64,000 nucleotides of DNA, from NCBI GenBank assembly GCA_903830725.1, contig CAIKVH010000070.1, forward strand, positions 1 to 64,000, written 5' to 3'. The position numbers were made by a program, and so were the translations under genes. Numbering within the stretch: position 1 is the first letter of the stretch; every line of letters starts with the position of its first letter. Shown in pieces: positions 1 to 64,000 of this stretch. The notes under the pieces are model-generated. The model searched no databases and was not told the origin of the DNA. It saw only the letters and a program-made list of their open reading frames with translations. The DNA is from an uncultured Burkholderiales bacterium (GTDB taxonomy: Bacteria; Pseudomonadota; Gammaproteobacteria; Burkholderiales; Burkholderiaceae_C).

Positions 1-1
1 T

Positions 2-160
2 AAGCCAGGCCTTGGCGTAGAACTGAATATGCAAGCCGTTGAAGCCGCTCATCAACTCTACCTTGAGCACGGCTTGGGTGCTAGAGATGATGCGATTGCA
101 ATGCAATACCTTATACCTAACTGGAAGTTCGATCACAAAAAGCCATGCATGGTTAGGTAA
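2..160 (+). CDS. gudD: glucarate dehydratase, C-terminal fragment (gene starts outside the window)
   Basis: The reading frame is open from the left edge to TAA at 158-160 and gives the last 52 residues of a protein. It contains [26 protein letters not shown] and the terminal KKPCMVR. From memory these closely match the C-terminus of glucarate dehydratases (enolase superfamily), which end in GLGARDD..MQYLIPGW..D.KRPCMVR. The enzyme dehydrates D-glucarate to 5-keto-4-deoxyglucarate in the cytoplasm. The catalytic barrel residues lie outside the window, so activity cannot be judged. No partner gene of glucarate catabolism follows immediately; the next gene is cysK after a 268-bp gap in which I see nothing else. 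Confidence 0.85.
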
Positions 161-428
161 TGCCAATCCGGACACTTTAGCAATTTTTGGTATATCCTTA
201 GTAGAAATAATTGGTTTGAGCCTTAAGCGACTTCAATTAAGATTCACCCATCAACTAATTCTCTGGTAAGTGGTCATTTCCAAAATCAGAAAGTATTAGA
301 ACCCGATCTCCTGCCCTTTGAAAGCACGCAAGAAAGAAATAAAATAAAGCGTCAGACACTGTTTTTCAAGACGACTGTCAACATGTCTGAATTGGCGCAC
401 AACACTTTAATCAACTGAAGAAATACCG

Positions 429-1400
429 ATGACTCTTTACGCAGACAACTCACTCTCTATAGGTAATACGCCCCTTGTTAAACTTAACCGTGTTACGGAT
501 GGGGCGGGGGCTACTGTATTGGCAAAAATAGAGGGTCGAAACCCGGCTTACTCCGTTAAATGTCGAATTGGGTCCGCCATGATCCATGATGCGATAGAAA
601 AAGGGTTGTTGCCCCCAGGCAAGGAGCTCATTGAGCCCACGAGCGGTAACACTGGAATAGCATTGGCTTTCGTTGCTGCAGCCAAGGGTATACCGCTAAC
701 CCTTACCATGCCAGAGACCATGAGTATTGAACGCAGAAAGTTACTCACAATATTGGGTGCAAAGCTAATATTGACCGAAGGTCCAAAAGGCATGAACGGT
801 GCAATTGCCAAGGCAGTAGAGATTGCAAAATCAGACTCTAAATATGTGCTTTTACAGCAATTCACCAATCCTGCAAATCCGGCTATTCATGAGAAAACAA
901 CTGGGCCAGAGATTTGGAATGACACCAAGGGCGAAGTAGATGTCATCGTCTGTGGTGTGGGCACTGGGGGTACCATAACGGGAATTTCTCGGTACATAAA
1001 GCACACCCAGAAAAAACAAATTGAGTCCGTCGCAGTAGAACCAACTTCGAGTCCTGTCATTACCCAGAAAAGAGATGGCCAAGAGCTAAAGCCTGGACCT
1101 CACAAAATACAAGGCATCGGTGCGGGGTTCATACCCGATAACCTGGACTTAACATTAATTGACCGAGTCGAGCAAGTAACAAACGAGGAGGCTATAGACT
1201 TTGCGCGCAGACTTGCTAGAGAAGAGGGTATATTGGTCGGAATTTCCTGTGGCGCAGCGGCAGCTGTTGCCGTTAGGTTGGCTAAGCTACCCGAATACAA
1301 AGGTAAGACCATCGTGGTGATATTGCCCGATCTGGCCGAGAGGTATTTAAGCTCTGCACTGTTTGAAGGTTTATTTAACGAACAAGGCCTTGCGGTCTAG
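429..1400 (+). CDS. cysK: cysteine synthase A (O-acetylserine sulfhydrylase)
   Basis: Forms L-cysteine from O-acetylserine and sulfide using pyridoxal phosphate, in the cytoplasm. The 323-residue length is normal for CysK. Visible motifs are NPAYSVKCR with the Schiff-base lysine K44, the substrate-binding loop TSGNTG at 71-76, and the PLP phosphate loop GTGGT at 178-182. The C-terminus ([14 protein letters not shown]) resembles CysK more than the thiosulfate-using CysM. The gene stands alone: the glucarate dehydratase fragment ends 268 bp upstream and the next gene is on the opposite strand. The ATG start follows a modest GAAG ribosome-binding site. No CysB-type site was recognised. Confidence 0.93.
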
Positions 1401-1546
1401 CAAAAATAGCATTGTCTGTGAGCATTAGCGCACAACTCTAAAACAAATAAATGGATTTTTAACAACTGCGAATCATTCGTGTAAAGCCCGAGGAGCAAGC
1501 AAAGCATTAATCGCTTATGGACTGGTGTTAACTCGGCAGTTAAATT

Positions 1547-2401
1547 TTATCTCTGATTTGAACTTAACATGACTTTGATTTCGTGCAGTTCAGTTTTAAT
1601 TCCCATAAATTCGGTCTGCATATGGGATAGCAGGCGTGCCTTTTCTGTTTCTTCTTCGTTTTTTAAGTCCGCTTTTTGTTTGTCTGCTGCATCGGGCTCT
1701 AAGTTAGAGAATGAATCTACGATAGCAGCAACAAAGAGATTGATCACCACAAAGGTTGAGGTCATGATGTAGACCACGAAGAAAATCCAAGCAGAAGGGA
1801 ATTTCTCCATAATGGGTCTAGCAACACCGTCGGCCCAACTCTCTAAAGTCATCACCTGGAAAAGGGTAAAAAGACTAGCTCCAAGGTTTCCGAAATAGTT
1901 TTCAAAATCTTTACCAAAAAGATTTGTGCTGACAACCGCGGCCACATAGAAGACGATAAGTTGCAATCCCACCACCGATCCTAGGCTTGCAAAAGATCCA
2001 ACTAGCGCTCGCACAACCCTTTTCATACTCTCCACTTTGTTAACCAGTCTTAGAACTCGCAGTACCCGTAAAGATCTCAGAACTGCAAGCGACTTGGACG
2101 CTGGGATGATTGCAATTGCAATCACGATGAAATCAAAGACACACCACGGATCTTTAAAGAAATTAAGGCCTCTAGCAAGCATCAGCAGGACCAATTCAGC
2201 TATAAATATCAGCAAAATCACATGGTCAACGTTACTCATTAATTCGCCAAATTCTTCGATCAACCATGGGCTAGTCTCCATACCCAGCAAAATAGCGTTG
2301 AGGAAGATGAGCACAACGATAGCGTGTTGAATAACAGGCCTAGCTAGAAATTGTTCTATGCTGTTTTGCCACTTGTGGACAGAGGGATTTGCGGACGTCA
2401 T
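1547..2401 (-). CDS. bacterial voltage-gated sodium channel (NaChBac/NavAb family), paralogue 1
   Basis: A single-domain six-helix channel of 284 residues, expected to form a homotetramer in the inner membrane. S1-S3 occupy about residues 25-100. S4 has the voltage-sensor pattern RSLRVLRVLR (R109, R112, R115, R118). The pore helix and selectivity filter read FQVMTLESWAD, with TLESW at 185-189, the sodium-selective signature of this family. S6 is about 202-230. The last 50 residues are rich in Glu and Lys and likely form the tetramerising coiled coil. A close paralogue lies at 11965-12843. The physiological role is unknown; motility and pH responses have been proposed for the Bacillus member. 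The gene is monocistronic, convergent with cysK. Confidence 0.92.
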   Translation of the reverse strand: MTSANPSVHKWQNSIEQFLARPVIQHAIVVLIFLNAILLGMETSPWLIEEFGELMSNVDHVILLIFIAELVLLMLARGLNFFKDPWCVFDFIVIAIAIIPASKSLAVLRSLRVLRVLRLVNKVESMKRVVRALVGSFASLGSVVGLQLIVFYVAAVVSTNLFGKDFENYFGNLGASLFTLFQVMTLESWADGVARPIMEKFPSAWIFFVVYIMTSTFVVINLFVAAIVDSFSNLEPDAADKQKADLKNEEETEKARLLSHMQTEFMGIKTELHEIKVMLSSNQR

Positions 2402-2542
2402 TTCTAAATGAGATGTAGTTAATCGAAGAGGCTAGGGGTTTAGCCTAGGGTAAATTCTAATAATCGGATCTGCATTATTCTAAAGCTACTTTGGGTGCGG
2501 AGCAGTAATTTACTGCGTTCGCGTGAATTGTTGTTATGTTAC

Positions 2543-3202
2543 TCATTTTGAGTCTGAAATTGGTTTGTTTGCGTCCAAGATGTCTTTTATATGACTTTTT
2601 GCAACCTCAACGCTAATCATAGTTTTTAAAAATCTTGCGTCGTGCTGCAACCCTAGCATGAAACTATAAACTGCAAAAAGCATTTCAAAGGGATTTGTTT
2701 TAGCGCTGAGATGACTCACCTCCATTGCCATCTCAATTGCTCGAATGAGTGTTTCTCGCCAAGTTTTTACAATGAGTACGAGTTCCTCTCGTACTGGTCC
2801 AGGTTTATCGTCTAATTCAAAGGCTCCGGATATGTAAATGCACCCTGTCGAGACCTCAGATATTGTCTGCTCTGTCCAAAGCTCTAACATTTTTTTGAGG
2901 CGGGGTAACCCTCTTGGGTAAGTCAAAGCTGGTTCAAACACTGCACTTCTAAATCGGCGGTGGTATTCCCTAATCACCTCTATTTGAAGATTTTCTTTCG
3001 ATTCAAAATGTGCATAAACGCCACTTTTGCTCATTTTCATACGCTTTGCAATCAAACCTATCGTTAGACCCTCAAAGCCATCCCGACCAGCCAGATAAAG
3101 TGAGGCATCTAAGATGAGTGACTTGGTTAAGTCCCCCTTAGTTGGTGGGATTTGTGTGTCTATTTTTTCTTTATTAGTTCTTTTGTATTCTTTAATCATC
3201 AT
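2543..3202 (-). CDS. TetR/AcrR family transcriptional regulator
   Basis: A 219-residue protein with a TetR helix-turn-helix at about residues 46-67 (LTIGLIAKRMKMSKSGVYAHF, followed by SKENL), the usual GxYxHFxsKe arrangement. The C-terminal helical domain would bind a ligand and make the dimer interface. It starts with a Lys/Glu-rich tail of about 25 residues; a later start is possible but no better ribosome-binding site was seen. It is transcribed divergently from the acyl-CoA dehydrogenase at 3397, and the shared intergenic region holds a near-perfect 18-bp palindrome. It therefore probably represses itself and that gene, with an acyl-CoA or related molecule as inducer (inference). Confidence 0.85.
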   Translation of the reverse strand: MMIKEYKRTNKEKIDTQIPPTKGDLTKSLILDASLYLAGRDGFEGLTIGLIAKRMKMSKSGVYAHFESKENLQIEVIREYHRRFRSAVFEPALTYPRGLPRLKKMLELWTEQTISEVSTGCIYISGAFELDDKPGPVREELVLIVKTWRETLIRAIEMAMEVSHLSAKTNPFEMLFAVYSFMLGLQHDARFLKTMISVEVAKSHIKDILDANKPISDSK

Positions 3203-3313
3203 CTCTATTCCTGGGGCTCATTATGAAAAAAGATTTTTGAAAAGTTTGGGAAAAAAAGTATTCTCCTGGTTTCGGTTCAGTCACTTAAATCTCGAAGTAT
3301 TATGATCCAAATT

Positions 3314-3331
3314 AAAGAACGATCGTGCTTT
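3314..3331. promoter_or_regulatory. 18-bp near-palindrome, candidate TetR operator
   Basis: The sequence AAAGAACGATCGTGCTTT is self-complementary except for one mismatched pair. It lies between the divergent TetR gene and the acyl-CoA dehydrogenase. A -10-like TATACT is at 3347-3352, so the palindrome covers the position where the -35 element of the dehydrogenase promoter would sit. A repressor bound there would block transcription. The identity of the binding protein is inferred only from position. Confidence 0.55.
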
Positions 3332-3396
3332 TTTGAAAAAAATAGATATACTGAAGCTTCTAACATTTTCAACAATCAATACTGTCTGGAGCCCCT

Positions 3397-5178
3397 ATGA
3401 CTTATCGAGCACCCATCAAAGATATGCTGTTTGTGATGAGTGAGTTGGCTGGAATCGATGAAATTGCAGGAATTGATGGATTCGAGGATTACGGGACAGA
3501 AACAGCGGCGGCTATCTTAGAGGAGTCCGGCAAATTTTGTTCTGAGGTTGTCGCGCCTCTCAATTGGGAGGGGGATAAGAATCCAAGTGCTTTTAGTGAA
3601 GGCCGGGTCAGCGTTACGCCTGGTTTTAAGGATGCTTATGATCAATTCGTATCCGCTGGTTGGCAGGGCGTCTTGCATCCTCAATCCTACGGCGGACAAG
3701 GACTCCCGAAAATCATTGCAACACCGTGCACTGAAATGTTGAACGCTGCGAATTTATCTTTCGCTCTTTGTCCCTTGTTAACCGATGGAGCAATTGAGGC
3801 TTTGCTGACTGCGGGTAGTGATGAGCTAAAGCAAAAATTCTTGCCCAACATGGTTAGTGGTAAGTGGACAGGAACTATGAATTTGACTGAGCCGCAGGCC
3901 GGCTCTGATTTATCTATGGTGCGCTCCAAGGCAGTTCCACAAGGGGAGGGGGTTTACAAGATTTATGGAACCAAGATCTATATTACTTATGGTGAGCATG
4001 ATATGGCTGAAAATATCATTCACCTTGTCTTGGCCCGCACGCCAGATGCGCCTGCAGGTGTCAAAGGTATCTCCCTATTTGTCGTCCCCAAGTATTTGGT
4101 CAATGCAGATGGATCCCTTGGGGACAGGAATGACGCCTACTGTGTATCAATAGAACACAAACTTGGAATCAAAGCCAGTCCTACAGCTGTTCTTCAGTTC
4201 GGAGACCACACCGGTGCCCTCGGCTACTTGGTGGGCGAAGAAAATCGTGGGCTGGAATACATGTTCATCATGATGAATTCGGCTCGATTTGGAGTTGGAA
4301 TGCAAGGTATAGCCATTTCCGATAGGGCCTATCAAAAAGCCGTCACTTATGCACGGGACCGCTTGCAGTCTAAGGACTTAGGTGGATCGGATAGTGCTGT
4401 CGCGATTATCAACCATCCAGATGTCAAACGTCTTTTGACTTCAATGCGTGCCCTGACCGAGGGGGCTAGAGCGCTCGCATACTTTGGAGCGGGAGTGAGT
4501 GATAAAGCACATTTCAGTTCAAACGAAAATGAGCGGCAAACTAATTTAGCGCTCTATGAATTCTTAGTTCCTATTATTAAAGGATACTCAACTGAGATTT
4601 CCATTCAGGTTGCAAGCATGGGTGTTCAAGTGCACGGGGGAATGGGATTTATTGAAGAAACGGGTGCAGCCCAATACTATAGAGACGCTCGTATTTTGAC
4701 TATCTATGAAGGCACTACTGCAATTCAGGCTAACGATTTTGTAGGGCGTAAAACTTATAAAGACAAAGGGACAGTTGCTCAAATTGTCGCCAAGATGATT
4801 CGCCAAACGGAGTCAGAATTAGCCAAAAGAAAATCAGTCGCAAGTCAATCTATGCTGGCAAACCTCACTCCAGCGCGAGAAGCTTTTGAGCAGGTTGTTG
4901 AGTTTGTGGTTGAGCATTTCAAAACGGATGTAAAGAATGTTTTTGCAGGGAGTGTTCCTTACTTGATGCTTAGTGGTTACTTGTTAACTTCTTGGCAAAT
5001 GGCCAAAGCGCTAATGATTGCAGAAGATAAATTAGATGCTGACCCAAGTTTTTACTCTGCAAAAGTAATTACCGCGCAGTTTCATGCTGAACATTTGTTA
5101 AATCTAGTGCCAGCACTAGCCAAATCTGTTCTGAAGGGGGGTCAATCCGTCAACGCTTTACAGGTTGATCAATACTAA
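3397..5178 (+). CDS. acyl-CoA dehydrogenase, long form with C-terminal extension (DmdC-like family)
   Basis: An FAD-dependent alpha,beta-dehydrogenase of acyl-CoA thioesters, 593 residues. This is longer than the usual 380-400 because it has an N-terminal segment and a C-terminal domain of about 130 residues. Seen are the FAD/substrate motif MNLTEPQAGSD at 161-171, the VHGGMGF motif near 412-418, and the catalytic-base motif IYEGT with E438. This long family includes 3-methylmercaptopropionyl-CoA dehydrogenase (DmdC) and many uncharacterised fatty acyl-CoA dehydrogenases, so the substrate cannot be fixed. No dmdA, dmdB or dmdD is nearby. The divergent TetR gene and the palindrome suggest inducible expression. 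selD follows after 58 bp, probably on an independent job. Confidence 0.88.
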   Translation: MTYRAPIKDMLFVMSELAGIDEIAGIDGFEDYGTETAAAILEESGKFCSEVVAPLNWEGDKNPSAFSEGRVSVTPGFKDAYDQFVSAGWQGVLHPQSYGGQGLPKIIATPCTEMLNAANLSFALCPLLTDGAIEALLTAGSDELKQKFLPNMVSGKWTGTMNLTEPQAGSDLSMVRSKAVPQGEGVYKIYGTKIYITYGEHDMAENIIHLVLARTPDAPAGVKGISLFVVPKYLVNADGSLGDRNDAYCVSIEHKLGIKASPTAVLQFGDHTGALGYLVGEENRGLEYMFIMMNSARFGVGMQGIAISDRAYQKAVTYARDRLQSKDLGGSDSAVAIINHPDVKRLLTSMRALTEGARALAYFGAGVSDKAHFSSNENERQTNLALYEFLVPIIKGYSTEISIQVASMGVQVHGGMGFIEETGAAQYYRDARILTIYEGTTAIQANDFVGRKTYKDKGTVAQIVAKMIRQTESELAKRKSVASQSMLANLTPAREAFEQVVEFVVEHFKTDVKNVFAGSVPYLMLSGYLLTSWQMAKALMIAEDKLDADPSFYSAKVITAQFHAEHLLNLVPALAKSVLKGGQSVNALQVDQY

Positions 5179-5236
5179 ATTGTTCGATTAGAAAAGGTTA
5201 AGATCTGTTGTTTGCAGAAATCCTTTTATCTAACTT

Positions 5237-6277
5237 ATGTCTTTAAATACTAGATTAACCTCTTTGTCGCACGGTGGTGGATGTGGCTGCAAGATTGCGC
5301 CCGGTGTACTTAGTGAAATATTGAAGTCTTCCCCCGTGCGTACCCTTCCTCCAGCACTGTTGGCGGGTTTAGAGAACAACGAGGACGCCGCTGTTTACCA
5401 AATTAATGACTCCCAGGCGATTGTTGCTACGACCGATTTCTTTATGCCTATCGTTGATGATCCCTTCGAGTTCGGGCGTATTGCTGCTACGAATGCAATT
5501 TCGGATATATATGCAATGGGCGCCCAACCATTATTTGCCCTTGCAATTCTGGGGATGCCCATTAATGTTCTTCCCCTAGAGGTTATTCAAAAAATAACCC
5601 AAGGAGGTGAAAGCGTCTGTGCATCTGCAAATATCCCAATTGCGGGTGGGCACTCTATTGATACAGTTGAGCCTATTTACGGGCTTGTAGTCATAGGAAT
5701 CGTTGACCCCAAGAAATTAAAGCGTAACAATTCAGCCAAAGCGGGGGATAGTATTATTCTAGGTAAACCCCTGGGCGTGGGCATTTTGAGTGCTGCGCTC
5801 AAAAAAGAAATTATCTCAGCTGAAGCTTATAAAAAGATGATTGCCTACACGACTCAGCTAAATAAGCCAGGTATTGAGCTTTCTACTCTTTTAGGTGTAA
5901 ATGCCATGACAGATGTCACAGGATTTGGGCTAGCGGGGCACCTTCTTGAGCTAAGTCGGGGTGCTAATTTGCGTGCAAGTGTGAATATGCAAAATGTGCC
6001 AGTAATACCTGAGGCCGTTCAGTTGGTCCAGAAAAATATTTTTACTGGAGCCTCCACTCGCAACTGGGCTGGTTATGGTGAGGAAATAAGTTTAGGATCT
6101 AAGATTCAAGAATGGCAGAAAAATTTACTTACTGATCCTCAAACCAGTGGTGGGTTATTGGTTTCGTGTGATTCAAGTGTTGAGGCCGAGGTGCTCTCGG
6201 TTTTTAAGAATGGTGGATTTGAGGATGCTCAAAAAATTGGTGTCTTTGAAATGGGCAGTGGTTTAAGTGTGTATTGA
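5237..6277 (+). CDS. selD: selenide, water dikinase (selenophosphate synthase)
   Basis: Makes selenophosphate from selenide and ATP, the selenium donor for selenocysteine tRNA and for 2-selenouridine in tRNA. The protein has 346 residues, the normal length. The N-terminal catalytic loop reads SHGGGCGCKIAP, with catalytic C16 and K19; the position is encoded by TGT, so this is a cysteine form, not a selenocysteine form. The ATP-binding Asp-rich segments (NNEDAAVY, ATTDFF, DPFEFGRIAATNAISD) and the C-terminal GFGLAGHLLE motif are present. No selA, selB, selC or mnmH is in the window, so which selenium pathway it serves cannot be told. Confidence 0.95.
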   Translation: MSLNTRLTSLSHGGGCGCKIAPGVLSEILKSSPVRTLPPALLAGLENNEDAAVYQINDSQAIVATTDFFMPIVDDPFEFGRIAATNAISDIYAMGAQPLFALAILGMPINVLPLEVIQKITQGGESVCASANIPIAGGHSIDTVEPIYGLVVIGIVDPKKLKRNNSAKAGDSIILGKPLGVGILSAALKKEIISAEAYKKMIAYTTQLNKPGIELSTLLGVNAMTDVTGFGLAGHLLELSRGANLRASVNMQNVPVIPEAVQLVQKNIFTGASTRNWAGYGEEISLGSKIQEWQKNLLTDPQTSGGLLVSCDSSVEAEVLSVFKNGGFEDAQKIGVFEMGSGLSVY

Positions 6278-6340
6278 TTTCTTCAGTTAATTCCCTCTAC
6301 TAAAAATCTAATGTCGCTTTATTTATAGAAAGATCAAGCA

Positions 6341-7357
6341 ATGAGTTTAAGAAAATCTTCTGCTTTGAGAATTAATTATCTTTTCAACCGAGTGTGTCGG
6401 TTGAGCTTTATTTTATTTTTAGCTTGCGCTCAAAGTATTTTTGCCCAGAATTCACCACTCGACAGGTTCCCCTCCCAACCCATTACGCTAATCTTGCCCT
6501 ACGCACCTGGTGGTAGCGCTGATGTTTTAGCCCGGGCCATGATGGTGGAGCTTCAACAAAGGTTAGGCAAACCCATTGTTATTGAGTACAAGGCCGGCGC
6601 AGGGGGAACGATTGCAACTGCCGCATTAACTAAATCTAAACCCGATGGCTACACATTATTAATGGTCCTCTCAGCGCACGTGATTAATCCGGCCCTATAT
6701 CCAAGCTTACCTTACGATACGCGTAAAGATTTCTCCCCAATCACTTTGTTAGCCCGGCTGCCGCAACTGATTGTTGTCCGCTCAGATTCTCCCTTTAAAA
6801 CATTAAGTGATTTAATAGCATATGCAAAAGCTAATCCGGGTAAATTGTCTTTCGGCTCAGCGGGCAATGGCAATACAAGTCACCTAGGCTCAGAGATGCT
6901 ACAGGCGCAGGCAGGCATTAAGATGGAGCATATACCTTATAAGGGAAGTGGACCGGTAGTGGTCGCGATGTTGGGCGGAGAAATAGATTTAATGTTTGAT
7001 AGTTTTGCAACTTCCTACCCGCAAGTACAAGCTGGAAAATTTAGAGCGCTCGGTATAGCGAGTGCTAGGCGCTCGCCCTTGTTGCCTAATGTCCCAACTG
7101 TTGCTGAGCTATTACCGGAGTTTGCCATGGACGGTTGGTACGGTTTACTCGCGCCCGCGGGAACACCAAAGAGTGCAGTGGATAAACTTAATAAAGTTTT
7201 CAATGAAGTTGTGCGCGATCCCAAAGTTAAGGCACAACTTATTGCCAGTGGTTATGAGGTTGTAGGTACAACGCCTGAGCAGTATGCAAAGACGATTGAG
7301 GACGATTTAATCCTATGGTCAAAAATTGTTAAGGACTCCGGCGCTAAGATTCAATGA
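6341..7357 (+). CDS. Bug/TctC-type tripartite tricarboxylate transporter substrate-binding protein
   Basis: A periplasmic binding protein of 338 residues with an N-terminal signal peptide (hydrophobic stretch about residues 18-35, cut near IFAQN). The mature start carries the Bug-family motif QPITLILPYAPGGSADVLAR, followed by the conserved GGTIATAAL and KPDGYTLL segments. Family members capture carboxylates and pass them to TctA/TctB membrane subunits. No tctA or tctB is present here, which is common in Burkholderiales, where orphan Bug genes abound. The neighbours (hydroxyacid dehydrogenase, AbrB permease, aldehyde dehydrogenase) suggest an organic acid ligand, but this is inference. Confidence 0.9.
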   Translation: MSLRKSSALRINYLFNRVCRLSFILFLACAQSIFAQNSPLDRFPSQPITLILPYAPGGSADVLARAMMVELQQRLGKPIVIEYKAGAGGTIATAALTKSKPDGYTLLMVLSAHVINPALYPSLPYDTRKDFSPITLLARLPQLIVVRSDSPFKTLSDLIAYAKANPGKLSFGSAGNGNTSHLGSEMLQAQAGIKMEHIPYKGSGPVVVAMLGGEIDLMFDSFATSYPQVQAGKFRALGIASARRSPLLPNVPTVAELLPEFAMDGWYGLLAPAGTPKSAVDKLNKVFNEVVRDPKVKAQLIASGYEVVGTTPEQYAKTIEDDLILWSKIVKDSGAKIQ

Positions 7358-7394
7358 TGTTGAAGGCCTTTTTGTTGGACGGCCTGAATAGACG

Positions 7395-7745
7395 TTAGGC
7401 GTGCGATTTTGCCCAAACTTTGGCCATTAGCTTTGAGAGCGAGTCAAAGTATTTGTTTGCTCTTGGTGTTGGTGCTAGGTATTTTGTCCTTCGGTCTTCA
7501 CCTACGTGCACCAAATCAATCCACCCTTGCTTTCTTAGGATATCAATTTTACGGTGCATGGTTGCAGGGGACCCCATAGAAGATAGCGCCATTGCTTCAG
7601 ACACAGTGAGGGACGCTCCCTTGGAGTAGGTCACAACTATCATTTCAAGCAATTTAATCGTTGTCATATCCAACTCACTGGACAACTCATTTTGAGTTAT
7701 AGCCTGTGAGAGTTTTAGAAATTGTATGTATGGATTAACTGACAT
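7395..7745 (-). CDS. MarR-like winged-helix regulator
   Basis: A small 116-residue protein whose middle resembles a winged helix-turn-helix: SLTVSEAMALSSMGSPATMHRKI is followed by the wing KQGWIDLVHVGEDRRTKYLAPT, the usual MarR-type D.RR..L.LT pattern. It lacks the long terminal helices of full MarR proteins, so dimerisation may differ. It lies downstream of the hydroxyacid dehydrogenase on the same strand, with a 206-bp gap, and converges with the binding-protein gene. It may regulate this catabolic block, but no target is evident. Confidence 0.7.
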   Translation of the reverse strand: MSVNPYIQFLKLSQAITQNELSSELDMTTIKLLEMIVVTYSKGASLTVSEAMALSSMGSPATMHRKIDILRKQGWIDLVHVGEDRRTKYLAPTPRANKYFDSLSKLMAKVWAKSHA

Positions 7746-7951
7746 GTTTGGGTGAATGTTTGGTAATCGGCTATTTGATAAATATTAATTTCTAACATTG
7801 TATCGGGTAAAAAACATTTTCATCTTTTGCGAAAAATAGAAAAATCACATTGAACTGCACCTGGGAATTCTCCAATTAACATATAAATTCGAAGTTGATG
7901 CTCAAGATATTAATTGTGCTTTTTAATATGACTGATTTCTTGACTATTAAA

Positions 7952-8962
7952 TCAATTCTTTTTTCGGTTCTCTTTTTTCTGCTTAATCCCAGCCATTGAT
8001 CCTATAACTTCTGCAGTTGAGGCAGTGTCCTGGAGCGCCAACCCATGACTCATTGCAGAGGTGTAAATAGGCGCACAAGCTGTAAATAGGGGGAGGGGAC
8101 AGTTTATCGATTTGGCCATGTCACCAATGACTTGCATATCTTTTTGCCAGACCTGAACTTTCATTGTTGGGGGGGTGTATTTGCGATCAATCATGAATGG
8201 CATTCTCAGTCGCATCACCCCCGTACCTAAAAAGGGTGAGTTTCCAAAGAGTTTGAGCATCTCAGCTGGATCGAGGTCCATCTTCCTCGCAAAAGTTACC
8301 ACCTCTGCGTAGGCAACGTTATAAATAGCTACAAGATGATTCGCTGCATACTTCATCTTCGTGCCACTCCCGTACTCGCCAACATAGGGAACATTATCTG
8401 TGAAAGCTTTAAAAATAGGTTCCGCCTTTAAAAGAGAGTTTTTGGGACCACTTATATAAATGGTCCAATCACGATCTTTCATATTCGTTGCAGTACCGCT
8501 AATGGGGCAGTCCATTACAGCGGCGCCTACCTGGGAGAGCACTTCATTGGCTTTGTTCTTGTCCTCAAGCGGGAGTGTACTCGTTTCAAGCACAAGGATT
8601 GATTTACGAGAGCTTAGTAGCGAAATGGAAAGTTCATCGACTACGCTAGCAAGTGCCTGCGAGGTCGCTAAAGACAGGATCACAATTGGGCAAGTTTGAC
8701 AAATACTATGGATTGAATCAGCCGCATCGCCCCCGGCTTCTTTAAAGCGGGTCATCGCCTTGGCGTCAATGTCAAAGCCCATCACCCTATGGCCCTGTTG
8801 GATTAGGGTTTCGGCCATGAGACCTCCCATAATGCCTAATCCAACGACTCCAATTATTGGTGAGCTCTTGTGATTATCTTTTTTTAGAGAGTCTTTTTTG
8901 GGTTTGTTGGTTTTAATAAAATTTTGTATTTGATTTTTTTGCACTACTTTAGTTTTTTTCAT
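7952..8962 (-). CDS. NAD(P)-dependent beta-hydroxyacid dehydrogenase (3-hydroxyisobutyrate / tartronate semialdehyde reductase family)
   Basis: The Rossmann fold begins at residue 37 with IGVVGLGIMGGLMAETL, followed by the substrate loop DCPISGT at 151-157 and the catalytic lysine region GSGTKMKYAANH with K204 and N208. Family members reduce or oxidise short beta-hydroxyacids. The first 36 residues are a Lys/Asn-rich tail absent from typical members; no alternative ATG lies before the nucleotide motif, so the tail may be real or a GTG/TTG start may have been missed. It is 60 bp downstream of the AbrB-type permease on the same strand, so the two probably form an operon. A tartronate semialdehyde reductase role would fit the glucarate dehydratase at the left edge, but that link is weak. 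Confidence 0.8.
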   Translation of the reverse strand: MKKTKVVQKNQIQNFIKTNKPKKDSLKKDNHKSSPIIGVVGLGIMGGLMAETLIQQGHRVMGFDIDAKAMTRFKEAGGDAADSIHSICQTCPIVILSLATSQALASVVDELSISLLSSRKSILVLETSTLPLEDKNKANEVLSQVGAAVMDCPISGTATNMKDRDWTIYISGPKNSLLKAEPIFKAFTDNVPYVGEYGSGTKMKYAANHLVAIYNVAYAEVVTFARKMDLDPAEMLKLFGNSPFLGTGVMRLRMPFMIDRKYTPPTMKVQVWQKDMQVIGDMAKSINCPLPLFTACAPIYTSAMSHGLALQDTASTAEVIGSMAGIKQKKENRKKN

Positions 8963-9022
8963 TTCGGTCTTTTAATTAATGTTTTAGAACGCAGTCAAAT
9001 AAAGCCATTGGATTGGATTAGA

Positions 9023-10126
9023 TTATTCTTTGGTATACCTGGATCGATTTGCAACATAGCGTGACAACGACGGTCCAATTAGTAAAGTAATCAAAAAACG
9101 CATGATTTGAAGTGCCATTACGAATGCAATATCTACTTTTGTTGATGCTGCAATGATCGCAGCAGAGTCGACCCCTCCTGGGCTAGTACCTAGGTATGCA
9201 CTTAAGGGATCTGCATTCAACACGTAAACGAGCATGGTTGCCAGACCCATGCAAAATAAAATCAATACTGCGATAGAAAAAATGGTTTCAGGTAGTGCCT
9301 TAGCCGCAGAAACCAAAACTTGACGAGTAAATCTAAGTCCAACATTCCAACCTATTATTGCAAACGCAATAGCAAGAAGCCACATCGGTAGCTCAATTTG
9401 AGCAATCTCTTTTAATTGAATATAACCCCCCAGAGTCATCGACACGATCAGAACTCCTCCGGAGATTTTTGGCAAAAGTATGGCAAATAAGCTGATGCAA
9501 ATAACACCGATACTCACCGCAAATGCTGTTGGATGAATCGGTGCGAACCACACAATGGGGTTGAGTGCTGATGTGGGTATATGGACCCAAAACCTTGCAA
9601 TGATTGACGCGGTGACGGTCACCATAAGAACTCGAAGGTACTGCATGAATGCGACCAGTCTTGCGTCTGCACCGAAATCCTCGGCCATCATGACCATCAC
9701 CGAGGCGGCGCCCGGCAGTAGACCCCAAATGGCCGTGGTCCCAGGTAGTATGCCCATTCTCCCTATCGCCCACCCTAGCGATATGCTCGCTAGGAGTGTC
9801 ATGGAGACCGTACCAATTAGGATTGGCCACTGCGCGAGGAAGACATGCAAGATTTCTTGATTAATGGATCTTGCAATTAAGCAACCGATTACGGCCTGAG
9901 AAAAATACGTGGATCCTTTGGGCAGTCGCAGTCCTGCCCCTAAGGTCTGTGCGATGATGCCAGCAAACATAGGACCTAGTAAAAGTGCTGCAGGTAGAGA
10001 AAGCCATTCGCAAATAGCTGTTGTAAGGAATGTAATTATTAAAAGTGAGACCCACTGCAGCCATTTGGGTAACTTTACTAAATTAAATGCTGTTAGATTT
10101 TCGGAGCTTGTGGAGAAAGGGGGCAT
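9023..10126 (-). CDS. AbrB-family membrane transporter
   Basis: A 367-residue integral membrane protein with about ten hydrophobic segments in two similar halves. The repeated signature of the AbrB (COG3180) family is visible as LPAALLLGPMFAGIIA with LPKGSTYFSQAVIGCLIARSI in the first half, and MWLLAIAFAIIGWNVGLRF with SPGGVDSAAIIAAS in the second. The family is loosely annotated as ammonia monooxygenase or regulator, but its members are inner-membrane proteins, probably transporters. It is divergent from the aldehyde dehydrogenase and upstream of the hydroxyacid dehydrogenase, so it may take up or export the compound handled by those enzymes (inference). Confidence 0.82.
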   Translation of the reverse strand: MPPFSTSSENLTAFNLVKLPKWLQWVSLLIITFLTTAICEWLSLPAALLLGPMFAGIIAQTLGAGLRLPKGSTYFSQAVIGCLIARSINQEILHVFLAQWPILIGTVSMTLLASISLGWAIGRMGILPGTTAIWGLLPGAASVMVMMAEDFGADARLVAFMQYLRVLMVTVTASIIARFWVHIPTSALNPIVWFAPIHPTAFAVSIGVICISLFAILLPKISGGVLIVSMTLGGYIQLKEIAQIELPMWLLAIAFAIIGWNVGLRFTRQVLVSAAKALPETIFSIAVLILFCMGLATMLVYVLNADPLSAYLGTSPGGVDSAAIIAASTKVDIAFVMALQIMRFLITLLIGPSLSRYVANRSRYTKE

Positions 10127-10149
10127 GAATGACTAACAGGGTTTCGAAA

Positions 10150-10180
10150 TGTACAAAGGGTACAAAAAGGCTAAGTGTAC
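10150..10180. promoter_or_regulatory. TGTAC repeats, candidate regulator binding site
   Basis: The inverted repeat TGTAC-AAAGG-GTACA occupies 10150-10164 and a third TGTAC half-site is at 10176-10180. They lie 24 bp from the start of the AbrB-type gene, inside the region shared with the divergent aldehyde dehydrogenase. Spacing and symmetry fit a dimeric regulator, but no specific regulator can be named. Confidence 0.4.
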
Positions 10181-10193
10181 TTTTACCTATCAA

Positions 10194-10211
10194 GCTAGGG
10201 AATTCCCTAGC
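10194..10211. promoter_or_regulatory. perfect 18-bp palindrome GCTAGGGAATTCCCTAGC
   Basis: Every base pairs with its partner, with no spacer. It lies in the 274-bp region between the divergent AbrB-type and aldehyde dehydrogenase genes, 30 bp from the TGTAC inverted repeat. A dimeric transcription factor site is the simplest reading. As RNA it would form a poor hairpin because there is no loop. Confidence 0.5.
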
Positions 10212-10400
10212 AAGAGGAGCAGTTCCCAGAGCTTCATTATCGCAAAACATGATTAAGCCCCTGGCTGTACCGGGTTCACTGCCTATTCTTGATAAACCAT
10301 TAGTCCCTTTTGTGCAGAGTATTTTTGCTCTGAGTGGTAAACTTTAATGTGACCTCCAAACAGAGATTTCTTCTTTACCGAACTTTGAAAGATTTTTAGA

Positions 10401-11840
10401 ATGACCTACGCTAATACTCAGTTGTTAATTGATGGCCAATGGTGTGATGCCATAAGTGGAAAGACTCTTCCAATTCTTAACCCAGCAACAGCTCAAGAAA
10501 TTGGTCGAGTTGCGTTTGCTGGTAAAGAGGATTTAGACCGCGCGTTGAACGCTGCTCAAAAAGGGTTTGATACTTGGCGCAAAGTGCCTGCATTTGAGCG
10601 TTGTAAGATCATGCGCCAAGCCTCTACGCTCTTAAAGGAGAGGGCTGCTGAGATAGCAGCCTTAATGACTCAAGAACAAGGAAAGCCATTGGCTGAGGCT
10701 AAGGCTGAAATCCAGATGGCCAGCGACATTATTGAATGGTTTGCTGAGGAGGGCAAAAGAGTTTACGGGCGCATCGTACCTCCCCGTAATTTAGCAGCTC
10801 AGCAAATGGTTTTAAAAGATCCTGTTGGTCCCGTTGCTGCTTTCACGCCCTGGAACTTTCCTATCAACCAAGTTGTTCGCAAATTAAGCGCGGCTTTGGC
10901 TACAGGGTGCTCGATTATTGTTAAGGCACCAGAGGAAACTCCGGCTTCCCCTGCGGGTCTATTGAAAGCCTTTGTCGATGCTGGTGTACCTGCTGGCGTA
11001 ATAGGGTTGGTCTACGGCGATCCGGCCGAAATTTCAAGTTATCTAATCCCTCATCCTATTATTCGTAAAATAACTTTCACCGGTTCCACACCCGTTGGCA
11101 AACAATTAGCAGCTATGGCAGGACAACACATGAAGCGAGCCACCATGGAGCTCGGTGGGCATGCCCCCGTTATAGTTTGTGAGGACGCGGATGTGGAATT
11201 AGCTGCAAGGGCAGCGGGCGCCGCAAAATTCCGAAACGCGGGGCAAGTTTGTATATCTCCTACGCGTTTCTTAGTGCACTCTAGCCTCAAGAAGTCCTTT
11301 ATCGATGCGATGGTCAAAGCCGCCTCGGCTTTAAAAATTGGTAATGGTTTAGAGGATACAACAACGATGGGACCCCTCGCTAATCCCCGTCGATTAACAG
11401 CGATGGCTGAATTTACAAAGGACGCTGTTAGCAAAGGGGCAACTGTTTGCGCAGGCGGTGAGCGAATTGGTAGTGCAGGCAATTTCTTTGCGCCCACGAT
11501 TTTGTCTGATGTGAGCCTTGACGCTAAGGTATTTAACGACGAGCCCTTTGGACCTATGGCTGCTATTCGGACTTTTAACACTATGGATGAAGTAATTGCG
11601 GAGGCCAATCGATTGCCCTTTGGATTGGCAAGCTATGCTTTCACTAAGTCTTTGAAAAATGCGCACCTACTAGCTCAACAACTTCAGGTGGGGATGCTTT
11701 GGATGAATCAGCCAGCAGTTGCATGGCCTGAAATGCCATTTGGTGGCGTTAAGGATTCTGGATATGGATCAGAGGGAGGATCTGAAGCGCTTGAGGCTTA
11801 CTTAAATACGAAGTCGGTCTCAATGGTTTGCGACTTCTAA
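10401..11840 (+). CDS. NAD(P)-dependent aldehyde dehydrogenase (succinate / alpha-ketoglutarate semialdehyde dehydrogenase type)
   Basis: A 479-residue member of the aldehyde dehydrogenase superfamily. All key residues are present: the FTPWNFP motif with N152, the cofactor lysine K175 (IVKAPEETP), the FTGST nucleotide loop at 226-230, general base E250 in MELGGHAP, and catalytic C284 in [11 protein letters not shown]. Overall layout resembles GabD-like succinate semialdehyde dehydrogenases and the alpha-ketoglutarate semialdehyde dehydrogenases of sugar-acid pathways; these cannot be separated by eye. A strong GC-rich terminator follows 22 bp after the stop, so the gene is transcribed alone. 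Confidence 0.9.
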
Positions 11841-11861
11841 TTTCTATCAAATCAGAAATTA

Positions 11862-11896
11862 AATGGGGCCCCAGTAAATTGGGGCCCCATTTTTAT
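11862..11896. terminator. bidirectional rho-independent terminator
   Basis: Arms AATGGGGCCCC (11862-11872) and GGGGCCCCATT (11881-11891) form a perfect 11-bp stem with an 8-nt loop, followed by a T-rich run on the + strand. On the reverse strand the stem is followed by ATTTAATTT. It lies between the convergent aldehyde dehydrogenase and sodium channel genes and can serve both. Confidence 0.92.
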
Positions 11897-11964
11897 TGGA
11901 ATAAATTAAACGATTAGTTTTGAGTGGGTCTTTTGATCTTAAGCTCTAATTGCCTTGTTTGGCT

Positions 11965-12843
11965 TTATTTAGCTATGAGATCGTGACTTCGAATCCCTTT
12001 GATCATGTCCTTGACCTCGTCAAGTTCCGCTTTAATTGCATGGAACTCCTCGTTAATTTGCATCAGAAGTCTTTGCTCTTCAATGTGGCGTTGAGCCTCG
12101 TCTTGAACTCGTTTTATTTCCTCCTTATCGGCAGCACTATGTGCACTGAAGGAGTCAACAATTGCAGCTACAAAAAGGTTTACGACCACAAAGGTTGCGA
12201 TCATGATGAATACCACGAAGAAAATCCAGGAGTTTGGAAATTTCTCCATGACGGGTCTAGCAATACCGTCTGACCAACTCTCCAAAGTCATAACCTGGAA
12301 AAGGGTAAAGAAGCTAGAGCCGAGGTTGCCAAAAAATTCAGGGAATTCTTTGCCAAATAAGTTGGTTGTAACTACAGCAGAGACGTAGAAAACAATCAAC
12401 ATCAGTCCCATCACTGAACCCAAACTAGCCAAGGAGCCTAGTAAGCCCCTAACTACTTTGCGCATACTGTCAACTTTGTTGATCAATCTGAGCACACGAA
12501 GAACTCGTAGTGAACGAAGCACAGCCAATGATTCAGATGCCGGAATCAGCGCAATTGCAATTACAACGAAGTCAAATAGACACCAAGGATCTTTAAAGAA
12601 ATTCAAGCCTCTGGCTAACATAAGTAGGGTCAGTTCGACAATGAATATGCCCAAAATCGTATGATCAAGTATGTGTAACTCTTCGCCAATTTCGCTCATG
12701 ATCCACGGACTGGTCTCCATGCCTAATAAAATGGCATTTAGAAAAATGAGCGCAACGATGCCATGCTGTAAAAAAGGTTTGGCCAGGACGTACTCAATTT
12801 TGAGTTGCCAATTTGCTTGGACTTTTGTATTTTCAGCGTTCAT
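11965..12843 (-). CDS. bacterial voltage-gated sodium channel (NaChBac/NavAb family), paralogue 2
   Basis: A 292-residue paralogue of the channel at 1547-2401, identical at most aligned positions from S1 to S6. S4 reads RSLRVLRVLR (R110, R113, R116, R119). The selectivity filter is FQVMTLESWSD with TLESW at 186-190, closer to NavAb TLESWSM than the first copy's TLESWAD. The two differ mainly in the S1-S2 loop, in the pore turret (KEFPEFFGNLGSSF against KDFENYFGNLGASL) and in the C-terminal coiled coil, which here is a longer Glu/Arg/Gln-rich helix. The divergent coiled coils would favour separate homotetramers, but mixed tetramers cannot be excluded. It is monocistronic and shares the terminator with the convergent aldehyde dehydrogenase gene. 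Confidence 0.93.
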   Translation of the reverse strand: MNAENTKVQANWQLKIEYVLAKPFLQHGIVALIFLNAILLGMETSPWIMSEIGEELHILDHTILGIFIVELTLLMLARGLNFFKDPWCLFDFVVIAIALIPASESLAVLRSLRVLRVLRLINKVDSMRKVVRGLLGSLASLGSVMGLMLIVFYVSAVVTTNLFGKEFPEFFGNLGSSFFTLFQVMTLESWSDGIARPVMEKFPNSWIFFVVFIMIATFVVVNLFVAAIVDSFSAHSAADKEEIKRVQDEAQRHIEEQRLLMQINEEFHAIKAELDEVKDMIKGIRSHDLIAK

Positions 12844-13478
12844 TAATGGAGTCGAGAATATTGTTAATGCAAGGGCAATATGATATCCAAATATCTTCTC
12901 ATTTAGAGTGCATTAGGATCATTTTTTTTTGCTCCATAAAATTTAGTACTTAATTTTGAACGCCTATTTAATTCCTTTTGGTGCGCAAGACTTCTATTGT
13001 CATTTCCATGTTCATAATTGCAAGTGCGGATATTTCTAAGGCACTTGGCAATAAAACAATAGTGTTAGTATTTTTGAAGTCGAAAATGAGTTGTCTGCCC
13101 GAAGAGTTTGATTTATATGACTAATTTCAAATATTCTCTGTGCTTTGAGAGTCAATTTTTTACCTCCTGGCGGTGTTCCAAATTTCTTTTGAGTACAAAC
13201 AAAACTCAAAAAAATGCAATCTCAATAGCTGGTTTTTTAGCCGAACGAGAGGAATGCATTTTTCTGAAACCAGAGTAAGAATTATTAAACCATCTTTGTC
13301 ATTAATCTTTTCATGCAAAGAGGGTAAACTACGCTAGGGGTTCGATTTAAGAGCAGAAAAGTGATTCGAACTGGGTATTGACTGAGAGTTTTGATGGCCC
13401 TAAGGAATCAATAAACAGCATACTAATCAACCGTTTGGAGCGAATTGTGTATTTGATCGCCACATGAATGTGGAAGAT
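12844..13478. other. 635-bp intergenic region without a recognised gene
   Basis: This AT-rich stretch lies between the second sodium channel gene and tRNA-Leu. Only very short open frames are present; the best is a 38-codon frame from ATG at 13008 with no ribosome-binding site. I saw no hairpin with a T-run, no tRNA and no known riboswitch pattern. It presumably contains the channel promoter at its left end and possibly the rnr promoter at its right end. A small RNA cannot be excluded by eye. Confidence 0.5.
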
Positions 13479-13563
<85 letters not shown>

Positions 13564-13582
13564 AATTCAGGAAAAGAGGGTG

Positions 13583-13610
13583 ATTCTATCAAAAACTATG
13601 CACACTCCAA
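13583..13610 (-). promoter_or_regulatory. candidate sigma-70 promoter of tRNA-Leu
   Basis: On the minus strand TTGGAG (13605-13610) and TAGAAT (13583-13588) are separated by 16 bp. Transcription would start a few bases later and reach the mature tRNA after a leader of about 12 nt. The element sits directly in front of the rnr coding region on the other strand, only 7 bp from its start codon. Confidence 0.45.
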
Positions 13611-13617
13611 CGTAGGC

Positions 13618-16002
13618 TTGTTGGAAGAAATTTCTGGAACTGTTCAGGGTCACCGCGATGGCCACGGTTTTTTAATGAGAGATGATGGTCAAGCAGACAT
13701 CTATCTTCCTCCCAATGAAATGCGTGCTGTCTTGCACAAGGATCACATCAAGGCACGCATTACGAGATTGGACAAGAAGGGTCGACCCGAGGGTCGCGTC
13801 CTAGAAATTATCGAGCGTCCAAAGCACCCCATAATCGGTAGGCTTCTTCAAGAGGGGGGCGTTTGGTTAGTTGCCCCAGAGGATAAAAGGTATGGTCAAG
13901 ACATCCTCATTCCCAAGGGAGCAACCGGCCAGGCCAAACCGGGGGAGGTAGTGGTCACTGAGTTGACTGAGACTCCGAGTCTTTACGGTCAACCCGTGGG
14001 ACGGGTTGTAGAGGTGCTAGGTGAGGTAGATGACCCGGGCATGGAAATCGAGATTGCTGTAAGGAAATATTCTGTCCCCCATGAGTTCTCACAGGCTTGT
14101 TTGAGTCTAGCCAAATCATTACCCGAGAAAGTAAGAAGCACTGATCGTGCTAACCGTGTTGATCTAACGGACATCCCACTCGTTACTATTGATGGGGAAG
14201 ATGCTAGGGACTTTGATGACGCAGTCTATTGCACTCCCGCAAAAGTGGGAAGAACCAAAGGTTGGCGACTCTTGGTAGCTATTGCCGATGTAAGCCACTA
14301 TGTTGAGACAGGGAGTGCTATAGACATAGACGCATACGACAGAGCCACGAGTGTTTACTTTCCCCGTCGTGTGATTCCGATGCTTCCTGAGAAGTTATCT
14401 AATGAACTGTGTTCTTTGAAACCAGACGTTGAGCGTTTGTGTATGGTCTGCGACATGTTGATAACAGGGGAGGGGAAAATACACGCTTACCAGTTTTATC
14501 CAGCAGTGATGTTTAGTCATGCGCGAATGACCTATACGGAAGTTGCTTCAATACTCAGTAATACCCGAGGTCCTGAGGCACTTAAGAGAAAAGAGAGAAT
14601 TCCTGAGTTGATGAATTTATATGACGTCTACCGCGCTCTTCTTAAAGAGCGTCAACTCAGAGGAGCAATTGATTTTGAAAGTGTGGAGACACAGATCATT
14701 TGCGATGATTCTGGGCGTATTGAAAAAATTGTCCCTCGCGAGCGAACTGAGGCACACCGATTAATAGAGGAGGCAATGTTAGCGGCGAATGTGTGTAGCG
14801 CAGAGTTTGTTTTACAGGGCAAACAACCGGCTCTTTACAGGGTTCATGAGGGACCTACGCCCGAGAAGAGGGAAACGCTAAAGGCTTACTTGAAGGCCAC
14901 TGGAGTGCAGGCTAGTTTGAGTGAGGACCCTGCCCCAAAAGAGTTTCAAGCGATTGCCCTAGCAACCAAAGACAGACCAGACGCGCAGCAAATCCACTCC
15001 ATGTTGCTACGCTCTATGCAACAAGCGATCTACACGCCTTTTAACAGTGGACATTTTGGTTTAGCTTACGAAGGCTACACACACTTTACAAGTCCAATTC
15101 GGCGTTACCCAGATCTGTTAGTGCACAGGGTAATTAAAGCTAAGTTGTTGGGTAAAACTTACGCTTTGCCTAAACTCCCGCTCCCCGGGGAGGCGCATGC
15201 GAAATTGGCCAGACGGTTGGCAATGAACCAGGCTAAGCAAAAAACCTCCTCTAAGGTGCAAAAAAAATCCGGTCCTGAGATGCAGGCATGGGAGGCGGCA
15301 GGCTTGCACTGCAGTGCCAACGAGCGACGCGCTGATGAGGCGAGTCGCGATGTTGAAGCATGGCTAAAGTGCAAATACATGCGCGAGCATTTGGGAGAGG
15401 AGTTTGGTGGGGTCGTCACCTCTGTAGCTGGATTCGGAGTATTTGTCACTTTGGATCAGATGTATGTAGAGGGATTAATTCACATCACTGAGTTGGGCGG
15501 CGAGTACTATAACTTTGATGAGGTTCGCCAAGAGCTTCGCGGCGAGCGCACTGGAATGCGTTATGCAATTGGAACAAAAGTCAGAGTGCAGGTGTCCAGG
15601 GTTGATTTGGATGGGCGCAAAATTGATTTCAGATTGGTCAACTCTGATTTGGATCGATTCGGTGGAGCAGGGTTTGCTAAAGCGGCCAATAGGAGTTCCA
15701 ACAAAGCGGCCAATAAATCAACCAGTAAGACTGATAAATCTTCCTCTAAAGTGTCCGCAAGGCAGCCCTACTCACACAAAGATTTGGTGGATTCAAAGCC
15801 TAAAGCTAAAAAAGCTAAATCTAAGTCCAAACCTGATGCGAATAAAGTTGTCTCGCAAGTTGATTCACAATCTGCCAACAAAACTGAAGCCAAGGGTAAG
15901 GGCAGAGCTAATAAAAGTTTAAATCAAGTCTTGCAAACTGCAGTGACTTTAAAGGCAGCAGCCAAGAAAAAGAAAGGGCGCAAGCCTTTTAGGATGGCTT
16001 AG
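13618..16002 (+). CDS. rnr: ribonuclease R, form lacking the N-terminal helix-turn-helix domain
   Basis: A 3'-5' exoribonuclease that degrades structured RNA. The protein starts directly at the first cold-shock domain (SGTVQGHRDGHGFLMRDD, residues 6-23). A second OB domain (about 70-135) follows, then the RNB catalytic domain with the metal-binding Asp cluster IDGEDARDFDDAV (D192-D201), an S1 domain (about 597-680, EEFGGVVTSVAGFGVFV) and a Lys/Ser/Ala-rich tail of about 110 residues. The start codon is TTG at 13618 or 13621. No ATG, GTG or TTG exists between these and the in-frame TAG at 13534, so the helix-turn-helix of E. coli RNase R (about 70 residues) is truly absent. tRNA-Leu is divergent, 54 bp away. 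Confidence 0.93.
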   Translation: MLEEISGTVQGHRDGHGFLMRDDGQADIYLPPNEMRAVLHKDHIKARITRLDKKGRPEGRVLEIIERPKHPIIGRLLQEGGVWLVAPEDKRYGQDILIPKGATGQAKPGEVVVTELTETPSLYGQPVGRVVEVLGEVDDPGMEIEIAVRKYSVPHEFSQACLSLAKSLPEKVRSTDRANRVDLTDIPLVTIDGEDARDFDDAVYCTPAKVGRTKGWRLLVAIADVSHYVETGSAIDIDAYDRATSVYFPRRVIPMLPEKLSNELCSLKPDVERLCMVCDMLITGEGKIHAYQFYPAVMFSHARMTYTEVASILSNTRGPEALKRKERIPELMNLYDVYRALLKERQLRGAIDFESVETQIICDDSGRIEKIVPRERTEAHRLIEEAMLAANVCSAEFVLQGKQPALYRVHEGPTPEKRETLKAYLKATGVQASLSEDPAPKEFQAIALATKDRPDAQQIHSMLLRSMQQAIYTPFNSGHFGLAYEGYTHFTSPIRRYPDLLVHRVIKAKLLGKTYALPKLPLPGEAHAKLARRLAMNQAKQKTSSKVQKKSGPEMQAWEAAGLHCSANERRADEASRDVEAWLKCKYMREHLGEEFGGVVTSVAGFGVFVTLDQMYVEGLIHITELGGEYYNFDEVRQELRGERTGMRYAIGTKVRVQVSRVDLDGRKIDFRLVNSDLDRFGGAGFAKAANRSSNKAANKSTSKTDKSSSKVSARQPYSHKDLVDSKPKAKKAKSKSKPDANKVVSQVDSQSANKTEAKGKGRANKSLNQVLQTAVTLKAAAKKKKGRKPFRMA

Positions 16003-16060
16003 ATTGGTACATGTTCTAGGTGAGAGCAGACCGGATTGGTGATAAGGTAGTGGGTAAGCC

Positions 16061-16080
16061 AATTCAATTCAATTCAATTT
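16061..16080. repeat. AATTC pentanucleotide repeat, four units
   Basis: Three exact AATTC copies and a fourth ending in AATTT, 48 bp upstream of the short-chain dehydrogenase start. Copy number could change by slippage and alter promoter spacing, but no promoter was identified there. Confidence 0.7.
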
Positions 16081-16127
16081 GCTACATTCTTTACATTTTT
16101 AATAAAAAGTTTTGACGGGAGATACAC

Positions 16128-16877
16128 GTGAGTAATTCAAAAATAGCAATCGTTACTGGGGCAGGCACTGGCGTAGGCAAAGCTGCCGCTACGGCGCTTA
16201 TGAAGGCTGGATACAGAGTCGCATTAGTGGGGCGGCGTGCTGAAGTATTAAAAGAGGTCTTTGACCAAGCTCCTAAAGGACAAGCGCTCATGGTGCCAAC
16301 TGATGTGGCAGATCCCGTCGCAGTCAAGGCGTTATTTGATAAAACAGTAAAAGAGTGGGGACGCGTTGATTTGTTATTCAATAACGCCGGCGTTGGCGCT
16401 CCTGCTGTTCCACTTGAGGAACTTACTATTGAGCAGTGGACCGGTGTTGTGAATATCAATCTAAACGGCATGTTTTATTGTTTGCAGCAGGCCTTTAGAG
16501 TGATGAAGGATCAAAAGCCAATGGGTGGGCGAATTATCAATAACGGATCAATATCTGCGCACGCGCCGCGCCCCAACTCGATTGCTTACACGGCGACCAA
16601 ACACGCTGTGACGGGACTTACAAAGACAGCTGCTTTGGATGGACGCAAATACGACATAGCCGTTGGTCAAATCGACATTGGTAATGCGGGTACACCCATG
16701 GCGCAGCGTATGGCCTCTGGCGTAATGCAAGCAAACGGACAAATCGCTCCAGAGCCATTAATGAATGTCGACTTTGTGGGGCAGTCCATTGTGTATATGG
16801 ATAGTTTGCCTCTTGAAGCGAATGTACTTTTTCATACCATCATGGCAACTAAGATGCCGTTTGTTGGAAGAGGTTAA
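16128..16877 (+). CDS. short-chain dehydrogenase/reductase (SDR) family oxidoreductase
   Basis: A 249-residue classical SDR. The cofactor motif [12 protein letters not shown] is at about 10-21, the structural motif NNAG near 87, the catalytic Ser in [10 protein letters not shown] near 142, and the catalytic pair Y..K in AYTATKHA near 154-160. The start is GTG at 16128, preceded by GGGAGA. The cofactor loop VGRRAE suggests NADP preference. The substrate is unknown. The gene is flanked by rnr upstream (same strand, 125 bp) and by nnr, which converges on it. Confidence 0.87.
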
Positions 16878-16959
16878 CAACTCCCTAGGGCGAGTTCACC
16901 ATCAAGACTTTTAATGCTTGGAGTTGCTGTTGGTGTGAGAGCTAGAGTTAGAGCCGAAT

Positions 16960-18660
16960 CTAGTTCCTTAACCTTGGGTAGGTGACTCGCTCAGCGAGCA
17001 AGGTTGAGTCAAAGCTATCTTTAACGCCCCAGTTCTGTGCTGTTAGTCCGTGTATAAACACAGCCTCACACGCGCTGAGCCATGGGTCCGCGCTTTGAGC
17101 GAGCAAAGCTGCAATCATGCCTGCTAATACATCTCCAGTTCCGGCGCTTGCGAGTAACGCACATCCCGTTGGGTTGATGCATACCCGCTCGCTGTGCTTG
17201 TGGTTTAAACCGTCGTATTGAGCGATCACAGTGCCAGATCCTTTTAAGACAACTGCGCAGCGGAAAACTCGAGCTAGGTCTTTTGCGCACTGAACCCTAT
17301 CGACTTGAACCTGTTGGGTTGTGATACCTAGTAACCTTGCGGCCTCTAATGGATGAGGTGTAAGGACTGTATGAAGTCCTGATGCACTCCTGGCGCTTAG
17401 GAGCTTCTTAAATTGTTCATCTTCAGCAACGGCGTTTAAAGCGTCCGCATCAAGTACCAAGTTTTTTGAAGTGGAGAGTACGAGACGTAAATGCGTTGTT
17501 ATCTCTTTGCCTGCGCCGCAACCACACACGAAACTAGCGGGCTCTAAGATAAGCGCGGGAAGGTCCGACAAGAAGCGTGTCATGAGTGCGGGATTTAATC
17601 CAACGTTGCTAGGACTTTCGTCCAAGTAGCATAAATACACGCGCCCCGCCCCCATGTGCAACGCACTCGTTGCGGCAAGAACTGCAGCCCCTTGCATGCC
17701 TTTTGCGCCCCCTAGGACAACAACATCTGAGTACGTGCCTTTGTGTGAGTTATGAGCGCGTGAAGTAATCCTGGGTGTTGAATTAAGGTAGATAACGGGA
17801 TCTGTTAGCGGATGAGCCCCAAGCGAAACTTGCCTTTGTGCCGTATCTATCCAATCCAACGTATCAAGCCACACCTCTCCTGAGTAATCTTTGCCTGCTC
17901 CAGTAAACAGTCCAGGTTTAAGCCCTAGGAAAGTAAGCGTAAACCGCTTTTGATTGAAATTCAATGTGTGTTCTTGTGACTGAGTTCTGATGAGGCTCAT
18001 ATGACCTGTATCTGTGCACAGTCCAGATGGCGTATCAACGCAAAGTACGGGGGAGTCGGATGAGTTGATTAAGCTTAACCAATCAGCCATAACCCCCTCA
18101 ATAGGTCTGGGATTGTGTTGATCAATTCCAATACCCAATAAGGCATCAATAGCAAAATCCCAATAGGATGGGGCATCAAAATGAAGATCAATGCCGAGCT
18201 CAAGTGCTGCTTGTTGCGCAGACATATGATCGGTTATAGAGGATGTCTTAAGAGTTTTGGGATCATTGCTAATTGCAGGGCTATTTAGGCGTTTACCACA
18301 CAGGCTGACATATGCATCTTTACCCAGTTTTTTTAGCTCAATTGCAGCAACCAGTCCATCCCCGCCGTTGTTTCCAGGTCCGCAGGCAATCCATATTTGG
18401 CGTGCGTTGGGCGCTAGGGCCAAGCAAAGCTTGGCCAAACTAAGTCCGGCTGTTTCCATTAGCGTAGGCTGCGAGCGCGGTGCTTGCGCAGACCCCAATG
18501 CAGGGTTTGATTGGTTTTGCTTACTCTGCTCTTGTCGTTGATTTGCATAAGCAACCTCAAGGGCCCGTATGTGCTTAGTACTCAACAATGGCCACCCAAG
18601 GCTTGAGGTCGCAAACCCTTTAAAAGGTTCTAGATTGAGTGTTGGGGTAACGCGTTGCAT
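16960..18660 (-). CDS. nnr: bifunctional NAD(P)H-hydrate epimerase / ADP-dependent dehydratase
   Basis: Repairs hydrated NADH and NADPH: the N-terminal domain interconverts the R and S hydrates and the C-terminal domain dehydrates the S form using ADP. The epimerase half carries the YjeF_N motif GPGNNGGDGLVAA. The dehydratase half starts near SHKGTYSDVVVLGGAKGMQGA and carries LDADALN, TPHPLEAARLL, VLKGSGT and the ribokinase-like GTGDVLAGMIAALLAQ. The frame is open to an ATG at 18705, but the internal ATG at 18660 (MQRVTPTLNLEP) matches the usual family start. A Gln/Ser-rich insert (about residues 42-65 from that start) precedes the epimerase core. dadA-like is upstream on the same strand. Confidence 0.9.
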   Translation of the reverse strand: MQRVTPTLNLEPFKGFATSSLGWPLLSTKHIRALEVAYANQRQEQSKQNQSNPALGSAQAPRSQPTLMETAGLSLAKLCLALAPNARQIWIACGPGNNGGDGLVAAIELKKLGKDAYVSLCGKRLNSPAISNDPKTLKTSSITDHMSAQQAALELGIDLHFDAPSYWDFAIDALLGIGIDQHNPRPIEGVMADWLSLINSSDSPVLCVDTPSGLCTDTGHMSLIRTQSQEHTLNFNQKRFTLTFLGLKPGLFTGAGKDYSGEVWLDTLDWIDTAQRQVSLGAHPLTDPVIYLNSTPRITSRAHNSHKGTYSDVVVLGGAKGMQGAAVLAATSALHMGAGRVYLCYLDESPSNVGLNPALMTRFLSDLPALILEPASFVCGCGAGKEITTHLRLVLSTSKNLVLDADALNAVAEDEQFKKLLSARSASGLHTVLTPHPLEAARLLGITTQQVQVDRVQCAKDLARVFRCAVVLKGSGTVIAQYDGLNHKHSERVCINPTGCALLASAGTGDVLAGMIAALLAQSADPWLSACEAVFIHGLTAQNWGVKDSFDSTLLAERVTYPRLRN

Positions 18661-18732
18661 CTTTCGCAAGTGTAGTTTGAATCCTAACCCACCACCTGCG
18701 AACAAAGTAAGTAGGCTTAAGTGCGGATGGAC

Positions 18733-19977
18733 TTAATCTAGACGGGACATCCCAAACCCAATCAGGTTCGTTCCTGGCAACCTGCCATCAATTAAATTTG
18801 ATAGAGCTCTCGCAGCCCCGCAGCTCAGGGTCCAGCCGCTTGATCCGTGCCCAATGTTTAGCCAAACTCCAGGAACTCGACAAGCACCGATCAAAGGAAT
18901 TCCCTCTGGAAGCGAAGCTCTAGCGCCTTTCCACTCTTGAACGTTCTCCGATGTCTTAGCTGCTCCCGGAAACCAGTCGTTCAGTACTTTGTAGAGGGTA
19001 TTGAAGGCTCCATGCAGGTGTGCTTTAGGGGAGCCACCGATTTGAGAGATACCAGATACTCTAATGCGTTGACCGATGCGGCTGATGGTAACTTTGTTGC
19101 GGTCATCCAATATGCCGCTTAAGGGGGCATCGATTGTTTCTCGAACCGCTGCTGATAAGGTGTATCCATAAATTGGAAGCATCGGGACTTTGACGCCAAT
19201 GGGTGCCAGTAGTTCAGCGCTGCGAACGCCGGCACACATAACCACGGCATCGAATTTAACTGAGTTGTTTTGGGTTTGAATGACTGTGGGTTGTGTGGGT
19301 GATAACGGTTTTACGCTGGAGTTGAATTCAAAACGGACGCCAAGTTTTTCGCATTCATCTTTGAGTAAAAGCGCAAATTGCCTGCAATTGGCGATTTCGT
19401 CCTCAGGAAAATACAGGCCTCCGTGGATTGCTGTTTCTGCATTAAGAGCCGGTTCCAGTTTCCGGGCTTTTTCAGCCGTAATTTCTAAAAAAGAAACGCC
19501 CATTTCTTTGTAAGTCTGGAGTATTCGACTAGCATTTCTTTGCTCGTCGGGGGTGCGGTATAAAACCATAAAACCTTTGGAGCTTTCGTACTCAAGATTT
19601 AAGCGGTTTGTAAGGTCTTTGAAAACATCGCTACTAAAGGATGCGAGGTTATGCAACTGGGATCGATGTACTAAATAATTATCCATTTTGCACGCGGATC
19701 GCCATTTGGAGATCCAGGCAAGTTCCTTGGCGCCTAGCCCCCCGATGCGAACGGGTGAGTGCTCCCTAAAAAGTCTGGCCAATAGGGTCTTCGGAAGGCC
19801 TGGGGCAACCCAGGGGGTGACAAATCCGGGGGAGAAAACGCAACCATTTGCAAAACTAGCCTCTTCTGCGCCAGCAGAGTTTTGGTCATAGACTGTGACC
19901 GAGTTACCTAGTGAGGCTAGTTCAAAGGCGGTGGTGATGCCCACAATTCCGGCCCCAATGACAGCGATTTTTTTCAT
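18733..19977 (-). CDS. dadA: FAD-dependent D-amino acid dehydrogenase (DadA-like)
   Basis: A 414-residue DAO-family flavoenzyme, the same size as DadA. The FAD motif VIGAGIVGITTAFELASLG begins at residue 5, the next conserved segment is SFANGCVFSPGFVTPW, and the C-terminal flavin-contact motif is GHGSSGWTLSCGAARALSNLI. DadA oxidises D-amino acids to oxo acids and passes electrons to the membrane quinone pool. Other FAD amine oxidases share this fold, so the substrate is an inference. It lies 72 bp upstream of nnr on the same strand and diverges from rpsB. Confidence 0.83.
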   Translation of the reverse strand: MKKIAVIGAGIVGITTAFELASLGNSVTVYDQNSAGAEEASFANGCVFSPGFVTPWVAPGLPKTLLARLFREHSPVRIGGLGAKELAWISKWRSACKMDNYLVHRSQLHNLASFSSDVFKDLTNRLNLEYESSKGFMVLYRTPDEQRNASRILQTYKEMGVSFLEITAEKARKLEPALNAETAIHGGLYFPEDEIANCRQFALLLKDECEKLGVRFEFNSSVKPLSPTQPTVIQTQNNSVKFDAVVMCAGVRSAELLAPIGVKVPMLPIYGYTLSAAVRETIDAPLSGILDDRNKVTISRIGQRIRVSGISQIGGSPKAHLHGAFNTLYKVLNDWFPGAAKTSENVQEWKGARASLPEGIPLIGACRVPGVWLNIGHGSSGWTLSCGAARALSNLIDGRLPGTNLIGFGMSRLD

Positions 19978-20024
19978 AAACTAAAGGTAAGCGGGGTTGA
20001 TAAATAGGTGAAAGGGTGTTGATA

Positions 20025-20033
20025 TGTTATAAT
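20025..20033 (+). promoter_or_regulatory. extended -10 promoter of rpsB-tsf
   Basis: TGTTATAAT contains a perfect TATAAT (20028-20033) with the TGn extension. The -35 position (TAGGTG at 17 bp spacing) is poor, which the extended -10 would compensate. Transcription would begin near 20040, giving an rpsB leader of about 200 nt that carries the hairpin at 20051-20081. Confidence 0.65.
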
Positions 20034-20050
20034 TTCAAGGCTCAGGAATT

Positions 20051-20081
20051 TGGGTATTGCAGATTTTTTCTGCGATACCCA
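20051..20081 (+). promoter_or_regulatory. 13-bp hairpin in the rpsB leader
   Basis: Arms TGGGTATTGCAGA (20051-20063) and TCTGCGATACCCA (20069-20081) pair throughout with one G-U wobble, around a loop of five T. The following bases are CGGGGAAG, not a T-run, so it is not an intrinsic terminator. S2 autoregulates rpsB-tsf in E. coli through the leader RNA; this element is a candidate for an analogous site, or for a stabilising 5' structure. Confidence 0.6.
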
Positions 20082-20242
20082 CGGGGAAGTTTTTAGGTAA
20101 CTTTAATCTTCCTCTAACTTTCTGATTTAACTTGTCAAAAAATCGCAAACCAATCCCTACAAGGTGTTGAATCATTTAAGATTATTGATCTTAACTGATT
20201 TGATGACGGATTGGATTTTAGAACCAACCTTTGGAGAGAATT

Positions 20243-20998
20243 ATGTCAGTAACTATGCGTGAAATGTTAGAGGCGGGCGTTCATTTTGGACACCAAACCC
20301 GTTTTTGGAACCCTAAGATGGCTCCGTACATCTTTGGTCATCGTAACAAGATTCATATCGTAAATCTTGAGAAGACATTGCCTTTGTTTCAAGAGGCTAT
20401 CAAATTTGCAAAGCAACTATCTGCTAACCGCGGCACCATTTTGATGGTTGGTACAAAACGTCAAGCCCGTGAGTTGATTGCAACAGAGGCTAAGCGCGCT
20501 GGTGTTCCTTTTGTTAATCAGCGTTGGTTGGGCGGAATGTTGACTAACTTTAAAACTGTCAAAACATCTATCAAGCGTTTAAAAGAAATGAAAGCGCAGC
20601 AAGAGGCTGGGCTTGACGCGATGTCCAAGAAAGAACAGCTTACATTTACTCGTGAAATTGAAAAGCTTGAAAAAGACATTGGTGGCATTCAGGATATGGC
20701 AACTTTACCTGATGCTATTTTTGTAATTGATGTTGGATACCACAAAATTGCAATCTTAGAAGCCAAGAAGCTGGGCATTCCATTGATTGGCGTTGTAGAC
20801 ACCAATCACTCACCAGAAGGCATTGATTACATCATTCCTGGTAATGATGACTCATCTAAGGCTGTTACTCTTTATGCGCGTGGTATTGCAGATGCGATCC
20901 TAGAAGGTCGCGCAAATGCTGTGAACGACGTGGTCAAAGCTGTACAGGCTGAGGGCACTGACGAATTTGTTGAGGTTGAAGGCGAAACTGCTGCTTAA
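20243..20998 (+). CDS. rpsB: 30S ribosomal protein S2
   Basis: Small-subunit protein S2, 251 residues from ATG at 20243, preceded by GGAGAG at good spacing. An in-frame ATG at 20231 is less likely because homologues begin [18 protein letters not shown]. The S2 signatures [19 protein letters not shown] and [25 protein letters not shown] are present. It is followed by a hairpin terminator and then tsf, the standard bacterial order. Confidence 0.98.
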
Positions 20999-21016
20999 CA
21001 ACTCACACGCGTACCC

Positions 21017-21040
21017 AAAGGGGCTTCGGGCCCCTTTTTT
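21017..21040 (+). terminator. rho-independent terminator/attenuator between rpsB and tsf
   Basis: AAAGGGGC and GCCCCTTT flank a TTCGG loop, followed by a T run to 21040. It sits 19 bp after the rpsB stop and 34 bp before the tsf start, so it probably lowers tsf expression relative to rpsB, as in other bacteria. Confidence 0.85.
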
Positions 21041-21073
21041 ACAACTACTGAATTGAATATTGGAGAATTAGAT

Positions 21074-21970
21074 ATGGCAGCAATTACCGCGAGTATGGTC
21101 GCTGAGTTAAGAGCAAAAACAGATGCTCCTATGATGGAGTGCAAAAAGGCTTTGACTGAAGCAGACGGCGATATGGCTAAGGCTGAGGAGTTACTGCGCG
21201 TGAAGCTTGGTAGCAAGGCTGGCAAAGCAGCGACCCGCATCACATCCGAGGGTGTAGTGGCGCAGTTTATCGAGGGTGGCAAAACAGGTGCTCTGATTGA
21301 GGTTAACTGCGAGACTGATTTCGTTACAAAGAATGATAGTTTCTTAGCGCTGGCTAGTGCTGCTGCAAAGCTAGTAGCTCAGCACAATCCTGCGAGCGTA
21401 GAACAACTCGGCACATTAGCCTATGAGCAAGACGGGTTTGGACCAACGTTGGAAGACGTTCGCAAGGGCTTGATTGGTAAGATTGGCGAGAACATGAGTT
21501 TTAGGCGTTTCAAACGAATTTCTGGACAGCATTCCGTAACCTCTTATCTGCACGGCACACGCATTGGCGTGCTAGTTGAGTATGAGGGTCAAGAAGCAGC
21601 TGCGCGAGATACGGCAATGCACGTAGCAGCTATGAAGCCTGTCTCTTTGACAAGCGCAGATGTACCAGAAGAGTTCATTGCTCGTGAGCGCTCTGTTGCA
21701 ACAGCTAAAGCTGCGGAATCTGGTAAATCACCTGAGATTGCAGCAAAGATGATCGAAGGCTCTGTACAAAAATACCTCAAAGAAGTGTCCCTCTTTGATC
21801 AGCCTTTTGTTAAAAATGACAAGCAAACTGTTGAGCAGATGCTTAAATCTGTTCAATCGAAGGTTCACTCATTTACTCTATACGTGGTGGGTGAGGGCAT
21901 TGAGAAGAAGGTAGATGACTTCGCTGCAGAAGTGGCGGCCCAAGTAGCCGCCGCAAAACAATCGGCTTAA
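21074..21970 (+). CDS. tsf: elongation factor Ts
   Basis: Guanine nucleotide exchange factor for EF-Tu. From ATG at 21074 (after GGAGAATTAG) the protein is 298 residues and starts [20 protein letters not shown], the usual family start; a start at 21053 would add seven atypical residues. The two EF-Ts signatures are present: [16 protein letters not shown] and [14 protein letters not shown] terminator hairpin follows directly. Confidence 0.98.
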
Positions 21971-21975
21971 TCATC

Positions 21976-22004
21976 AAAAAGGAGACTTCGGTCTCTTTTT
22001 TTTT
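21976..22004 (+). terminator. rho-independent terminator after tsf
   Basis: The stem AAAAAGGAGAC / GTCTCTTTTT closes on a TTCG tetraloop and runs into a T tract ending at 22004. It lies 5 bp after the tsf stop and separates rpsB-tsf from pyrH-frr. Confidence 0.85.
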
Positions 22005-22058
22005 GTAATCTTTTAATTTGTTCAAGTTACACTAATCACTGCATAAGGAGAAAACCCA

Positions 22059-22793
22059 ATGACTTCAAGCGCTTCACAAAAAGCTCCAGCTCACAAGCGC
22101 ATTTTGCTAAAGCTGTCGGGAGAGGCGTTGATGGGAGATGATGCTTTTGGTATCAATAGAGACACCATCGTTAGAGTGGTGGATGAGGTCGCTGAGATCA
22201 TCCATTTGGGCGTTGAGGTGGCCGTTGTTATAGGTGGGGGCAATATCTTTAGAGGCGTCGCGGGTGGGTCTGTTGGCATGGACCGCGCTACTGCGGACTA
22301 TATGGGGATGCTTGCGACCGTAATGAATGCTTTGGCCTTGGCCGACACGATGAATAAAGCTGGATTGACTGCGAGGGTCATGTCAGCGATTGGTATTGAG
22401 CAAGTGGTTGAGCCTTATGTCAGGCCTAAGGCGTTGCAATACTTGGAGGAGGGCAAGGTTGTGATCTTTGCCGCAGGGACAGGAAACCCCTTCTTTACGA
22501 CTGATACTGCAGCCGCGCTCAGGGGAGCCGAGATAGGGGCAGAACTGGTTTTGAAGGCCACTAAGGTTGACGGTGTGTACACAGCAGACCCCAAGAAAGA
22601 TCCTAAGGCTACTCGCTACGATAAGCTTACCTTTGATGAGGCGATAGCCAATAATTTAGGCATCATGGATGCTACGGCTTTTGCATTGTGCAGGGATCAA
22701 AACCTCCCGGTTAAAGTATTTTCAATTTTTAAGAATGGTGCACTTAAACGGGTAGTTCTTGGTGAAGATGAAGGCACATTAGTTCATGCCTGA
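22059..22793 (+). CDS. pyrH: uridylate kinase
   Basis: Phosphorylates UMP to UDP in pyrimidine synthesis. The 244-residue protein has the bacterial UMP kinase layout: [51 protein letters not shown], the [19 protein letters not shown] phosphate loop and [12 protein letters not shown]. The ATG follows AAGGAGAAAA, an excellent ribosome-binding site. frr follows after 164 bp. Confidence 0.97.
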
Positions 22794-22957
22794 ATTTCGT
22801 CCTTGAACCGACCCTCATTCAACCCTTTAATCAGGCGATAATAAGTGTTTGTCTGGTGGCGGTTTTGGAGACGTAAAACGCTCAGGCCACTTACCTTAAG
22901 ATATACAACCTATTTGGAATTAAATGGGTTTGTGCCCCTTTGCTGAGGAGATTGAAG

Positions 22958-23518
22958 ATGACTATTGCAGATATTAAAAAAACGACCGAGACCAAAATGG
23001 CTCAATCCATTGAGGCATTTCGTCAAAATTTAGCAAAAGTTCGAACCGGACGTGCGACGCCGACTTTGTTGGACTCTGTGATGGTGGACTATTACGATAA
23101 CATGACACCCCTCAGCCAAGTGGCAAACGTTTCTGTCCTTGATTCTCGAACTCTATCCGTGCAACCCTGGGAGAAAGGGATGGGACCTAAGATTGAAAAG
23201 GCGATTCGTGAAAGTGATTTGGGGTTAAACCCGGCGACGATGGGCGATTTAATCAGAGTTCCCTTGCCTGCGATGTCTGAGGAGCGCCGCAAGGAGATGA
23301 CGAAGATTGTCAAAAACGAAGGCGAAAATGCCAAGATTGCTATTCGCAATCTACGTCGCGACGCTAACGAGATGGTCAAAAAATTGGTGAAAGATAAGTT
23401 GGCATCAGAGGATGATCAAAAACGCGCAGAAGCGGAAACACAAAAGTTAACTGATAAAAATATTGCTGAAGTTGACAAAATGGTAGTTGCGAAAGAACAA
23501 GAACTGATGGCAGTTTAA
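22958..23518 (+). CDS. frr: ribosome recycling factor
   Basis: Splits post-termination ribosomes together with EF-G. From ATG at 22958 (after GAGGAG) it has 186 residues, almost exactly the E. coli length; the upstream TTG at 22940 would overlap that ribosome-binding site. The conserved segments [30 protein letters not shown] and [22 protein letters not shown] are present. uppS, usually next, is absent: cdsA begins after only 116 bp. Confidence 0.97.
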
Positions 23519-23634
23519 GCGCTGAGTTTGAAGTAAATAAGTTTCACTGACGTGAATAGTTTTGCAACCCAAAATCTTTTATCTGATTCGCTCCCCTTTG
23601 AGCGGTTCTGTATGAATCACTACGTACCTACTTA

Positions 23635-24507
23635 ATGCTTAAACAACGCATCATTACTGCGGTCGCCCTTTTGCTGTTATTGGTGCCTGCACTGATCGCG
23701 CCTGACCCAACTGCGTTGGCTATTCTCTCCTTGATACTATGTACCTTAGGGACCTGGGAGTGGGGACGTTTGAACGATTTAAGTTTCGTAAAAGCCTGTT
23801 ACTTAGGGGCGCTTTGCGCATTTATTTGTATTGGATTTTGGTCCTTGCAACTACTGGATGATTCAAACTATTATTTTTGGCTATTTTGTAGCGCAGCCTG
23901 GGTATTGATTGGAACTGCACTTTTGCGGGCAGGGCCACAAGGGTGGCTGAAGATTCACAAACCTCTCAGGCTACTTGGAGGGGTTTGGGCTCTTTTTGCG
24001 ACTTGGCTCGCTATCAATCAGGCCAAGGCGATGAGTATTAATTTTTTGCTCTCTGTGCTTGCCTTGGTCTGGGTTGCAGACATTGGAGCCTATTTTTTTG
24101 GCAAAGCATTTGGCCGCAGAAAGTTAGCCCCTAACATCAGTCCTGGTAAAAGTTGGGAGGGGGTTTGGGGCGGGGTACTTGCGGTTTTTGTACTCTCTAA
24201 CTGTTGGATTTGGATCGACAGTTACGGGTTAGGTTCTGTTTGGACTGGGTTTGATCAATTAGGACTTAACTCGCAAGGGGCGAGCCTCTTTACGCTAATT
24301 GCGAGCAAGGGAATAGTCATTCAGATCAGCGCACTGGTTTTTATGGTGGCGATGAGTGTTGTTGGCGATTTGATAGAGTCATTGGTTAAGCGAAGCGTAG
24401 GTGCCAAGGATAGCAGTCGCCTTTTGCCAGGGCACGGAGGCATATTGGACCGAATAGACGCCTTACTTCCAACACTTCCGATTGCTATGTTTTGGAGTCT
24501 GTTGTGA
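23635..24507 (+). CDS. cdsA: phosphatidate cytidylyltransferase
   Basis: Makes CDP-diacylglycerol from CTP and phosphatidic acid in the inner membrane. The 290-residue protein has about eight hydrophobic segments and the CdsA signature near the C-terminus, SLVKRSVGAKDSSRLLPGHG followed by GILDRIDALLP. It overlaps the dxr start by the GTGA arrangement, indicating translational coupling. The region upstream, where uppS normally lies, is only a 116-bp spacer. Confidence 0.95.
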   Translation: MLKQRIITAVALLLLLVPALIAPDPTALAILSLILCTLGTWEWGRLNDLSFVKACYLGALCAFICIGFWSLQLLDDSNYYFWLFCSAAWVLIGTALLRAGPQGWLKIHKPLRLLGGVWALFATWLAINQAKAMSINFLLSVLALVWVADIGAYFFGKAFGRRKLAPNISPGKSWEGVWGGVLAVFVLSNCWIWIDSYGLGSVWTGFDQLGLNSQGASLFTLIASKGIVIQISALVFMVAMSVVGDLIESLVKRSVGAKDSSRLLPGHGGILDRIDALLPTLPIAMFWSLL

Positions 24508-25745
24508 TATCTGCAGTTAAGGATTTGCCTAAAACTCAATCCAACTCCTCAGTTGCCAAACATCAAGTGCTCACCATACTTGGATCCACGGGATCCATCG
24601 GGACGAGCACACTAGATGTCGTTGCCAGACACCCCGATCTTTTTACAGTTTTTGCGCTAACAGGGGCCCGTAGAGTTGATTTAATGTTTGAGCAGTGCGT
24701 GCGCTTTAAGCCTACCTACGCTTTGATGGTGGAGGAGGGTGCAGCAAAGCGCTTGGCAGAGTTAGTTAACACGACGGATCTAAAAACCCTTGTCATTGGT
24801 GGCTCAAAGGCATTGGACGAATTAGCCTCGCACCCAAGCGTGGACACCGTGATGGCGGCCATCGTTGGGGCTGCTGGGTTGTCTTCTTGTTTGGCCGCCG
24901 CGCGTGCGGGCAAACGCCTGCTATTGGCGAACAAGGAAGCCTTGGTGGTTGGGGGGGACTTGTTTTTGTCTCAGGTTCAAAGTGGGGGGGCAAAGTTGCT
25001 ACCGATTGATAGCGAGCATTCAGCAATTTTTCAGTCCCTTCCTCAAGACGCAAGCACTTGGAGCGAGTGTGTAGAGAAAATTATCCTTACAGCCTCCGGG
25101 GGTCCCTTTAGAAATCGAGCCCCAGATACTTTGCATTTGGTCACCCCAGGGGAGGCTTGTCGCCATCCCAATTGGGTCATGGGACAGAAAATATCGGTTG
25201 ACTCTGCAACGATGATGAACAAATGTTTGGAAGTCATAGAAGCGCATTATTTATTTGGCCTGCCCCCCTCAAAGATAGAAGTAGTCATCCATCCGCAAAG
25301 TATTGTGCATTCCATGGTGGAATACAAAGATACTTCTGTAGTGGCGCAATTAGGTACGCCAGATATGCGTGTTCCAATCGCTTACGGGTTGGGTTGGCCC
25401 AACCGAATTGAGTCTGGAGCTCAGACACTTCGCTTTGAAAGTACGCCGCCAATGACGTTTGAGGACTTTGATTCAAACGAGCACCGTTTGCGTTTCCCGG
25501 GGCTGTTGTTGGCTTGGCAGGTTTTAAAGGCAAGACCTGGCACCCCGGGTGTTCTTAATGCAGCCAATGAAGTTGCAGTGGCGTCTTTCTTGGCCGGCAA
25601 AATTGGGTTTACCCAAATACACGAAGTAAATTTGAGAACCCTGGACCTTTATGAGCCCCAAGCCCCTCACACATTAGATGATTTGTTGGAGCTCGATTCT
25701 TGTGCACGCAGTGCGGCCGAGCAAGTCATTGGTAGCCTCTCATAG
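24504..25745 (+). CDS. dxr: 1-deoxy-D-xylulose 5-phosphate reductoisomerase
   Basis: Second step of the MEP isoprenoid pathway. From GTG at 24504, overlapping the cdsA stop, the protein has 413 residues; a TTG at 24492 would add four residues. The NADPH motif GSTGSIGTSTLDV, the LLANKEALV segment, the metal-binding PIDSEHSAIFQ, the ASGGPF loop and the active-site flap HPNWVMGQKISVDSATMMNK are all intact. It belongs to the cdsA-dxr-rseP-bamA operon. Confidence 0.97.
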   Translation: MISAVKDLPKTQSNSSVAKHQVLTILGSTGSIGTSTLDVVARHPDLFTVFALTGARRVDLMFEQCVRFKPTYALMVEEGAAKRLAELVNTTDLKTLVIGGSKALDELASHPSVDTVMAAIVGAAGLSSCLAAARAGKRLLLANKEALVVGGDLFLSQVQSGGAKLLPIDSEHSAIFQSLPQDASTWSECVEKIILTASGGPFRNRAPDTLHLVTPGEACRHPNWVMGQKISVDSATMMNKCLEVIEAHYLFGLPPSKIEVVIHPQSIVHSMVEYKDTSVVAQLGTPDMRVPIAYGLGWPNRIESGAQTLRFESTPPMTFEDFDSNEHRLRFPGLLLAWQVLKARPGTPGVLNAANEVAVASFLAGKIGFTQIHEVNLRTLDLYEPQAPHTLDDLLELDSCARSAAEQVIGSLS

Positions 25746-25777
25746 CTCTTAGTCGTCTTAAATAATTCATAAACATC

Positions 25778-27436
25778 ATGCTAACCATCGTCTCTTTTTT
25801 AGTCATGTTAAGTGTGATTGTTGTGGTCCATGAATACGGACATTACAAGGTAGCGGTGCTCTGCGGTGTCAAAGTCTTAAAGTTCTCTGTGGGCTTTGGC
25901 AAACCTCTCTTTGCTTGGCAATTGCAACCCTTTCGAAGAGTCAGTCCGCCGGGGACCGACTCTAAACTCACCCCCCCCGATCCCTCAAAGACACTCTTTC
26001 TCATCTCCGCAGTGCCGCTAGGCGGGTATGTGCAAATGTTGGATGAGCGTGAGGGGGGAGTAACTCCTGAGCAAATTGAATTCGCATTCAATAAAAAATC
26101 CTTAAAAGCTCGGACTGCAGTTGTCCTGGCGGGTCCCCTGGCGAATTTACTCCTTGCGGTTTTTTTATACGCAGGGGTGCAGTGGGTGGGCCAAATGCAG
26201 CCCTCTGCTGTGCTAGGTCAGCCAATCCCCGGCTCCTTAGCTGAGCAAGCCGATTTGCGAAGTGCAGACCGCATATTGGGGCTACGGGTGGCTGATACGG
26301 ATGGGGGATTTCAGACCACCACCACTTATAAGGAGTTTGTGAATTCGTTATTTGATGCTAAGACGCACTACCAAAATGAACATCAAGTGGAACAAACCAC
26401 TGCCTTGTCTAGCGATGCTGGCTCTAAGGAGCCTACATCTAAACAACCAGCAAGTTTTTCGCAAATCGTGGAGATCGCTGTAAAAAGGGGTGAAACAGAG
26501 TTTAAATCTGAGGACGACTCTGGTACGGGTAGAGCACAGGTATTGGGGGAGATTTTGGACAAAACGATCGGGCTAGAGGAGGTTTTAGCGATGACCTCAA
26601 CCCAAATCCTCAAACTTGATTTGAAAGACTGGCAAGTCAGCGACCTCCAAAATTCAGTTCCAGATCGACTCAAGGCACTTAAGCAACTTGGTCTGACAGG
26701 GCCAATGCGCTCAGCAGTAGTCAATTCCGTGCTGGAGGGGGGCGTTGCACAGAAAGCGGGGCTCTTAGCAGGGGATCAGGTGATAAAGATCGATGGGATC
26801 AAGGTGGTTGATGCACAAGGACTTGTGCAGCTGATTCACACAAGCGCAGATGTGCATAGGGATGGCCAACCTGGAGACCCAAAACAGGGTGCAATTTGGG
26901 AAATTAAGCGAAGATTGGGTGGAGATGAGTCCCAAATTAAGTTGGAAGTTCGTCCCAGAGTCATTCAAGAAGACGGCAAATCCATAGGGCGAGTCGATGC
27001 GATAATAGGTGGATCACAAGAACTTGTCTTCAAAAGGCTTGGGTTTTGGGACGGGATTGCGTTTGCCAGTCGGTTGACATTTGATCAAGCCCTAACATCA
27101 CTTGGCTCTTTTAAAAGCATGGTCCTGGGCCAACTGTCCTGGCATGAGCTCAGTGGCCCTTTAACCCTGGCCGAATATGCTGGAAAGACCGCGCAGGGGG
27201 GGGTGGCCAGTTTTGTGAGTTTTGTAGCTTTCGTCAGTGTGAGTATCGGCGTTTTGAATCTTCTGCCTATCCCCGTGTTGGATGGGGGGCAATTGATGTA
27301 TTATCTTTGGGAGTTAATGAGTGGGCGCGCTCCATCTGAGAAATGGAGTGAGCGGTTAACTCGGTTTGGGCTCGCTACTGTGCTTCTCATGATGTGCGCA
27401 GCTATGTTTAACGACGTTTTGCGTCTAATCGGCTAA
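25778..27436 (+). CDS. rseP: site-2 protease RseP with enlarged periplasmic region
   Basis: Intramembrane zinc metalloprotease that cleaves anti-sigma factors of the envelope stress response. The active site VVHEYGHY (H18, E19, H22) lies in the first membrane segment and the third zinc ligand is in PIPVLDGGQ (residues 501-504). Length is 552, about 100 residues more than E. coli RseP. The extra sequence is in the periplasmic PDZ region: a Ser/Thr/Gln-rich segment near residues 200-255 (about 26380-26540) and a helical segment around 260-305. The second PDZ domain (VVNSVLEGGVAQKAGLLAGDQV) is normal. bamA follows. Confidence 0.95.
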   Translation: MLTIVSFLVMLSVIVVVHEYGHYKVAVLCGVKVLKFSVGFGKPLFAWQLQPFRRVSPPGTDSKLTPPDPSKTLFLISAVPLGGYVQMLDEREGGVTPEQIEFAFNKKSLKARTAVVLAGPLANLLLAVFLYAGVQWVGQMQPSAVLGQPIPGSLAEQADLRSADRILGLRVADTDGGFQTTTTYKEFVNSLFDAKTHYQNEHQVEQTTALSSDAGSKEPTSKQPASFSQIVEIAVKRGETEFKSEDDSGTGRAQVLGEILDKTIGLEEVLAMTSTQILKLDLKDWQVSDLQNSVPDRLKALKQLGLTGPMRSAVVNSVLEGGVAQKAGLLAGDQVIKIDGIKVVDAQGLVQLIHTSADVHRDGQPGDPKQGAIWEIKRRLGGDESQIKLEVRPRVIQEDGKSIGRVDAIIGGSQELVFKRLGFWDGIAFASRLTFDQALTSLGSFKSMVLGQLSWHELSGPLTLAEYAGKTAQGGVASFVSFVAFVSVSIGVLNLLPIPVLDGGQLMYYLWELMSGRAPSEKWSERLTRFGLATVLLMMCAAMFNDVLRLIG

Positions 27437-27526
27437 TCTTGATTTGAATCGAATCATTTTCCAACTGTAAAAATTTGAAATTCTTTGAACATTAACTTTA
27501 AAAATACGACCTGCTAAATCATTTTC

Positions 27527-29830
27527 ATGAAATCAAATTCCATCTCGTTTTTGTTCTTAAAGACATTTCTTGCTTTCTTACTCATGGTCTGTGGTGTATT
27601 TCAGCAGGCCTGGGCTTTGGACCCCTTCACCATTGAGGACATTCGTGTGGAAGGGTTGCAACGGGTTGAGCCGGGCACCGTTTTCGCAACTGTACCCTTT
27701 AGGGTTGGTGACACTTATACGGAAGAAAAGGGGACGCAGGCCATTCGTTCCTTATTCGGGCTAGGTCTTTTTAAAGATTTGCGTATAGATATTAAAGGCA
27801 GTGTAGTGACCATTGCCATCGAAGAACGACCCATCATCGCTAACCTAGATTTCGTTGGCACAAAAGAGTTTGATAAAGACGCGTTGCGAAAAGCGTTGCG
27901 TGAGGTTGGTTTGGCTGAAGGGCGTCCCTTTGATAAATCAATGGCTGATAAAGCCGAGCAAGAGTTAAAGCGCCAATACATCAACAAAAGTTTGTACGGG
28001 GCTGAGGTTATTACAACAGTGACGCCGATTGAGCGCAACAGAGTTAATTTGACTTTTAGCGTGAGTGAGGGAGACGTTGCAAAGATTAAGGAAATGCGTA
28101 TTGTCGGGGCGCAAACATTTTCTGAGTCCACTTTGCTGGGTCAAATAGATTTAGGCACTCCAACTTGGCTTAGCTGGTACACAAAATCAGATCGATATTC
28201 CCAAGCAAAGCTGAATGCGGATATCGAGATTCTTAAATCTTATTATCAATCTAGAGGTTTTTTAGAATTTAGAGTGAACTCCACTCAAGTTGCAATTTCA
28301 CCCAACAAGCAAAAAATAACGATTACGATTAATATTACTGAAGGTGAGAGATTTGTCGTCTCTGGTGTGCGGTTAGAAGGTTATTTTTTAGGTCGTGATG
28401 ATGAATTTAAAGCGCTTATTGCTGTAAAGCCAGGCGAGCCCTACAACATTAACCAAGTAACCCAGACGATTAAGGCGTTTACCGATTTTTACGGTAACTT
28501 TGGATTTGCCTTTGCCCGGGTGGTGCCAAGTCCTGAGATTGACCGAGCAACAAACCGCGTAGTTATCGTTTTACAAGGCGATCCCTCTAGGCGGGTGTAC
28601 GTGCGTCAAATCAATATAACCGGCAATGCTAAAACTCGGGACGAAATTGTTCGTCGTGAATTTAGGCAAATGGAATCAGCTTGGTACGACGGATACAGAA
28701 TCAAAATATCCAAAGATCGACTCATAAGACTAGGCTTCTTTAAGGAAGTTGAAGTCGATACGAGGGAGATCCCCGGCGTACCTGACCAAGTCGATTTGTC
28801 TGTTACCCTAACTGAGAAGCCCACGGGTAGTTTGCAATTGGGAGCGGGCTACTCCTCGGCAGAAAAAGTATTCGTAACGTTTGGTATCCAACAAGACAAC
28901 GTTTTTGGAACCGGTAACTACCTGGGCACTCAGATAAGTACCAGTAAGTACAATCAAATTTTTCAGCTTAACACCACCGATCCGTATGTAACTGAGGACG
29001 GAGTCTCTCGCAGTTTGAACTATTACCACCGCTCCAGTATTCCTTACGTTGACCAAGGAGGTAATTACCGTTTGGTAACAGACGGGGCTGGAATTCGCTA
29101 CGGTATTCCGTTTGCGGAGCTAGATACTGTTTATGTAGGAACTTCTATTGAAAAAACCGAGATCAAGCCGGGAAGCAATATTCCAGCTTCCTACTTGGAT
29201 TTTGCCGAACGTTTTGGATTTACAACTATTTCAGTTCCTATGACTATAGGTTGGGCGCGCGATAGTAGGGACAGTCTTTTGACCCCGAATTCTGGAAATT
29301 TCTTTAGATTAAACAGTGAGGTTGGTGAGTTCGGAGACACTCGCTACACCAGGTCCGGTGGACAATATCAGCAATACATCCCAATTACCAAGCAGTACAC
29401 CTTTGCGTTTAACTCGGAATTGGATTTGGGACAGGGTTTGCAGGGGCGTCCCTACCCTGTCTTTAAAAACTACAGTTCTGGGGGACTGGGTTCCGTGAGA
29501 GGATTTACTGCAGGTACGCTGGGTCCTCGGGATGTTACGGGATTGAGTGTGGGTGGTCCCAAGAAATTCACGCTCAACACGGAGTTGTTGGCTCCGATGC
29601 CGGGTGGGGGAAATGACAAATCGCTTCGTTTATACGCCTTTTTTGATGTGGGTAATGTCTACGGCGAAACTGAGAAAATGGATTTTGGACTGTTGCGAAC
29701 CTCCGTTGGTGTTGGTTTAAGTTGGATCTCACCCATGGGGCCTTTGCGACTCGCCTTTGCTAAGCCAGAAAGATTTTTTCCTGGCGATAGAATGCAGAGG
29801 GTACAATTTCAAATCGGGACTTCTTTTTGA
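27527..29830 (+). CDS. bamA: outer membrane protein assembly factor BamA
   Basis: Central component of the BAM complex. The 767-residue precursor has a signal peptide (cut near AWA-LDPF), five POTRA domains (about residues 31-430; first: FTIEDIRVEGLQRVEPGTVF) and a C-terminal 16-strand barrel. The barrel carries the conserved GSVRGF loop motif and ends in QFQIGTSF with terminal Phe. The stop codon overlaps the skp start (ATGA), so the two are translationally coupled. Confidence 0.97.
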   Translation: MKSNSISFLFLKTFLAFLLMVCGVFQQAWALDPFTIEDIRVEGLQRVEPGTVFATVPFRVGDTYTEEKGTQAIRSLFGLGLFKDLRIDIKGSVVTIAIEERPIIANLDFVGTKEFDKDALRKALREVGLAEGRPFDKSMADKAEQELKRQYINKSLYGAEVITTVTPIERNRVNLTFSVSEGDVAKIKEMRIVGAQTFSESTLLGQIDLGTPTWLSWYTKSDRYSQAKLNADIEILKSYYQSRGFLEFRVNSTQVAISPNKQKITITINITEGERFVVSGVRLEGYFLGRDDEFKALIAVKPGEPYNINQVTQTIKAFTDFYGNFGFAFARVVPSPEIDRATNRVVIVLQGDPSRRVYVRQINITGNAKTRDEIVRREFRQMESAWYDGYRIKISKDRLIRLGFFKEVEVDTREIPGVPDQVDLSVTLTEKPTGSLQLGAGYSSAEKVFVTFGIQQDNVFGTGNYLGTQISTSKYNQIFQLNTTDPYVTEDGVSRSLNYYHRSSIPYVDQGGNYRLVTDGAGIRYGIPFAELDTVYVGTSIEKTEIKPGSNIPASYLDFAERFGFTTISVPMTIGWARDSRDSLLTPNSGNFFRLNSEVGEFGDTRYTRSGGQYQQYIPITKQYTFAFNSELDLGQGLQGRPYPVFKNYSSGGLGSVRGFTAGTLGPRDVTGLSVGGPKKFTLNTELLAPMPGGGNDKSLRLYAFFDVGNVYGETEKMDFGLLRTSVGVGLSWISPMGPLRLAFAKPERFFPGDRMQRVQFQIGTSF

Positions 29831-30366
29831 TGAAAATGCTTAATACTAAACGCCTATTAATCTCAGTTTTTTTACTCGCTGTAACCAGTCTTGCATCGGC
29901 TGAGGATTTTCGTATTGGGTATGTCAATACGGAGCGGATATTTCGTGAAGCCAACTCTGCAGTTGCTGCTCAAGCAAAACTGCAACAAGAGTTCTCAAAA
30001 AGAGAGAAAGAGTTGGTTGATCTGGGAAATTCTCTCAAGTCATCCTCTGAAAAGTTTGAGCGTGATGCGCCCACATTGTCTGAGTCACAGCGTGTCACGC
30101 GCCAACGTCAGATTTCCGACCAAGACAGAGAGTTTCAACGCAAAAGACGCGAGTTTCAAGAAGATTTGAACGCACGTAAAAATGAGGAATTCCAACTCGT
30201 TTTAGAGCGTGCCAACAAGGTGGTTCGCCAGGTTGCTGAAACCGAGAAGTATGACCTCATATTACAAGAGGCGGTCTACATCAACCCCAAGCACGATATC
30301 ACTGAGAAGGTCATTAAAGCTATCAATGTTCAAACACCTGTCACCTCTGGCTCAGGCGCAAAGTAA
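29830..30366 (+). CDS. skp: OmpH/Skp-type periplasmic chaperone
   Basis: Holds unfolded outer membrane proteins on the way to BamA. From ATG at 29830 the protein has 178 residues, with a signal peptide cut near SLASA-EDF. The mature start FRIGYVNTERIFREAN is typical of OmpH. The long charged helices that form the tentacles of the trimer span about residues 45-125. It overlaps bamA by one base and precedes lpxD, the standard order. Confidence 0.95.
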   Translation: MKMLNTKRLLISVFLLAVTSLASAEDFRIGYVNTERIFREANSAVAAQAKLQQEFSKREKELVDLGNSLKSSSEKFERDAPTLSESQRVTRQRQISDQDREFQRKRREFQEDLNARKNEEFQLVLERANKVVRQVAETEKYDLILQEAVYINPKHDITEKVIKAINVQTPVTSGSGAK

Positions 30367-30448
30367 CTTTGACACTTCTCGCCTGCGCAGCATCCTCTGT
30401 GCAAAGACAAATTAATTTGTGCCAAGCTTTGCTGGATGCTTTGAGCCC

Positions 30449-30478
30449 TAGGAACCTTAGGAACCTTAGGAACCTTAG
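30449..30478. repeat. 9-bp tandem repeat TAGGAACCT, three copies
   Basis: Three exact copies of TAGGAACCT (30449-30475) plus a partial fourth lie in the skp-lpxD gap. A second low-complexity stretch follows, where GCAAATTTTG occurs twice around 30508-30533. No promoter or terminator was recognised here. The repeats lie within an expected operon. Confidence 0.85.
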
Positions 30479-30569
30479 ACTCAAGAATTTAAATAAATAA
30501 ACCATTGCAAATTTTGCTAGTTTTGCAAATTTTGTAATTCCCGCAACTCCTGCAACAGGTTTGAACTGG

Positions 30570-31553
30570 ATGGCGTTAACTCTTGGCTTTATCGTTGAAA
30601 AGTTAGGTGGAACCTTAATGGGATCCGCCTCCGCGAGCATTGTTGCTATCGCACCCCTTGATAGCGCAACAGAGCAAGAAATTAGTTTTCTAAGCAATCC
30701 TCACTACATAGATCAACTTGATACAACGCAGGCGGGTTGCGTTATTGTCTCTAAAGAGCACAGCCAACGAGCGAGCGCCCGGGGTGCTTGTATTGTTTGC
30801 GATAAACCCTATTTGTACTTTGCACAACTTACCCAGTTGTGGCGCCTACAACATCCTATTCTTAGCATCTCTGATCAAGCTATTCACCCCACAGCGTTTG
30901 TTCACCCACAGGCCACGGTGCACAGCACAGCGCGAATTGGTGCCCACTGCGTAGTTGAGCAAGGGGCAGTTATTGGGGAAAGAACATGGCTTAAATCAAG
31001 TGTCAACATAGGGCATCACTGTATTTTGGGATCTGACTGTATTGTTCATCCTGGAGTTGTAATTGGAGCAGATGGATTTGGTTTTGCTCCGCACCAAGGG
31101 GCCTGGGTCAAAATTGAACAACTGGGGTCTGTCAGGATCGGGAACCAAGTTGAGATAGGAGCCAATACTTGCATAGACCGCGGAGCTCTTGGGGACACGG
31201 TGATTGAAGACGGTGTCAAACTAGATAATTTCATTCAAATTGGACACAATGTTCGGATCGGCGCTCACACGGCTATGGCCGCATTTGTAGGGGTTTCTGG
31301 GAGTACCAAAATCGGGGCTCACTGTACGGTTGCGGGTGGGGCAGGGTTTGTAGGGCATATTGAGATTGCAGACCGCGTAAATATAGGTGCTAAAGCAGTT
31401 ATCACGAGGTCTATTCGTGAGCCAGGCGAGTACGGAGGATACTATCCCTTTGATTCGGATTCGGTTTGGAAGAAAAATGCTGCCATATTAAGACAACTCA
31501 GCTCTCTTAGGGAGAAGGTTAAGTCATTAATGCAAATAGGCCAAGGGCAGTAG
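30570..31553 (+). CDS. lpxD: UDP-3-O-acylglucosamine N-acyltransferase
   Basis: Third step of lipid A synthesis: adds the N-linked hydroxyacyl chain. From ATG at 30570 it has 327 residues. The N-terminal uridine-binding domain ([17 protein letters not shown]) precedes a left-handed parallel beta-helix of hexapeptide repeats (about residues 105-290). The catalytic-histidine region is [20 protein letters not shown] nine bases upstream is a less likely start. fabZ follows. Confidence 0.96.
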
Positions 31554-31654
31554 TAGCTTAGGATTCACTCATTTTTTTCATCATTGCTAATTGATTTTCG
31601 ACATTCTTATTCATCTCCACTAAATAACAACCTTAATTTATAAAGACCATCATC

Positions 31655-32101
31655 ATGAGCAGCATGGATATTCATAAAATTTTAAAACTCCTTCCCCATC
31701 GTTATCCCATTTTGTTGGTCGACAGGGTCCTTGAGGTTGATAAGGGTAAATCGATCAGAGCCTTAAAAAATGTCTCTATCAACGAGCCCTACTTTAATGG
31801 GCATTTTCCTCATCGCCCTGTTATGCCTGGTGTTTTGATGATTGAGGCATTAGCGCAGGCAGCGGCTTTGTTGGCGTTTGAGAGCTTTGACATTAGCTCA
31901 CAAAGCAACAATGTTTTTTATTTTGCTGGAATTGACGGTGTTCGCTTCAAACGCCCCGTTGAGCCCGGGGATCAATTGTTGCTAAATATTGAAGTACTAA
32001 GGATGAAGGCAGGTGTTATGAAGTTTAAAGCTCAAGCCTTTGTTGGCGAAGAGTTAGCCGTAGAGGCAGAATTAATGTGCACGATGCGTACGATTGAGTA
32101 A
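31655..32101 (+). CDS. fabZ: 3-hydroxyacyl-ACP dehydratase FabZ
   Basis: Dehydrates 3-hydroxyacyl-ACP in fatty acid elongation. The 148-residue hotdog-fold protein has the active-site segment [20 protein letters not shown] with catalytic H50 and E64. The start [18 protein letters not shown] is typical. It lies between lpxD and lpxA, linking fatty acid and lipid A supply. Confidence 0.97.
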
Positions 32102-32186
32102 TACCACTCAGAACATCGTTTGAGTCATTCATCTACACCTCACCGTCACTTCAACTCCTCATTAACTTTAATATCTAACTACCGCT

Positions 32187-32981
32187 ATGACACGAATTCA
32201 TGCAACCGCTCTTGTCGATAAAGGCGCCGAGTTACACGAAAGTGTAGAGGTTGGTCCATACACGGTGATTGGCCCTCATGTGCGTGTGGGAAGGGGCACT
32301 CGTATTGGCGCTCACTGCGTTATTGAGGGGCATACGACATTGGGTGAGGACAATCAGATTTTTCAGTTTAATTCTTTGGGCGCAATACCCCAGGATAAAA
32401 AATATGCGGGTGAGCCCTGTGAACTCATCATAGGAGATCGCAATACGGTGCGTGAATTTTGTACTTTCAATATTGGAACCATAGGCGATAAGGCGCGCAC
32501 GGTTGTGGGCAATGACAATTGGATCATGGCCTACGTTCACTTGGCCCATGATTGTGAAGTGGGGAACCATACAATTTTTGCAAACAACTCCTCCCTTGCT
32601 GGGCATGTGCAGGTTGGGGACTTTGTGATTTTGGGGGGCTTTACGACTGTTCATCAATTTTGTCGAATTGGTGCGCACGCCTTCACATCGATTAATGCGA
32701 TGATATGGGCTGACCTGCCCCCATTCGTTATGTGTCAGGGACAACCCGCTCAAGCCCGCTCTATGAACTTTGAGGGTCTGCGCCGCAGGGGGTTTTCTGC
32801 AGAGCGAATCAAAGCGATTAAGGAAATGCATAAACTCCTTTACCGTGATGGACTAACACTAGAGCAGTCCAAGCAGGGGATTAAAGCTTTGGACAAGGAA
32901 TATAAAGAGTCGGCCCCCGATGTTTTGATGATGCTTGATTTTTTGAATGCGCCAAGCGCTGAACGTGGCATCGTGCGTTAA
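32187..32981 (+). CDS. lpxA: UDP-N-acetylglucosamine O-acyltransferase
   Basis: First step of lipid A synthesis. The 264-residue protein is a left-handed beta-helix of hexapeptide repeats followed by a C-terminal helical domain. The catalytic base is in [12 protein letters not shown] (H121), with LAGHVQVGD and [13 protein letters not shown] following as expected for LpxA. The length equals the family norm. It is followed by lpxB. Confidence 0.97.
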
Positions 32982-33106
32982 GTGTTGTTCAAAGAATCAA
33001 TTAAAGTATTTTTCAAAATATTCTTTTCCCCTAGGGTGCCCGTTACCTCATAAATAGTTCCTTTAATAGTTCCCTCAAGTTACTTACCTTTCATTCCCTT
33101 ACTCCC

Positions 33107-34285
33107 TTGCAAACAACTCGTCTCTCCCCAGCCAAATTACCAATCGCTCCTCGGATAGCCATGGTTGCGGGCGAGTCATCGGGGGATTTATTGGCCAGTT
33201 TGTTAATTAAAGAGATGTTGGTCCGTTGGCCAAACGCCCAGATATACGGTATTGGCGGAGACGGTATGTGTGCACTTGGGTTCAAAGCCCTGTGGCCTGC
33301 TCATAAACTCTCTGTGCGGGGTTATTTTGAGGTACTGCTACACCTGCGAGAAATACTGGGAATCCGCCGGGCACTTAAAAAAGAGCTTCTAGAAAATCCG
33401 CCTGACCTCTTTATTGGTGTCGATGCTCCTGACTTTAACTTAAATCTAGAGCGCTCTTTAAAAGAGGCCGGTGTTCCGTGTTTGCATTTCATATGCCCCT
33501 CTATTTGGGCTTGGAGAGCTAAGCGGGCGCTCACATTATCTAAGAGTGTTGATCATGTGTTGTGTATTTTTCCATTTGAACCTAGTCTTTTGGAGCAGTA
33601 CCAGATCAAGGGCACTTACGTTGGGCATCCGCTCGCACAAATTGTCCCCATGGAGCCGGGTAGGGAGGCTGCGCGTCTGAAATTATCTATTCCTGCCGAC
33701 TCAAAGGTTGTTGCGCTTATGCCTGGAAGTCGTGCCTCTGAGGTAGAGCAAATGGCTGAGCGATTCTTGCGAGCTGCCTTAATCATGCAAGAAACTCAGC
33801 CTGGACTTGTCTTTTTGTTGCCCGTTGTCCCTCACTTGCAGCGTTATGTGGAGCGTCTTTGTGAGCGCATACCTGTTCCCCATTTAATACAATTAAAGGG
33901 GCGCTCCCATGAAGCTTTAACCGCCTGTGACGCGGTTCTAGTAGCAAGTGGAACCGCAACACTTGAGGCAGCTCTTTTTAAGCGACCCATGGTGATTGGA
34001 TATCACGTTAACTGGTTTAGCTATTTTCTAATTTGGCCGCAAAGACTCTTGCCATGGATTGGTTTGCCCAACATTTTGGCGGGCCAAGAGATCGTCCCAG
34101 AACTTTTGCAAACACGGGCAACTCCAATTGCCCTGGCCAGCGAGATGTTGAAATTGATGAATGATTCGGTTGCGTTAGGAAAGCTCACTCAGACCTTCAA
34201 TGACATGCACAGGCAATTGAGGCGCGATACCGCAAGCATAGCCACCCAAGTCATTGGGGAATTGTTGGGACGACATAAGCTGTGA
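33107..34285 (+). CDS. lpxB: lipid-A-disaccharide synthase
   Basis: Condenses lipid X with UDP-diacylglucosamine to make the lipid A disaccharide on the inner membrane. The 392-residue protein has the LpxB start [19 protein letters not shown], the loop [15 protein letters not shown], the [14 protein letters not shown] segment and the UDP-binding region [18 protein letters not shown]. The TTG at 33107 is used because the only nearby ATG (33161) is inside the first beta-strand. rnhB overlaps the stop codon. Confidence 0.95.
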
Positions 34286-34896
34286 ACGACCCCGCAACAT
34301 TAGAGCGACTCGGGTTTGATTTAAGTGAACTATCCGCAGGCGTGGATGAGGCGGGACGAGGTCCTTTGGTTGGACCCGTGGTTGCGGCGGCCGTCATATT
34401 AGATCCGAAGAACCCAATTACGGGACTCTCTGACTCTAAGAAACTTACCCCGCAAAAAAGGGAGCGTCTTGACCTAGAAATTAGGTCCAAGGCCCTTGCC
34501 TTTTGTGTTGCTCAGGCGAGTGCCGAGGAGATAGACCGGTTAAATATATTGCAAGCAACTATGCTGGCTATGGCCCGGGCGGTTGAGGGTTTGGAGCGCG
34601 TGCCCAAGCGCGTATGGGTTGACGGTAACCGAGTCCCCAAGCTCTTGATCCCCGCCCACGCGGTCGTCAAAGGAGACTCCCTTTTGGATTGCATCTCTGC
34701 GGCCTCCATTTTGGCCAAGGTAAGTCGGGACCTTTGGTGCACTCAAATTGATAGCGAGTATCCGCTGTACGGCTTTGCCGCGCACAAGGGTTACGGCACC
34801 AAGGTCCATATGCAGGCCTTAAAAGCGTATGGGGCTACGCCTTGGCACCGCAGGTCCTTTGCCCCCGTCGCCGCTGTGTTAGCACCTGGTAATTAG
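34282..34896 (+). CDS. rnhB: ribonuclease HII
   Basis: Removes ribonucleotides from DNA and RNA-DNA hybrids. The 204-residue protein carries [20 protein letters not shown] with D22 and E23, [13 protein letters not shown], and [19 protein letters not shown] with the remaining acidic ligands. The GTG start overlaps the lpxB stop by four bases. It closes the lpx operon. Confidence 0.96.
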
Positions 34897-34927
34897 TTAA
34901 TTATAACTAAAGTTTCTATATTGAGTC

Positions 34928-34946
34928 CCCAAAGTTCGCTTTTGGG
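34928..34946 (+). other. UUCG-capped hairpin downstream of rnhB
   Basis: CCCAAAG-TTCG-CTTTTGGG forms a 7-bp stem with one bulged T, 31 bp after the rnhB stop. No T-run follows, so it is either a weak terminator or a 3'-end stabiliser for the lpx operon transcript. Confidence 0.4.
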
Positions 34947-35061
34947 TAGCTCTAACTCCCCTTATTGTCCTCAAGTTTCAACTCTTCAAGTCGATCTGAT
35001 TTGTAGTTAATCTTCTAAATTGTTGATTTTGTTGAAACTTGTTTGATAAGTGAGAACCTTT

Positions 35062-35598
35062 ATGAAAAAAATACTTCTTTTAATTGCGTTGTCGATGGCT
35101 TTTGGAGCTCATGCTCACGGGGCTACCGAGTCTCATGCAGGAGCTTCTGAAGGAGCAAAAGGGGCCATTGAATATGAACGCGAGTCAACATTCCAGATCG
35201 GTATTGATGGGGGCTATGACTCATTTTCTAAGAAAAATTTTGCAGCCCTTGCGTTTGCCCTACCTCTGGGCGATTCTGGATTTAAAGTTGTCGCGGAATA
35301 CGCCCATGGTCGCCAAGACGACGGGGGTGCGAATGTGACCATCCTTAAGGCTGTGAAAGAGCTATACAGCTACCGTAGGTTTGAGTTTGGTGCAGTTTTA
35401 GGCGTTGCGCACTCTGTCGAATCAGACCTCATCGAGGGGACCAAAATGGGCAATGGTTGGGTCGCTGGTGGCGAGGTTGCTTACGATCTGTCAAAGCTCT
35501 ACTCTTTAAAAGTTGAAGCAACTCGCTTCATCGGTACTGGCGTTTTAAGCGAAGAGCGTTCCAACGTTTTGCAAAGTGGTTTGGTGATCAAGTTTTAA
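35062..35598 (+). CDS. small outer membrane beta-barrel-like protein
   Basis: A 178-residue secreted protein from ATG at 35062, with a signal peptide cut near AHA-HGATESHA. The mature N-terminus is a His/Ala/Glu/Gly-rich linker. The rest is alternating amphipathic strands (FQIGIDGGYDSFS, FKVVAEYAHGRQ, RFEFGAVLGVAH, WVAGGEVAYDLS, YSLKVEATRFIG) ending in VIKF with C-terminal Phe, as expected of an 8-strand OmpA/opacity-like barrel. No named family was recognised. A long stem-loop follows the stop codon. Confidence 0.65.
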   Translation: MKKILLLIALSMAFGAHAHGATESHAGASEGAKGAIEYERESTFQIGIDGGYDSFSKKNFAALAFALPLGDSGFKVVAEYAHGRQDDGGANVTILKAVKELYSYRRFEFGAVLGVAHSVESDLIEGTKMGNGWVAGGEVAYDLSKLYSLKVEATRFIGTGVLSEERSNVLQSGLVIKF

Positions 35599-35611
35599 TC
35601 ACCTAAACTCA

Positions 35612-35690
35612 CTCAACCCCGTGGGTGTCCACTTTGGTTTGGCTGAGCTATAAGCCTAACGTTGTAAAGGTGGATACAGACGGGGTTGAG
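35612..35690 (+). other. 79-nt long stem-loop after the outer membrane protein gene
   Basis: The outer arms CTCAACCCCGT (35612-35622) and ACGGGGTTGAG (35680-35690) pair perfectly over 11 bp. Inside, GTGTCCACTTT (35625-35635) pairs with AAAGGTGGATAC (35666-35677) through 11 pairs with one bulge and one G-U. An apical GTT-GGCT / AGCC-AAC helix completes the rod. The following CGTCTTATTT is only weakly T-rich. It could be an elaborate terminator, a structured 3' end or a small RNA. Confidence 0.75.
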
Positions 35691-35830
35691 CGTCTTATTT
35701 GATTAGAATGAGCTAGCAACACATTCTTAGTAAAAAGCTAGTCAGAGCAGGGCGCATCAGATACGTCATGGTCTTTTAACATATGCGCTTTACACTTATT
35801 CGATTTGACTCCTAGGGGTATTTAACTTTT

Positions 35831-36922
35831 ATGAGCAACCTGGATTGGCAAACATCAGACGGTGTGACCTTAAAGTCATTGCGTCAATCGGCCGGTATAG
35901 GCCTCTCGGTGTTGGCCAAAAAGGCCTCGTTGTCCGTTGAGCAACTCAAACAGTTAGAGGACGGGGGGAGTAGCCTCTTTTATACCGAGGCGATAAAGTT
36001 GCGAGCAGGCGAGAGAGTGCTCTCTATCTTGGGTTTTCGGTTTACCGAGCCCCAAGCAACGCCGCTAGTTCAGGGCAACCCTGCTAACAGAATTATTCCG
36101 GTCAAGTCACAAACTCCTACTCTCTTGGGGTATGTTTTTTTGGCAAAGGATGTTTTGTCGAAGAAGTTCGTAACTGTATTTGGACGCATCACCCTCTTCA
36201 CAGAGTTGCGTAAAGGTTTTGCGCTTGGACAATCAGCATCCATGACTTCACTGTGGCATTCGAGCACTCTTTGGGTTGTAACGGGAACTTTAGCCAGTAT
36301 GTTGTTGTGCTATGACTTGTATTTGCAAGTTGTGCAAAGGGGTTGGAGTTTGGGGGTGTTAACGACGCTGGTCCAAAGCGGGGGAACTAAAGCGCTACCC
36401 ACCCCGTCAAATGAGGGCTCAGTTACTTCGTTAACTATTGATGCCTCCGTCCAAGTTGACAAAGCCTCTAGCGCTAATGCTAATGCTCAGGGAACCAAAG
36501 GAGCTTCAGTCTCGGGTGAGAGATCTGACTTAAGACCCGACGTGGGCTCTAGCTCCTCCACTGAAACCCCAGCCAATGCCAACAGCAATACCCCAACCTG
36601 TCATTGGCAGTCGGACTCGCCCAGTTTGTCTGTGCTTCATCCAAGCAAGCTTGGTAACTTTGTTCATATCACTGCCGTTACTGCGACTCATCTTTGTATT
36701 ATGGATTCCCACGACAAGGTGTCTGTATTGTCCCTAGTTGCTGGATCATCCCAAAGCTTTTACGGCGTCGCGCCATTTAAAATTTATAGTGAGAATTTAA
36801 AGCAACTGAGATTTTATTTTCAGGGCTACGGTGTATATATGCCTCCAGAAGTTGGATTTCAGTTTACGCTTACCGAACTCCCCCTCACCAAAGCGGCCAG
36901 CGTGGCACAAACTGCTAATTAA
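35831..36922 (+). CDS. RodZ-like membrane protein (cytoskeleton protein RodZ family)
   Basis: A 363-residue protein with the RodZ layout: a cytoplasmic helix-turn-helix domain (residues 12-75, LKSLRQSAGIGLSVLAKKA), one membrane segment at about 146-162, a low-complexity periplasmic linker rich in Ser, Ala, Asn and Thr (about 190-258), and a C-terminal DUF4115-like beta domain (VHITAVTATHLCIMDS, SLVAGSSQSFYGVAPFKIY). RodZ anchors MreB filaments for rod shape. The segment between the helix-turn-helix and the membrane helix is longer than in E. coli. ispG and hisS, frequent neighbours in related bacteria, are not here. Confidence 0.75.
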   Translation: MSNLDWQTSDGVTLKSLRQSAGIGLSVLAKKASLSVEQLKQLEDGGSSLFYTEAIKLRAGERVLSILGFRFTEPQATPLVQGNPANRIIPVKSQTPTLLGYVFLAKDVLSKKFVTVFGRITLFTELRKGFALGQSASMTSLWHSSTLWVVTGTLASMLLCYDLYLQVVQRGWSLGVLTTLVQSGGTKALPTPSNEGSVTSLTIDASVQVDKASSANANAQGTKGASVSGERSDLRPDVGSSSSTETPANANSNTPTCHWQSDSPSLSVLHPSKLGNFVHITAVTATHLCIMDSHDKVSVLSLVAGSSQSFYGVAPFKIYSENLKQLRFYFQGYGVYMPPEVGFQFTLTELPLTKAASVAQTAN

Positions 36923-37009
36923 AAAAAGTACAACTGTAAGAAGTTAATTTCACCCTGCCTCAAGGTCTTGGGCAGTAATGCTAATTCTGCACTCCTTATA
37001 ATCAAGTCC

Positions 37010-37822
37010 ATGCACCCAGACCCAGATCTAAAGCCAGGGGCTTTAGAGATCATTCAATCCAAGGACAATCCTTTGCTGAAAAGGATTAGAGGAATTACTG
37101 CTCATTCACGCGCCTCCAAAAACGCGAACGAGTTATGGCTCGAGGGTCGGCATTTGTGCAGTGCTGCATTTGATAAAGGAGTACAAATCGAGCATTTGGT
37201 ATGCACGCAGACCGCGCATGCAGATTTGTTATTTAGCGCTCCAAATTGGCTCAACAAGGCCGTCCGTGTGAGTGTGATTCACGATAGTCTTTTTAAGCTT
37301 ATGAGTCCTTTGCCTTCTCCCGCAGGAGTGGGATTCTTGGTTCAAACACCGCCAGCTCAAATCGTAGCACCCATGTTGCCTAGTGTGGTTTTGGACCGAG
37401 TCCAAGACGCGGGTAATGTGGGATCTATTTTGCGCAGTGCTGCTGCATTTGGATATAAACAGATTATTGCGCTTCAAGGAACTGCAGGACTTTGGTCAGA
37501 TAAGGTTTTGCGGGCAGGTATGGGGGCGCACTTTAGTTTGCAACTGATTGAATCGGCAACGCTCAGGGATGTTGAGTTACTTCAAATCCCATTGTTATGT
37601 ACCAGCTCACATGAGGGATCTTTTTTACACGAGTTGCAACTCGCACACCAAATCCCGTCTCCTTGTGCTTGGGTCTTTGGTCATGAGGGTCAGGGCGTTC
37701 GCCCTGAGCTTTTGGAGTTGGCTACGCACAAGGTGAGGATAGCCCAGCCCTCGGGGGAGGAGTCGCTCAATGTGGCGGCAGCAACTGCAATATGTTTATA
37801 TGCAGGTATTTCGCAGCACTAA
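37010..37822 (+). CDS. SpoU/TrmH-family RNA 2'-O-methyltransferase
   Basis: A 270-residue SPOUT methyltransferase. The N-terminal substrate-binding domain (QSKDNPLLKRIRGITAH, ELWLEGRHLC) precedes the knot with motif 1 LDRVQDAGNVGSILRSAAAFG, motif 2 WVFGHEGQGVRPELLE and motif 3 IAQPSGEESLNVAAATAICLY. These give a site for S-adenosylmethionine and the catalytic Arg/Asn. The target nucleotide, probably in 23S rRNA, cannot be told from sequence. The ATG at 37010 is preferred; an upstream TTG (36968) would add 14 atypical residues. Confidence 0.88.
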   Translation: MHPDPDLKPGALEIIQSKDNPLLKRIRGITAHSRASKNANELWLEGRHLCSAAFDKGVQIEHLVCTQTAHADLLFSAPNWLNKAVRVSVIHDSLFKLMSPLPSPAGVGFLVQTPPAQIVAPMLPSVVLDRVQDAGNVGSILRSAAAFGYKQIIALQGTAGLWSDKVLRAGMGAHFSLQLIESATLRDVELLQIPLLCTSSHEGSFLHELQLAHQIPSPCAWVFGHEGQGVRPELLELATHKVRIAQPSGEESLNVAAATAICLYAGISQH

Positions 37823-37840
37823 GCTTAATTTCTCTTTAAC

Positions 37841-38107
37841 TTAGCGCGAATCTGGCAACTCGATTTTCACCTCTAAGACTTCTAAATTGTCTTGGCGTTC
37901 AAGATTAACTCTAATGTCCTCTGCGTTTATTTTTACGTATTTGCTCAGCACCGCAATCAAATCGCGTTGAAGTTCGGGAAGGTAATCCGGTTCTGCTGCA
38001 TTACGCCCTGAGCGCTCGTGGGCCAAGATAATTTGCAGACGCTCTTTTGCAACGTTCGCTGATTTCTTTTTCTCACCCAGCAAAAAAGACAAGATGGACA
38101 TGCTCAT
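37841..38107 (-). CDS. minE: cell division topological specificity factor MinE
   Basis: Stimulates MinD ATPase and drives Min oscillation. The 88-residue protein has the membrane-targeting N-terminus [18 protein letters not shown], the MinD-contact helix [15 protein letters not shown] and a beta-rich dimer domain. Its start overlaps the minD stop by four bases (ATGA). Confidence 0.97.
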
Positions 38108-38919
38108 TTCCTTCCAAACAGGCGCTGAATGAATCCCAACTTCTCGACATCGATAAACCGCAGTGGCTTTTCCTCGCCTAAGAAGCGGTCTACAACATCA
38201 AGGTAGGCCTCAGAGACCTCTGTTTGATCAAGGTGAACTGCCGGGACGCCTTGGTTTGATGCCTGTAAAACATTCTCGGACTCAGGGATCACGCCAATCA
38301 AAGGAATGCGAAGAATATCTTGAATATCTTCAATGGATAACATCTGCCCTTCCTCTACTCTGGAGGGGTTGTAGCGGGTGATGAGTAGGTGCTCCTTAAT
38401 GGGCTCAGAACCGTTGATTGCTCGCAGTGTTCTGCTGCTCAGCATACCCAAAATACGGTCCGAGTCACGTACCGAGGAAACTTCTGGATTTGTAACCACG
38501 ATCGCTTCGTCTGCAAAGTGCATTGCCATCAGCGCGCCGGTTTCGATTCCAGCAGGAGAGTCACAGATGATGAATTCGAAGTCCATGGAGGCGAGTTCGC
38601 GCAAAATGCGCTCTACACCCTCTTGCGTGAGTGCCTCTTTATCCCGAGTTTGGGAGGCGGCGAGGACGAAAAGATTATCTGTGTGCTTATCTTTAATAAG
38701 CGCTTGGTTTAAGGTCGCCTCCTGGTTGATAACGTTGACAAAGTCGTAAACAACCCTGCGCTCACATCCCATAATTAAATCTAAGTTGCGCAGGCCCACA
38801 TCAAAATCAATGACAACCGTTTTATGTCCACGAAGGGCAAGTCCAGAAGCAAAACTAGCGCTGGTTGTTGTTTTCCCTACGCCTCCCTTACCGGAGGTTA
38901 CTACAACAATTTTTGTCAT
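38104..38919 (-). CDS. minD: septum site-determining ATPase MinD
   Basis: Membrane-binding ATPase that recruits MinC to the poles. The 271-residue protein has the deviant Walker [13 protein letters not shown] (K11, K16), switch region [26 protein letters not shown], and the C-terminal amphipathic membrane helix [11 protein letters not shown]. It lies between minC and minE in one operon. Confidence 0.98.
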
Positions 38920-38960
38920 GGATTAAAGTCCTTTTAGAAATAAAAAATTACAAATAGAGT

Positions 38961-39821
38961 TTACTTTGGCTGCATCACCAATTTATCGTCAATGAGTCGA
39001 ATTTGAGCTGATCTGCCAGCGACTTCTTTGGGGATTGGGGTATCGCTGGTTCTGTATATACCTGCAATCGAGATCAGCTCAGCCTCTAAACAAGAGGTGT
39101 AAATTCGTGCTTCCTTATTGCCCTTGGCGCCCGCAATGGCTTTGCCACGAAGCGGTGCGTAGACATGGATGTGACCATCCGCCATTATCTCAGCCCCAGG
39201 GTTGACCATCGCCATAACAATTAAGTCTCTGCCTTTGGCATAAACGTGTTGTCCCGAGCGAAGCGGTTTGTCAATGATGAGGGCGCAACTTGTTGAAGTA
39301 ACTTCACCGGCACTGGAGTCCTCACCCACCTGCGCTGCTTTGCTTGTTGGTTCGGTGTTTGAAGTTGGGCCTTGCGCAGGGGGAGTTGTTGTTAGGTTGG
39401 AGGTAGATTCAGTTCCAGTTTCAGGATGAGGGGTAGTGGCATGATTTTCTGAACCAACCCCTCTCTTAGTCTCTGGCGGCATTTGCGATTGACTAATTAA
39501 AAAGAGACCCGCCAACTCCGCCCAAGCCTGATGGTTTGTATGATTAGACCGGATCGCAACAGGATTCATTTTGAATTTCTTCAGAATCTGACACAACTTG
39601 GTGAGTTCTGGAGAGCCCAAAGCTTTGTTATCTTGGAACTGGGTCAAATCGATCATGACGGGATCGTTGTCAAAGAAGTCGGGGTGCTTGGCAAAACGAG
39701 CTTCCAAGTCTTTTTCCACTATATTAATGTCATCTGAGCGGATGATGACGCTCTCCAAAGGTAGGAGGGCGCTTTTTATATCAAACGATGCGGGAGATTT
39801 TGAGACTTTAGTGGACGGCAT
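38961..39821 (-). CDS. minC: septum site-determining protein MinC
   Basis: Inhibits FtsZ polymerisation away from midcell. The 286-residue protein has the N-terminal FtsZ-binding domain (SFDIKSALLPLESVIIRSDD, ARFAKHPDFFDNDPVMIDL) and the C-terminal MinD-binding beta-helix (PLRSGQHVYAKGRDLIVMAMVNPGAEIMADG, given here in two parts: PLRSGQHVYAKGRDLIV and NPGAEIMADG). Between them is an unusually long linker of about 65 residues rich in Thr, Pro, Ser and Glu. First gene of minCDE, 41 bp upstream of minD. Confidence 0.96.
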   Translation of the reverse strand: MPSTKVSKSPASFDIKSALLPLESVIIRSDDINIVEKDLEARFAKHPDFFDNDPVMIDLTQFQDNKALGSPELTKLCQILKKFKMNPVAIRSNHTNHQAWAELAGLFLISQSQMPPETKRGVGSENHATTPHPETGTESTSNLTTTPPAQGPTSNTEPTSKAAQVGEDSSAGEVTSTSCALIIDKPLRSGQHVYAKGRDLIVMAMVNPGAEIMADGHIHVYAPLRGKAIAGAKGNKEARIYTSCLEAELISIAGIYRTSDTPIPKEVAGRSAQIRLIDDKLVMQPK

Positions 39822-40100
39822 TATTGGTTTAGATTCGCTAGGTTCAAATGGGCTTGAACGTTAGACGTCAATGCATTTGGAATGGCAAGCAATTTTCTCA
39901 GAGTTAGAGGCATATTTTGATAAAAATTAAGTTTTTTTTCAAAATTAGGACATTTATTGCTGCATTTCTTTTTTAACTCTGTTTGTTTGGTAAAAATGTT
40001 GTCCCATAAGTAGTGTGCCCTTTTAGGTTAGTCACGGCGAAGGTATTTAGAATCAGTTATTGACCCACTCAACATCGACTTGAATTAATTTTGTCACTTT

Positions 40101-40943
40101 ATGACTCGTGCACTGATCATTTTTTATTTTCTGATTTTATTTGGTACCTTAATGGTTACCTCTAAAACGGTTCAGGGTCCTTGGCTTTTTTTATTTCGAG
40201 CATTTTTTCCTAATTGGAAGTTTTACCATTCCCTTGGCTGGCAACCGCAGTTGTATGTTCGCATTCGCTACCCTGGGCGCTCAGAAATTAGTGGGAACCA
40301 CAGTACCGCAGCGTTTGCTAACCCGTCTCCTAGTCCGTGGACAGAGAGTCGCTTGATTTACCCCCGTGCTAAACGAAATTTATTAAATCTCTTTCATAAT
40401 CCAACTATCAATATTGCCCTTGCGCATCAAAATTTGGTGGAGCACTTGGCGAACGATTTGCAGGCGATGGGTGAGCAAGAGGATCCTAAGAACCTGGTTA
40501 GCTACAAATTGGTAAACAGATTTGTACGAAGCAGTATCTATGATTTCATTAGCGGTGCGCATCAGGCGCAGCCCGCAACAGATTTTAAATTACCTCATCC
40601 CGCCCAGACCCGAGCTGAGAATCAACCAAAACCGAACCCAGATTCCTACCCGGATTCCTTCCCGGATTCCAGTGTAGATTGGTTTGACTTAGTTGGTGAG
40701 CGTTCAATAGAGTATCAATTCGAAATTCGGCTGAAACTCAACAGTCCAGAAATCAAATCGCGAATCCAACTAGAACGTGACAACGAGTTGGCCGAGAACC
40801 CAAATAAAAATGAACGCGAACAATCAGCCCAGGCAAGAGAGATCGACGAAATTCACGTCCTCATGATTTCACCCATATTAAAACTTCTTAGGGATGAGGG
40901 CGCGCGTCCTCAAGTATTGCTTAGCCCTGGGAGCCAGTCATGA
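40101..40943 (+). CDS. uncharacterised membrane-anchored protein, partner of the HTTM-like gene
   Basis: I do not recognise this 280-residue protein. It begins with a hydrophobic segment (residues 5-21, IIFYFLILFGTLMVTS) that is more likely an anchor than a cleaved signal. A basic and aromatic region follows (FRAFFPNWKFYHSLGWQPQLYVRIRY given as FRAFFPNWKFYHSLGW and QLYVRIRY), then a charged, Pro/Asp-rich variable part including a three-fold PDSxPDSxPDSx repeat at about 40638-40673. It overlaps the next gene by ATGA. By analogy with other small partners of HTTM proteins it may be a co-factor of that membrane enzyme, but this is inference. Confidence 0.6.
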   Translation: MTRALIIFYFLILFGTLMVTSKTVQGPWLFLFRAFFPNWKFYHSLGWQPQLYVRIRYPGRSEISGNHSTAAFANPSPSPWTESRLIYPRAKRNLLNLFHNPTINIALAHQNLVEHLANDLQAMGEQEDPKNLVSYKLVNRFVRSSIYDFISGAHQAQPATDFKLPHPAQTRAENQPKPNPDSYPDSFPDSSVDWFDLVGERSIEYQFEIRLKLNSPEIKSRIQLERDNELAENPNKNEREQSAQAREIDEIHVLMISPILKLLRDEGARPQVLLSPGSQS

Positions 40944-41734
40944 ACCTCACCCTTGCAGCGCGTTGGGTAGAGATACTATTTTCTATTAGCCTTTTGATTC
41001 AAACTCTTGAATACCTTAAATTGCTATCGTTCACCGCAGAGGAGGGCATCTGGTCTTGGAAAATTCAGCGCTCTGACATCCCTAAAACGCAAAACGCGGT
41101 GCGCCAACTTCTGGATTTCTTGTTAAATCAAAAGGGATACAAAATCATTTTACTTTTGCGCCTTATTGCTGCTCTCAGTCTATGCGTAATAGGTGTATGC
41201 ATATGGAGCGCTTGGTTTTTGCTCATCTCCAACTTACTGCTGCTCGTGCGTTGGCGAGGAGCATTTAACGGGGGGAGTGATTTTATGACCCTGGTACTCA
41301 CCTGTGGGTTAGTGTTGGGTCAAACCTGTGCCCCATTTTCTGGGGAAGCAATGGGATGGGTCGTCACCCTTTGGTACATCAGTATTCATTCAATCACTTC
41401 TTATTTCATGTCCGGCTGGGTGAAATTGATCAGCAAAGAATGGATCTCGGGCGTCTGTATGCCCATTTTTTTGAGTACAGGGGTTTATGGGCCTCTCAAA
41501 ACTGGCAGTGTTTTAGGCAAAAGACCCGTAGCCGTGATCTGCAGTTGGGCCTTCATTTTGTGGGAGGCGCTAATGCCCCTGTCCCTGATTGACACCCAAC
41601 TGGCCTGGGTGTTTTGTTCCATTGCCCTGGTCTTTCACTTTTTGGTCTTTATGTTTTTTGGACTAAACCGTTTTTTCTGGGCTTGGGCCGCAAGTTTGCC
41701 CGCCATTTTGTACTGCTCAACCTGGGTTTGGTAG
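40940..41734 (+). CDS. HTTM-like (vitamin K-dependent gamma-carboxylase-like) membrane protein
   Basis: A 264-residue integral membrane protein with about seven hydrophobic segments. Motifs resembling the HTTM/VKGC-like domain are visible: LVRWRGAFNGGSDFMTLVL, FMSGWVKLISKEW (a conserved Lys-Trp region) and FFGLNRFFWAWAASLPA. Relatives include SdpB-type and gamma-carboxylase-type proteins, mostly without known function in bacteria. The start codon overlaps the stop of the upstream partner. Assignment is by motif resemblance only. Confidence 0.6.
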   Translation: MNLTLAARWVEILFSISLLIQTLEYLKLLSFTAEEGIWSWKIQRSDIPKTQNAVRQLLDFLLNQKGYKIILLLRLIAALSLCVIGVCIWSAWFLLISNLLLLVRWRGAFNGGSDFMTLVLTCGLVLGQTCAPFSGEAMGWVVTLWYISIHSITSYFMSGWVKLISKEWISGVCMPIFLSTGVYGPLKTGSVLGKRPVAVICSWAFILWEALMPLSLIDTQLAWVFCSIALVFHFLVFMFFGLNRFFWAWAASLPAILYCSTWVW

Positions 41735-41840
41735 CCAAAGAAGATTTGATTTTTGGGTTGTTTAATTGTGAAAACCCTCTATTTATGAATTAAAAAGTAC
41801 TATTTTATTCATATATTTTATGAATTCAGTGAATTTTTCA

Positions 41841-41868
41841 TTGTTAATTTTGGGGGATTGCATAGAAT
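41841..41868 (+). promoter_or_regulatory. sigma-70 promoter of the M23 peptidase-bactofilin operon
   Basis: TTGTTA (41841-41846) and TAGAAT (41863-41868) are 16 bp apart. Transcription would begin near 41875, directly at the left arm of the hairpin at 41876-41902. Confidence 0.55.
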
Positions 41869-41875
41869 AGACACC

Positions 41876-41902
41876 CCGCCCAAAGACTTTAATTTTGGGC
41901 GG
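41876..41902 (+). promoter_or_regulatory. hairpin at the predicted 5' end of the M23-bactofilin mRNA
   Basis: CCGCCCAAA (41876-41884) and TTTGGGCGG (41894-41902) pair perfectly over 9 bp around a 9-nt loop. No T-run follows on either strand, so termination is unlikely. Placed at the start of the transcript, it could protect the mRNA from RNase E-type decay. Confidence 0.6.
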
Positions 41903-41975
41903 TTCGACTTATGTGCGGGCTCAAACACTGGGGCCGCCCAATGGCTTAAATTTTGTAGATTAGAGATTTTTTCAA

Positions 41976-42911
41976 ATGCAGTTGATGTGGCTATCAGGAC
42001 CTACGGGCTCTGTAAAAACAATTTCAATAACCTTGCGTACAGTCTTGGCAGGCATTACCGTGGCTGCTTTTTCCTTGTTGATGCTTGGATTCTTGTTACA
42101 TTTCGTGGGGTTCAAAATAGCGGTTGAATACAACCCAGAGCTGGCCCGAAGCATGGGCGGGGTCACAACGGAGGCCGAGCAAAAGCGCATGGAGGCCATT
42201 TACCGGGAGGAACTGGACAAGATGCGAGATTCCTTGCAAGCTAATGTGAGCGAGATCAAGCAACTAGAGGCTTTGAAAAATCACTTCATGGAGATAGCCA
42301 CTCCCACCAATCTCAGAGATAAATGGTCGCACAACAAAGACGACAGTAGAGGTGGCCCTTTCATCCCGCCGCGAATCTTGAGTACCTTTATTAGGTTGCC
42401 CCTTGGGCAGGAGTTTGACAAGACGCTAATTGATATCAATCAAACCCAAGCCGCTCTTAAAGATATACACGCGAGATGGGATCAACAAATTGAATGGCTC
42501 GCCACCCTGCCAACTGGCGTCCCTGTGCGCGGAGATTTTCGGATAACAAGTGGCTTTGGTATTCGCAATGACCCCTTTACTGGTTCCCTCGCTATGCACG
42601 AGGGACTTGATTTTGCTGCCAACGTCGGAGCCCCAATCGTCTCAACTGGTCCTGGATCAGTAGTTCGTTCCTCATGGGACGCAAGTTACGGGAACGTTGT
42701 TGAAGTCTCTCATGCAGAGGGTTTTGTAACTCGCTATGCTCATCTTTCTAAGCGTCTTGTGGCCGAGGGGGACAAGGTAGAAAGAGGCGATCTCATCGGA
42801 GAGCTCGGCACTACTGGACGCTCCACGGGACCCCATTTGCACTATGAGGTTTTCAGGAAAGATCATGTACTGAATCCTGTCCAAGTTTTGCCTTTCGGAC
42901 CATCAGTTTAA
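41976..42911 (+). CDS. M23-family peptidoglycan endopeptidase, membrane anchored
   Basis: A 311-residue protein with one N-terminal membrane segment (residues 22-47), a coiled-coil region (about 65-110) and a C-terminal LytM/M23 zinc peptidase domain starting near 185 (FRITSGFGIRNDPFTGS). Zinc and catalytic residues are intact: H208 and D212 in MHEGLDF, and H287/H289 in GPHLHYEVF. It probably cleaves peptide cross-links of the wall from the periplasmic side. It lies 40 bp upstream of the bactofilin gene, a pairing seen widely, where the bactofilin is thought to localise or control the peptidase. Confidence 0.92.
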   Translation: MQLMWLSGPTGSVKTISITLRTVLAGITVAAFSLLMLGFLLHFVGFKIAVEYNPELARSMGGVTTEAEQKRMEAIYREELDKMRDSLQANVSEIKQLEALKNHFMEIATPTNLRDKWSHNKDDSRGGPFIPPRILSTFIRLPLGQEFDKTLIDINQTQAALKDIHARWDQQIEWLATLPTGVPVRGDFRITSGFGIRNDPFTGSLAMHEGLDFAANVGAPIVSTGPGSVVRSSWDASYGNVVEVSHAEGFVTRYAHLSKRLVAEGDKVERGDLIGELGTTGRSTGPHLHYEVFRKDHVLNPVQVLPFGPSV

Positions 42912-42951
42912 TTTCGGTTGTTGGTGCAGTCCTTCTACTCTGGAGCTTAAT

Positions 42952-43395
42952 ATGTTTGAGAAACTTCGCGACAAAACGCTAACTACTACTCAAGAACGTT
43001 TTGATACGATTATTGGTAAGACCACTCAAATTTATGGCCGCCTTGTGCTACTGGATAGCGTTCGCATTGATGGCAAAGTTGTTGGAAACATTGAGACCAA
43101 TAAAGACAACAAAGTAACGGTTGCAATTGGCTCAAGCGGGGAAGTCTCAGGAGATATAACAGCCTACCGAGTGATGGTTGCTGGTAAGGTTGAGGGCAAC
43201 ATCTACGCAACCGAGCGCGTTGAGTTTCACAAAGAGTCCATTGTTCACGGTGACATCTCTTACGGCTCCATTGCGGTCGAGCATGGTGCCAAGTTGCTTG
43301 GCCTTGTGATTCAAAACCCAACGGGTAACCCCCCTACAGCCGCAAGCGATGCGAGCTCCGCTATCCGAAATGCTCAAAACGGCGTTTCAAACTAA
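42952..43395 (+). CDS. bactofilin
   Basis: A 147-residue polymer-forming cytoskeletal protein. The central beta-helix of about 100 residues (IYGRLVLLDSVRIDGKVVGN, VAIGSSGEVSGDITAYRVMV, VEGNIYATERVEFHKESIVHG) carries the regular Gly spacing of the family, with short polar ends. Filaments form at the membrane. Its operon partner is the M23 peptidase immediately upstream. Confidence 0.93.
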   Translation: MFEKLRDKTLTTTQERFDTIIGKTTQIYGRLVLLDSVRIDGKVVGNIETNKDNKVTVAIGSSGEVSGDITAYRVMVAGKVEGNIYATERVEFHKESIVHGDISYGSIAVEHGAKLLGLVIQNPTGNPPTAASDASSAIRNAQNGVSN

Positions 43396-43401
43396 ATACT
43401 G

Positions 43402-43421
43402 AACCCCGAGTAACCCCGAGC
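43402..43421. repeat. 10-bp tandem duplication AACCCCGAG(T/C)
   Basis: Two adjacent copies, AACCCCGAGT and AACCCCGAGC, lie 6 bp after the bactofilin stop. No function is evident. Confidence 0.7.
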
Positions 43422-43543
43422 TACTTAATTACCGCTCTACCAGGCGTTGCGTGCAATAGGGTAAACTTAAAATTTGTGGACTTCTATGCCAGTTTTTTTG
43501 CTGGTGTGAACAGCAACTTATTTTGATATTTTTAAGGTATTTC

Positions 43544-44428
43544 ATGCACTCACAATCTGTACACGAAACCCACTCCAGCCACCCAGAGCACACTAGTGCG
43601 TGGTATGACAGTATGTATAACAACCGGGCATTGGTGCCCGATTTTGCCGATCACTTTACGCGTTGGCAAAACCAGTCCCAACTAGCCCGCACCGAGAACC
43701 GAGCGATCTTGGACGTCGCTTACGGACGTGCTAACAAAGAAAGTCTAGACATCTTCCCCTCCGAAGTTCCTCATTCTCCTGTCGTTGTTTTTATCCACGG
43801 AGGTTATTGGCGTTCCCTAGACAAATCTGATCATTCCTTTGTGGCACCAACACTGACGAAGATGGGCTCTTGCGTGGTTGTCCCGAACTACGATTTATGC
43901 CCCAACGTCACTATCCCTCAAATTACGTTGCAGATGGTAAAGTGTTTGGCGTGGGTTTATAAAAATATTAAGCACTGGGGTGGCGATCCGCGCCAAATTC
44001 ATATCATTGGACATTCTGCTGGAGGCCATCTGGCTGCAATGTTAATGGCTTGCCACTGGGGGGATTACGACGGGGAACTGCCCGAGGATTTGGTCAAGAG
44101 TGCGCTGTCTATTTCTGGACTCTTTGATCTGTTGCCGTTGATCAAAACTCCTTTTTTGAGCGACTCTTTACGCCTAACACCTGAGGACGCTTTAAGCTGC
44201 AGTCCAGCGCTTATGCCTGCCCCCAAACTGGGTAAATTTTTGAGTGTCGCAGGTGCCCAAGAGAGTCAAGAATTCATCCGTCAAAATAGACTTATTCAAG
44301 AATCCTGGGGCGAGCACCGAGTGCCTATTTGCGAGGACTTGCCCGGGTTAAATCACTTTAGCGTGATGGGAGCCCTAGTAACTCCCCATCACAGGCTCTA
44401 TGAGTTGGCACAGTCAATGTTAGATTAA
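43544..44428 (+). CDS. alpha/beta hydrolase, arylformamidase/esterase-like
   Basis: A 294-residue hydrolase from ATG at 43544, preceded by AAGG at good spacing. The oxyanion-hole motif FIHGGYWRSLDKSDH and the nucleophile elbow IIGHSAGGHLAAMLM, with Ser in GHSAGG, resemble kynurenine formamidases and related carboxylesterases (HGGxW group). The third catalytic residue is likely His in GLNHFSVMG near the C-terminus. No kynureninase or tryptophan dioxygenase gene is near, so the substrate is open. Confidence 0.8.
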   Translation: MHSQSVHETHSSHPEHTSAWYDSMYNNRALVPDFADHFTRWQNQSQLARTENRAILDVAYGRANKESLDIFPSEVPHSPVVVFIHGGYWRSLDKSDHSFVAPTLTKMGSCVVVPNYDLCPNVTIPQITLQMVKCLAWVYKNIKHWGGDPRQIHIIGHSAGGHLAAMLMACHWGDYDGELPEDLVKSALSISGLFDLLPLIKTPFLSDSLRLTPEDALSCSPALMPAPKLGKFLSVAGAQESQEFIRQNRLIQESWGEHRVPICEDLPGLNHFSVMGALVTPHHRLYELAQSMLD

Positions 44429-44461
44429 CCGTCTAGAAATTTAGGCCTTGGTTTTGCGCCT

Positions 44462-44481
44462 CTGAGCATTGCTGAGCATTG
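44462..44481. repeat. 10-bp tandem duplication CTGAGCATTG
   Basis: Two exact adjacent copies in the gap between the hydrolase and phosphohexomutase genes. No function is evident. Confidence 0.7.
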
Positions 44482-44529
44482 ATTTATGAACGAGCTCAGC
44501 AATACAGTTGCATCGTTACAATGTGACCT

Positions 44530-45981
44530 ATGACTATAGATCACCTTGATTCAACTATTTTTAAAGCCTACGATATCCGAGGCATAGTCCCCAAATCTTT
44601 GAATGCCAATGTTGCCCATTCATTGGGGCTTGCATTTGCAAAGGCAGCGCTTGCGCTAGGGCAAGGTATCGTTGCCGTTGGTCGAGACGGACGCTTGAGC
44701 GGACCCGAACTAAGCCAAGCTTTAATAGAAGGACTGCGTACAGGAGGGGTTGACGTCATTGACGTAGGTATGGTGACTACGCCTATGCTTTATTTTGCAG
44801 CGCATACCCTTTGCAATAGTGGAATACAAATTACAGGGAGTCATAACCCCAGGGATTACAACGGCTTTAAGATGGTACTTGCCGGTAAAGCAATCTACGG
44901 CGAGGAGATTTTATCTTTGTACCGGGAGATGAATAATCAGATTTCAGATTCCCTTGATTCGAATGACTTAAGTGCAAAATTAGGTCCAAAAGGAAATCTC
45001 AAACAAGTCGATCTTAGCCTTGACTATAGTCAACGCATTGCTGGAGATATTGCTTTAAAACGCAAGATGAAGATCGTTGTAGACAGTGGCAACGGAGTTG
45101 CCGGTGCTAGCGCACCAGCAATATTTAGGGCCTTAGGTTGTGAGGTGATTGAGTTATTCAGTGAGGTTGATGGGAACTTCCCCAATCACCATCCTGATCC
45201 AAGCAAGCCAGAAAATCTGAAAGATCTAATACGCGCTTTGCAAACAACAGACGCGGAACTGGGGTTGGCATTTGATGGGGACGGAGACCGTTTAGGTGTT
45301 GTCACCAAAGACGGGAAAACCATTTATCCCGACAGGCAAATGCTTTTGTTTGCCCGGGATGTTTTAAGTCGTGTGCCAGGGGGCACCGTTGTATTTGATG
45401 TGAAATGCTCTCAGCAACTCGCACCCGCCGTGACGAGTATGGGAGGCAACCCCGTTATGTTTAAGACTGGACACTCCCTTATCAAAGCGGAGATGAAAAA
45501 ATTGGACGCTCCTTTAGGAGGAGAGATGAGTGGCCATATATTTTTTAAAGAGCGTTGGTACGGCTTTGATGACGGCACCTACGCAGGTGCGCGTTTGCTA
45601 GAGATTCTTAGCAAAAGTCCAAATTCAAGTGAAGTGTTGAACGCGTTGCCCAATAGTTTTTCAACGCCCGAGTTGAATGTGCCGTGTAAAGAGGGGGAGC
45701 CCCACCAACTGACGCAGGCCCTATTAGAGCAGGCCAAAGTCATGGCTGCGGCAAATACCTTGCCCGGCGCAGATAAGCGTCCAACATTGTGTGATGTTGA
45801 TGGACTTCGTATTGATTGGAACGATGGATTTGGGTTGATTAGGGCCTCAAACACAACACCCGTTTTAGTTCTTCGCTTTGAGGGGACAACGCACGAAGCC
45901 TTATCCAGGATTGAGCGCGATATGATGCATTTACTTCATAGTGTAAAGCCCGATGCAACCTTTCAAGGTGCTGCTCACTGA
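44530..45981 (+). CDS. phosphomannomutase / phosphoglucomutase
   Basis: Interconverts 6-phospho and 1-phospho forms of mannose or glucose for sugar nucleotide and LPS synthesis. The 483-residue protein has the four-domain AlgC-type layout: FKAYDIRGIVP at the start, the phosphoserine loop GIQITGSHNPRDYNG with S104, the metal loop DGDGDR at 249-254, the sugar-binding GEMSGHIFFKERW, and the C-terminal phosphate-binding RASNTTPVLVLRFEG. AlgC-like dual specificity is likely. It leads into waaC and waaA, supporting an LPS role. Confidence 0.93.
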   Translation: MTIDHLDSTIFKAYDIRGIVPKSLNANVAHSLGLAFAKAALALGQGIVAVGRDGRLSGPELSQALIEGLRTGGVDVIDVGMVTTPMLYFAAHTLCNSGIQITGSHNPRDYNGFKMVLAGKAIYGEEILSLYREMNNQISDSLDSNDLSAKLGPKGNLKQVDLSLDYSQRIAGDIALKRKMKIVVDSGNGVAGASAPAIFRALGCEVIELFSEVDGNFPNHHPDPSKPENLKDLIRALQTTDAELGLAFDGDGDRLGVVTKDGKTIYPDRQMLLFARDVLSRVPGGTVVFDVKCSQQLAPAVTSMGGNPVMFKTGHSLIKAEMKKLDAPLGGEMSGHIFFKERWYGFDDGTYAGARLLEILSKSPNSSEVLNALPNSFSTPELNVPCKEGEPHQLTQALLEQAKVMAAANTLPGADKRPTLCDVDGLRIDWNDGFGLIRASNTTPVLVLRFEGTTHEALSRIERDMMHLLHSVKPDATFQGAAH

Positions 45982-46025
45982 ACCAGTCAATTGGTTCAAC
46001 TCAATACATTTTCCAAAGTAATAAA

Positions 46026-47267
46026 TTGAAAATATTGATCGTCAAGCTCTCCTCTTTAGGAGACGTAGTCCACACCTTGCCAGCTGTGATGGATATCCGC
46101 GCTCATTTACCCAGCGCTCAAATCGATTGGGTGGTTGAGCGCGCCTTTGCCCCATTGCTTGCGGTTGCGCCCTCTGTTAACAAGGTCATCGCATGCGATA
46201 TCCGTCGGTGGCGAAAATCTTGGTGGACTCATCAAACGCGCCGTGAGTTTATGCAGTTCAAGCGTCAATTACAAAATGATTCTTACGATGCGATTATTGA
46301 TCTTCAGGGACTCTCTAAGTCAGCCTTCATTTCTTGGCTAGCGGAGTTGAGTCCCAAAGGCAAACGCTTTGCAATCGGTAATCAAACGCAAGGGGCTTCC
46401 TACGAACCAATGACTCGCTGGGTAGCGGATACGCCAGTTGTTGTGCATACAAGGGTTCACGCCGTTGAGCGTTCGCGGATCATTTGTTCCAAGGCGTTGA
46501 ATTATGCATATCTGAGTCAAGCTGAGGGAGTTACATCAACTCCTGCTTCCCCTTCAGCCTTACATGTAAAGCCTGCAAAGGCAGTGCAACCCCAAACCAT
46601 AGCGCTGGTCCATGCCAGCTCTAGGGAGGACAAAACTTGGCCTCTCTCCTACTGGACCGTGCTGGGGGAGGGGTTAATGCAGAGGGGGTTTCAAATTGCA
46701 CTACCTCAAGGGTCCGAGGATGAGTTAGAGCAGGCTAGAAAAATATCCAACACCTTAGTAGGGTCAAAGGTTTGGTTGAAAATGAGTTTAGATAACGTTA
46801 CTGCGCACCTAGCGGCGTGCGCAGGAGTCATAGGGGTTGATAGCGGCCTCAGCCATATCGCTGAGGCCCTTGATCTTCCCTTGGTTCAGATTTATAACTT
46901 CCCAACTAACTGGAGAACAGGTCCAATCCGCCAGGCCTTTCAGACAAGTACCTATGCAGTACCAACGCCTAGCGTTGAAGATGTTTTAAAAAAATGGGAT
47001 GAGAGTTGGTCGCTATTTCAAAACCTAAAGGATAAAGCGCACCAGCCAATTCACTCGTTACCAATTCAAAATGAATTTATAAAACCAAGTGTCCTCAACA
47101 CCTCGGAGGCTCAAATTTCTGAGCTTGTAGACCAGAGCTTACTCGGTTCAACTTCGGTGCTGAGTTCGATAGAGTCGAAAAATACAAGTAGTACTTCAAA
47201 GAGTAATTCTAAAAAAAACAGCGCAGAGGCTTCTAAACCCAGCCCTCAACTCGGATTATTTGATTAG
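46026..47267 (+). CDS. waaC: lipopolysaccharide heptosyltransferase I, with C-terminal extension
   Basis: Adds the first heptose to Kdo2-lipid A. The GT9 start KILIVKLSSLGDVVHTLPAV and the donor-binding motifs DLQGLSKSA, VHASSREDKTWP and GVDSGLSHIAEALDLPLVQIYNFP (quoted in part: GVDSGLSHIAEA) are intact. The start codon is TTG at 46026, 45 bp after the mutase stop. Length is 413, against about 320-340 for most family members; the extra 70-80 residues form a Ser/Thr/Lys/Gln-rich tail ending in PQLGLFD. waaA follows 23 bp later. Confidence 0.9.
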   Translation: MKILIVKLSSLGDVVHTLPAVMDIRAHLPSAQIDWVVERAFAPLLAVAPSVNKVIACDIRRWRKSWWTHQTRREFMQFKRQLQNDSYDAIIDLQGLSKSAFISWLAELSPKGKRFAIGNQTQGASYEPMTRWVADTPVVVHTRVHAVERSRIICSKALNYAYLSQAEGVTSTPASPSALHVKPAKAVQPQTIALVHASSREDKTWPLSYWTVLGEGLMQRGFQIALPQGSEDELEQARKISNTLVGSKVWLKMSLDNVTAHLAACAGVIGVDSGLSHIAEALDLPLVQIYNFPTNWRTGPIRQAFQTSTYAVPTPSVEDVLKKWDESWSLFQNLKDKAHQPIHSLPIQNEFIKPSVLNTSEAQISELVDQSLLGSTSVLSSIESKNTSSTSKSNSKKNSAEASKPSPQLGLFD

Positions 47268-47289
47268 GCGTTATTTGCCATAAGACAGC

Positions 47290-48747
47290 ATGACCCAGCC
47301 ACCGTTATCCTTTAGGTTTATTTGTACCCTAGCCTTGTATTCAAACTTGTTGCGCTTGGTTGCGCCTTTCTTACGCATTAAAGCAATAAGAAGGGGGCGC
47401 AAAGAGCCCGGATATCTGCATGCAATTGATGAGCGATTTGCTAGGTACGATAAAACGACGAATCATATCGGTGATTTTAAAAACGGTTCTATCTGGATAC
47501 ACGCAGTCTCCCTTGGGGAGACCAAAGCTGCTCAAGTGCTGATCAAAGCACTCTTAGATTCAGCGGCAAGCTCTGATAAGAGTGCTCATCAAAGCCCTCA
47601 TTTCTTGTTGACGCATTCAACCGCAACGGGACGACAAGCTGGCTTGGAGCTGATACGCAGTTTAGAGCTAGGTGAGTCTCAGGCACTTCAAGTTTGGTAT
47701 CCCTGGGATACCCCGGGAGGTGTGGATAGATTTCTAAATCAATTCAAACCAAGCCTAGGTCTTTTAATGGAAACCGAAGTCTGGCCGAATATGGTGATGG
47801 CTTGTTATAGAAATAATTTGCCATTGATACTTGTGAATGCGAGGATGAATGAGAAATCGTTCAAGAGCGCTAAGGCCCTGGGTTTGTTTGCCCATACTGT
47901 ATATCAACGCTTAACAGCGGTATTTGCTCAAGCTCCTGCTGATGCAAAACGGTTGAAAGCTTTGGGAGCTCCCGTTGTTGGGAGCTTTGGAAATCTCAAG
48001 TTCGATGCAAGCGTAGATGAGCTTCAAAGAAGCAAAGGCCTAGAGTTTGCTCAAAATTATTTCAATACCTCTCAAAAATCGATTATTCTCCTTGCCAGTT
48101 CAAGAGAGGGGGAGGAGGCGCTGCTTTTTCACGCGCTAGTAGCCAACAAATTACTCACTCAGGGAATACAGTGGCTCATCGTGCCCAGGCATCCTCAGCG
48201 CTTTGATGAGGTTCAAAAAATAGCCCTGCAGTTTGGATTTGCTGTTTCAAGGCGCATTGCTCAAGATACGAATCAAGATACGCATCAAGATACGCTTGAG
48301 GAAACCCTCACCGATACTGACGAAGATGCTCCCAAAGCTCAGCTTGAATACTTTGAGCACAGTCCGTTGAATCCCCACATGGTTGGTGAAATCTGGATAG
48401 GAGACAGCGTTGGAGAGATGCCTTTGTACTACGGGATGGCTAAAGTTGCCTTGCTAGGTGGTAGTTTTGAGCCCCTAGGTGGGCAAAATCTCATCGAAGC
48501 CGCAGCCTGTGCGTGCCCAGTTGTAATGGGACCGCATGTTTTTAACTTCACCCAGGCCGCACAACAGGCTATTGCAAGAGGGGCAGCAATTCAAACACCC
48601 TCCCTTCACGATGCATGTCAACGCGCCCACCAAATCGCCCTCAATCCGGCAAAGCAAACCAATATGTCCCGTTTATCGATCGAGTTTGCATCCGAGAATA
48701 GAGGTGCCGTTTCTAGAACAATTGAGGCTTTAAAAAATTATATTTAA
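47290..48747 (+). CDS. waaA: 3-deoxy-D-manno-octulosonic acid transferase
   Basis: Transfers Kdo to lipid IVA at the inner membrane. The 485-residue GT30 protein has the N-terminal anchor, the IHAVSLGETKAAQVLIKAL motif with the catalytic Glu, LLMETEVWPNMVM, LILVNARMNEKS, GSFGNLKFD, VPRHPQRFDEV and the C-terminal GGSFEPLGGQNLIEAAACA. An acidic, repeat-containing insert near residues 325-347 (QDTNQDTHQDT) makes it longer than E. coli WaaA (425). It follows waaC. Confidence 0.95.
   Translation: MTQPPLSFRFICTLALYSNLLRLVAPFLRIKAIRRGRKEPGYLHAIDERFARYDKTTNHIGDFKNGSIWIHAVSLGETKAAQVLIKALLDSAASSDKSAHQSPHFLLTHSTATGRQAGLELIRSLELGESQALQVWYPWDTPGGVDRFLNQFKPSLGLLMETEVWPNMVMACYRNNLPLILVNARMNEKSFKSAKALGLFAHTVYQRLTAVFAQAPADAKRLKALGAPVVGSFGNLKFDASVDELQRSKGLEFAQNYFNTSQKSIILLASSREGEEALLFHALVANKLLTQGIQWLIVPRHPQRFDEVQKIALQFGFAVSRRIAQDTNQDTHQDTLEETLTDTDEDAPKAQLEYFEHSPLNPHMVGEIWIGDSVGEMPLYYGMAKVALLGGSFEPLGGQNLIEAAACACPVVMGPHVFNFTQAAQQAIARGAAIQTPSLHDACQRAHQIALNPAKQTNMSRLSIEFASENRGAVSRTIEALKNYI
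48262..48297 (+). repeat. 12-bp tandem repeat inside waaA, three copies
   Basis: CAAGATACGAAT, CAAGATACGCAT and CAAGATACGCTT follow each other in frame and encode QDTN-QDTH-QDTL. The unit is a multiple of three, so copy-number changes would not break the frame. It lies in a surface insert between the two Rossmann motifs of the C-terminal domain. Confidence 0.9.
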
Positions 48748-48789
48748 ATGACCTGATAATTTATCTTTAGAAGGGTTCGGACTACTGGA

Positions 48790-50175
48790 CTACTTCTCAA
48801 GTAAATTGTTAATAGAGTTCAAGTCCTCTGGTGAAAGCGTTCCGTTTGCCTGTTTGAGTTTTAACTCGCCAACCAGAACACCGTATCGTGCTTTAGCCAA
48901 CTCACCTTTGGTTTGATACAGTTGACTTTGTGCGTTAAGCACATCAATGTTGATTCGAATGCCAACGTTGTAGCCGAGTTTATTTGCATCAAGTGCAACT
49001 TGACTGGAATTTTGTGCAGCCTCAAGAGCTTTTACCTGCGCAAGTCCAGAAGCCACTCCTAAATAAGCTGTCCGGGTGGCAAGACTCACACTGCGACGCG
49101 CCGCATCTAAATCATCGCGAGCCTTTTCTTCTAGAGAAATACTTTCTTGAACGCGGTTATGAGTATACATCCCCGAAAATAACGGCAAATTCATGACGAC
49201 CGCAAACGTAGTAATTCCAATCCTTGAATCGCCCGAGCTTTGTGAGGATATCCCTTGGTAGTTGATACCCCCTAAATTGACTTGATCCGAATACTGGGTC
49301 TGTAAATTAATGGTGGGTTTGTGTCCCCCATAAGATTTTTCAACCTCCAACTGAGCCACTTCTAGCGCAAGTCTTGCGTTCAAAATACTTGGGTGAGTGT
49401 CCTCAGCCTCCTTAACCCACTCATCCGGGTCATCCTTGGCCAGTGAGGGCAACTTTGCACCTTTACTGAGCGGTTTAGGATGCGTATTGACCATACCCAC
49501 TAGTTGATCCAAAATGAGTTTCTTGACCCGAACATCGTTGGCGGCCGCAATTTCTTGTGAGCTGTTTAAATCGTATCTTGCCTGTGCTTCGCGAGAATCA
49601 GTAACGGTTGCTGTACCCACTTCAAAGTTACGCTTTGCAGCTGCAAGTTGTTCCCCAATTGCGGTTCTTTGGGCTCTAACTACTTCCAAGCTGTCTTGAC
49701 TGGCGAGGAGGTCAAAATAGGCCTGGCTGACTCGCACCAAAAGATCTTGTTCAGCGGCAACTAATTGAGATGCACTTTGACCTAATTGTTTGCGACTTTG
49801 TTTGTAGGTTGCGTAATTGGTGGGGTTGTAAAGGGGCTGTATTGCCGTTAAAGTGGCCGTGTGAGTGCCCAGTAATTGTTTATAGGAAGCGTTATCCGGC
49901 TCATTAGCCCTGACGGTCTGATGTTGATCAGTTGTTGATAAAGATATGCTTGGCAATAGTCCAGCCAATGATTCATCGGCTTTGTATTTGTTGGCTTGAA
50001 ACTGAGCCTTGGCCCCTTGGTAATTAGCGTCGTAAGCTTTGGCAGATTCATACAGCTCAACAAGGCTTTGTGCCTGGGTTGAGGTTGAGAACCCGATAGC
50101 CAAACCCGTACCGAGCGTCATACACAACGCTGCACGAATTGCCACTTTGAGTGGCAGAACACGAAATGATTTCAT
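48790..50175 (-). CDS. TolC-family outer membrane channel
   Basis: Outer membrane exit duct for tripartite efflux or type I secretion. From ATG at 50175, preceded by AGAGGA, the protein has 461 residues with a signal peptide cut near TQAQ-SLVELYESA. Two outer-membrane-factor repeats are seen: LVELYESAKAYDANYQGAKA...LLPSISLS and HPSILNARLALEVAQLEVEKSY. RINIDVLNAQSQLYQTKGELA is the TolC-type helix near the C-terminus (quoted in part: NIDVLNAQSQLYQTK). The frame is open to 50238, but that start lacks a signal-like beginning. pcm nearby on the same strand is a common Burkholderiales neighbour. Confidence 0.9.
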   Translation of the reverse strand: MKSFRVLPLKVAIRAALCMTLGTGLAIGFSTSTQAQSLVELYESAKAYDANYQGAKAQFQANKYKADESLAGLLPSISLSTTDQHQTVRANEPDNASYKQLLGTHTATLTAIQPLYNPTNYATYKQSRKQLGQSASQLVAAEQDLLVRVSQAYFDLLASQDSLEVVRAQRTAIGEQLAAAKRNFEVGTATVTDSREAQARYDLNSSQEIAAANDVRVKKLILDQLVGMVNTHPKPLSKGAKLPSLAKDDPDEWVKEAEDTHPSILNARLALEVAQLEVEKSYGGHKPTINLQTQYSDQVNLGGINYQGISSQSSGDSRIGITTFAVVMNLPLFSGMYTHNRVQESISLEEKARDDLDAARRSVSLATRTAYLGVASGLAQVKALEAAQNSSQVALDANKLGYNVGIRINIDVLNAQSQLYQTKGELAKARYGVLVGELKLKQANGTLSPEDLNSINNLLEK

Positions 50176-50432
50176 AAGATTTCCTCTGGACAAGCAATAA
50201 CCCGTCAATAATGACAAGGATTCCTTGGAGTGGAGCAATAAATAGGCCAGAGAAAGTGGCTAATATTTGCCACTTATTGGTCATTTTTCGTAAATTTATT
50301 TTGCGTGTGGTTTTTCTTCGATTCGCAAGCATTTGACCTATCTCAAGTCCGCTGTATTAGAAATCCCCTAACCTTACCCAAGAGATGTAATTGATCTGAA
50401 CAGCGATATGATTGAGGCAGGAGAGAAGTACT

Positions 50433-50930
50433 ATGAACGAAATCATTTCAACCCCTAAGTCCAGGGTAAAGCTTTTGCTGAGCTTGGCTGTTTTGAGCTG
50501 CTTGTCCGCTTGCGGAGACGGGGGCGAGAAAACTTTGGTCTTAAGTTGCAGCGGAAAGACCGTGGTGAGCGATTATGTTGTTAAGGGCGCGAGTACCGAA
50601 AAGCGTAGCGAAGACACGATTAGGTTGAGCATTGAAGGTAAGAGCGTTTACGTTACCGGGACCGCAGCCAAACACTTCCTAAAATCTTACGAGGTATGCA
50701 ACGACGGAGACCGCATCTCATTTGAGGAGAGTTGTAGAAAAGTGATAACCGACGAAACTCAACTTGCCTACAGTGTCAATAGTTACACTGGGCAATATGA
50801 CCGGGCGTCTAAGATTCTCACCATGAGCTCCGCAGAAAGAGCCTATGAAAGGCCTAATAAGAGTGTGTCATTCCAAATGAAATCACAGGCCCTTCGCGGA
50901 GGCAAATACAGTTGCAGTGCCTTTGAATAG
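50433..50930 (+). CDS. uncharacterised lipoprotein
   Basis: A 165-residue protein from ATG at 50433, preceded by AGGAG. It has a lipoprotein signal with lipobox LSAC (C27) followed by GDGGEK. The mature part has four cysteines in addition to the lipid-anchored one, short beta-prone stretches and many charged residues. No family was recognised. Asp at +3 rather than +2 suggests outer membrane sorting. It lies alone between the TolC-type and pcm genes on the opposite strand to both. Confidence 0.7.
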   Translation: MNEIISTPKSRVKLLLSLAVLSCLSACGDGGEKTLVLSCSGKTVVSDYVVKGASTEKRSEDTIRLSIEGKSVYVTGTAAKHFLKSYEVCNDGDRISFEESCRKVITDETQLAYSVNSYTGQYDRASKILTMSSAERAYERPNKSVSFQMKSQALRGGKYSCSAFE

Positions 50931-50949
50931 GCTCAAAGGGGAAGGGTAG

Positions 50950-50976
50950 GCGTAGTAAGCGTAGTAGGCGAAGTAA
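50950..50976. repeat. 9-bp tandem repeat GCGTAGTAA-like, three copies
   Basis: GCGTAGTAA, GCGTAGTAG and GCGAAGTAA lie between the convergent lipoprotein and pcm genes. The unit length matches the unrelated 9-bp repeat at 30449. Confidence 0.75.
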
Positions 50977-51002
50977 AGGCTTGAAGTGTGAGTTGGAGCG
51001 CT

Positions 51003-51656
51003 TTAGAAATGAAATTGAGAAGGCTCTTGAACACCCTCTAAACGCGGGATCACCGTGTCCCAAAGTTCTTTATGTGTAAAGCTCTTCAAGCCGTGTCTCG
51101 TTACAAGGTGAGCCTGCATCATTGGCTCCTCACCCACCACTGCGATTAATCGCCCATTGATCTGCAGTTGATCCAAAAGCTGTTGAGGAATCTCCGGCAC
51201 AGAGCCCTGCAATATGATGGCATCAAAGGGGCCCTCTGCTGGACTTCCCTGGGTACCGTCACCAACTCTAACTTCGGCGTTTCCAATCGATGCTTTTTGA
51301 AGGTTCGACTTTGCGCTAAGTGCTAACTCAGCGTCGCGCTCAATGCTGATCACCCGTTTGCTGAGACTGGCAAGCACAGCTGTGGCATAACCACTCCCTG
51401 TGCCCACTTCTAGAACTTTTTCAGAGCCCGTTAGATGCAAATCGTGGATTAAGCGCGCCTGTATGCAGGGGGCGAGCATGAATTGACCGTTGGCTAATGG
51501 GATCTCTGTATCGCTATAGGCCATGTCTTGGTAAGCAGTAGGCGTAAATAATTCGCGCTTGATTTTTTGAAACACATCCAATACCCGCAGGTCAAGGACT
51601 TGCCAAGTCCTGATTTGTTGCTCGACCATATTAAAACGTGCTTGATCAAAATTCAT
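51003..51656 (-). CDS. pcm: protein-L-isoaspartate O-methyltransferase-like protein
   Basis: A 217-residue S-adenosylmethionine-dependent methyltransferase from the ATG at 51656 (MNFDQARFNMVEQQIRTWQV, the start common in betaproteobacteria). The cofactor motif is VLEVGTGSGYATAVLASL and the post-I acidic motif is ISIERDAELALSA. YSDTEIPLANGQFMLAP corresponds to the substrate loop. Pcm repairs isoaspartyl residues in ageing proteins; this shorter betaproteobacterial group has not, as far as I know, been tested directly. An upstream ATG at 51668 adds four residues. Confidence 0.82.
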   Translation of the reverse strand: MNFDQARFNMVEQQIRTWQVLDLRVLDVFQKIKRELFTPTAYQDMAYSDTEIPLANGQFMLAPCIQARLIHDLHLTGSEKVLEVGTGSGYATAVLASLSKRVISIERDAELALSAKSNLQKASIGNAEVRVGDGTQGSPAEGPFDAIILQGSVPEIPQQLLDQLQINGRLIAVVGEEPMMQAHLVTRHGLKSFTHKELWDTVIPRLEGVQEPSQFHF

Positions 51657-51850
51657 TGTGTCGTCCAAAACGTATCTTTAAGGGGTAGGGTGCCTAAACT
51701 CAAAGGTATATTTTAACAATGATTTGGCCGCTTCGAGACCACCTGGGAAGGCATAAACGCGTATGTTCTTTTTGTATATACTTCAGTTGTAGCCCAAAAT
51801 GCACATTTTGAATGAATTAAAACCTTCTCTATAACCCAATAAAAAATTTT

Positions 51851-52384
51851 ATGACTATTGAATCAATTACAGTTGGTGGAGGGTGTTTTTGGTGCGTTGA
51901 GGCCGTTTTTGAGTTGGTAAAGGGCGTTCAAAGTGTCGAATCTGGGTATTCAAATGGGCACACAAAAAATCCGACCTACGAGCAGGTTTGTTCAGGCAAT
52001 ACGGGTTATGTAGAGGTGCTTAAAATCACTTTTGATACCAACATCATTGGATTAAAAGATGTATTGAATATTTTCTTTGCAATACACGACCCGACGACCC
52101 TGAACCAACAAGGGAACGATGTTGGAACCCAGTACCGCAGCGGAATTTATTATGAATCTCCCGCGCAAGAAGCGGTCTGTGCGCAAGTGATCAAAGAATT
52201 GGAAATGCAGGAAATATTTGACAATCCAATAGTGACAGAGGTTAAGTTGTTGGAGAATTATTCGGCTGCAGAGAGCTATCATCAAAACTATTTTGTTAAT
52301 CACCCCGAGCAAGGGTACTGCGCTTATGTTGTCGCTCCTAAAGTTGCTAAATTCCGTAAAAGCTTTGCGCACTGGATGAGGTAA
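51851..52384 (+). CDS. msrA: peptide-methionine (S)-S-oxide reductase
   Basis: Reduces methionine S-sulfoxide in proteins. The 177-residue enzyme has the catalytic motif GGGCFWCVEAVF (C12), GYSNGHTKNPTYEQVCSGNTG and the segment NYFVNHPEQGYCAYVVAPKV, whose Cys is the likely resolving residue. The length is typical of the short cytoplasmic form. It is a single-gene unit. Confidence 0.96.
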   Translation: MTIESITVGGGCFWCVEAVFELVKGVQSVESGYSNGHTKNPTYEQVCSGNTGYVEVLKITFDTNIIGLKDVLNIFFAIHDPTTLNQQGNDVGTQYRSGIYYESPAQEAVCAQVIKELEMQEIFDNPIVTEVKLLENYSAAESYHQNYFVNHPEQGYCAYVVAPKVAKFRKSFAHWMR

Positions 52385-52488
52385 TTGAATCAAGTCAATA
52401 GTCTCATTTAGCTAGAGATATTTAATGACTTTCAAAATTACCCACCTCCGTCCAAGCGATTGAGCTACTTGAGTTAGGCCCTACTGAT

Positions 52489-53490
52489 TTGTTCTCCATC
52501 TTCTCATCTCTCATGCCCGTTGCAATACTTATCTGCATTGGGTTTTGGGTTGCAAAACTAGGTGTTATCTCCGAACCAGGGGCGCAGGACCTTACTCGCC
52601 TTACCTTTAATGTTTTGGCTCCCGCTTTGCTGTTTCACACTATGACGCAGGTACATCTGCACGAGCTGAACATTACCCCAATACTTTTGTATTTCTTTAT
52701 AGCCCTATCGCTGTTTGCAGCATCCATTTCGGTACTTGGGTTTACTCGCAAAAGCACGGTACTTGGATTAGCGGGCACCTATAGTAATACCACAATGATT
52801 GGGGTTCCGTTGATAGGACTGGTTTACGGTGCACCTGGCTTAGTGTATTTGTTTACCTTAATTTCTTTACACGCCATTATTTTGCTAACAACCGCAACAA
52901 TAGTGCTAGAGTTTTCATTGCTCAGTGAGACTGTTGCTGATCAAAACCCAGACGTTACTGAATCCTCAAATCCTTGGTATACAGTGGGTAAGGCTCTTCG
53001 CAATGCAATCATACATCCTGTTCCACTGCCTATTGTTGCTGGGATAATTTTTTCATATTTTGGATGGCAGCTACCAAAATTGATTGAGGAACCAGTCATT
53101 TGGATTGGACTCACATTCTCTCCCATAGCCCTGTTACTTGTAGGAATTAGTCTTTATTCGGCTACTTATGGGCGAAAGTTAAGCAACACCCATGAGCTGC
53201 GTCATTCAGAGAATCTATCGGTGTGGAAGATCGCTGGTGCGCTGACGCTCATTAAAAATCTTGTTAATCCAATTTTGGTTTTAGGGATTGGACATTTGGT
53301 CGGAGTTCAGGGGCTAGCCCTATCGGTCATGGTGCTTGCTGCAAGTATGCCAATTGGTGCAAATGTATTTTTATTTTCTCAGCGCTACCGCGTCTCGCAA
53401 TCTGAAATTACGATTGCCGTCTCGACCTCTACCATAGCCGCACTAGCTACTGTGCCTTTGGTGATGTGGTTGAACGACTTAATGGCTTAA
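52489..53490 (+). CDS. AEC (auxin efflux carrier) family transporter
   Basis: A 333-residue inner-membrane carrier with about ten hydrophobic segments in two halves. The family-typical features are the N-terminal VAILICIGFWVAKLGVIS, the GTYSNTTMIGVPLIG motif in TM4 and the C-terminal ASMPIGANVFLFSQRY. Family members transport dicarboxylates or other organic acids. The start is TTG at 52489; an in-frame ATG at 52513 would cut into the first helix. No enzyme neighbour reveals the substrate. Confidence 0.85.
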   Translation: MFSIFSSLMPVAILICIGFWVAKLGVISEPGAQDLTRLTFNVLAPALLFHTMTQVHLHELNITPILLYFFIALSLFAASISVLGFTRKSTVLGLAGTYSNTTMIGVPLIGLVYGAPGLVYLFTLISLHAIILLTTATIVLEFSLLSETVADQNPDVTESSNPWYTVGKALRNAIIHPVPLPIVAGIIFSYFGWQLPKLIEEPVIWIGLTFSPIALLLVGISLYSATYGRKLSNTHELRHSENLSVWKIAGALTLIKNLVNPILVLGIGHLVGVQGLALSVMVLAASMPIGANVFLFSQRYRVSQSEITIAVSTSTIAALATVPLVMWLNDLMA

Positions 53491-53515
53491 ACCGTCAACT
53501 TAAAAAATCCTCCTA

Positions 53516-54280
53516 TCAAGCTCCTAGTGACATGGAGATGATACTGTTTACGAGTTGATTAAACATTGTTGGGTCTGCACCAGGAACAAACTCTGGAGTA
53601 ACGCTGTATGTCCCGTCAACACTAACGCAGGGGGTGTTCGTTACTTTTAGGGCTTTGCAAAGATCAATTAAATCTGTCAAATCCTCAGTTAATATGTTTT
53701 TGTTTTTTAATACTGTGGATGGCAAGCTTACGGATATATGACTTGAGGTGGCAATTTTTTGAATTACTCCCCAATTTTTACTACTCAACCCCTGTGTTTG
53801 ACAAGCTACAAAACTTGCCTGAACAAATTGTTTTAAATGCGTTGGAAAATATCTCCTAACGGCTAAATAGGAGAGAGCGTAAGCTGCACTGTCTTTGGTA
53901 TTCGGTAAAGCAGAGAGTTCGAACCTGAGCTCTTTGGGGAGAGTTTTAGATAAATTGACGAAAAAATCAAAGTAACTCGCAGAGTAAGGACAGTTTGGAC
54001 TGAAGAAAACACGAACCGTGTTTTCCTCCGAGGCAACTGTTGTCACTTGGAGATAGGGTCTTATTTGCTGATTTTGAGTGGTGAGCTGAGGTGGGGGTAC
54101 AGAGGTAACTCCAGAGGTGAGTTCGGTCGCAACTATGCTCTGAGATCGGGGCGGATATGCCTGTGCGCCAAAGATCTGTACCGTAGACCCTGAGGCGATT
54201 AATGTCAAAGCTTTTTGTAAAAGATTTCTTTTACTCTCGAAATTAGTAAATATATTTTGTTTAAGCATAATGCGTTTCAT
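53516..54280 (-). CDS. exported DsbA-like thioredoxin-fold protein with CPYS active site
   Basis: A 254-residue protein with a weak N-terminal hydrophobic stretch (about 21-40, cut near AQA-YPP). The thioredoxin fold is recognisable from VRVFFSPNCPYSASYFDFF, with C97 and S100, and from the cis-proline segment VTNTPCVSVDGTYSVTPEF. The second active-site cysteine of DsbA is replaced by serine, so it cannot cycle as a normal oxidase; it could act as an isomerase, trap mixed disulfides or chaperone. It overlaps the 3' end of the secretion ATPase gene by 20 bp, indicating coupled expression. The neighbouring cysteine-rich TraN-like proteins are its plausible clients (inference). Confidence 0.75.
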   Translation of the reverse strand: MKRIMLKQNIFTNFESKRNLLQKALTLIASGSTVQIFGAQAYPPRSQSIVATELTSGVTSVPPPQLTTQNQQIRPYLQVTTVASEENTVRVFFSPNCPYSASYFDFFVNLSKTLPKELRFELSALPNTKDSAAYALSYLAVRRYFPTHLKQFVQASFVACQTQGLSSKNWGVIQKIATSSHISVSLPSTVLKNKNILTEDLTDLIDLCKALKVTNTPCVSVDGTYSVTPEFVPGADPTMFNQLVNSIISMSLGA

Positions 54281-55913
54281 CTGTGGTGATAGGTAAATCT
54301 AAAACGCTCTGACTGGACCCCAACAAATTCAGATCTGATTTATTACTCGCAGCAATTAACATGGTCCCAAGCTCAATAGGTATCTGGTAACTATTGCCTT
54401 GAAGTGAGTTTAGATTTGTCAAAACGCCCTTGTTCCTAGCATCAAGTAAGCCAAGATCCTCTGAGGCTAGAGGAGGAGCTGAAAAGCTCGATGTTTGCTG
54501 TGCCCTAAGGTAGCAATCAATCACCTCAGCAATAGCTCTATAGCTTAAGTTATAAGAAACCGCTAACTGAGACCGCAGAGGCAGCGTGCTGGCGGATTGT
54601 TGAAGGGTATCAAGCCTAACCATGCAGTCTGATAGTTTAGACTCTCCACTCTCAACACCTCTAAAGGCGCACATGGCCAGTGATTCGTAATAAAGCCGAT
54701 CCTTTACCGACTGGTAAATATCATCGCTTGTAAAGTTGGGTGAGCGTATGATTTTCTTAATTAAGTGATCAACATCTATGGCCTCAATTAAGGCTGTAGC
54801 TCCAAGCTTTTCGGTTGACCCCGTTTCTTTGAAATGGGTAGGAATTTTGATCTTATTTGATATCAGCCAATCTATTTCAGTTTTGTTCAAGTCACGCGAA
54901 ACACGGTTAGCCTCGTATTTTCCGATAAGTCGCTGAGCAAGTACGAGCTTTAAAGTGTCGGAGACGCGAAATGAGTCCTTTGCCTTGTCAATCGTTAGCT
55001 CCAAGATTCTGCTGATGGTTTGAGCAGCGTTACTTGCATGTATCGTAGCCAGTACCAGGTGCCCTGTTTGTGCGGCTTGCAGTGCAATTTCCATAGTCTC
55101 AGAATCCCTAATTTCTCCAATTAAGATAACGTCAGGGTCGGATCTAAGGGCGCTTTTAAGGCCGGCTGCAAAGCTTACCTGTCCATGAGTTTGGATTTGA
55201 GTGACTGGACCATTGCCCTTAAGTCGAAATTCAACTGGGTCTTCAATTGTGAAGATGGAGCGAGTTCCATCATTTAATTCACATAGCATCGCGTGCAAAA
55301 GAGTGGTTTTTCCAGAGCCGGTTGGCCCTGAAACCAATATCAAACCAGAAGGTTCGTGGATTGATTTTTTAATTAGTTGCTCAAGGGCGAATGTAAATCC
55401 AAGCTCGCTGAGTCTTGGAGTTCGTTGCTGGTCTAATATACGACACACGATACTAAACCCACTAAAGGTCTTTTGAAACTGTACCCGCACATCTGTTTTA
55501 TAGGTCTCGTTGGGATCGCAAATGAGACCTTGGTCTTTCGCCCACCAAGCTGGAAAGTCTAAGCTAAAACGCGCTGAAATAATCTCGGCCTGTGTTCCCC
55601 CAGCAGTGTTATTGGTTAGTTGTAGCAATTTTGTCTGAAAATGCATAGGATCACAATGCTCATTTTTAAAAGCATGATTAACGAATCCATCCTTTGTTCT
55701 GATATTGATAAAAACAGCAAGCTTGGCGTTGAACGATTTTGCGTTGAAATGGATATCTGAACTCTTAGTTTGTACAGCGTAGGCTAGGGACCTCAAAATG
55801 GCGCATTCAACTTCATAGTGCTCGGGGTGTTGAGATATATACATGAGCGATCTTCTTTCATCCCCCGAGAGCTTGAATAATTCTGCATATTTCGGGAGTT
55901 GAAAATCATTCAC
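54261..55913 (-). CDS. GspE/PilB/TraJ-type secretion ATPase
   Basis: A 550-residue hexameric traffic ATPase of the type II/IV secretion and pilus family. The N2-like domain has SSDIHFNAKSFNAKL. The motor domain carries Walker A GPTGSGKTT (196-204), the Asp box FTIEDPVEF (221-229), Walker B DPDVILIGEIRD (259-270) and the His box GHLVLATIHASN (284-295). The tetracysteine zinc motif of GspE/PilB is missing from the C-terminal domain. The last 150 residues are unlike PilB or PilT. No inner-membrane platform protein, prepilin, prepilin peptidase or secretin is in the window. It is the first gene of a two-gene operon with the CPYS protein, divergent from the TraN-like genes. Confidence 0.85.
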   Translation of the reverse strand: MNDFQLPKYAELFKLSGDERRSLMYISQHPEHYEVECAILRSLAYAVQTKSSDIHFNAKSFNAKLAVFINIRTKDGFVNHAFKNEHCDPMHFQTKLLQLTNNTAGGTQAEIISARFSLDFPAWWAKDQGLICDPNETYKTDVRVQFQKTFSGFSIVCRILDQQRTPRLSELGFTFALEQLIKKSIHEPSGLILVSGPTGSGKTTLLHAMLCELNDGTRSIFTIEDPVEFRLKGNGPVTQIQTHGQVSFAAGLKSALRSDPDVILIGEIRDSETMEIALQAAQTGHLVLATIHASNAAQTISRILELTIDKAKDSFRVSDTLKLVLAQRLIGKYEANRVSRDLNKTEIDWLISNKIKIPTHFKETGSTEKLGATALIEAIDVDHLIKKIIRSPNFTSDDIYQSVKDRLYYESLAMCAFRGVESGESKLSDCMVRLDTLQQSASTLPLRSQLAVSYNLSYRAIAEVIDCYLRAQQTSSFSAPPLASEDLGLLDARNKGVLTNLNSLQGNSYQIPIELGTMLIAASNKSDLNLLGSSQSVLDLPITTDETHYA

Positions 55914-56195
55914 TATCTGTATTCTCTATTCTGATTAAGGTATCCCGCGAATATATGCTGTTAATAAGGCTGTATGCTCTGGTTTTCTAATCGTTCAAAT
56001 AAAACGCAAGCCGATTTGGTTCAATACCCACATAAGTCAAAGCCTTTAGAGCTAAATACTGAATTCGATCTCAATTGCTGAGTTTAAAAAATTATTGAAG
56101 CGTTAAGAGGTATGGTCTGGAATCCATTTACTGCTATGACGCAGTTTAACTACCATTTTTTACTGGGTTCCAATGCAAGATAGAGTTAAGTGTTT

Positions 56196-58415
56196 ATGAA
56201 TCAAAATAGTAAGTTAGTGCAATTTGTACTTTTCTGCTTGTTTCAGACGTTCTATCTAAATAATGCGTCTGCACAGAACGCTCCTGCGCTTTCACCCTTG
56301 GCTGAGGGGTTGGAGTTTGCCAACAATATTAAGCCTACAGTACCCACGCAGTTGGTGAACCCTAAGGCGGTTAATTTCTCCACTTGGTCAAGTGTGAATA
56401 GTTCAGTTACTTTGCCGTCCAAAATGGGGGAATTCTCAACCCCATCCCTCAGTTCATCAATTGCAAATAAGTCCTCACAAGGCGCTTTGCTCGCATTTGG
56501 TCTAAATGCACAACTTGAGTGTGCCAATTACAGGCCTACGGGCAACACAAACGCTGATCAATACTGCGCTGCAGTGAATTTTATGTCTGGTTCTTGTATA
56601 CAGCCCAGCGCACAACAGTTCGAAATAATAGGTTCTTCGAACTCTTTCATTAAAAGTAATCCTAAGCAAAACTGCATAGGCACGTTCGGTTCGGGTGAAA
56701 ATTCTTTTGATTTCTCCCAGGCGTTTAGTCCCTTACTAGGTAATTCAATAATGAATAATCCGACTCAAAATGCTCCTGATGCGACTAATAACCCGTATAC
56801 AAGTGTCTGCCCAGAGATTGTGGGCGATAGCTCGAAGGTAATACAGGCTATTAAGCCAATACCTAAATACACTACAAATACGTGCTGGGTATCTTCCAAA
56901 ACAGATTTACAAAATTGCTCTCAAACGCTCAACGTTACTGTAGTTCAAAATTGGACTTCTCCCCTAGAATCAAGTGTATGTGCTAGTGGAGATTTGGTAG
57001 GTACTAATTGCGTAGTTGAAGTTAAAAATACGCCATCACAAGCCCTAGCTTGTCCAACTGGATTTACTCTGAGCCAGGATCAATGTTTGCAAACTATAGT
57101 TATCCCAGCAAACGCTAGTATTACATGCCCCCAAGGTGGCCAGTGGAGTAGCAGCGAACATCAATGCATCCAAATTGTTGCAACTATCATTCCCGCAACA
57201 CAGGCGATGAATGATTGCCCAGTGGGGACGCTCTTTGTATCAAACAATTGCGTACAAACGTTATCCTCCCCCGCAATTGGCGGGGCCCTTAGCTGTCCCT
57301 CCACGCAATCCCTGATCGGCTCTGTTTGTACAACTACCAACACCGTAACGAGTGTTGCAATTAAACAATTAAATTGCCCCGCTAACTCTCTATTAAATGG
57401 TACCCAGTGCACTCAAACAGTAACTAACCCAGCTACCCCGACCTATTATTGTCCCTCTGGAGGAGTTTTGAATTTACAAATATGCAGCACACAAAATATG
57501 ACCCCTAAAATCCAGCAACTAAGCTGTAACGGATTGGGTACCTTAACTAGCTATCAGCCGCCAGGAATGCCCTATCAATGCTATAAAGTACAGTCTGATC
57601 TTTCGTGCGGATTTATTGCATTTATTTACGGATTGACGAATGTAAATACAGAGACTTCAACGGGTAAGTCAGTATGTGTGGTGGGACCCATATGGATTCT
57701 GGGATGTCCTACTAATTCTGTAGTAACAGCTGGTGTTTGCTTACAAACTGTTCAAAGCGTTGCAAGCATTGGTAGCTATACATGCTCAGCCGGCACCCTC
57801 TCTAACGCCAATTGCTTACTTACAACTACAAGTTCTCCGCAAATCACCTATAGCTGCCCATCCCTAAATCCCCTTGATATTGCAAGCGGGAGTACTTCAA
57901 TTTTGATTGCTCAATCAGGTCAGTTCAATTGTATATCTACAATTACAACGACCGTTGCAGCTACTCCTTCCTACACTTGTGCAATTGGCTACACATTAAA
58001 TGTCGACGTCTGTCAGATCGTCGTCAGCAAGCCTGCCTCTGTTACGTACAGTTGTGCAAGTTCTGGGACTTTGCAGGGACAAAGCTGTGTGGGTCAAACC
58101 AATACCATCACTCAAGCCTTAACAACATATCAATGCTCAGACTCACAAGTCCTGGTCGGAACATCTTGCTCTACAACCTCATCCATACCTGCAAATATAA
58201 AGCTAAGTTGTCCGTCCGGATCCAGCCTATCTGAATCCAATGGGCTTGCTAGTAGTTGCGTAAGTTTATTACAAGTTCCAGTTCAAATTTTTCAATACTG
58301 TACAGATGCATCAATTCCCCAGTCTAAAGGTTGTGTTCAGTATTCAGTTAATTCAGTTTGGAATGATGCTTGTTTGCCGTTGGAGAAAAATTCAGGAGTG
58401 ACGCTTCTACTCTAG
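56196..58415 (+). CDS. large cysteine-rich exported protein with two-Cys repeats, TraN-like
   Basis: A 739-residue exported protein from ATG at 56196. The signal peptide (about 1-27) is cut near NASAQN. The first 250 residues form a Ser/Asn-rich domain containing GALLAFGLNAQLECAN. From about residue 260 to the end there are some sixteen units of 23-40 residues, each with two cysteines in the pattern CPxGxxLxxxxCxxTxxxPAxxxYx, for example CPTGFTLSQDQCLQT and CAIGYTLNVDVCQIV. Such units occur in the middle of some TraN-type mating-pair proteins (recalled, not searched). Disulfide pairing within each unit is likely, giving a stiff surface rod. It precedes a second TraN-like gene by 32 bp. Confidence 0.75.
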   Translation: MNQNSKLVQFVLFCLFQTFYLNNASAQNAPALSPLAEGLEFANNIKPTVPTQLVNPKAVNFSTWSSVNSSVTLPSKMGEFSTPSLSSSIANKSSQGALLAFGLNAQLECANYRPTGNTNADQYCAAVNFMSGSCIQPSAQQFEIIGSSNSFIKSNPKQNCIGTFGSGENSFDFSQAFSPLLGNSIMNNPTQNAPDATNNPYTSVCPEIVGDSSKVIQAIKPIPKYTTNTCWVSSKTDLQNCSQTLNVTVVQNWTSPLESSVCASGDLVGTNCVVEVKNTPSQALACPTGFTLSQDQCLQTIVIPANASITCPQGGQWSSSEHQCIQIVATIIPATQAMNDCPVGTLFVSNNCVQTLSSPAIGGALSCPSTQSLIGSVCTTTNTVTSVAIKQLNCPANSLLNGTQCTQTVTNPATPTYYCPSGGVLNLQICSTQNMTPKIQQLSCNGLGTLTSYQPPGMPYQCYKVQSDLSCGFIAFIYGLTNVNTETSTGKSVCVVGPIWILGCPTNSVVTAGVCLQTVQSVASIGSYTCSAGTLSNANCLLTTTSSPQITYSCPSLNPLDIASGSTSILIAQSGQFNCISTITTTVAATPSYTCAIGYTLNVDVCQIVVSKPASVTYSCASSGTLQGQSCVGQTNTITQALTTYQCSDSQVLVGTSCSTTSSIPANIKLSCPSGSSLSESNGLASSCVSLLQVPVQIFQYCTDASIPQSKGCVQYSVNSVWNDACLPLEKNSGVTLLL

Positions 58416-58447
58416 TCTAAATAATCGATTTTACAAATATTTACTCA

Positions 58448-60154
58448 ATGCATTCATTCAATTTAAGGCGATTTAGAGTTGGTATTACCGTAGTTTTTGT
58501 GTGCCTAGCTCCTTTTTTAATAAATACATTTACAAAAGTAGCACAAGCTTCAACATATATCCAAGGCGCTTGCAGTCCTATACCTGAGTCTAAAAAATGC
58601 ATTGATGCAACTCCCTGCAAGTTAGATACCTCTGGAGTACTTGTTTGTTTGGCTGGAGTTTCGCTATTAAATGAGGGGAAACCTTCTAGTTCGAATCCGC
58701 TTGGCTCACTTAGCGTTACAAAGGCATGTTGGCAATATAGCTTTGATTTTGCTTGTTCATCAGTATTAGGTTCTATTGAGCCAACCGGTTCGCTTGGAGG
58801 TTCAAGTTTAGTCCAATCCTCTGCTGGACTTATTCAGTCCCCTAATTTATTGGCTACTCCCGTACACAATGGATGCGCTTATGAGCAGTCTAATAACTTT
58901 TGTAGCTTAGTTAACAGCTTTTGCAGTAGCCAATTTCTTAGCGAGACTGGACAAACCCAGTGCGCTCAGTATCAACAAACTTACTCGTGTTTGGATCAGA
59001 CCACTACTTCGAATCTGGTTGCAACAGACTCACAGCCAGCGGTTTGCAGGACACCTCTTTTGCAAAGTGGTGCTTTGAGTTTAGGTGTCGGTAGCTTAGG
59101 ATACTCGCCGCTCGTTGCTCCTGTACCAAGTCCGAATTCATTTGCTCAAACTGCTATAGCGATGGAGATAGCAAATGAGATTCAGACTTACTCTGGCTGT
59201 GCTATGTCAGGTCAACAAGGATGTGTTGCCAAATCACTTTTTGGTGGCGTACGTGAGAGTTGTACAAAAGGTTGGTTAGGCCTGAAAAATTGTTGCACTT
59301 CTCAACCAGGAGCTAAGAGCAACTCGGCAATGCTAGGTTTGGTATTAGGCCCTATGGCCAGCACAGTCAAATACGCTGGCGAAAAGGCTGTCGATTTAGC
59401 CTCGCCTTACGTCTTTGATGCGATGTATTCAAATGGGGCTTATACCCAGGGTATGACTTCTGCAATCACACAAAGCGCAAACGTCCTAACAGATTCAGAG
59501 GGATTTGCTCAAACAACTATATTTGCTTCTGGTGGCGTGAATTTGAGCGCTTTTGGAATCAATATCGGAATGGGTGCCGCCCCTCTTGGTGGAGGATTAT
59601 TTGGGGCAACAACAGAGTTCAGCGCCTTGTCTTCAGCGTCACAGGGATATTATGTAAATTTTAATCCATATGTTTTTGCGGCCAATATGGCAGTGACTGT
59701 TATCGAGGAAATGGGGCAGTGTTCTGCAGATGAAGTTGTGTTGGCAATGCACCGCGGTCAAGATCTCTCGGTATACGTAAGTGAGGCGTGTATTGAGGAA
59801 GTGCCAATTACAAATACGTGCATAGCCTACCGCGATAATTACTGCTCTTTTAACGGCGTGTTGGGGAAAATAATTAACCAACAGGGTAAAGCTCAATTAG
59901 GTGATGATTTTTCTAGTTGCTCGGGTCTAAGCACAGAGCAAATTGCTAGTATTGACTTTACGAAAATCAATTTTTCCGAATTTACAGGTTTGCTGATGCA
60001 ACAGGCTACGACCAATTTACCTCAAAATATAGGGGCAAATTATCTTCCATTAGAGTCAAGTCGCAAGCAAGGATCTCAACAAAAGGTCGGTAACGGAACG
60101 GGATATCCGCTACTACCTCCGTCATCTCCCCAAACTACACCAAGTAGCCATTAA
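58448..60154 (+). CDS. TraN-family conjugal transfer/mating-pair-stabilisation-like protein
   Basis: A 568-residue exported protein with a signal peptide (about 1-36, cut near AQAS) and over 25 cysteines. Two segments are characteristic of TraN: VRESCTKGWLGLKNCC in the middle, and near the C-terminus CIAYRDNYCSFNGVLGKIIN followed by QQGKAQLGDDFSSCSGLSTEQ and IDFTKINFSEF (compare YCCF.SKLARII.EQGR.QLG...C.G..PE....IDFSKIDFSE). In F-type conjugation TraN sits in the outer membrane and contacts the recipient. Here no other tra gene is present. A Gly/Ala-rich hydrophobic stretch (about 290-400) might contact membrane. It follows the repeat protein in one operon. Confidence 0.8.
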   Translation: MHSFNLRRFRVGITVVFVCLAPFLINTFTKVAQASTYIQGACSPIPESKKCIDATPCKLDTSGVLVCLAGVSLLNEGKPSSSNPLGSLSVTKACWQYSFDFACSSVLGSIEPTGSLGGSSLVQSSAGLIQSPNLLATPVHNGCAYEQSNNFCSLVNSFCSSQFLSETGQTQCAQYQQTYSCLDQTTTSNLVATDSQPAVCRTPLLQSGALSLGVGSLGYSPLVAPVPSPNSFAQTAIAMEIANEIQTYSGCAMSGQQGCVAKSLFGGVRESCTKGWLGLKNCCTSQPGAKSNSAMLGLVLGPMASTVKYAGEKAVDLASPYVFDAMYSNGAYTQGMTSAITQSANVLTDSEGFAQTTIFASGGVNLSAFGINIGMGAAPLGGGLFGATTEFSALSSASQGYYVNFNPYVFAANMAVTVIEEMGQCSADEVVLAMHRGQDLSVYVSEACIEEVPITNTCIAYRDNYCSFNGVLGKIINQQGKAQLGDDFSSCSGLSTEQIASIDFTKINFSEFTGLLMQQATTNLPQNIGANYLPLESSRKQGSQQKVGNGTGYPLLPPSSPQTTPSSH

Positions 60155-60224
60155 CATTACCTAGCAATGTTCATTTGAGCTAGAAATCAATTTCGGTCCC
60201 TTTACTTTAAATGAGATTTTTACT

Positions 60225-60578
60225 TTGATACAGAATTCAAAAACAGCAATTTATTCTAATTTTTCATTATTCTTTAGAAAACGTAAGCTAGCCAATCTAA
60301 CTTCTATTTTATTTTTTCTTCTTTGCTTATTCCTAGGATGGAATGCGTTTCATCTATCCCAGCAACTAGAAATAATGAAAGGAAGGGGTTTATTGGATAG
60401 TTTAAAGATATCCGACCTTTCAAGCCAACTTGAATTGGCTCAAATAGAATTGGTTAAAATCCGCAAAGACACCGATGTAGCAATCGAAAACTCCAGACTC
60501 GAAGATGAGATCAAAATCAAGTCCTTCGCCTATCAAGCTTTGATTTGCGAGCAGGTCAGAAAGAAGCTAAAGTTATAA
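60225..60578 (+). CDS. small single-pass membrane protein with coiled coil
   Basis: A 117-residue protein starting at TTG 60225, since the nearest ATG (60212) is closed by a stop. It has a basic N-terminus (FFRKRKLANL), one membrane segment at about 24-44 (LTSILFFLLCLFLGWNAFHL) and then a helical Leu/Glu/Lys heptad-like region to the end. No family was recognised. It lies 70 bp after the TraN-like gene on the same strand and may be an inner-membrane assembly factor of that module. The unusual start lowers confidence. Confidence 0.5.
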   Translation: MIQNSKTAIYSNFSLFFRKRKLANLTSILFFLLCLFLGWNAFHLSQQLEIMKGRGLLDSLKISDLSSQLELAQIELVKIRKDTDVAIENSRLEDEIKIKSFAYQALICEQVRKKLKL

Positions 60579-60625
60579 CTTCTCTTCTTTTTGAAGTGGA
60601 TTAGTGCTTGGTTTTAACAAACCAA

Positions 60626-60961
60626 TCAGCGCTGGCACTTGTAGAGTGCAAAGACGCGACGCCCGTATTCTGTCATATCCTCTTTGACAACCGTATCTGC
60701 TCCACTATCTACTGCGCTGTTTCGGGCCATTTGTAGTAAGTTGGCTTCCACGTCATCGGCGCTTCTGGTGTAAAAACCAAATTCTGCCATTACGCTAACT
60801 GTAACTTTACCCATTGACTTACAAGAACTTACGTTATTGGAGTTTTGAAGGTTTACATTTACAGAGCCAGGGCGTACTTCGATCATGCGTGAGGCGCATC
60901 CAACGAGATGACTGCAAAGAAGTCCTACTGTAATGTAGAGTATGGTCTTGTAACGTTTCAT
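60626..60961 (-). CDS. DUF4156-like outer membrane lipoprotein
   Basis: A 111-residue lipoprotein with a signal ending in lipobox LVGC (C22). The mature part has SCKSMGKVTV, a central EANLLQMARNSAVDSGADTVV segment resembling DUF4156 (YjeI-type) proteins, and a terminal YKC. C48 and the last Cys could form a disulfide. The function is unknown. It converges with the small coiled-coil gene. Confidence 0.72.
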   Translation of the reverse strand: MKRYKTILYITVGLLCSHLVGCASRMIEVRPGSVNVNLQNSNNVSSCKSMGKVTVSVMAEFGFYTRSADDVEANLLQMARNSAVDSGADTVVKEDMTEYGRRVFALYKCQR

Positions 60962-61132
60962 TAGAGTCTTGGGAGATTAAAGGTGAAAGGTGAATTCAGA
61001 CTACATTTTAGACTTACCTATAGAGCAGATAGGCGATATTTGTCAAAACATTTAGTATATTTCTAATGAGCATTTCTAATGCGATGTTTGATTTTGAGTT
61101 AAAAAGAATACAAAAAGTTTAAACTAACTCCT

Positions 61133-62881
61133 TCATTGCTTTAAATTTTTCCTTTTGTAAACCAATCGACCGTCAACAAAAGTAAATAATGCTTTAATGG
61201 AGGATATCTCCTCAGTTGGCACAGTAAAGTAATCTTTGCTTAAAACCGCAATATCAGCGGCAAAGCCGGGTTCTAATTTACCTCGTTTATTTTCTTCAAA
61301 GCTAAACCAGGCCGAATTTTTAGAATACATCTCAAGAGCCTCCTCTCGGCTAGGGCGTTCCCTATCTGCGCCGAGTATCATTGCGTCAACGGTTTTACCG
61401 TCTACAAACCACTGGAGTGCCACAAAGGGGTTGTAAGACATAACTCTGTGAGCATCTGTGCCGGCGCTTACATTCATGCCTAGATTGATGGCAGTTGATA
61501 CTCTTGGGATGGGCTCCGTCCGGTCCAGACCCTTTTTATGCATAAAATTTTCGCCTTGGTAATACAAGTTATTTTGTATCAACCATCCTATGTCTATTGC
61601 TTTCATTCGCAAAAGACTTTCCTCAGACGCGTCACTCAAATGCGCAATTGACCAACGAAGATTCGATAATGACTGCTCAGTGTTGACCGCCTCAAGTACT
61701 TCCAACAAATGATGAACTGATGCGTTGTTGTTCCAATGAAACGTTACTGTTTGTCGATTTTTGGCTGCCCATAAAAGAACTGTTTTGAGATGATCCTTCT
61801 CAAGGTTTGTAGGGTTTTCATTGTTATACATACCCCAAGTAACGTTCTCTCCTATGCCGTTCATCTTTAGATTCGCTGTTTCAATGCTATCTATGCCTGC
61901 AAGGTTACTTATGATTTCTTGAAAATCAATCAATTCGTACCCCTTGCGCGGAGCGCAAACACTAAATCGTATTTTTAAATTCAACTTATTTTTGCGAGAT
62001 AGTGTTTTAACTGCATCATACGAATTAAGTGGGAGGTTGTAACCTCCAGGATCAAGAACTCCAGTTATTCCAAGACTGTTAAGCTCAGCAATGAAGTCTT
62101 GTGTTCCCCGTAACCTTTGAGTACTGTTCGGCTCAGGCAGGAGATTGTAGACATCGCTAATCGAGCGACTACTCCCGTAAAGCCAGTCTGAATTTTTGGA
62201 ATTCAAAATTGGATCTTCGGTTAATCGAGAAAGTAATTCGTGCGAATGAAGTTTATTTGAAAAATTTTTATCAGCCAGTACCTTGATAGCACTTGAGGAT
62301 AAAAGAATGGAATCGTAAAAATGTTGAATATAAACGGGATGTCCTAAAGAAAAGCGGTCTAATTCAGCTTTGGTTGGACGTCTGTGCTCTGCGAACTGAT
62401 TCTCTGTCCATCCTCCAGCGATAATAATCCATTGATTCTTGGAGGTTGTTGCTGCTTTCTTTTTAATCAACTCTAAGGCGCTTGAAAGACTTCTTACTCC
62501 CGTCCAACTCACCTCTACCCCATAGGTAAGTCCGGCTCTAATCGCGTGAATATGGGAATCTATCAGTCCCGGAATTACCGTAGCTCCCTTCAGGTCAATT
62601 ACTTCGCTTGTGGGGTCAGTATGGGATAGGATTTCATCATTCGTACCGACGGACTCAATTAAGCTATCTTTTATGAGTAAAGCTTTAGCGTAGTTGTTTT
62701 CTGAGCGGTAAATTTTTCCATTGATAAGCGCTATTGTTATCGGTGTTTTGAGTTTGGTTATAGGTGCCTGAGCTACAGAAAAGTCTGCGCCGATTAAGAA
62801 GGCTGACAGAATCAACCAATTTTTGACTTTTGTTGAATAAGTTTTATGGACTTTCAATGGTGTAATTGCATTTGGCTTCAA
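61133..62881 (-). CDS. exported YtcJ-type amidohydrolase
   Basis: A 582-residue metal-dependent amidohydrolase with an N-terminal signal peptide (about 18-39, cut near SVAQA). The metal-binding motif is VIPGLIDSHIHAI with H110 and H112. Further ligands are expected in VTFHWNN, WSIAHLSD and GTDAHRVMSYNP with the catalytic Asp. YtcJ relatives include N-substituted formamide deformylase, but most have unknown substrates. The exported location is unusual for a family largely cytoplasmic in bacteria, though other exported members exist. Confidence 0.88.
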   Translation of the reverse strand: MKPNAITPLKVHKTYSTKVKNWLILSAFLIGADFSVAQAPITKLKTPITIALINGKIYRSENNYAKALLIKDSLIESVGTNDEILSHTDPTSEVIDLKGATVIPGLIDSHIHAIRAGLTYGVEVSWTGVRSLSSALELIKKKAATTSKNQWIIIAGGWTENQFAEHRRPTKAELDRFSLGHPVYIQHFYDSILLSSSAIKVLADKNFSNKLHSHELLSRLTEDPILNSKNSDWLYGSSRSISDVYNLLPEPNSTQRLRGTQDFIAELNSLGITGVLDPGGYNLPLNSYDAVKTLSRKNKLNLKIRFSVCAPRKGYELIDFQEIISNLAGIDSIETANLKMNGIGENVTWGMYNNENPTNLEKDHLKTVLLWAAKNRQTVTFHWNNNASVHHLLEVLEAVNTEQSLSNLRWSIAHLSDASEESLLRMKAIDIGWLIQNNLYYQGENFMHKKGLDRTEPIPRVSTAINLGMNVSAGTDAHRVMSYNPFVALQWFVDGKTVDAMILGADRERPSREEALEMYSKNSAWFSFEENKRGKLEPGFAADIAVLSKDYFTVPTEEISSIKALFTFVDGRLVYKRKNLKQ

Positions 62882-62893
62882 TTCGAATTTCGA

Positions 62894-63286
62894 TCAATTC
62901 ATTTTTTTCATAATGCAGTCGGTTTCAACATATCGATTTGATGTGTTTGTCCTGATAACTATTTTTACCTGGGAATAGCCTTCTTTTTGACACGATAGGG
63001 CGACGTCTTCAGGCTTGACGAGTTTTGAAATATGGCTTCGGTAAACCCCTAAAACATTTGTTTTGACCTCTATTTTTAATCCATTTTTAGATGTCAATAT
63101 TGCCTTTGCAGCTGAAATATTTAATCCTCGATCATCTCGAACAAAACCAAAGTAAGCAGGACCTGCATCCTCGGTGTCGTCAGCAAACTCATATTCTCCT
63201 CCACCTGCAAAGCAGGTGGAGGAAAAAAAGTAACTTGACGCTACAAGGGTGATAAAGGTCGAAAGATATTTAAAAGTTTTATGCAT
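62894..63286 (-). CDS. secreted protein with carboxypeptidase-regulatory-like fold
   Basis: A 130-residue exported protein with a signal peptide cut near TCFA-GGGE. The mature part starts with an acidic linker (EYEFADDTEDAGPA) and then resembles a transthyretin-like beta sandwich: VRDDRGLNISAAKAILTSKN, LKIEVKTNVLGVYRSHI, VALSCQKEGYSQVKIVI. The pair of cysteines may form a disulfide. It overlaps the upstream membrane gene by 8 bp, forming a three-gene operon. No named function. Confidence 0.62.
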   Translation of the reverse strand: MHKTFKYLSTFITLVASSYFFSSTCFAGGGEYEFADDTEDAGPAYFGFVRDDRGLNISAAKAILTSKNGLKIEVKTNVLGVYRSHISKLVKPEDVALSCQKEGYSQVKIVIRTNTSNRYVETDCIMKKMN

Positions 63287-63662
63287 GAGTCCAATAGTAT
63301 TTCAATGAGTGGATTAAGACTGGGAGTAGTCCCCAAACTGCCGCCCAAGATAAATGCGATAGAAATGGAACTGATTTTTTTGAGGCTTCAAATGATGTTG
63401 TTAATAAAGCAACCGCAGAGGCAAAAAGGGCCGACGTCCCTATCCACCCGTACCAGTACATTGCAGGGCCTTGGGATTCTGTCATCTTTGCAAATCCAAA
63501 TGCGAATTCGTTAACCGCCGGATAGAACGTGAAGAGAGGTAATTTGTAAAGATCACAAACCACATAACTCACGCTCGCAACTATGCTGAAAACGAGGCAA
63601 AAGATAATTTTTTTGTTATCCGTGTTTTCGCTTTGAATCTCATCCGTACCGTGCTCTTTCAT
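63279..63662 (-). CDS. uncharacterised four-helix membrane protein
   Basis: A 127-residue protein with a charged N-terminus and three to four hydrophobic segments (about 18-37, 65-90, 100-118). Aromatic residues are common between helices (PLFTFYPAVNEFAFGF, YWYGWIG). I recognise no family. Start and stop overlap its neighbours on both sides by a few bases, so it is made together with them. Confidence 0.6.
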   Translation of the reverse strand: MKEHGTDEIQSENTDNKKIIFCLVFSIVASVSYVVCDLYKLPLFTFYPAVNEFAFGFAKMTESQGPAMYWYGWIGTSALFASAVALLTTSFEASKKSVPFLSHLSWAAVWGLLPVLIHSLKYYWTHA

Positions 63663-64000
63663 GATCCAAATCCTCTAACGTTATTTACGATATGACCGAC
63701 TAAAAAAGAATACCAGCAAATGAATGTAAGTGTTAGGGTTAAGTATTTTTTTGCCTTACTAAATTCATTTTCTACATCAAATTTCCACAATGCGTAATAT
63801 CCTGGAAGTAGAAAAAAACCAATCGTGATGAGATGTTCTTTGAGTTCGAAAAATCCCTGGGTTAACCAGAAACCTTGTTGTTCCATGGGTATTCGAATGG
63901 CTATTCGGTATTTTGCGTAAATCCATCCTCCGAATAAAAAGGTGAGTATCCATAAAATACAAATGGCTTGAGTATAAATAGAGCTTTGAACGGAACCAAA
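63659..64000 (-). CDS. uncharacterised membrane protein, N-terminus outside the window
   Basis: The frame is open from the right edge to the stop at 63659, giving 113 residues. An ATG at 63886 exists, but the frame continues upstream with a clear membrane segment (ICILWILTLFFGGWIYAKYR) and no stop, so the gene most likely begins beyond the window. Two further hydrophobic segments follow (about LITIGFFLLPGYYAL and LTLTLTFICWYSFLVG). The family is unknown. It is the first visible gene of the three-gene envelope operon, overlapping the next by ATGA. Confidence 0.6.
   Translation of the reverse strand, partial: FGSVQSSIYTQAICILWILTFLFGGWIYAKYRIAIRIPMEQQGFWLTQGFFELKEHLITIGFFLLPGYYALWKFDVENEFSKAKKYLTLTLTFICWYSFLVGHIVNNVRGFGS

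Follow-up and report, generated by a model that had tools for sequence, protein, structure and literature searches.

With few exceptions, conjugation machines belong to mobile elements, and the closest described relatives of the locus studied here are the MPF_F/MOBF plasmids of Burkholderiales, pBMUL01 and its relatives. In these plasmids, the T4SS gene blocks adjoin one another, the MOBF relaxase gene (mobF) lies beyond them, and a sel1-type gene and hyp183 are also present. In eight plasmid or named-contig stretches (L041, L042, L043, L124, L126, L129, L130, and L132), the divergent DsbA-ATPase/CysR-TraN module lies beside mobF in every case and beside a TraD-like gene in seven, the exception being the pBMUL01 stretch, which ends in mobF; traG lies inside in five (L041, L043, L126, L130, and L132). 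The T4SSs of the gonococcal genetic island (GGI) and GGI-like elements are described in PMC4207684 as likewise F-type and mostly chromosomal, with a similar order in one region and with TraI and TraD in most. The F-type T4SS of ICEAfe1 from Acidithiobacillus ferrooxidans is listed in PMC6370655 with pilB in the VirB11 row, with dsbA/dsbG, and with a 1,019-aa TraN, and this listing is prior art for the link between such an ATPase and F-type T4SSs.

The module and the other T4SS genes of the same genome

The window, which is the whole stretch of 64,000 nucleotides analyzed here, comes from the genome of an uncultured Burkholderiales bacterium (G000) and contains all five ORFs of the divergent module given in the preliminary description, at 53516 to 60578 (Table 1). 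The frames are intact, and relatives in sister genomes show 34% to 77% identity, far beyond chance, in agreement with the earlier view that there is no sign of decay. As also described before, no other tra gene is nearby: tblastn with 46 reference proteins (38 from plasmids and 8 from the window itself) matched only the module genes and the window's own sequences in the window and the next 16 kb. The suggestion of a compact system working alone does not stand, however, as two further contigs of G000, C133 and C122, carry the genes for a near-complete F-type T4SS. Family searches gave one match each for TraG and TraH on C122 and for TraU and TraB on C133. By family search or by similarity to pBMUL01, G000 has all of the components that define an F-type (MPF_F) system, namely TraC, TraB/K/V, TraE, TraL, TraG, TraH, TraU, TraW, TrbC, TraF, and TraN; the weakest call is TraL (27% identity to pBMUL01; E value of 1e-10), and TraC-F-type (6.3e-121) and TraW (1.1e-29) both score under their models' cutoffs.

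Table 1. Locations of the module features in the window and of the T4SS pieces in G000
Feature	Location	Strand	Description
DsbA-like C-x-x-S protein	53516..54280	-	254 aa; ORF and DSBA match below cutoff
PilB/PilT-superfamily ATPase	54261..55913	-	550 aa, GTG start; T2SSE/PF00437
Divergent intergenic region	55914..56189	.	Between GTG starts at 55913 (-) and 56190 (+)
Possible shared regulatory site	56029..56041	+	Two mismatches to site upstream of TraB-DsbC locus
CysR, exported Cys-repeat protein	56190..58415	+	741 aa; 43 Cys; TraN-arm alignment
TraN, mating-pair stabilization protein	58448..60154	+	568 aa; PF06986; 23 Cys
Small protein, one membrane helix and coiled coil by eye	60225..60578	+	117 aa; ORF and relatives
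Piece A	C133, 32.6-40.4 kb of 57.0 kb		DUF5658, DsbC, Slt, TraW, TraU, TrbC, small protein, TraL, TraE, TraK, TraB
Piece B	C122, 35.0-45.4 kb of 46.4 kb		TraV, TraA-like, TraC, small protein in trbI position, LepB, TraF, TraH, TraG
Piece C (module)	53.5-60.6 kb of 161.9-kb contig

These are the same proteins in the same block order as those of pBMUL01 and its relatives, including the divergent module, which bears out the F-like origin proposed before. Instead of forming one cluster on one replicon, as is required of an MPF_F system, they lie on three contigs with chromosomal flanks, and their contig positions show that pieces A, B, and C are parted. The plasmid order also includes a sel1-type gene, hyp183, and a relaxase/TraD block; none of these gave a tblastn match in the window and the next 16 kb, as would be expected if the module were a decaying remnant of an integrated conjugative plasmid. 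The sequence shows that the three pieces make up a single gene order of plasmid type that has been cut at block boundaries, with the parts now separated on the chromosome, and the module likely supplies the third part of an F-type T4SS dispersed over the chromosome. A metagenome binning error is unlikely, since the flanking chromosomal genes of the same contigs recur in other bins.

The intergenic region of the module contains a candidate regulatory site (Table 1) that is weak evidence on its own; 40 of 3,000 shuffles of the region match equally well. It was seen at pieces A and C only and is absent from piece B and from piece C of the related genome G110, and a motif common to all three pieces was therefore rejected.

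Proteins encoded by the module

The ATPase, whose ORF overlaps that of the DsbA-like protein by 20 bases, was confirmed as a secretion ATPase by its match to T2SSE (PF00437; E value of 7.2e-65 in the family search), and it has a Walker A motif, an ILIGEIRD box, and the motor fold of GspE/PilB proteins. The zinc motif of GspE and PilB is a tetracysteine made of CxxC pairs. CxxC is absent from all eight ATPase sequences compared; for the zinc site of EpsE, see PMC5061722. The ATPase also falls below the NCBIfam equivalog cutoffs for GspE (212.6 versus 630.25 bits), PilB (204.7 versus 675.65 bits), and VirB11. It is a PilB/PilT-superfamily ATPase of an F-type T4SS and lacks the CxxC zinc motif. 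In the phylogenetic tree, the T4SS-linked ATPases split from the others with support of 100/98, with an outgroup in which 8 of 13 loci were kept by the length filter and 5 were dropped. The link of this ATPase to F-type T4SSs is not presented as new, because pilB is already listed for ICEAfe1 (PMC6370655).

The DsbA-like protein matches the DSBA family below the family cutoff (E value of 1.4e-4) and is probably exported, and its active site is CPYS in place of the CxxC of DsbA oxidases, so that the earlier call of an exported thioredoxin-fold protein with CPYS holds. CxxS is found in 12 of 13 distinct family sequences, the exception being CPVC in pHN39-SIM, and C97 and T216-P217 are invariant among 10 sequences. 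The thioredoxin-like protein of the module is a C-x-x-S monothiol. A C-x-x-S site can hold a substrate as a mixed disulfide, which it is unable to resolve unaided.

Of the two proteins described before as TraN-like, the one at 58448 to 60154 is a TraN: it matches PF06986 (F_T4SS_TraN) with an E value of 5e-19 and 69.3 bits versus a cutoff of 23, it is rich in cysteines (Table 1), and its N terminus looks signal-like by eye. It also matches NF009018 (E value of 9.6e-93), yet under that model's own cutoff, and a PDB sequence search with the TraN profile returned 0 matches at 0.01. The other, CysR, has no family match of note but gave several overlapping alignments within residues 169 to 765 of a 1,058-aa Sphingopyxis TraN (best E value of 1.4e-36), in which PF06986 covers residues 761 to 1005. 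CysR is therefore described here not as a TraN but as a protein that, by alignment, resembles the detached repeat arm of a longer TraN. Its ORF starts with GTG and has an in-frame ATG two codons on, and its AlphaFold model is too poor to use (mean pLDDT of 44.1; pTM of 0.23). The small protein, which comes after TraN in relatives, shares 34% identity with its counterparts in G019 (E value of 1e-10) and G110 (E value of 6e-4), with no match in PHROGs.

Distribution, chromosomal sites, and selection

TraH was found in 8 of 84 genomes of the genus and the window-type TraN in 7, all of them among the 8 with TraH (hypergeometric P of 1.8e-9, not corrected for kinship). In addition, a TraN search of 101 relatives gave matches in 6, 2 of which are partial matches in distant genomes of other families. 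If the module were a compact and self-sufficient system for exporting and folding surface adhesins, its position alone in its neighborhood would fit, but its TraN would not be expected only in TraH-holding genomes, nor the module beside tra and mob genes on plasmids; the stand-alone exporter was rejected on the co-occurrence and is extremely improbable.

Sister species mostly have the T4SS pieces at matching chromosomal sites (neighbors named by eye). Piece A lies between phasin and bactofilin genes in G000, G012, and G019; piece B lies behind rpoD-dnaG-ggt-patatin in G000 and G012; and piece C lies between Mem_trans/msrA and DUF4156 in G000 and G019 and at a different site in G110. The four larger module proteins share 45% to 77% identity with the same-site copy in the sister species. 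G012 combines pieces A and B with an ATPase from the other lineage, and no TraN was seen in this genome, which is 68% complete. Phylogenetic analyses placed the lineage I TraH of four genomes in one clade (100/100) and the TraU of three likewise (92/98). Lineage II TraH is not one clade: the G107 sequence clusters with those of the second G105 and G019 sets.

The dN/dS analysis suggested in the preliminary description revealed purifying selection in a related lineage, with omega values of 0.03 to 0.27 in all nine genes compared between G105 and G050. Between G000 and G019, synonymous changes have reached saturation (infinite dS in 10 of 11 T4SS genes; the small protein has a dS of 3.1 and an omega of 0.20), so this pair gives no sound omega for the window genes. 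The intact frames, the same-site copies in the sister species, and the purifying selection in the related lineage argue against the decaying plasmid remnant raised above by the missing plasmid genes, which we judge very unlikely. The possibility noted earlier that homologs are embedded in tra clusters, with this copy a one-off fragment under relaxed selection, agrees with the tra/mob context as far as the eight stretches show; the copy is not a one-off, and no relaxed selection was seen.

Possible function and comparison with known systems

If a dispersed F-type T4SS does include the module as its third piece, the TraA-like protein would make the pilus, powered by TraC, and the module ATPase would take the place that VirB11 has in other T4SSs, acting in the extension or retraction of the pilus. 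PMC12624023 tabulates F without VirB11, and PMC7555446 describes retraction of the F pilus as thought to be energy independent; the present system is a natural one for asking how a PilB/PilT-like motor serves an F-type pilus. TraN and the repeat arm CysR may form an outer membrane contact, the C-x-x-S protein and DsbC may fold these Cys-rich proteins, and the cell may keep the machine as a means of contacting other cells and of transfer in either direction. The findings suggest that the cell has made the transfer apparatus of a DNA parasite its own. As the cargo, DNA handled by separately encoded MOB_C-type proteins is our first guess, although a tentative one; no cargo, with adhesion only, is a rather doubtful second guess, and a protein cargo is a quite unlikely third.

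The MOBF relaxase of self-transmissible conjugative elements (PF08751) gave 0 matches in G000 and was present in two of five genomes searched, with a positive Escherichia coli control. This is weak evidence, since the relatives are metagenome bins, which may lose plasmids. The TraD-type coupling protein (PF10412) gave 0 matches in G000 at 1e-3; a real coupling protein in G110 scored only 1e-4, so G000 may hold a divergent one. Neither protein was detected in G000, G050, and G012, which would fit a retractile contact pilus with a TraN/CysR adhesin that serves attachment or aggregation and transfers nothing. Of the 11 T4SS genes for which G000 and G019 were compared, those for CysR (45% identity), TraN (57%), and the small protein (34%) have also diverged most, which would be expected if their products make contact at the surface. 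However, the channel parts TraC, TraG, TraH, and TraB are all kept, and two sister genomes have coupling proteins; we consider a pilus for adhesion only somewhat unlikely.

In G110 and G107, adjacent genes for a coupling protein and a MobC-like protein (73% and 63% identical) are chromosomal and occupy a shared site next to an RND operon (RND protein, 89%), and a statement that this lineage has no coupling protein was dropped after the pair was found. In the plasmid counterparts, the second gene is annotated as a MobC family replication-relaxation protein and adjoins the coupling protein gene. In PHROGs, the coupling protein had a weak terminase match (1.3e-6), and the two MobC-like proteins had none. 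The pair raises the possibility, which we consider less likely than not, that the cell owns a DNA exchange system in which cellular DNA is moved between cells by the dispersed F-type pilus system together with a MOB_C pair on the chromosome, made up of a MobB-like coupling protein and the relaxase MobC. The MOBC1 mobilizable plasmid CloDF13 likewise has, in its mobilization region, a gene for a coupling protein of its own, MobB (PMC7431656); it is a small plasmid, whereas the pair is chromosomal. Against this reading, the pair was not found in G000 (PF10412 at 1e-3, and 369,386 further bases), and the 8 of 84 genus genomes searched with PF10412 are all TraH positive, hence allowing no linkage comparison of the pair with the T4SS.

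Compared with the GGI-like T4SSs of PMC4207684, the G000 system is parted, has no detected MOBF or TraD-type protein, and has an extra ATPase and DsbA-like protein. ICEAfe1 differs in being an integrative conjugative element with a relaxase and TraD (PMC6370655). The literature search results listed contained no dispersed chromosomal F-type system of this kind. The Rickettsia T4SS is VirB-type. The T4SSs of Patescibacteria, mostly without a relaxase, and of Rickettsia, with dispersed genes, are likewise cell owned, but the former are mostly MPF_FATA related, and neither is called F-type with TraN in the relevant passages of PMC12102498. The archaeal Ced and Ted systems are also chromosomal conjugation-type machines without a recognizable bacterial relaxase, but they consist of archaeal proteins, and Ced imports DNA (PMC9905601). 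Domestication for DNA transfer is stated there to be unreported in other organisms to the authors' knowledge, and the retention of a dispersed F-type set on the chromosomes of sister species makes bacterial domestication of this kind testable. In its fullest and, in our judgment, unlikely form, the whole F-type apparatus would now be a vertically inherited chromosomal organ for cellular DNA exchange, with three parted loci (four with the MOB_C pair), partly shared regulation, and a dedicated PilB/PilT-type F-pilus motor, and would be a bacterial counterpart of the archaeal Ced system.

The module and its counterparts in the same genome

Intact and conserved, the divergent module forms one part of an F-type T4SS whose genes are dispersed. 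The five ORFs attributed to it in the preliminary description are all present where they had been placed, and the ATPase and thioredoxin-like genes overlap by 20 bases. In family scans, the ATPase matched PF00437 (7.2e-65). Of the two proteins previously described as TraN-like, one is TraN by its PF06986 match (5e-19) and also matched NF009018 at 9.6e-93, below that model's own cut-off, whereas the 741-aa exported Cys-repeat protein (CysR) gave no family match of note. Apart from the module, the window and the next 16 kb contained no match to a set of 46 reference proteins (38 taken from conjugative plasmids), except for the window's own genes that served as references. The DUF4156 gene beyond the module adjoins it in the window's genome (G000) and in the same-genus genome G019, not in G110, and is a site marker rather than part of the system.

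A search of G000 (3.05 Mb, 144 contigs) placed the rest of the machine on two other contigs, with one match each for TraG and TraH on C122 and for TraU and TraB on C133. The module (piece C) is over 50 kb away from both ends of its contig and piece A over 16 kb, and piece B stops 1 kb short of a contig end. In piece B, the trbI position is our own label, and one protein is called TraA-like because it shares 35% identity with the gene between traV and traC in the Burkholderiales conjugative plasmid pBMUL01 and because traA is annotated at that place in pHN39-SIM.

Features of the dispersed system in G000 and related genomes
Feature	Location	Content or remark
Piece A, G000	C133	DUF5658, DsbC, Slt, TraW, TraU, TrbC, small protein, TraL, TraE, TraK, TraB
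Piece B, G000	C122	TraV, TraA-like protein, TraC, small protein in trbI position, LepB, TraF, TraH, TraG
Divergent gap between the two operons of the module	window 55914-56189	
DUF4156 gene	window 60626-60961	
13-base site preceding pieces A and C	window 56029-56041; L081 18484; L045 13511; L083 19788; L084 8022	
ATPase-DsbA pair with sel1-type gene, G012	L050 880-3102 (G012:C32)	same contig as piece A, ~31 kb off
MOB_C-type pair, G110	L146 8872-11185 (G110:C71)	
MOB_C-type pair, G107	L147 6974-9663 (G107:C18)	

Distribution, sites, and selection within the genus

TraH was found in 8 of 84 genus genomes and the window-type TraN in 7, all inside the TraH-positive set; the eighth, G012, is 68% complete. 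The sister bins are metagenome-assembled Burkholderiales, presumably from lakes, judging by the isolate names. Four genomes (G000, G019, G110, and G012) share piece A and/or piece B types and are termed lineage I, which forms one clade in the TraH tree (100/100) and is grouped at 92/98 in the TraU tree. With flanking genes named by eye, piece A lies between phasin and bactofilin genes in G000, G012, and G019, and piece B lies behind rpoD-dnaG-ggt-patatin in G000 and G012. Piece C is flanked by Mem_trans/msrA and DUF4156 in G000 and G019 and occupies a different place in G110. The dispersed system is likely inherited on the chromosome.

Lineage II (G050, G105, and G107) has a different break pattern, with a block TraE-K-B-V-A-C-CysR-hyp183-TraN. 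In G050 and G105, the genes from TraL to DsbC diverge from a stretch ending in TraG, and G107 was read on the TraG side only; in G050, yet another contig holds the ATPase-DsbA pair together with a sel1-type gene. G012 carries lineage I pieces A and B, yet its ATPase-DsbA pair with a sel1-type gene is of the lineage II type. Lineage II is not one clade in the TraH tree, where G107 groups with second F-type sets found in G019 and G105. These second sets are close to one another (TraH pair, 100/100) and, with a small G019 contig bearing MobF and TraD, perhaps represent a mobile element (loci L087, G019:C77; L065, G019:C33; L088, G019:C3; and L114, G105:C76).

Between G105 and G050, omega ranged from 0.033 to 0.265 across nine genes. 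Synonymous sites are saturated between G000 and G019, where 11 T4SS genes differ by 0.10 to 0.36 at second versus 0.53 to 0.66 at third positions; the small protein is the least conserved (0.36 versus 0.55), and four flanking genes gave 0.06 to 0.13 versus 0.51 to 0.61.

A 13-base site occurs upstream of piece A in G000 and G012 and, with one mismatch, in G019. Upstream of piece C, the G019 copy has one mismatch to the piece A form (5 of 3,000 shuffles equally good) and the G000 copy has two (40 of 3,000); the site is absent at piece B and at piece C of G110. The pattern, with one N and at most one mismatch, has 10 matches in 1,113,454 bases of 63 stretches, five upstream of T4SS loci and five elsewhere, including two in the window. 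The shared site is only suggestive, since the pattern was derived from these same sites.

Relaxase and coupling protein genes

MOBF was found in G019 and G047, and the MOBF search gave none in G000, G050, or G012. PF10412 likewise matched in G019 and G047, with none in G000, G050, G012, or G105. Weak PF10412 matches in G110 and G107 are divergent VirD4-like coupling proteins, each followed by a gene for a MobC-type replication-relaxation protein, so named because of plasmid relatives with 24 to 30% identity; Pfam Replic_Relax gave only 8.8e-4 for G110 and was absent for G107. Between these genomes, which represent two species, the coupling protein and MobC-type genes show 73% and 63% identity; in both, the pair adjoins an RND operon at the same place in the chromosome. 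It also recurs on small plasmids, where the second gene is annotated mobC. No match to the pair was found in 369,386 further bases of G000. In G047, a two-contig genome among the eight with TraH, everything lies on one 159.5-kb contig, presumably a plasmid (G047:C2; L046 and L047), with a contiguous F-type tra region, the module, MobF, and TraD.

Comparison with plasmid-borne systems

Each of four proteins, searched against plasmids, led to one small plasmid group. In pBMUL01, block A, block B, and the module are contiguous in that order, with mobF further on past other genes, and a Herbaspirillum plasmid stretch combines traF-H-G with the module, mobF, and a TraD-like gene; therefore, the window's module corresponds to piece C of the plasmid-type order, broken at block boundaries. 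A scan of named genomes found 23 loci; two of these are G019 and G110, and the remaining 21 were mapped. Five mapped loci (Caballeronia twice, Pandoraea, Herbaspirillum, and Burkholderia) carry the complete arrangement, including MobF and TraD, and two of the five (L130 and L132) have nearly identical ATPases. G105 and G107 account for two further loci and short contigs for three, among them one from G050; the eleven more distant TraN loci have no module ATPase inside the stretch. The F-type T4SS may serve contact and transfer, with the module ATPase acting as a putative motor and the C-x-x-S protein having a predicted folding role. A GspE/PulE-type ATPase gene and a DsbA gene also adjoin traG in the Pseudomonas plasmid pHN39-SIM. 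A tabulation in PMC6370655 places pilB of ICEAfe1 in the VirB11 row, with dsbA and dsbG also listed, so the link between such an ATPase and F-type systems was already known.
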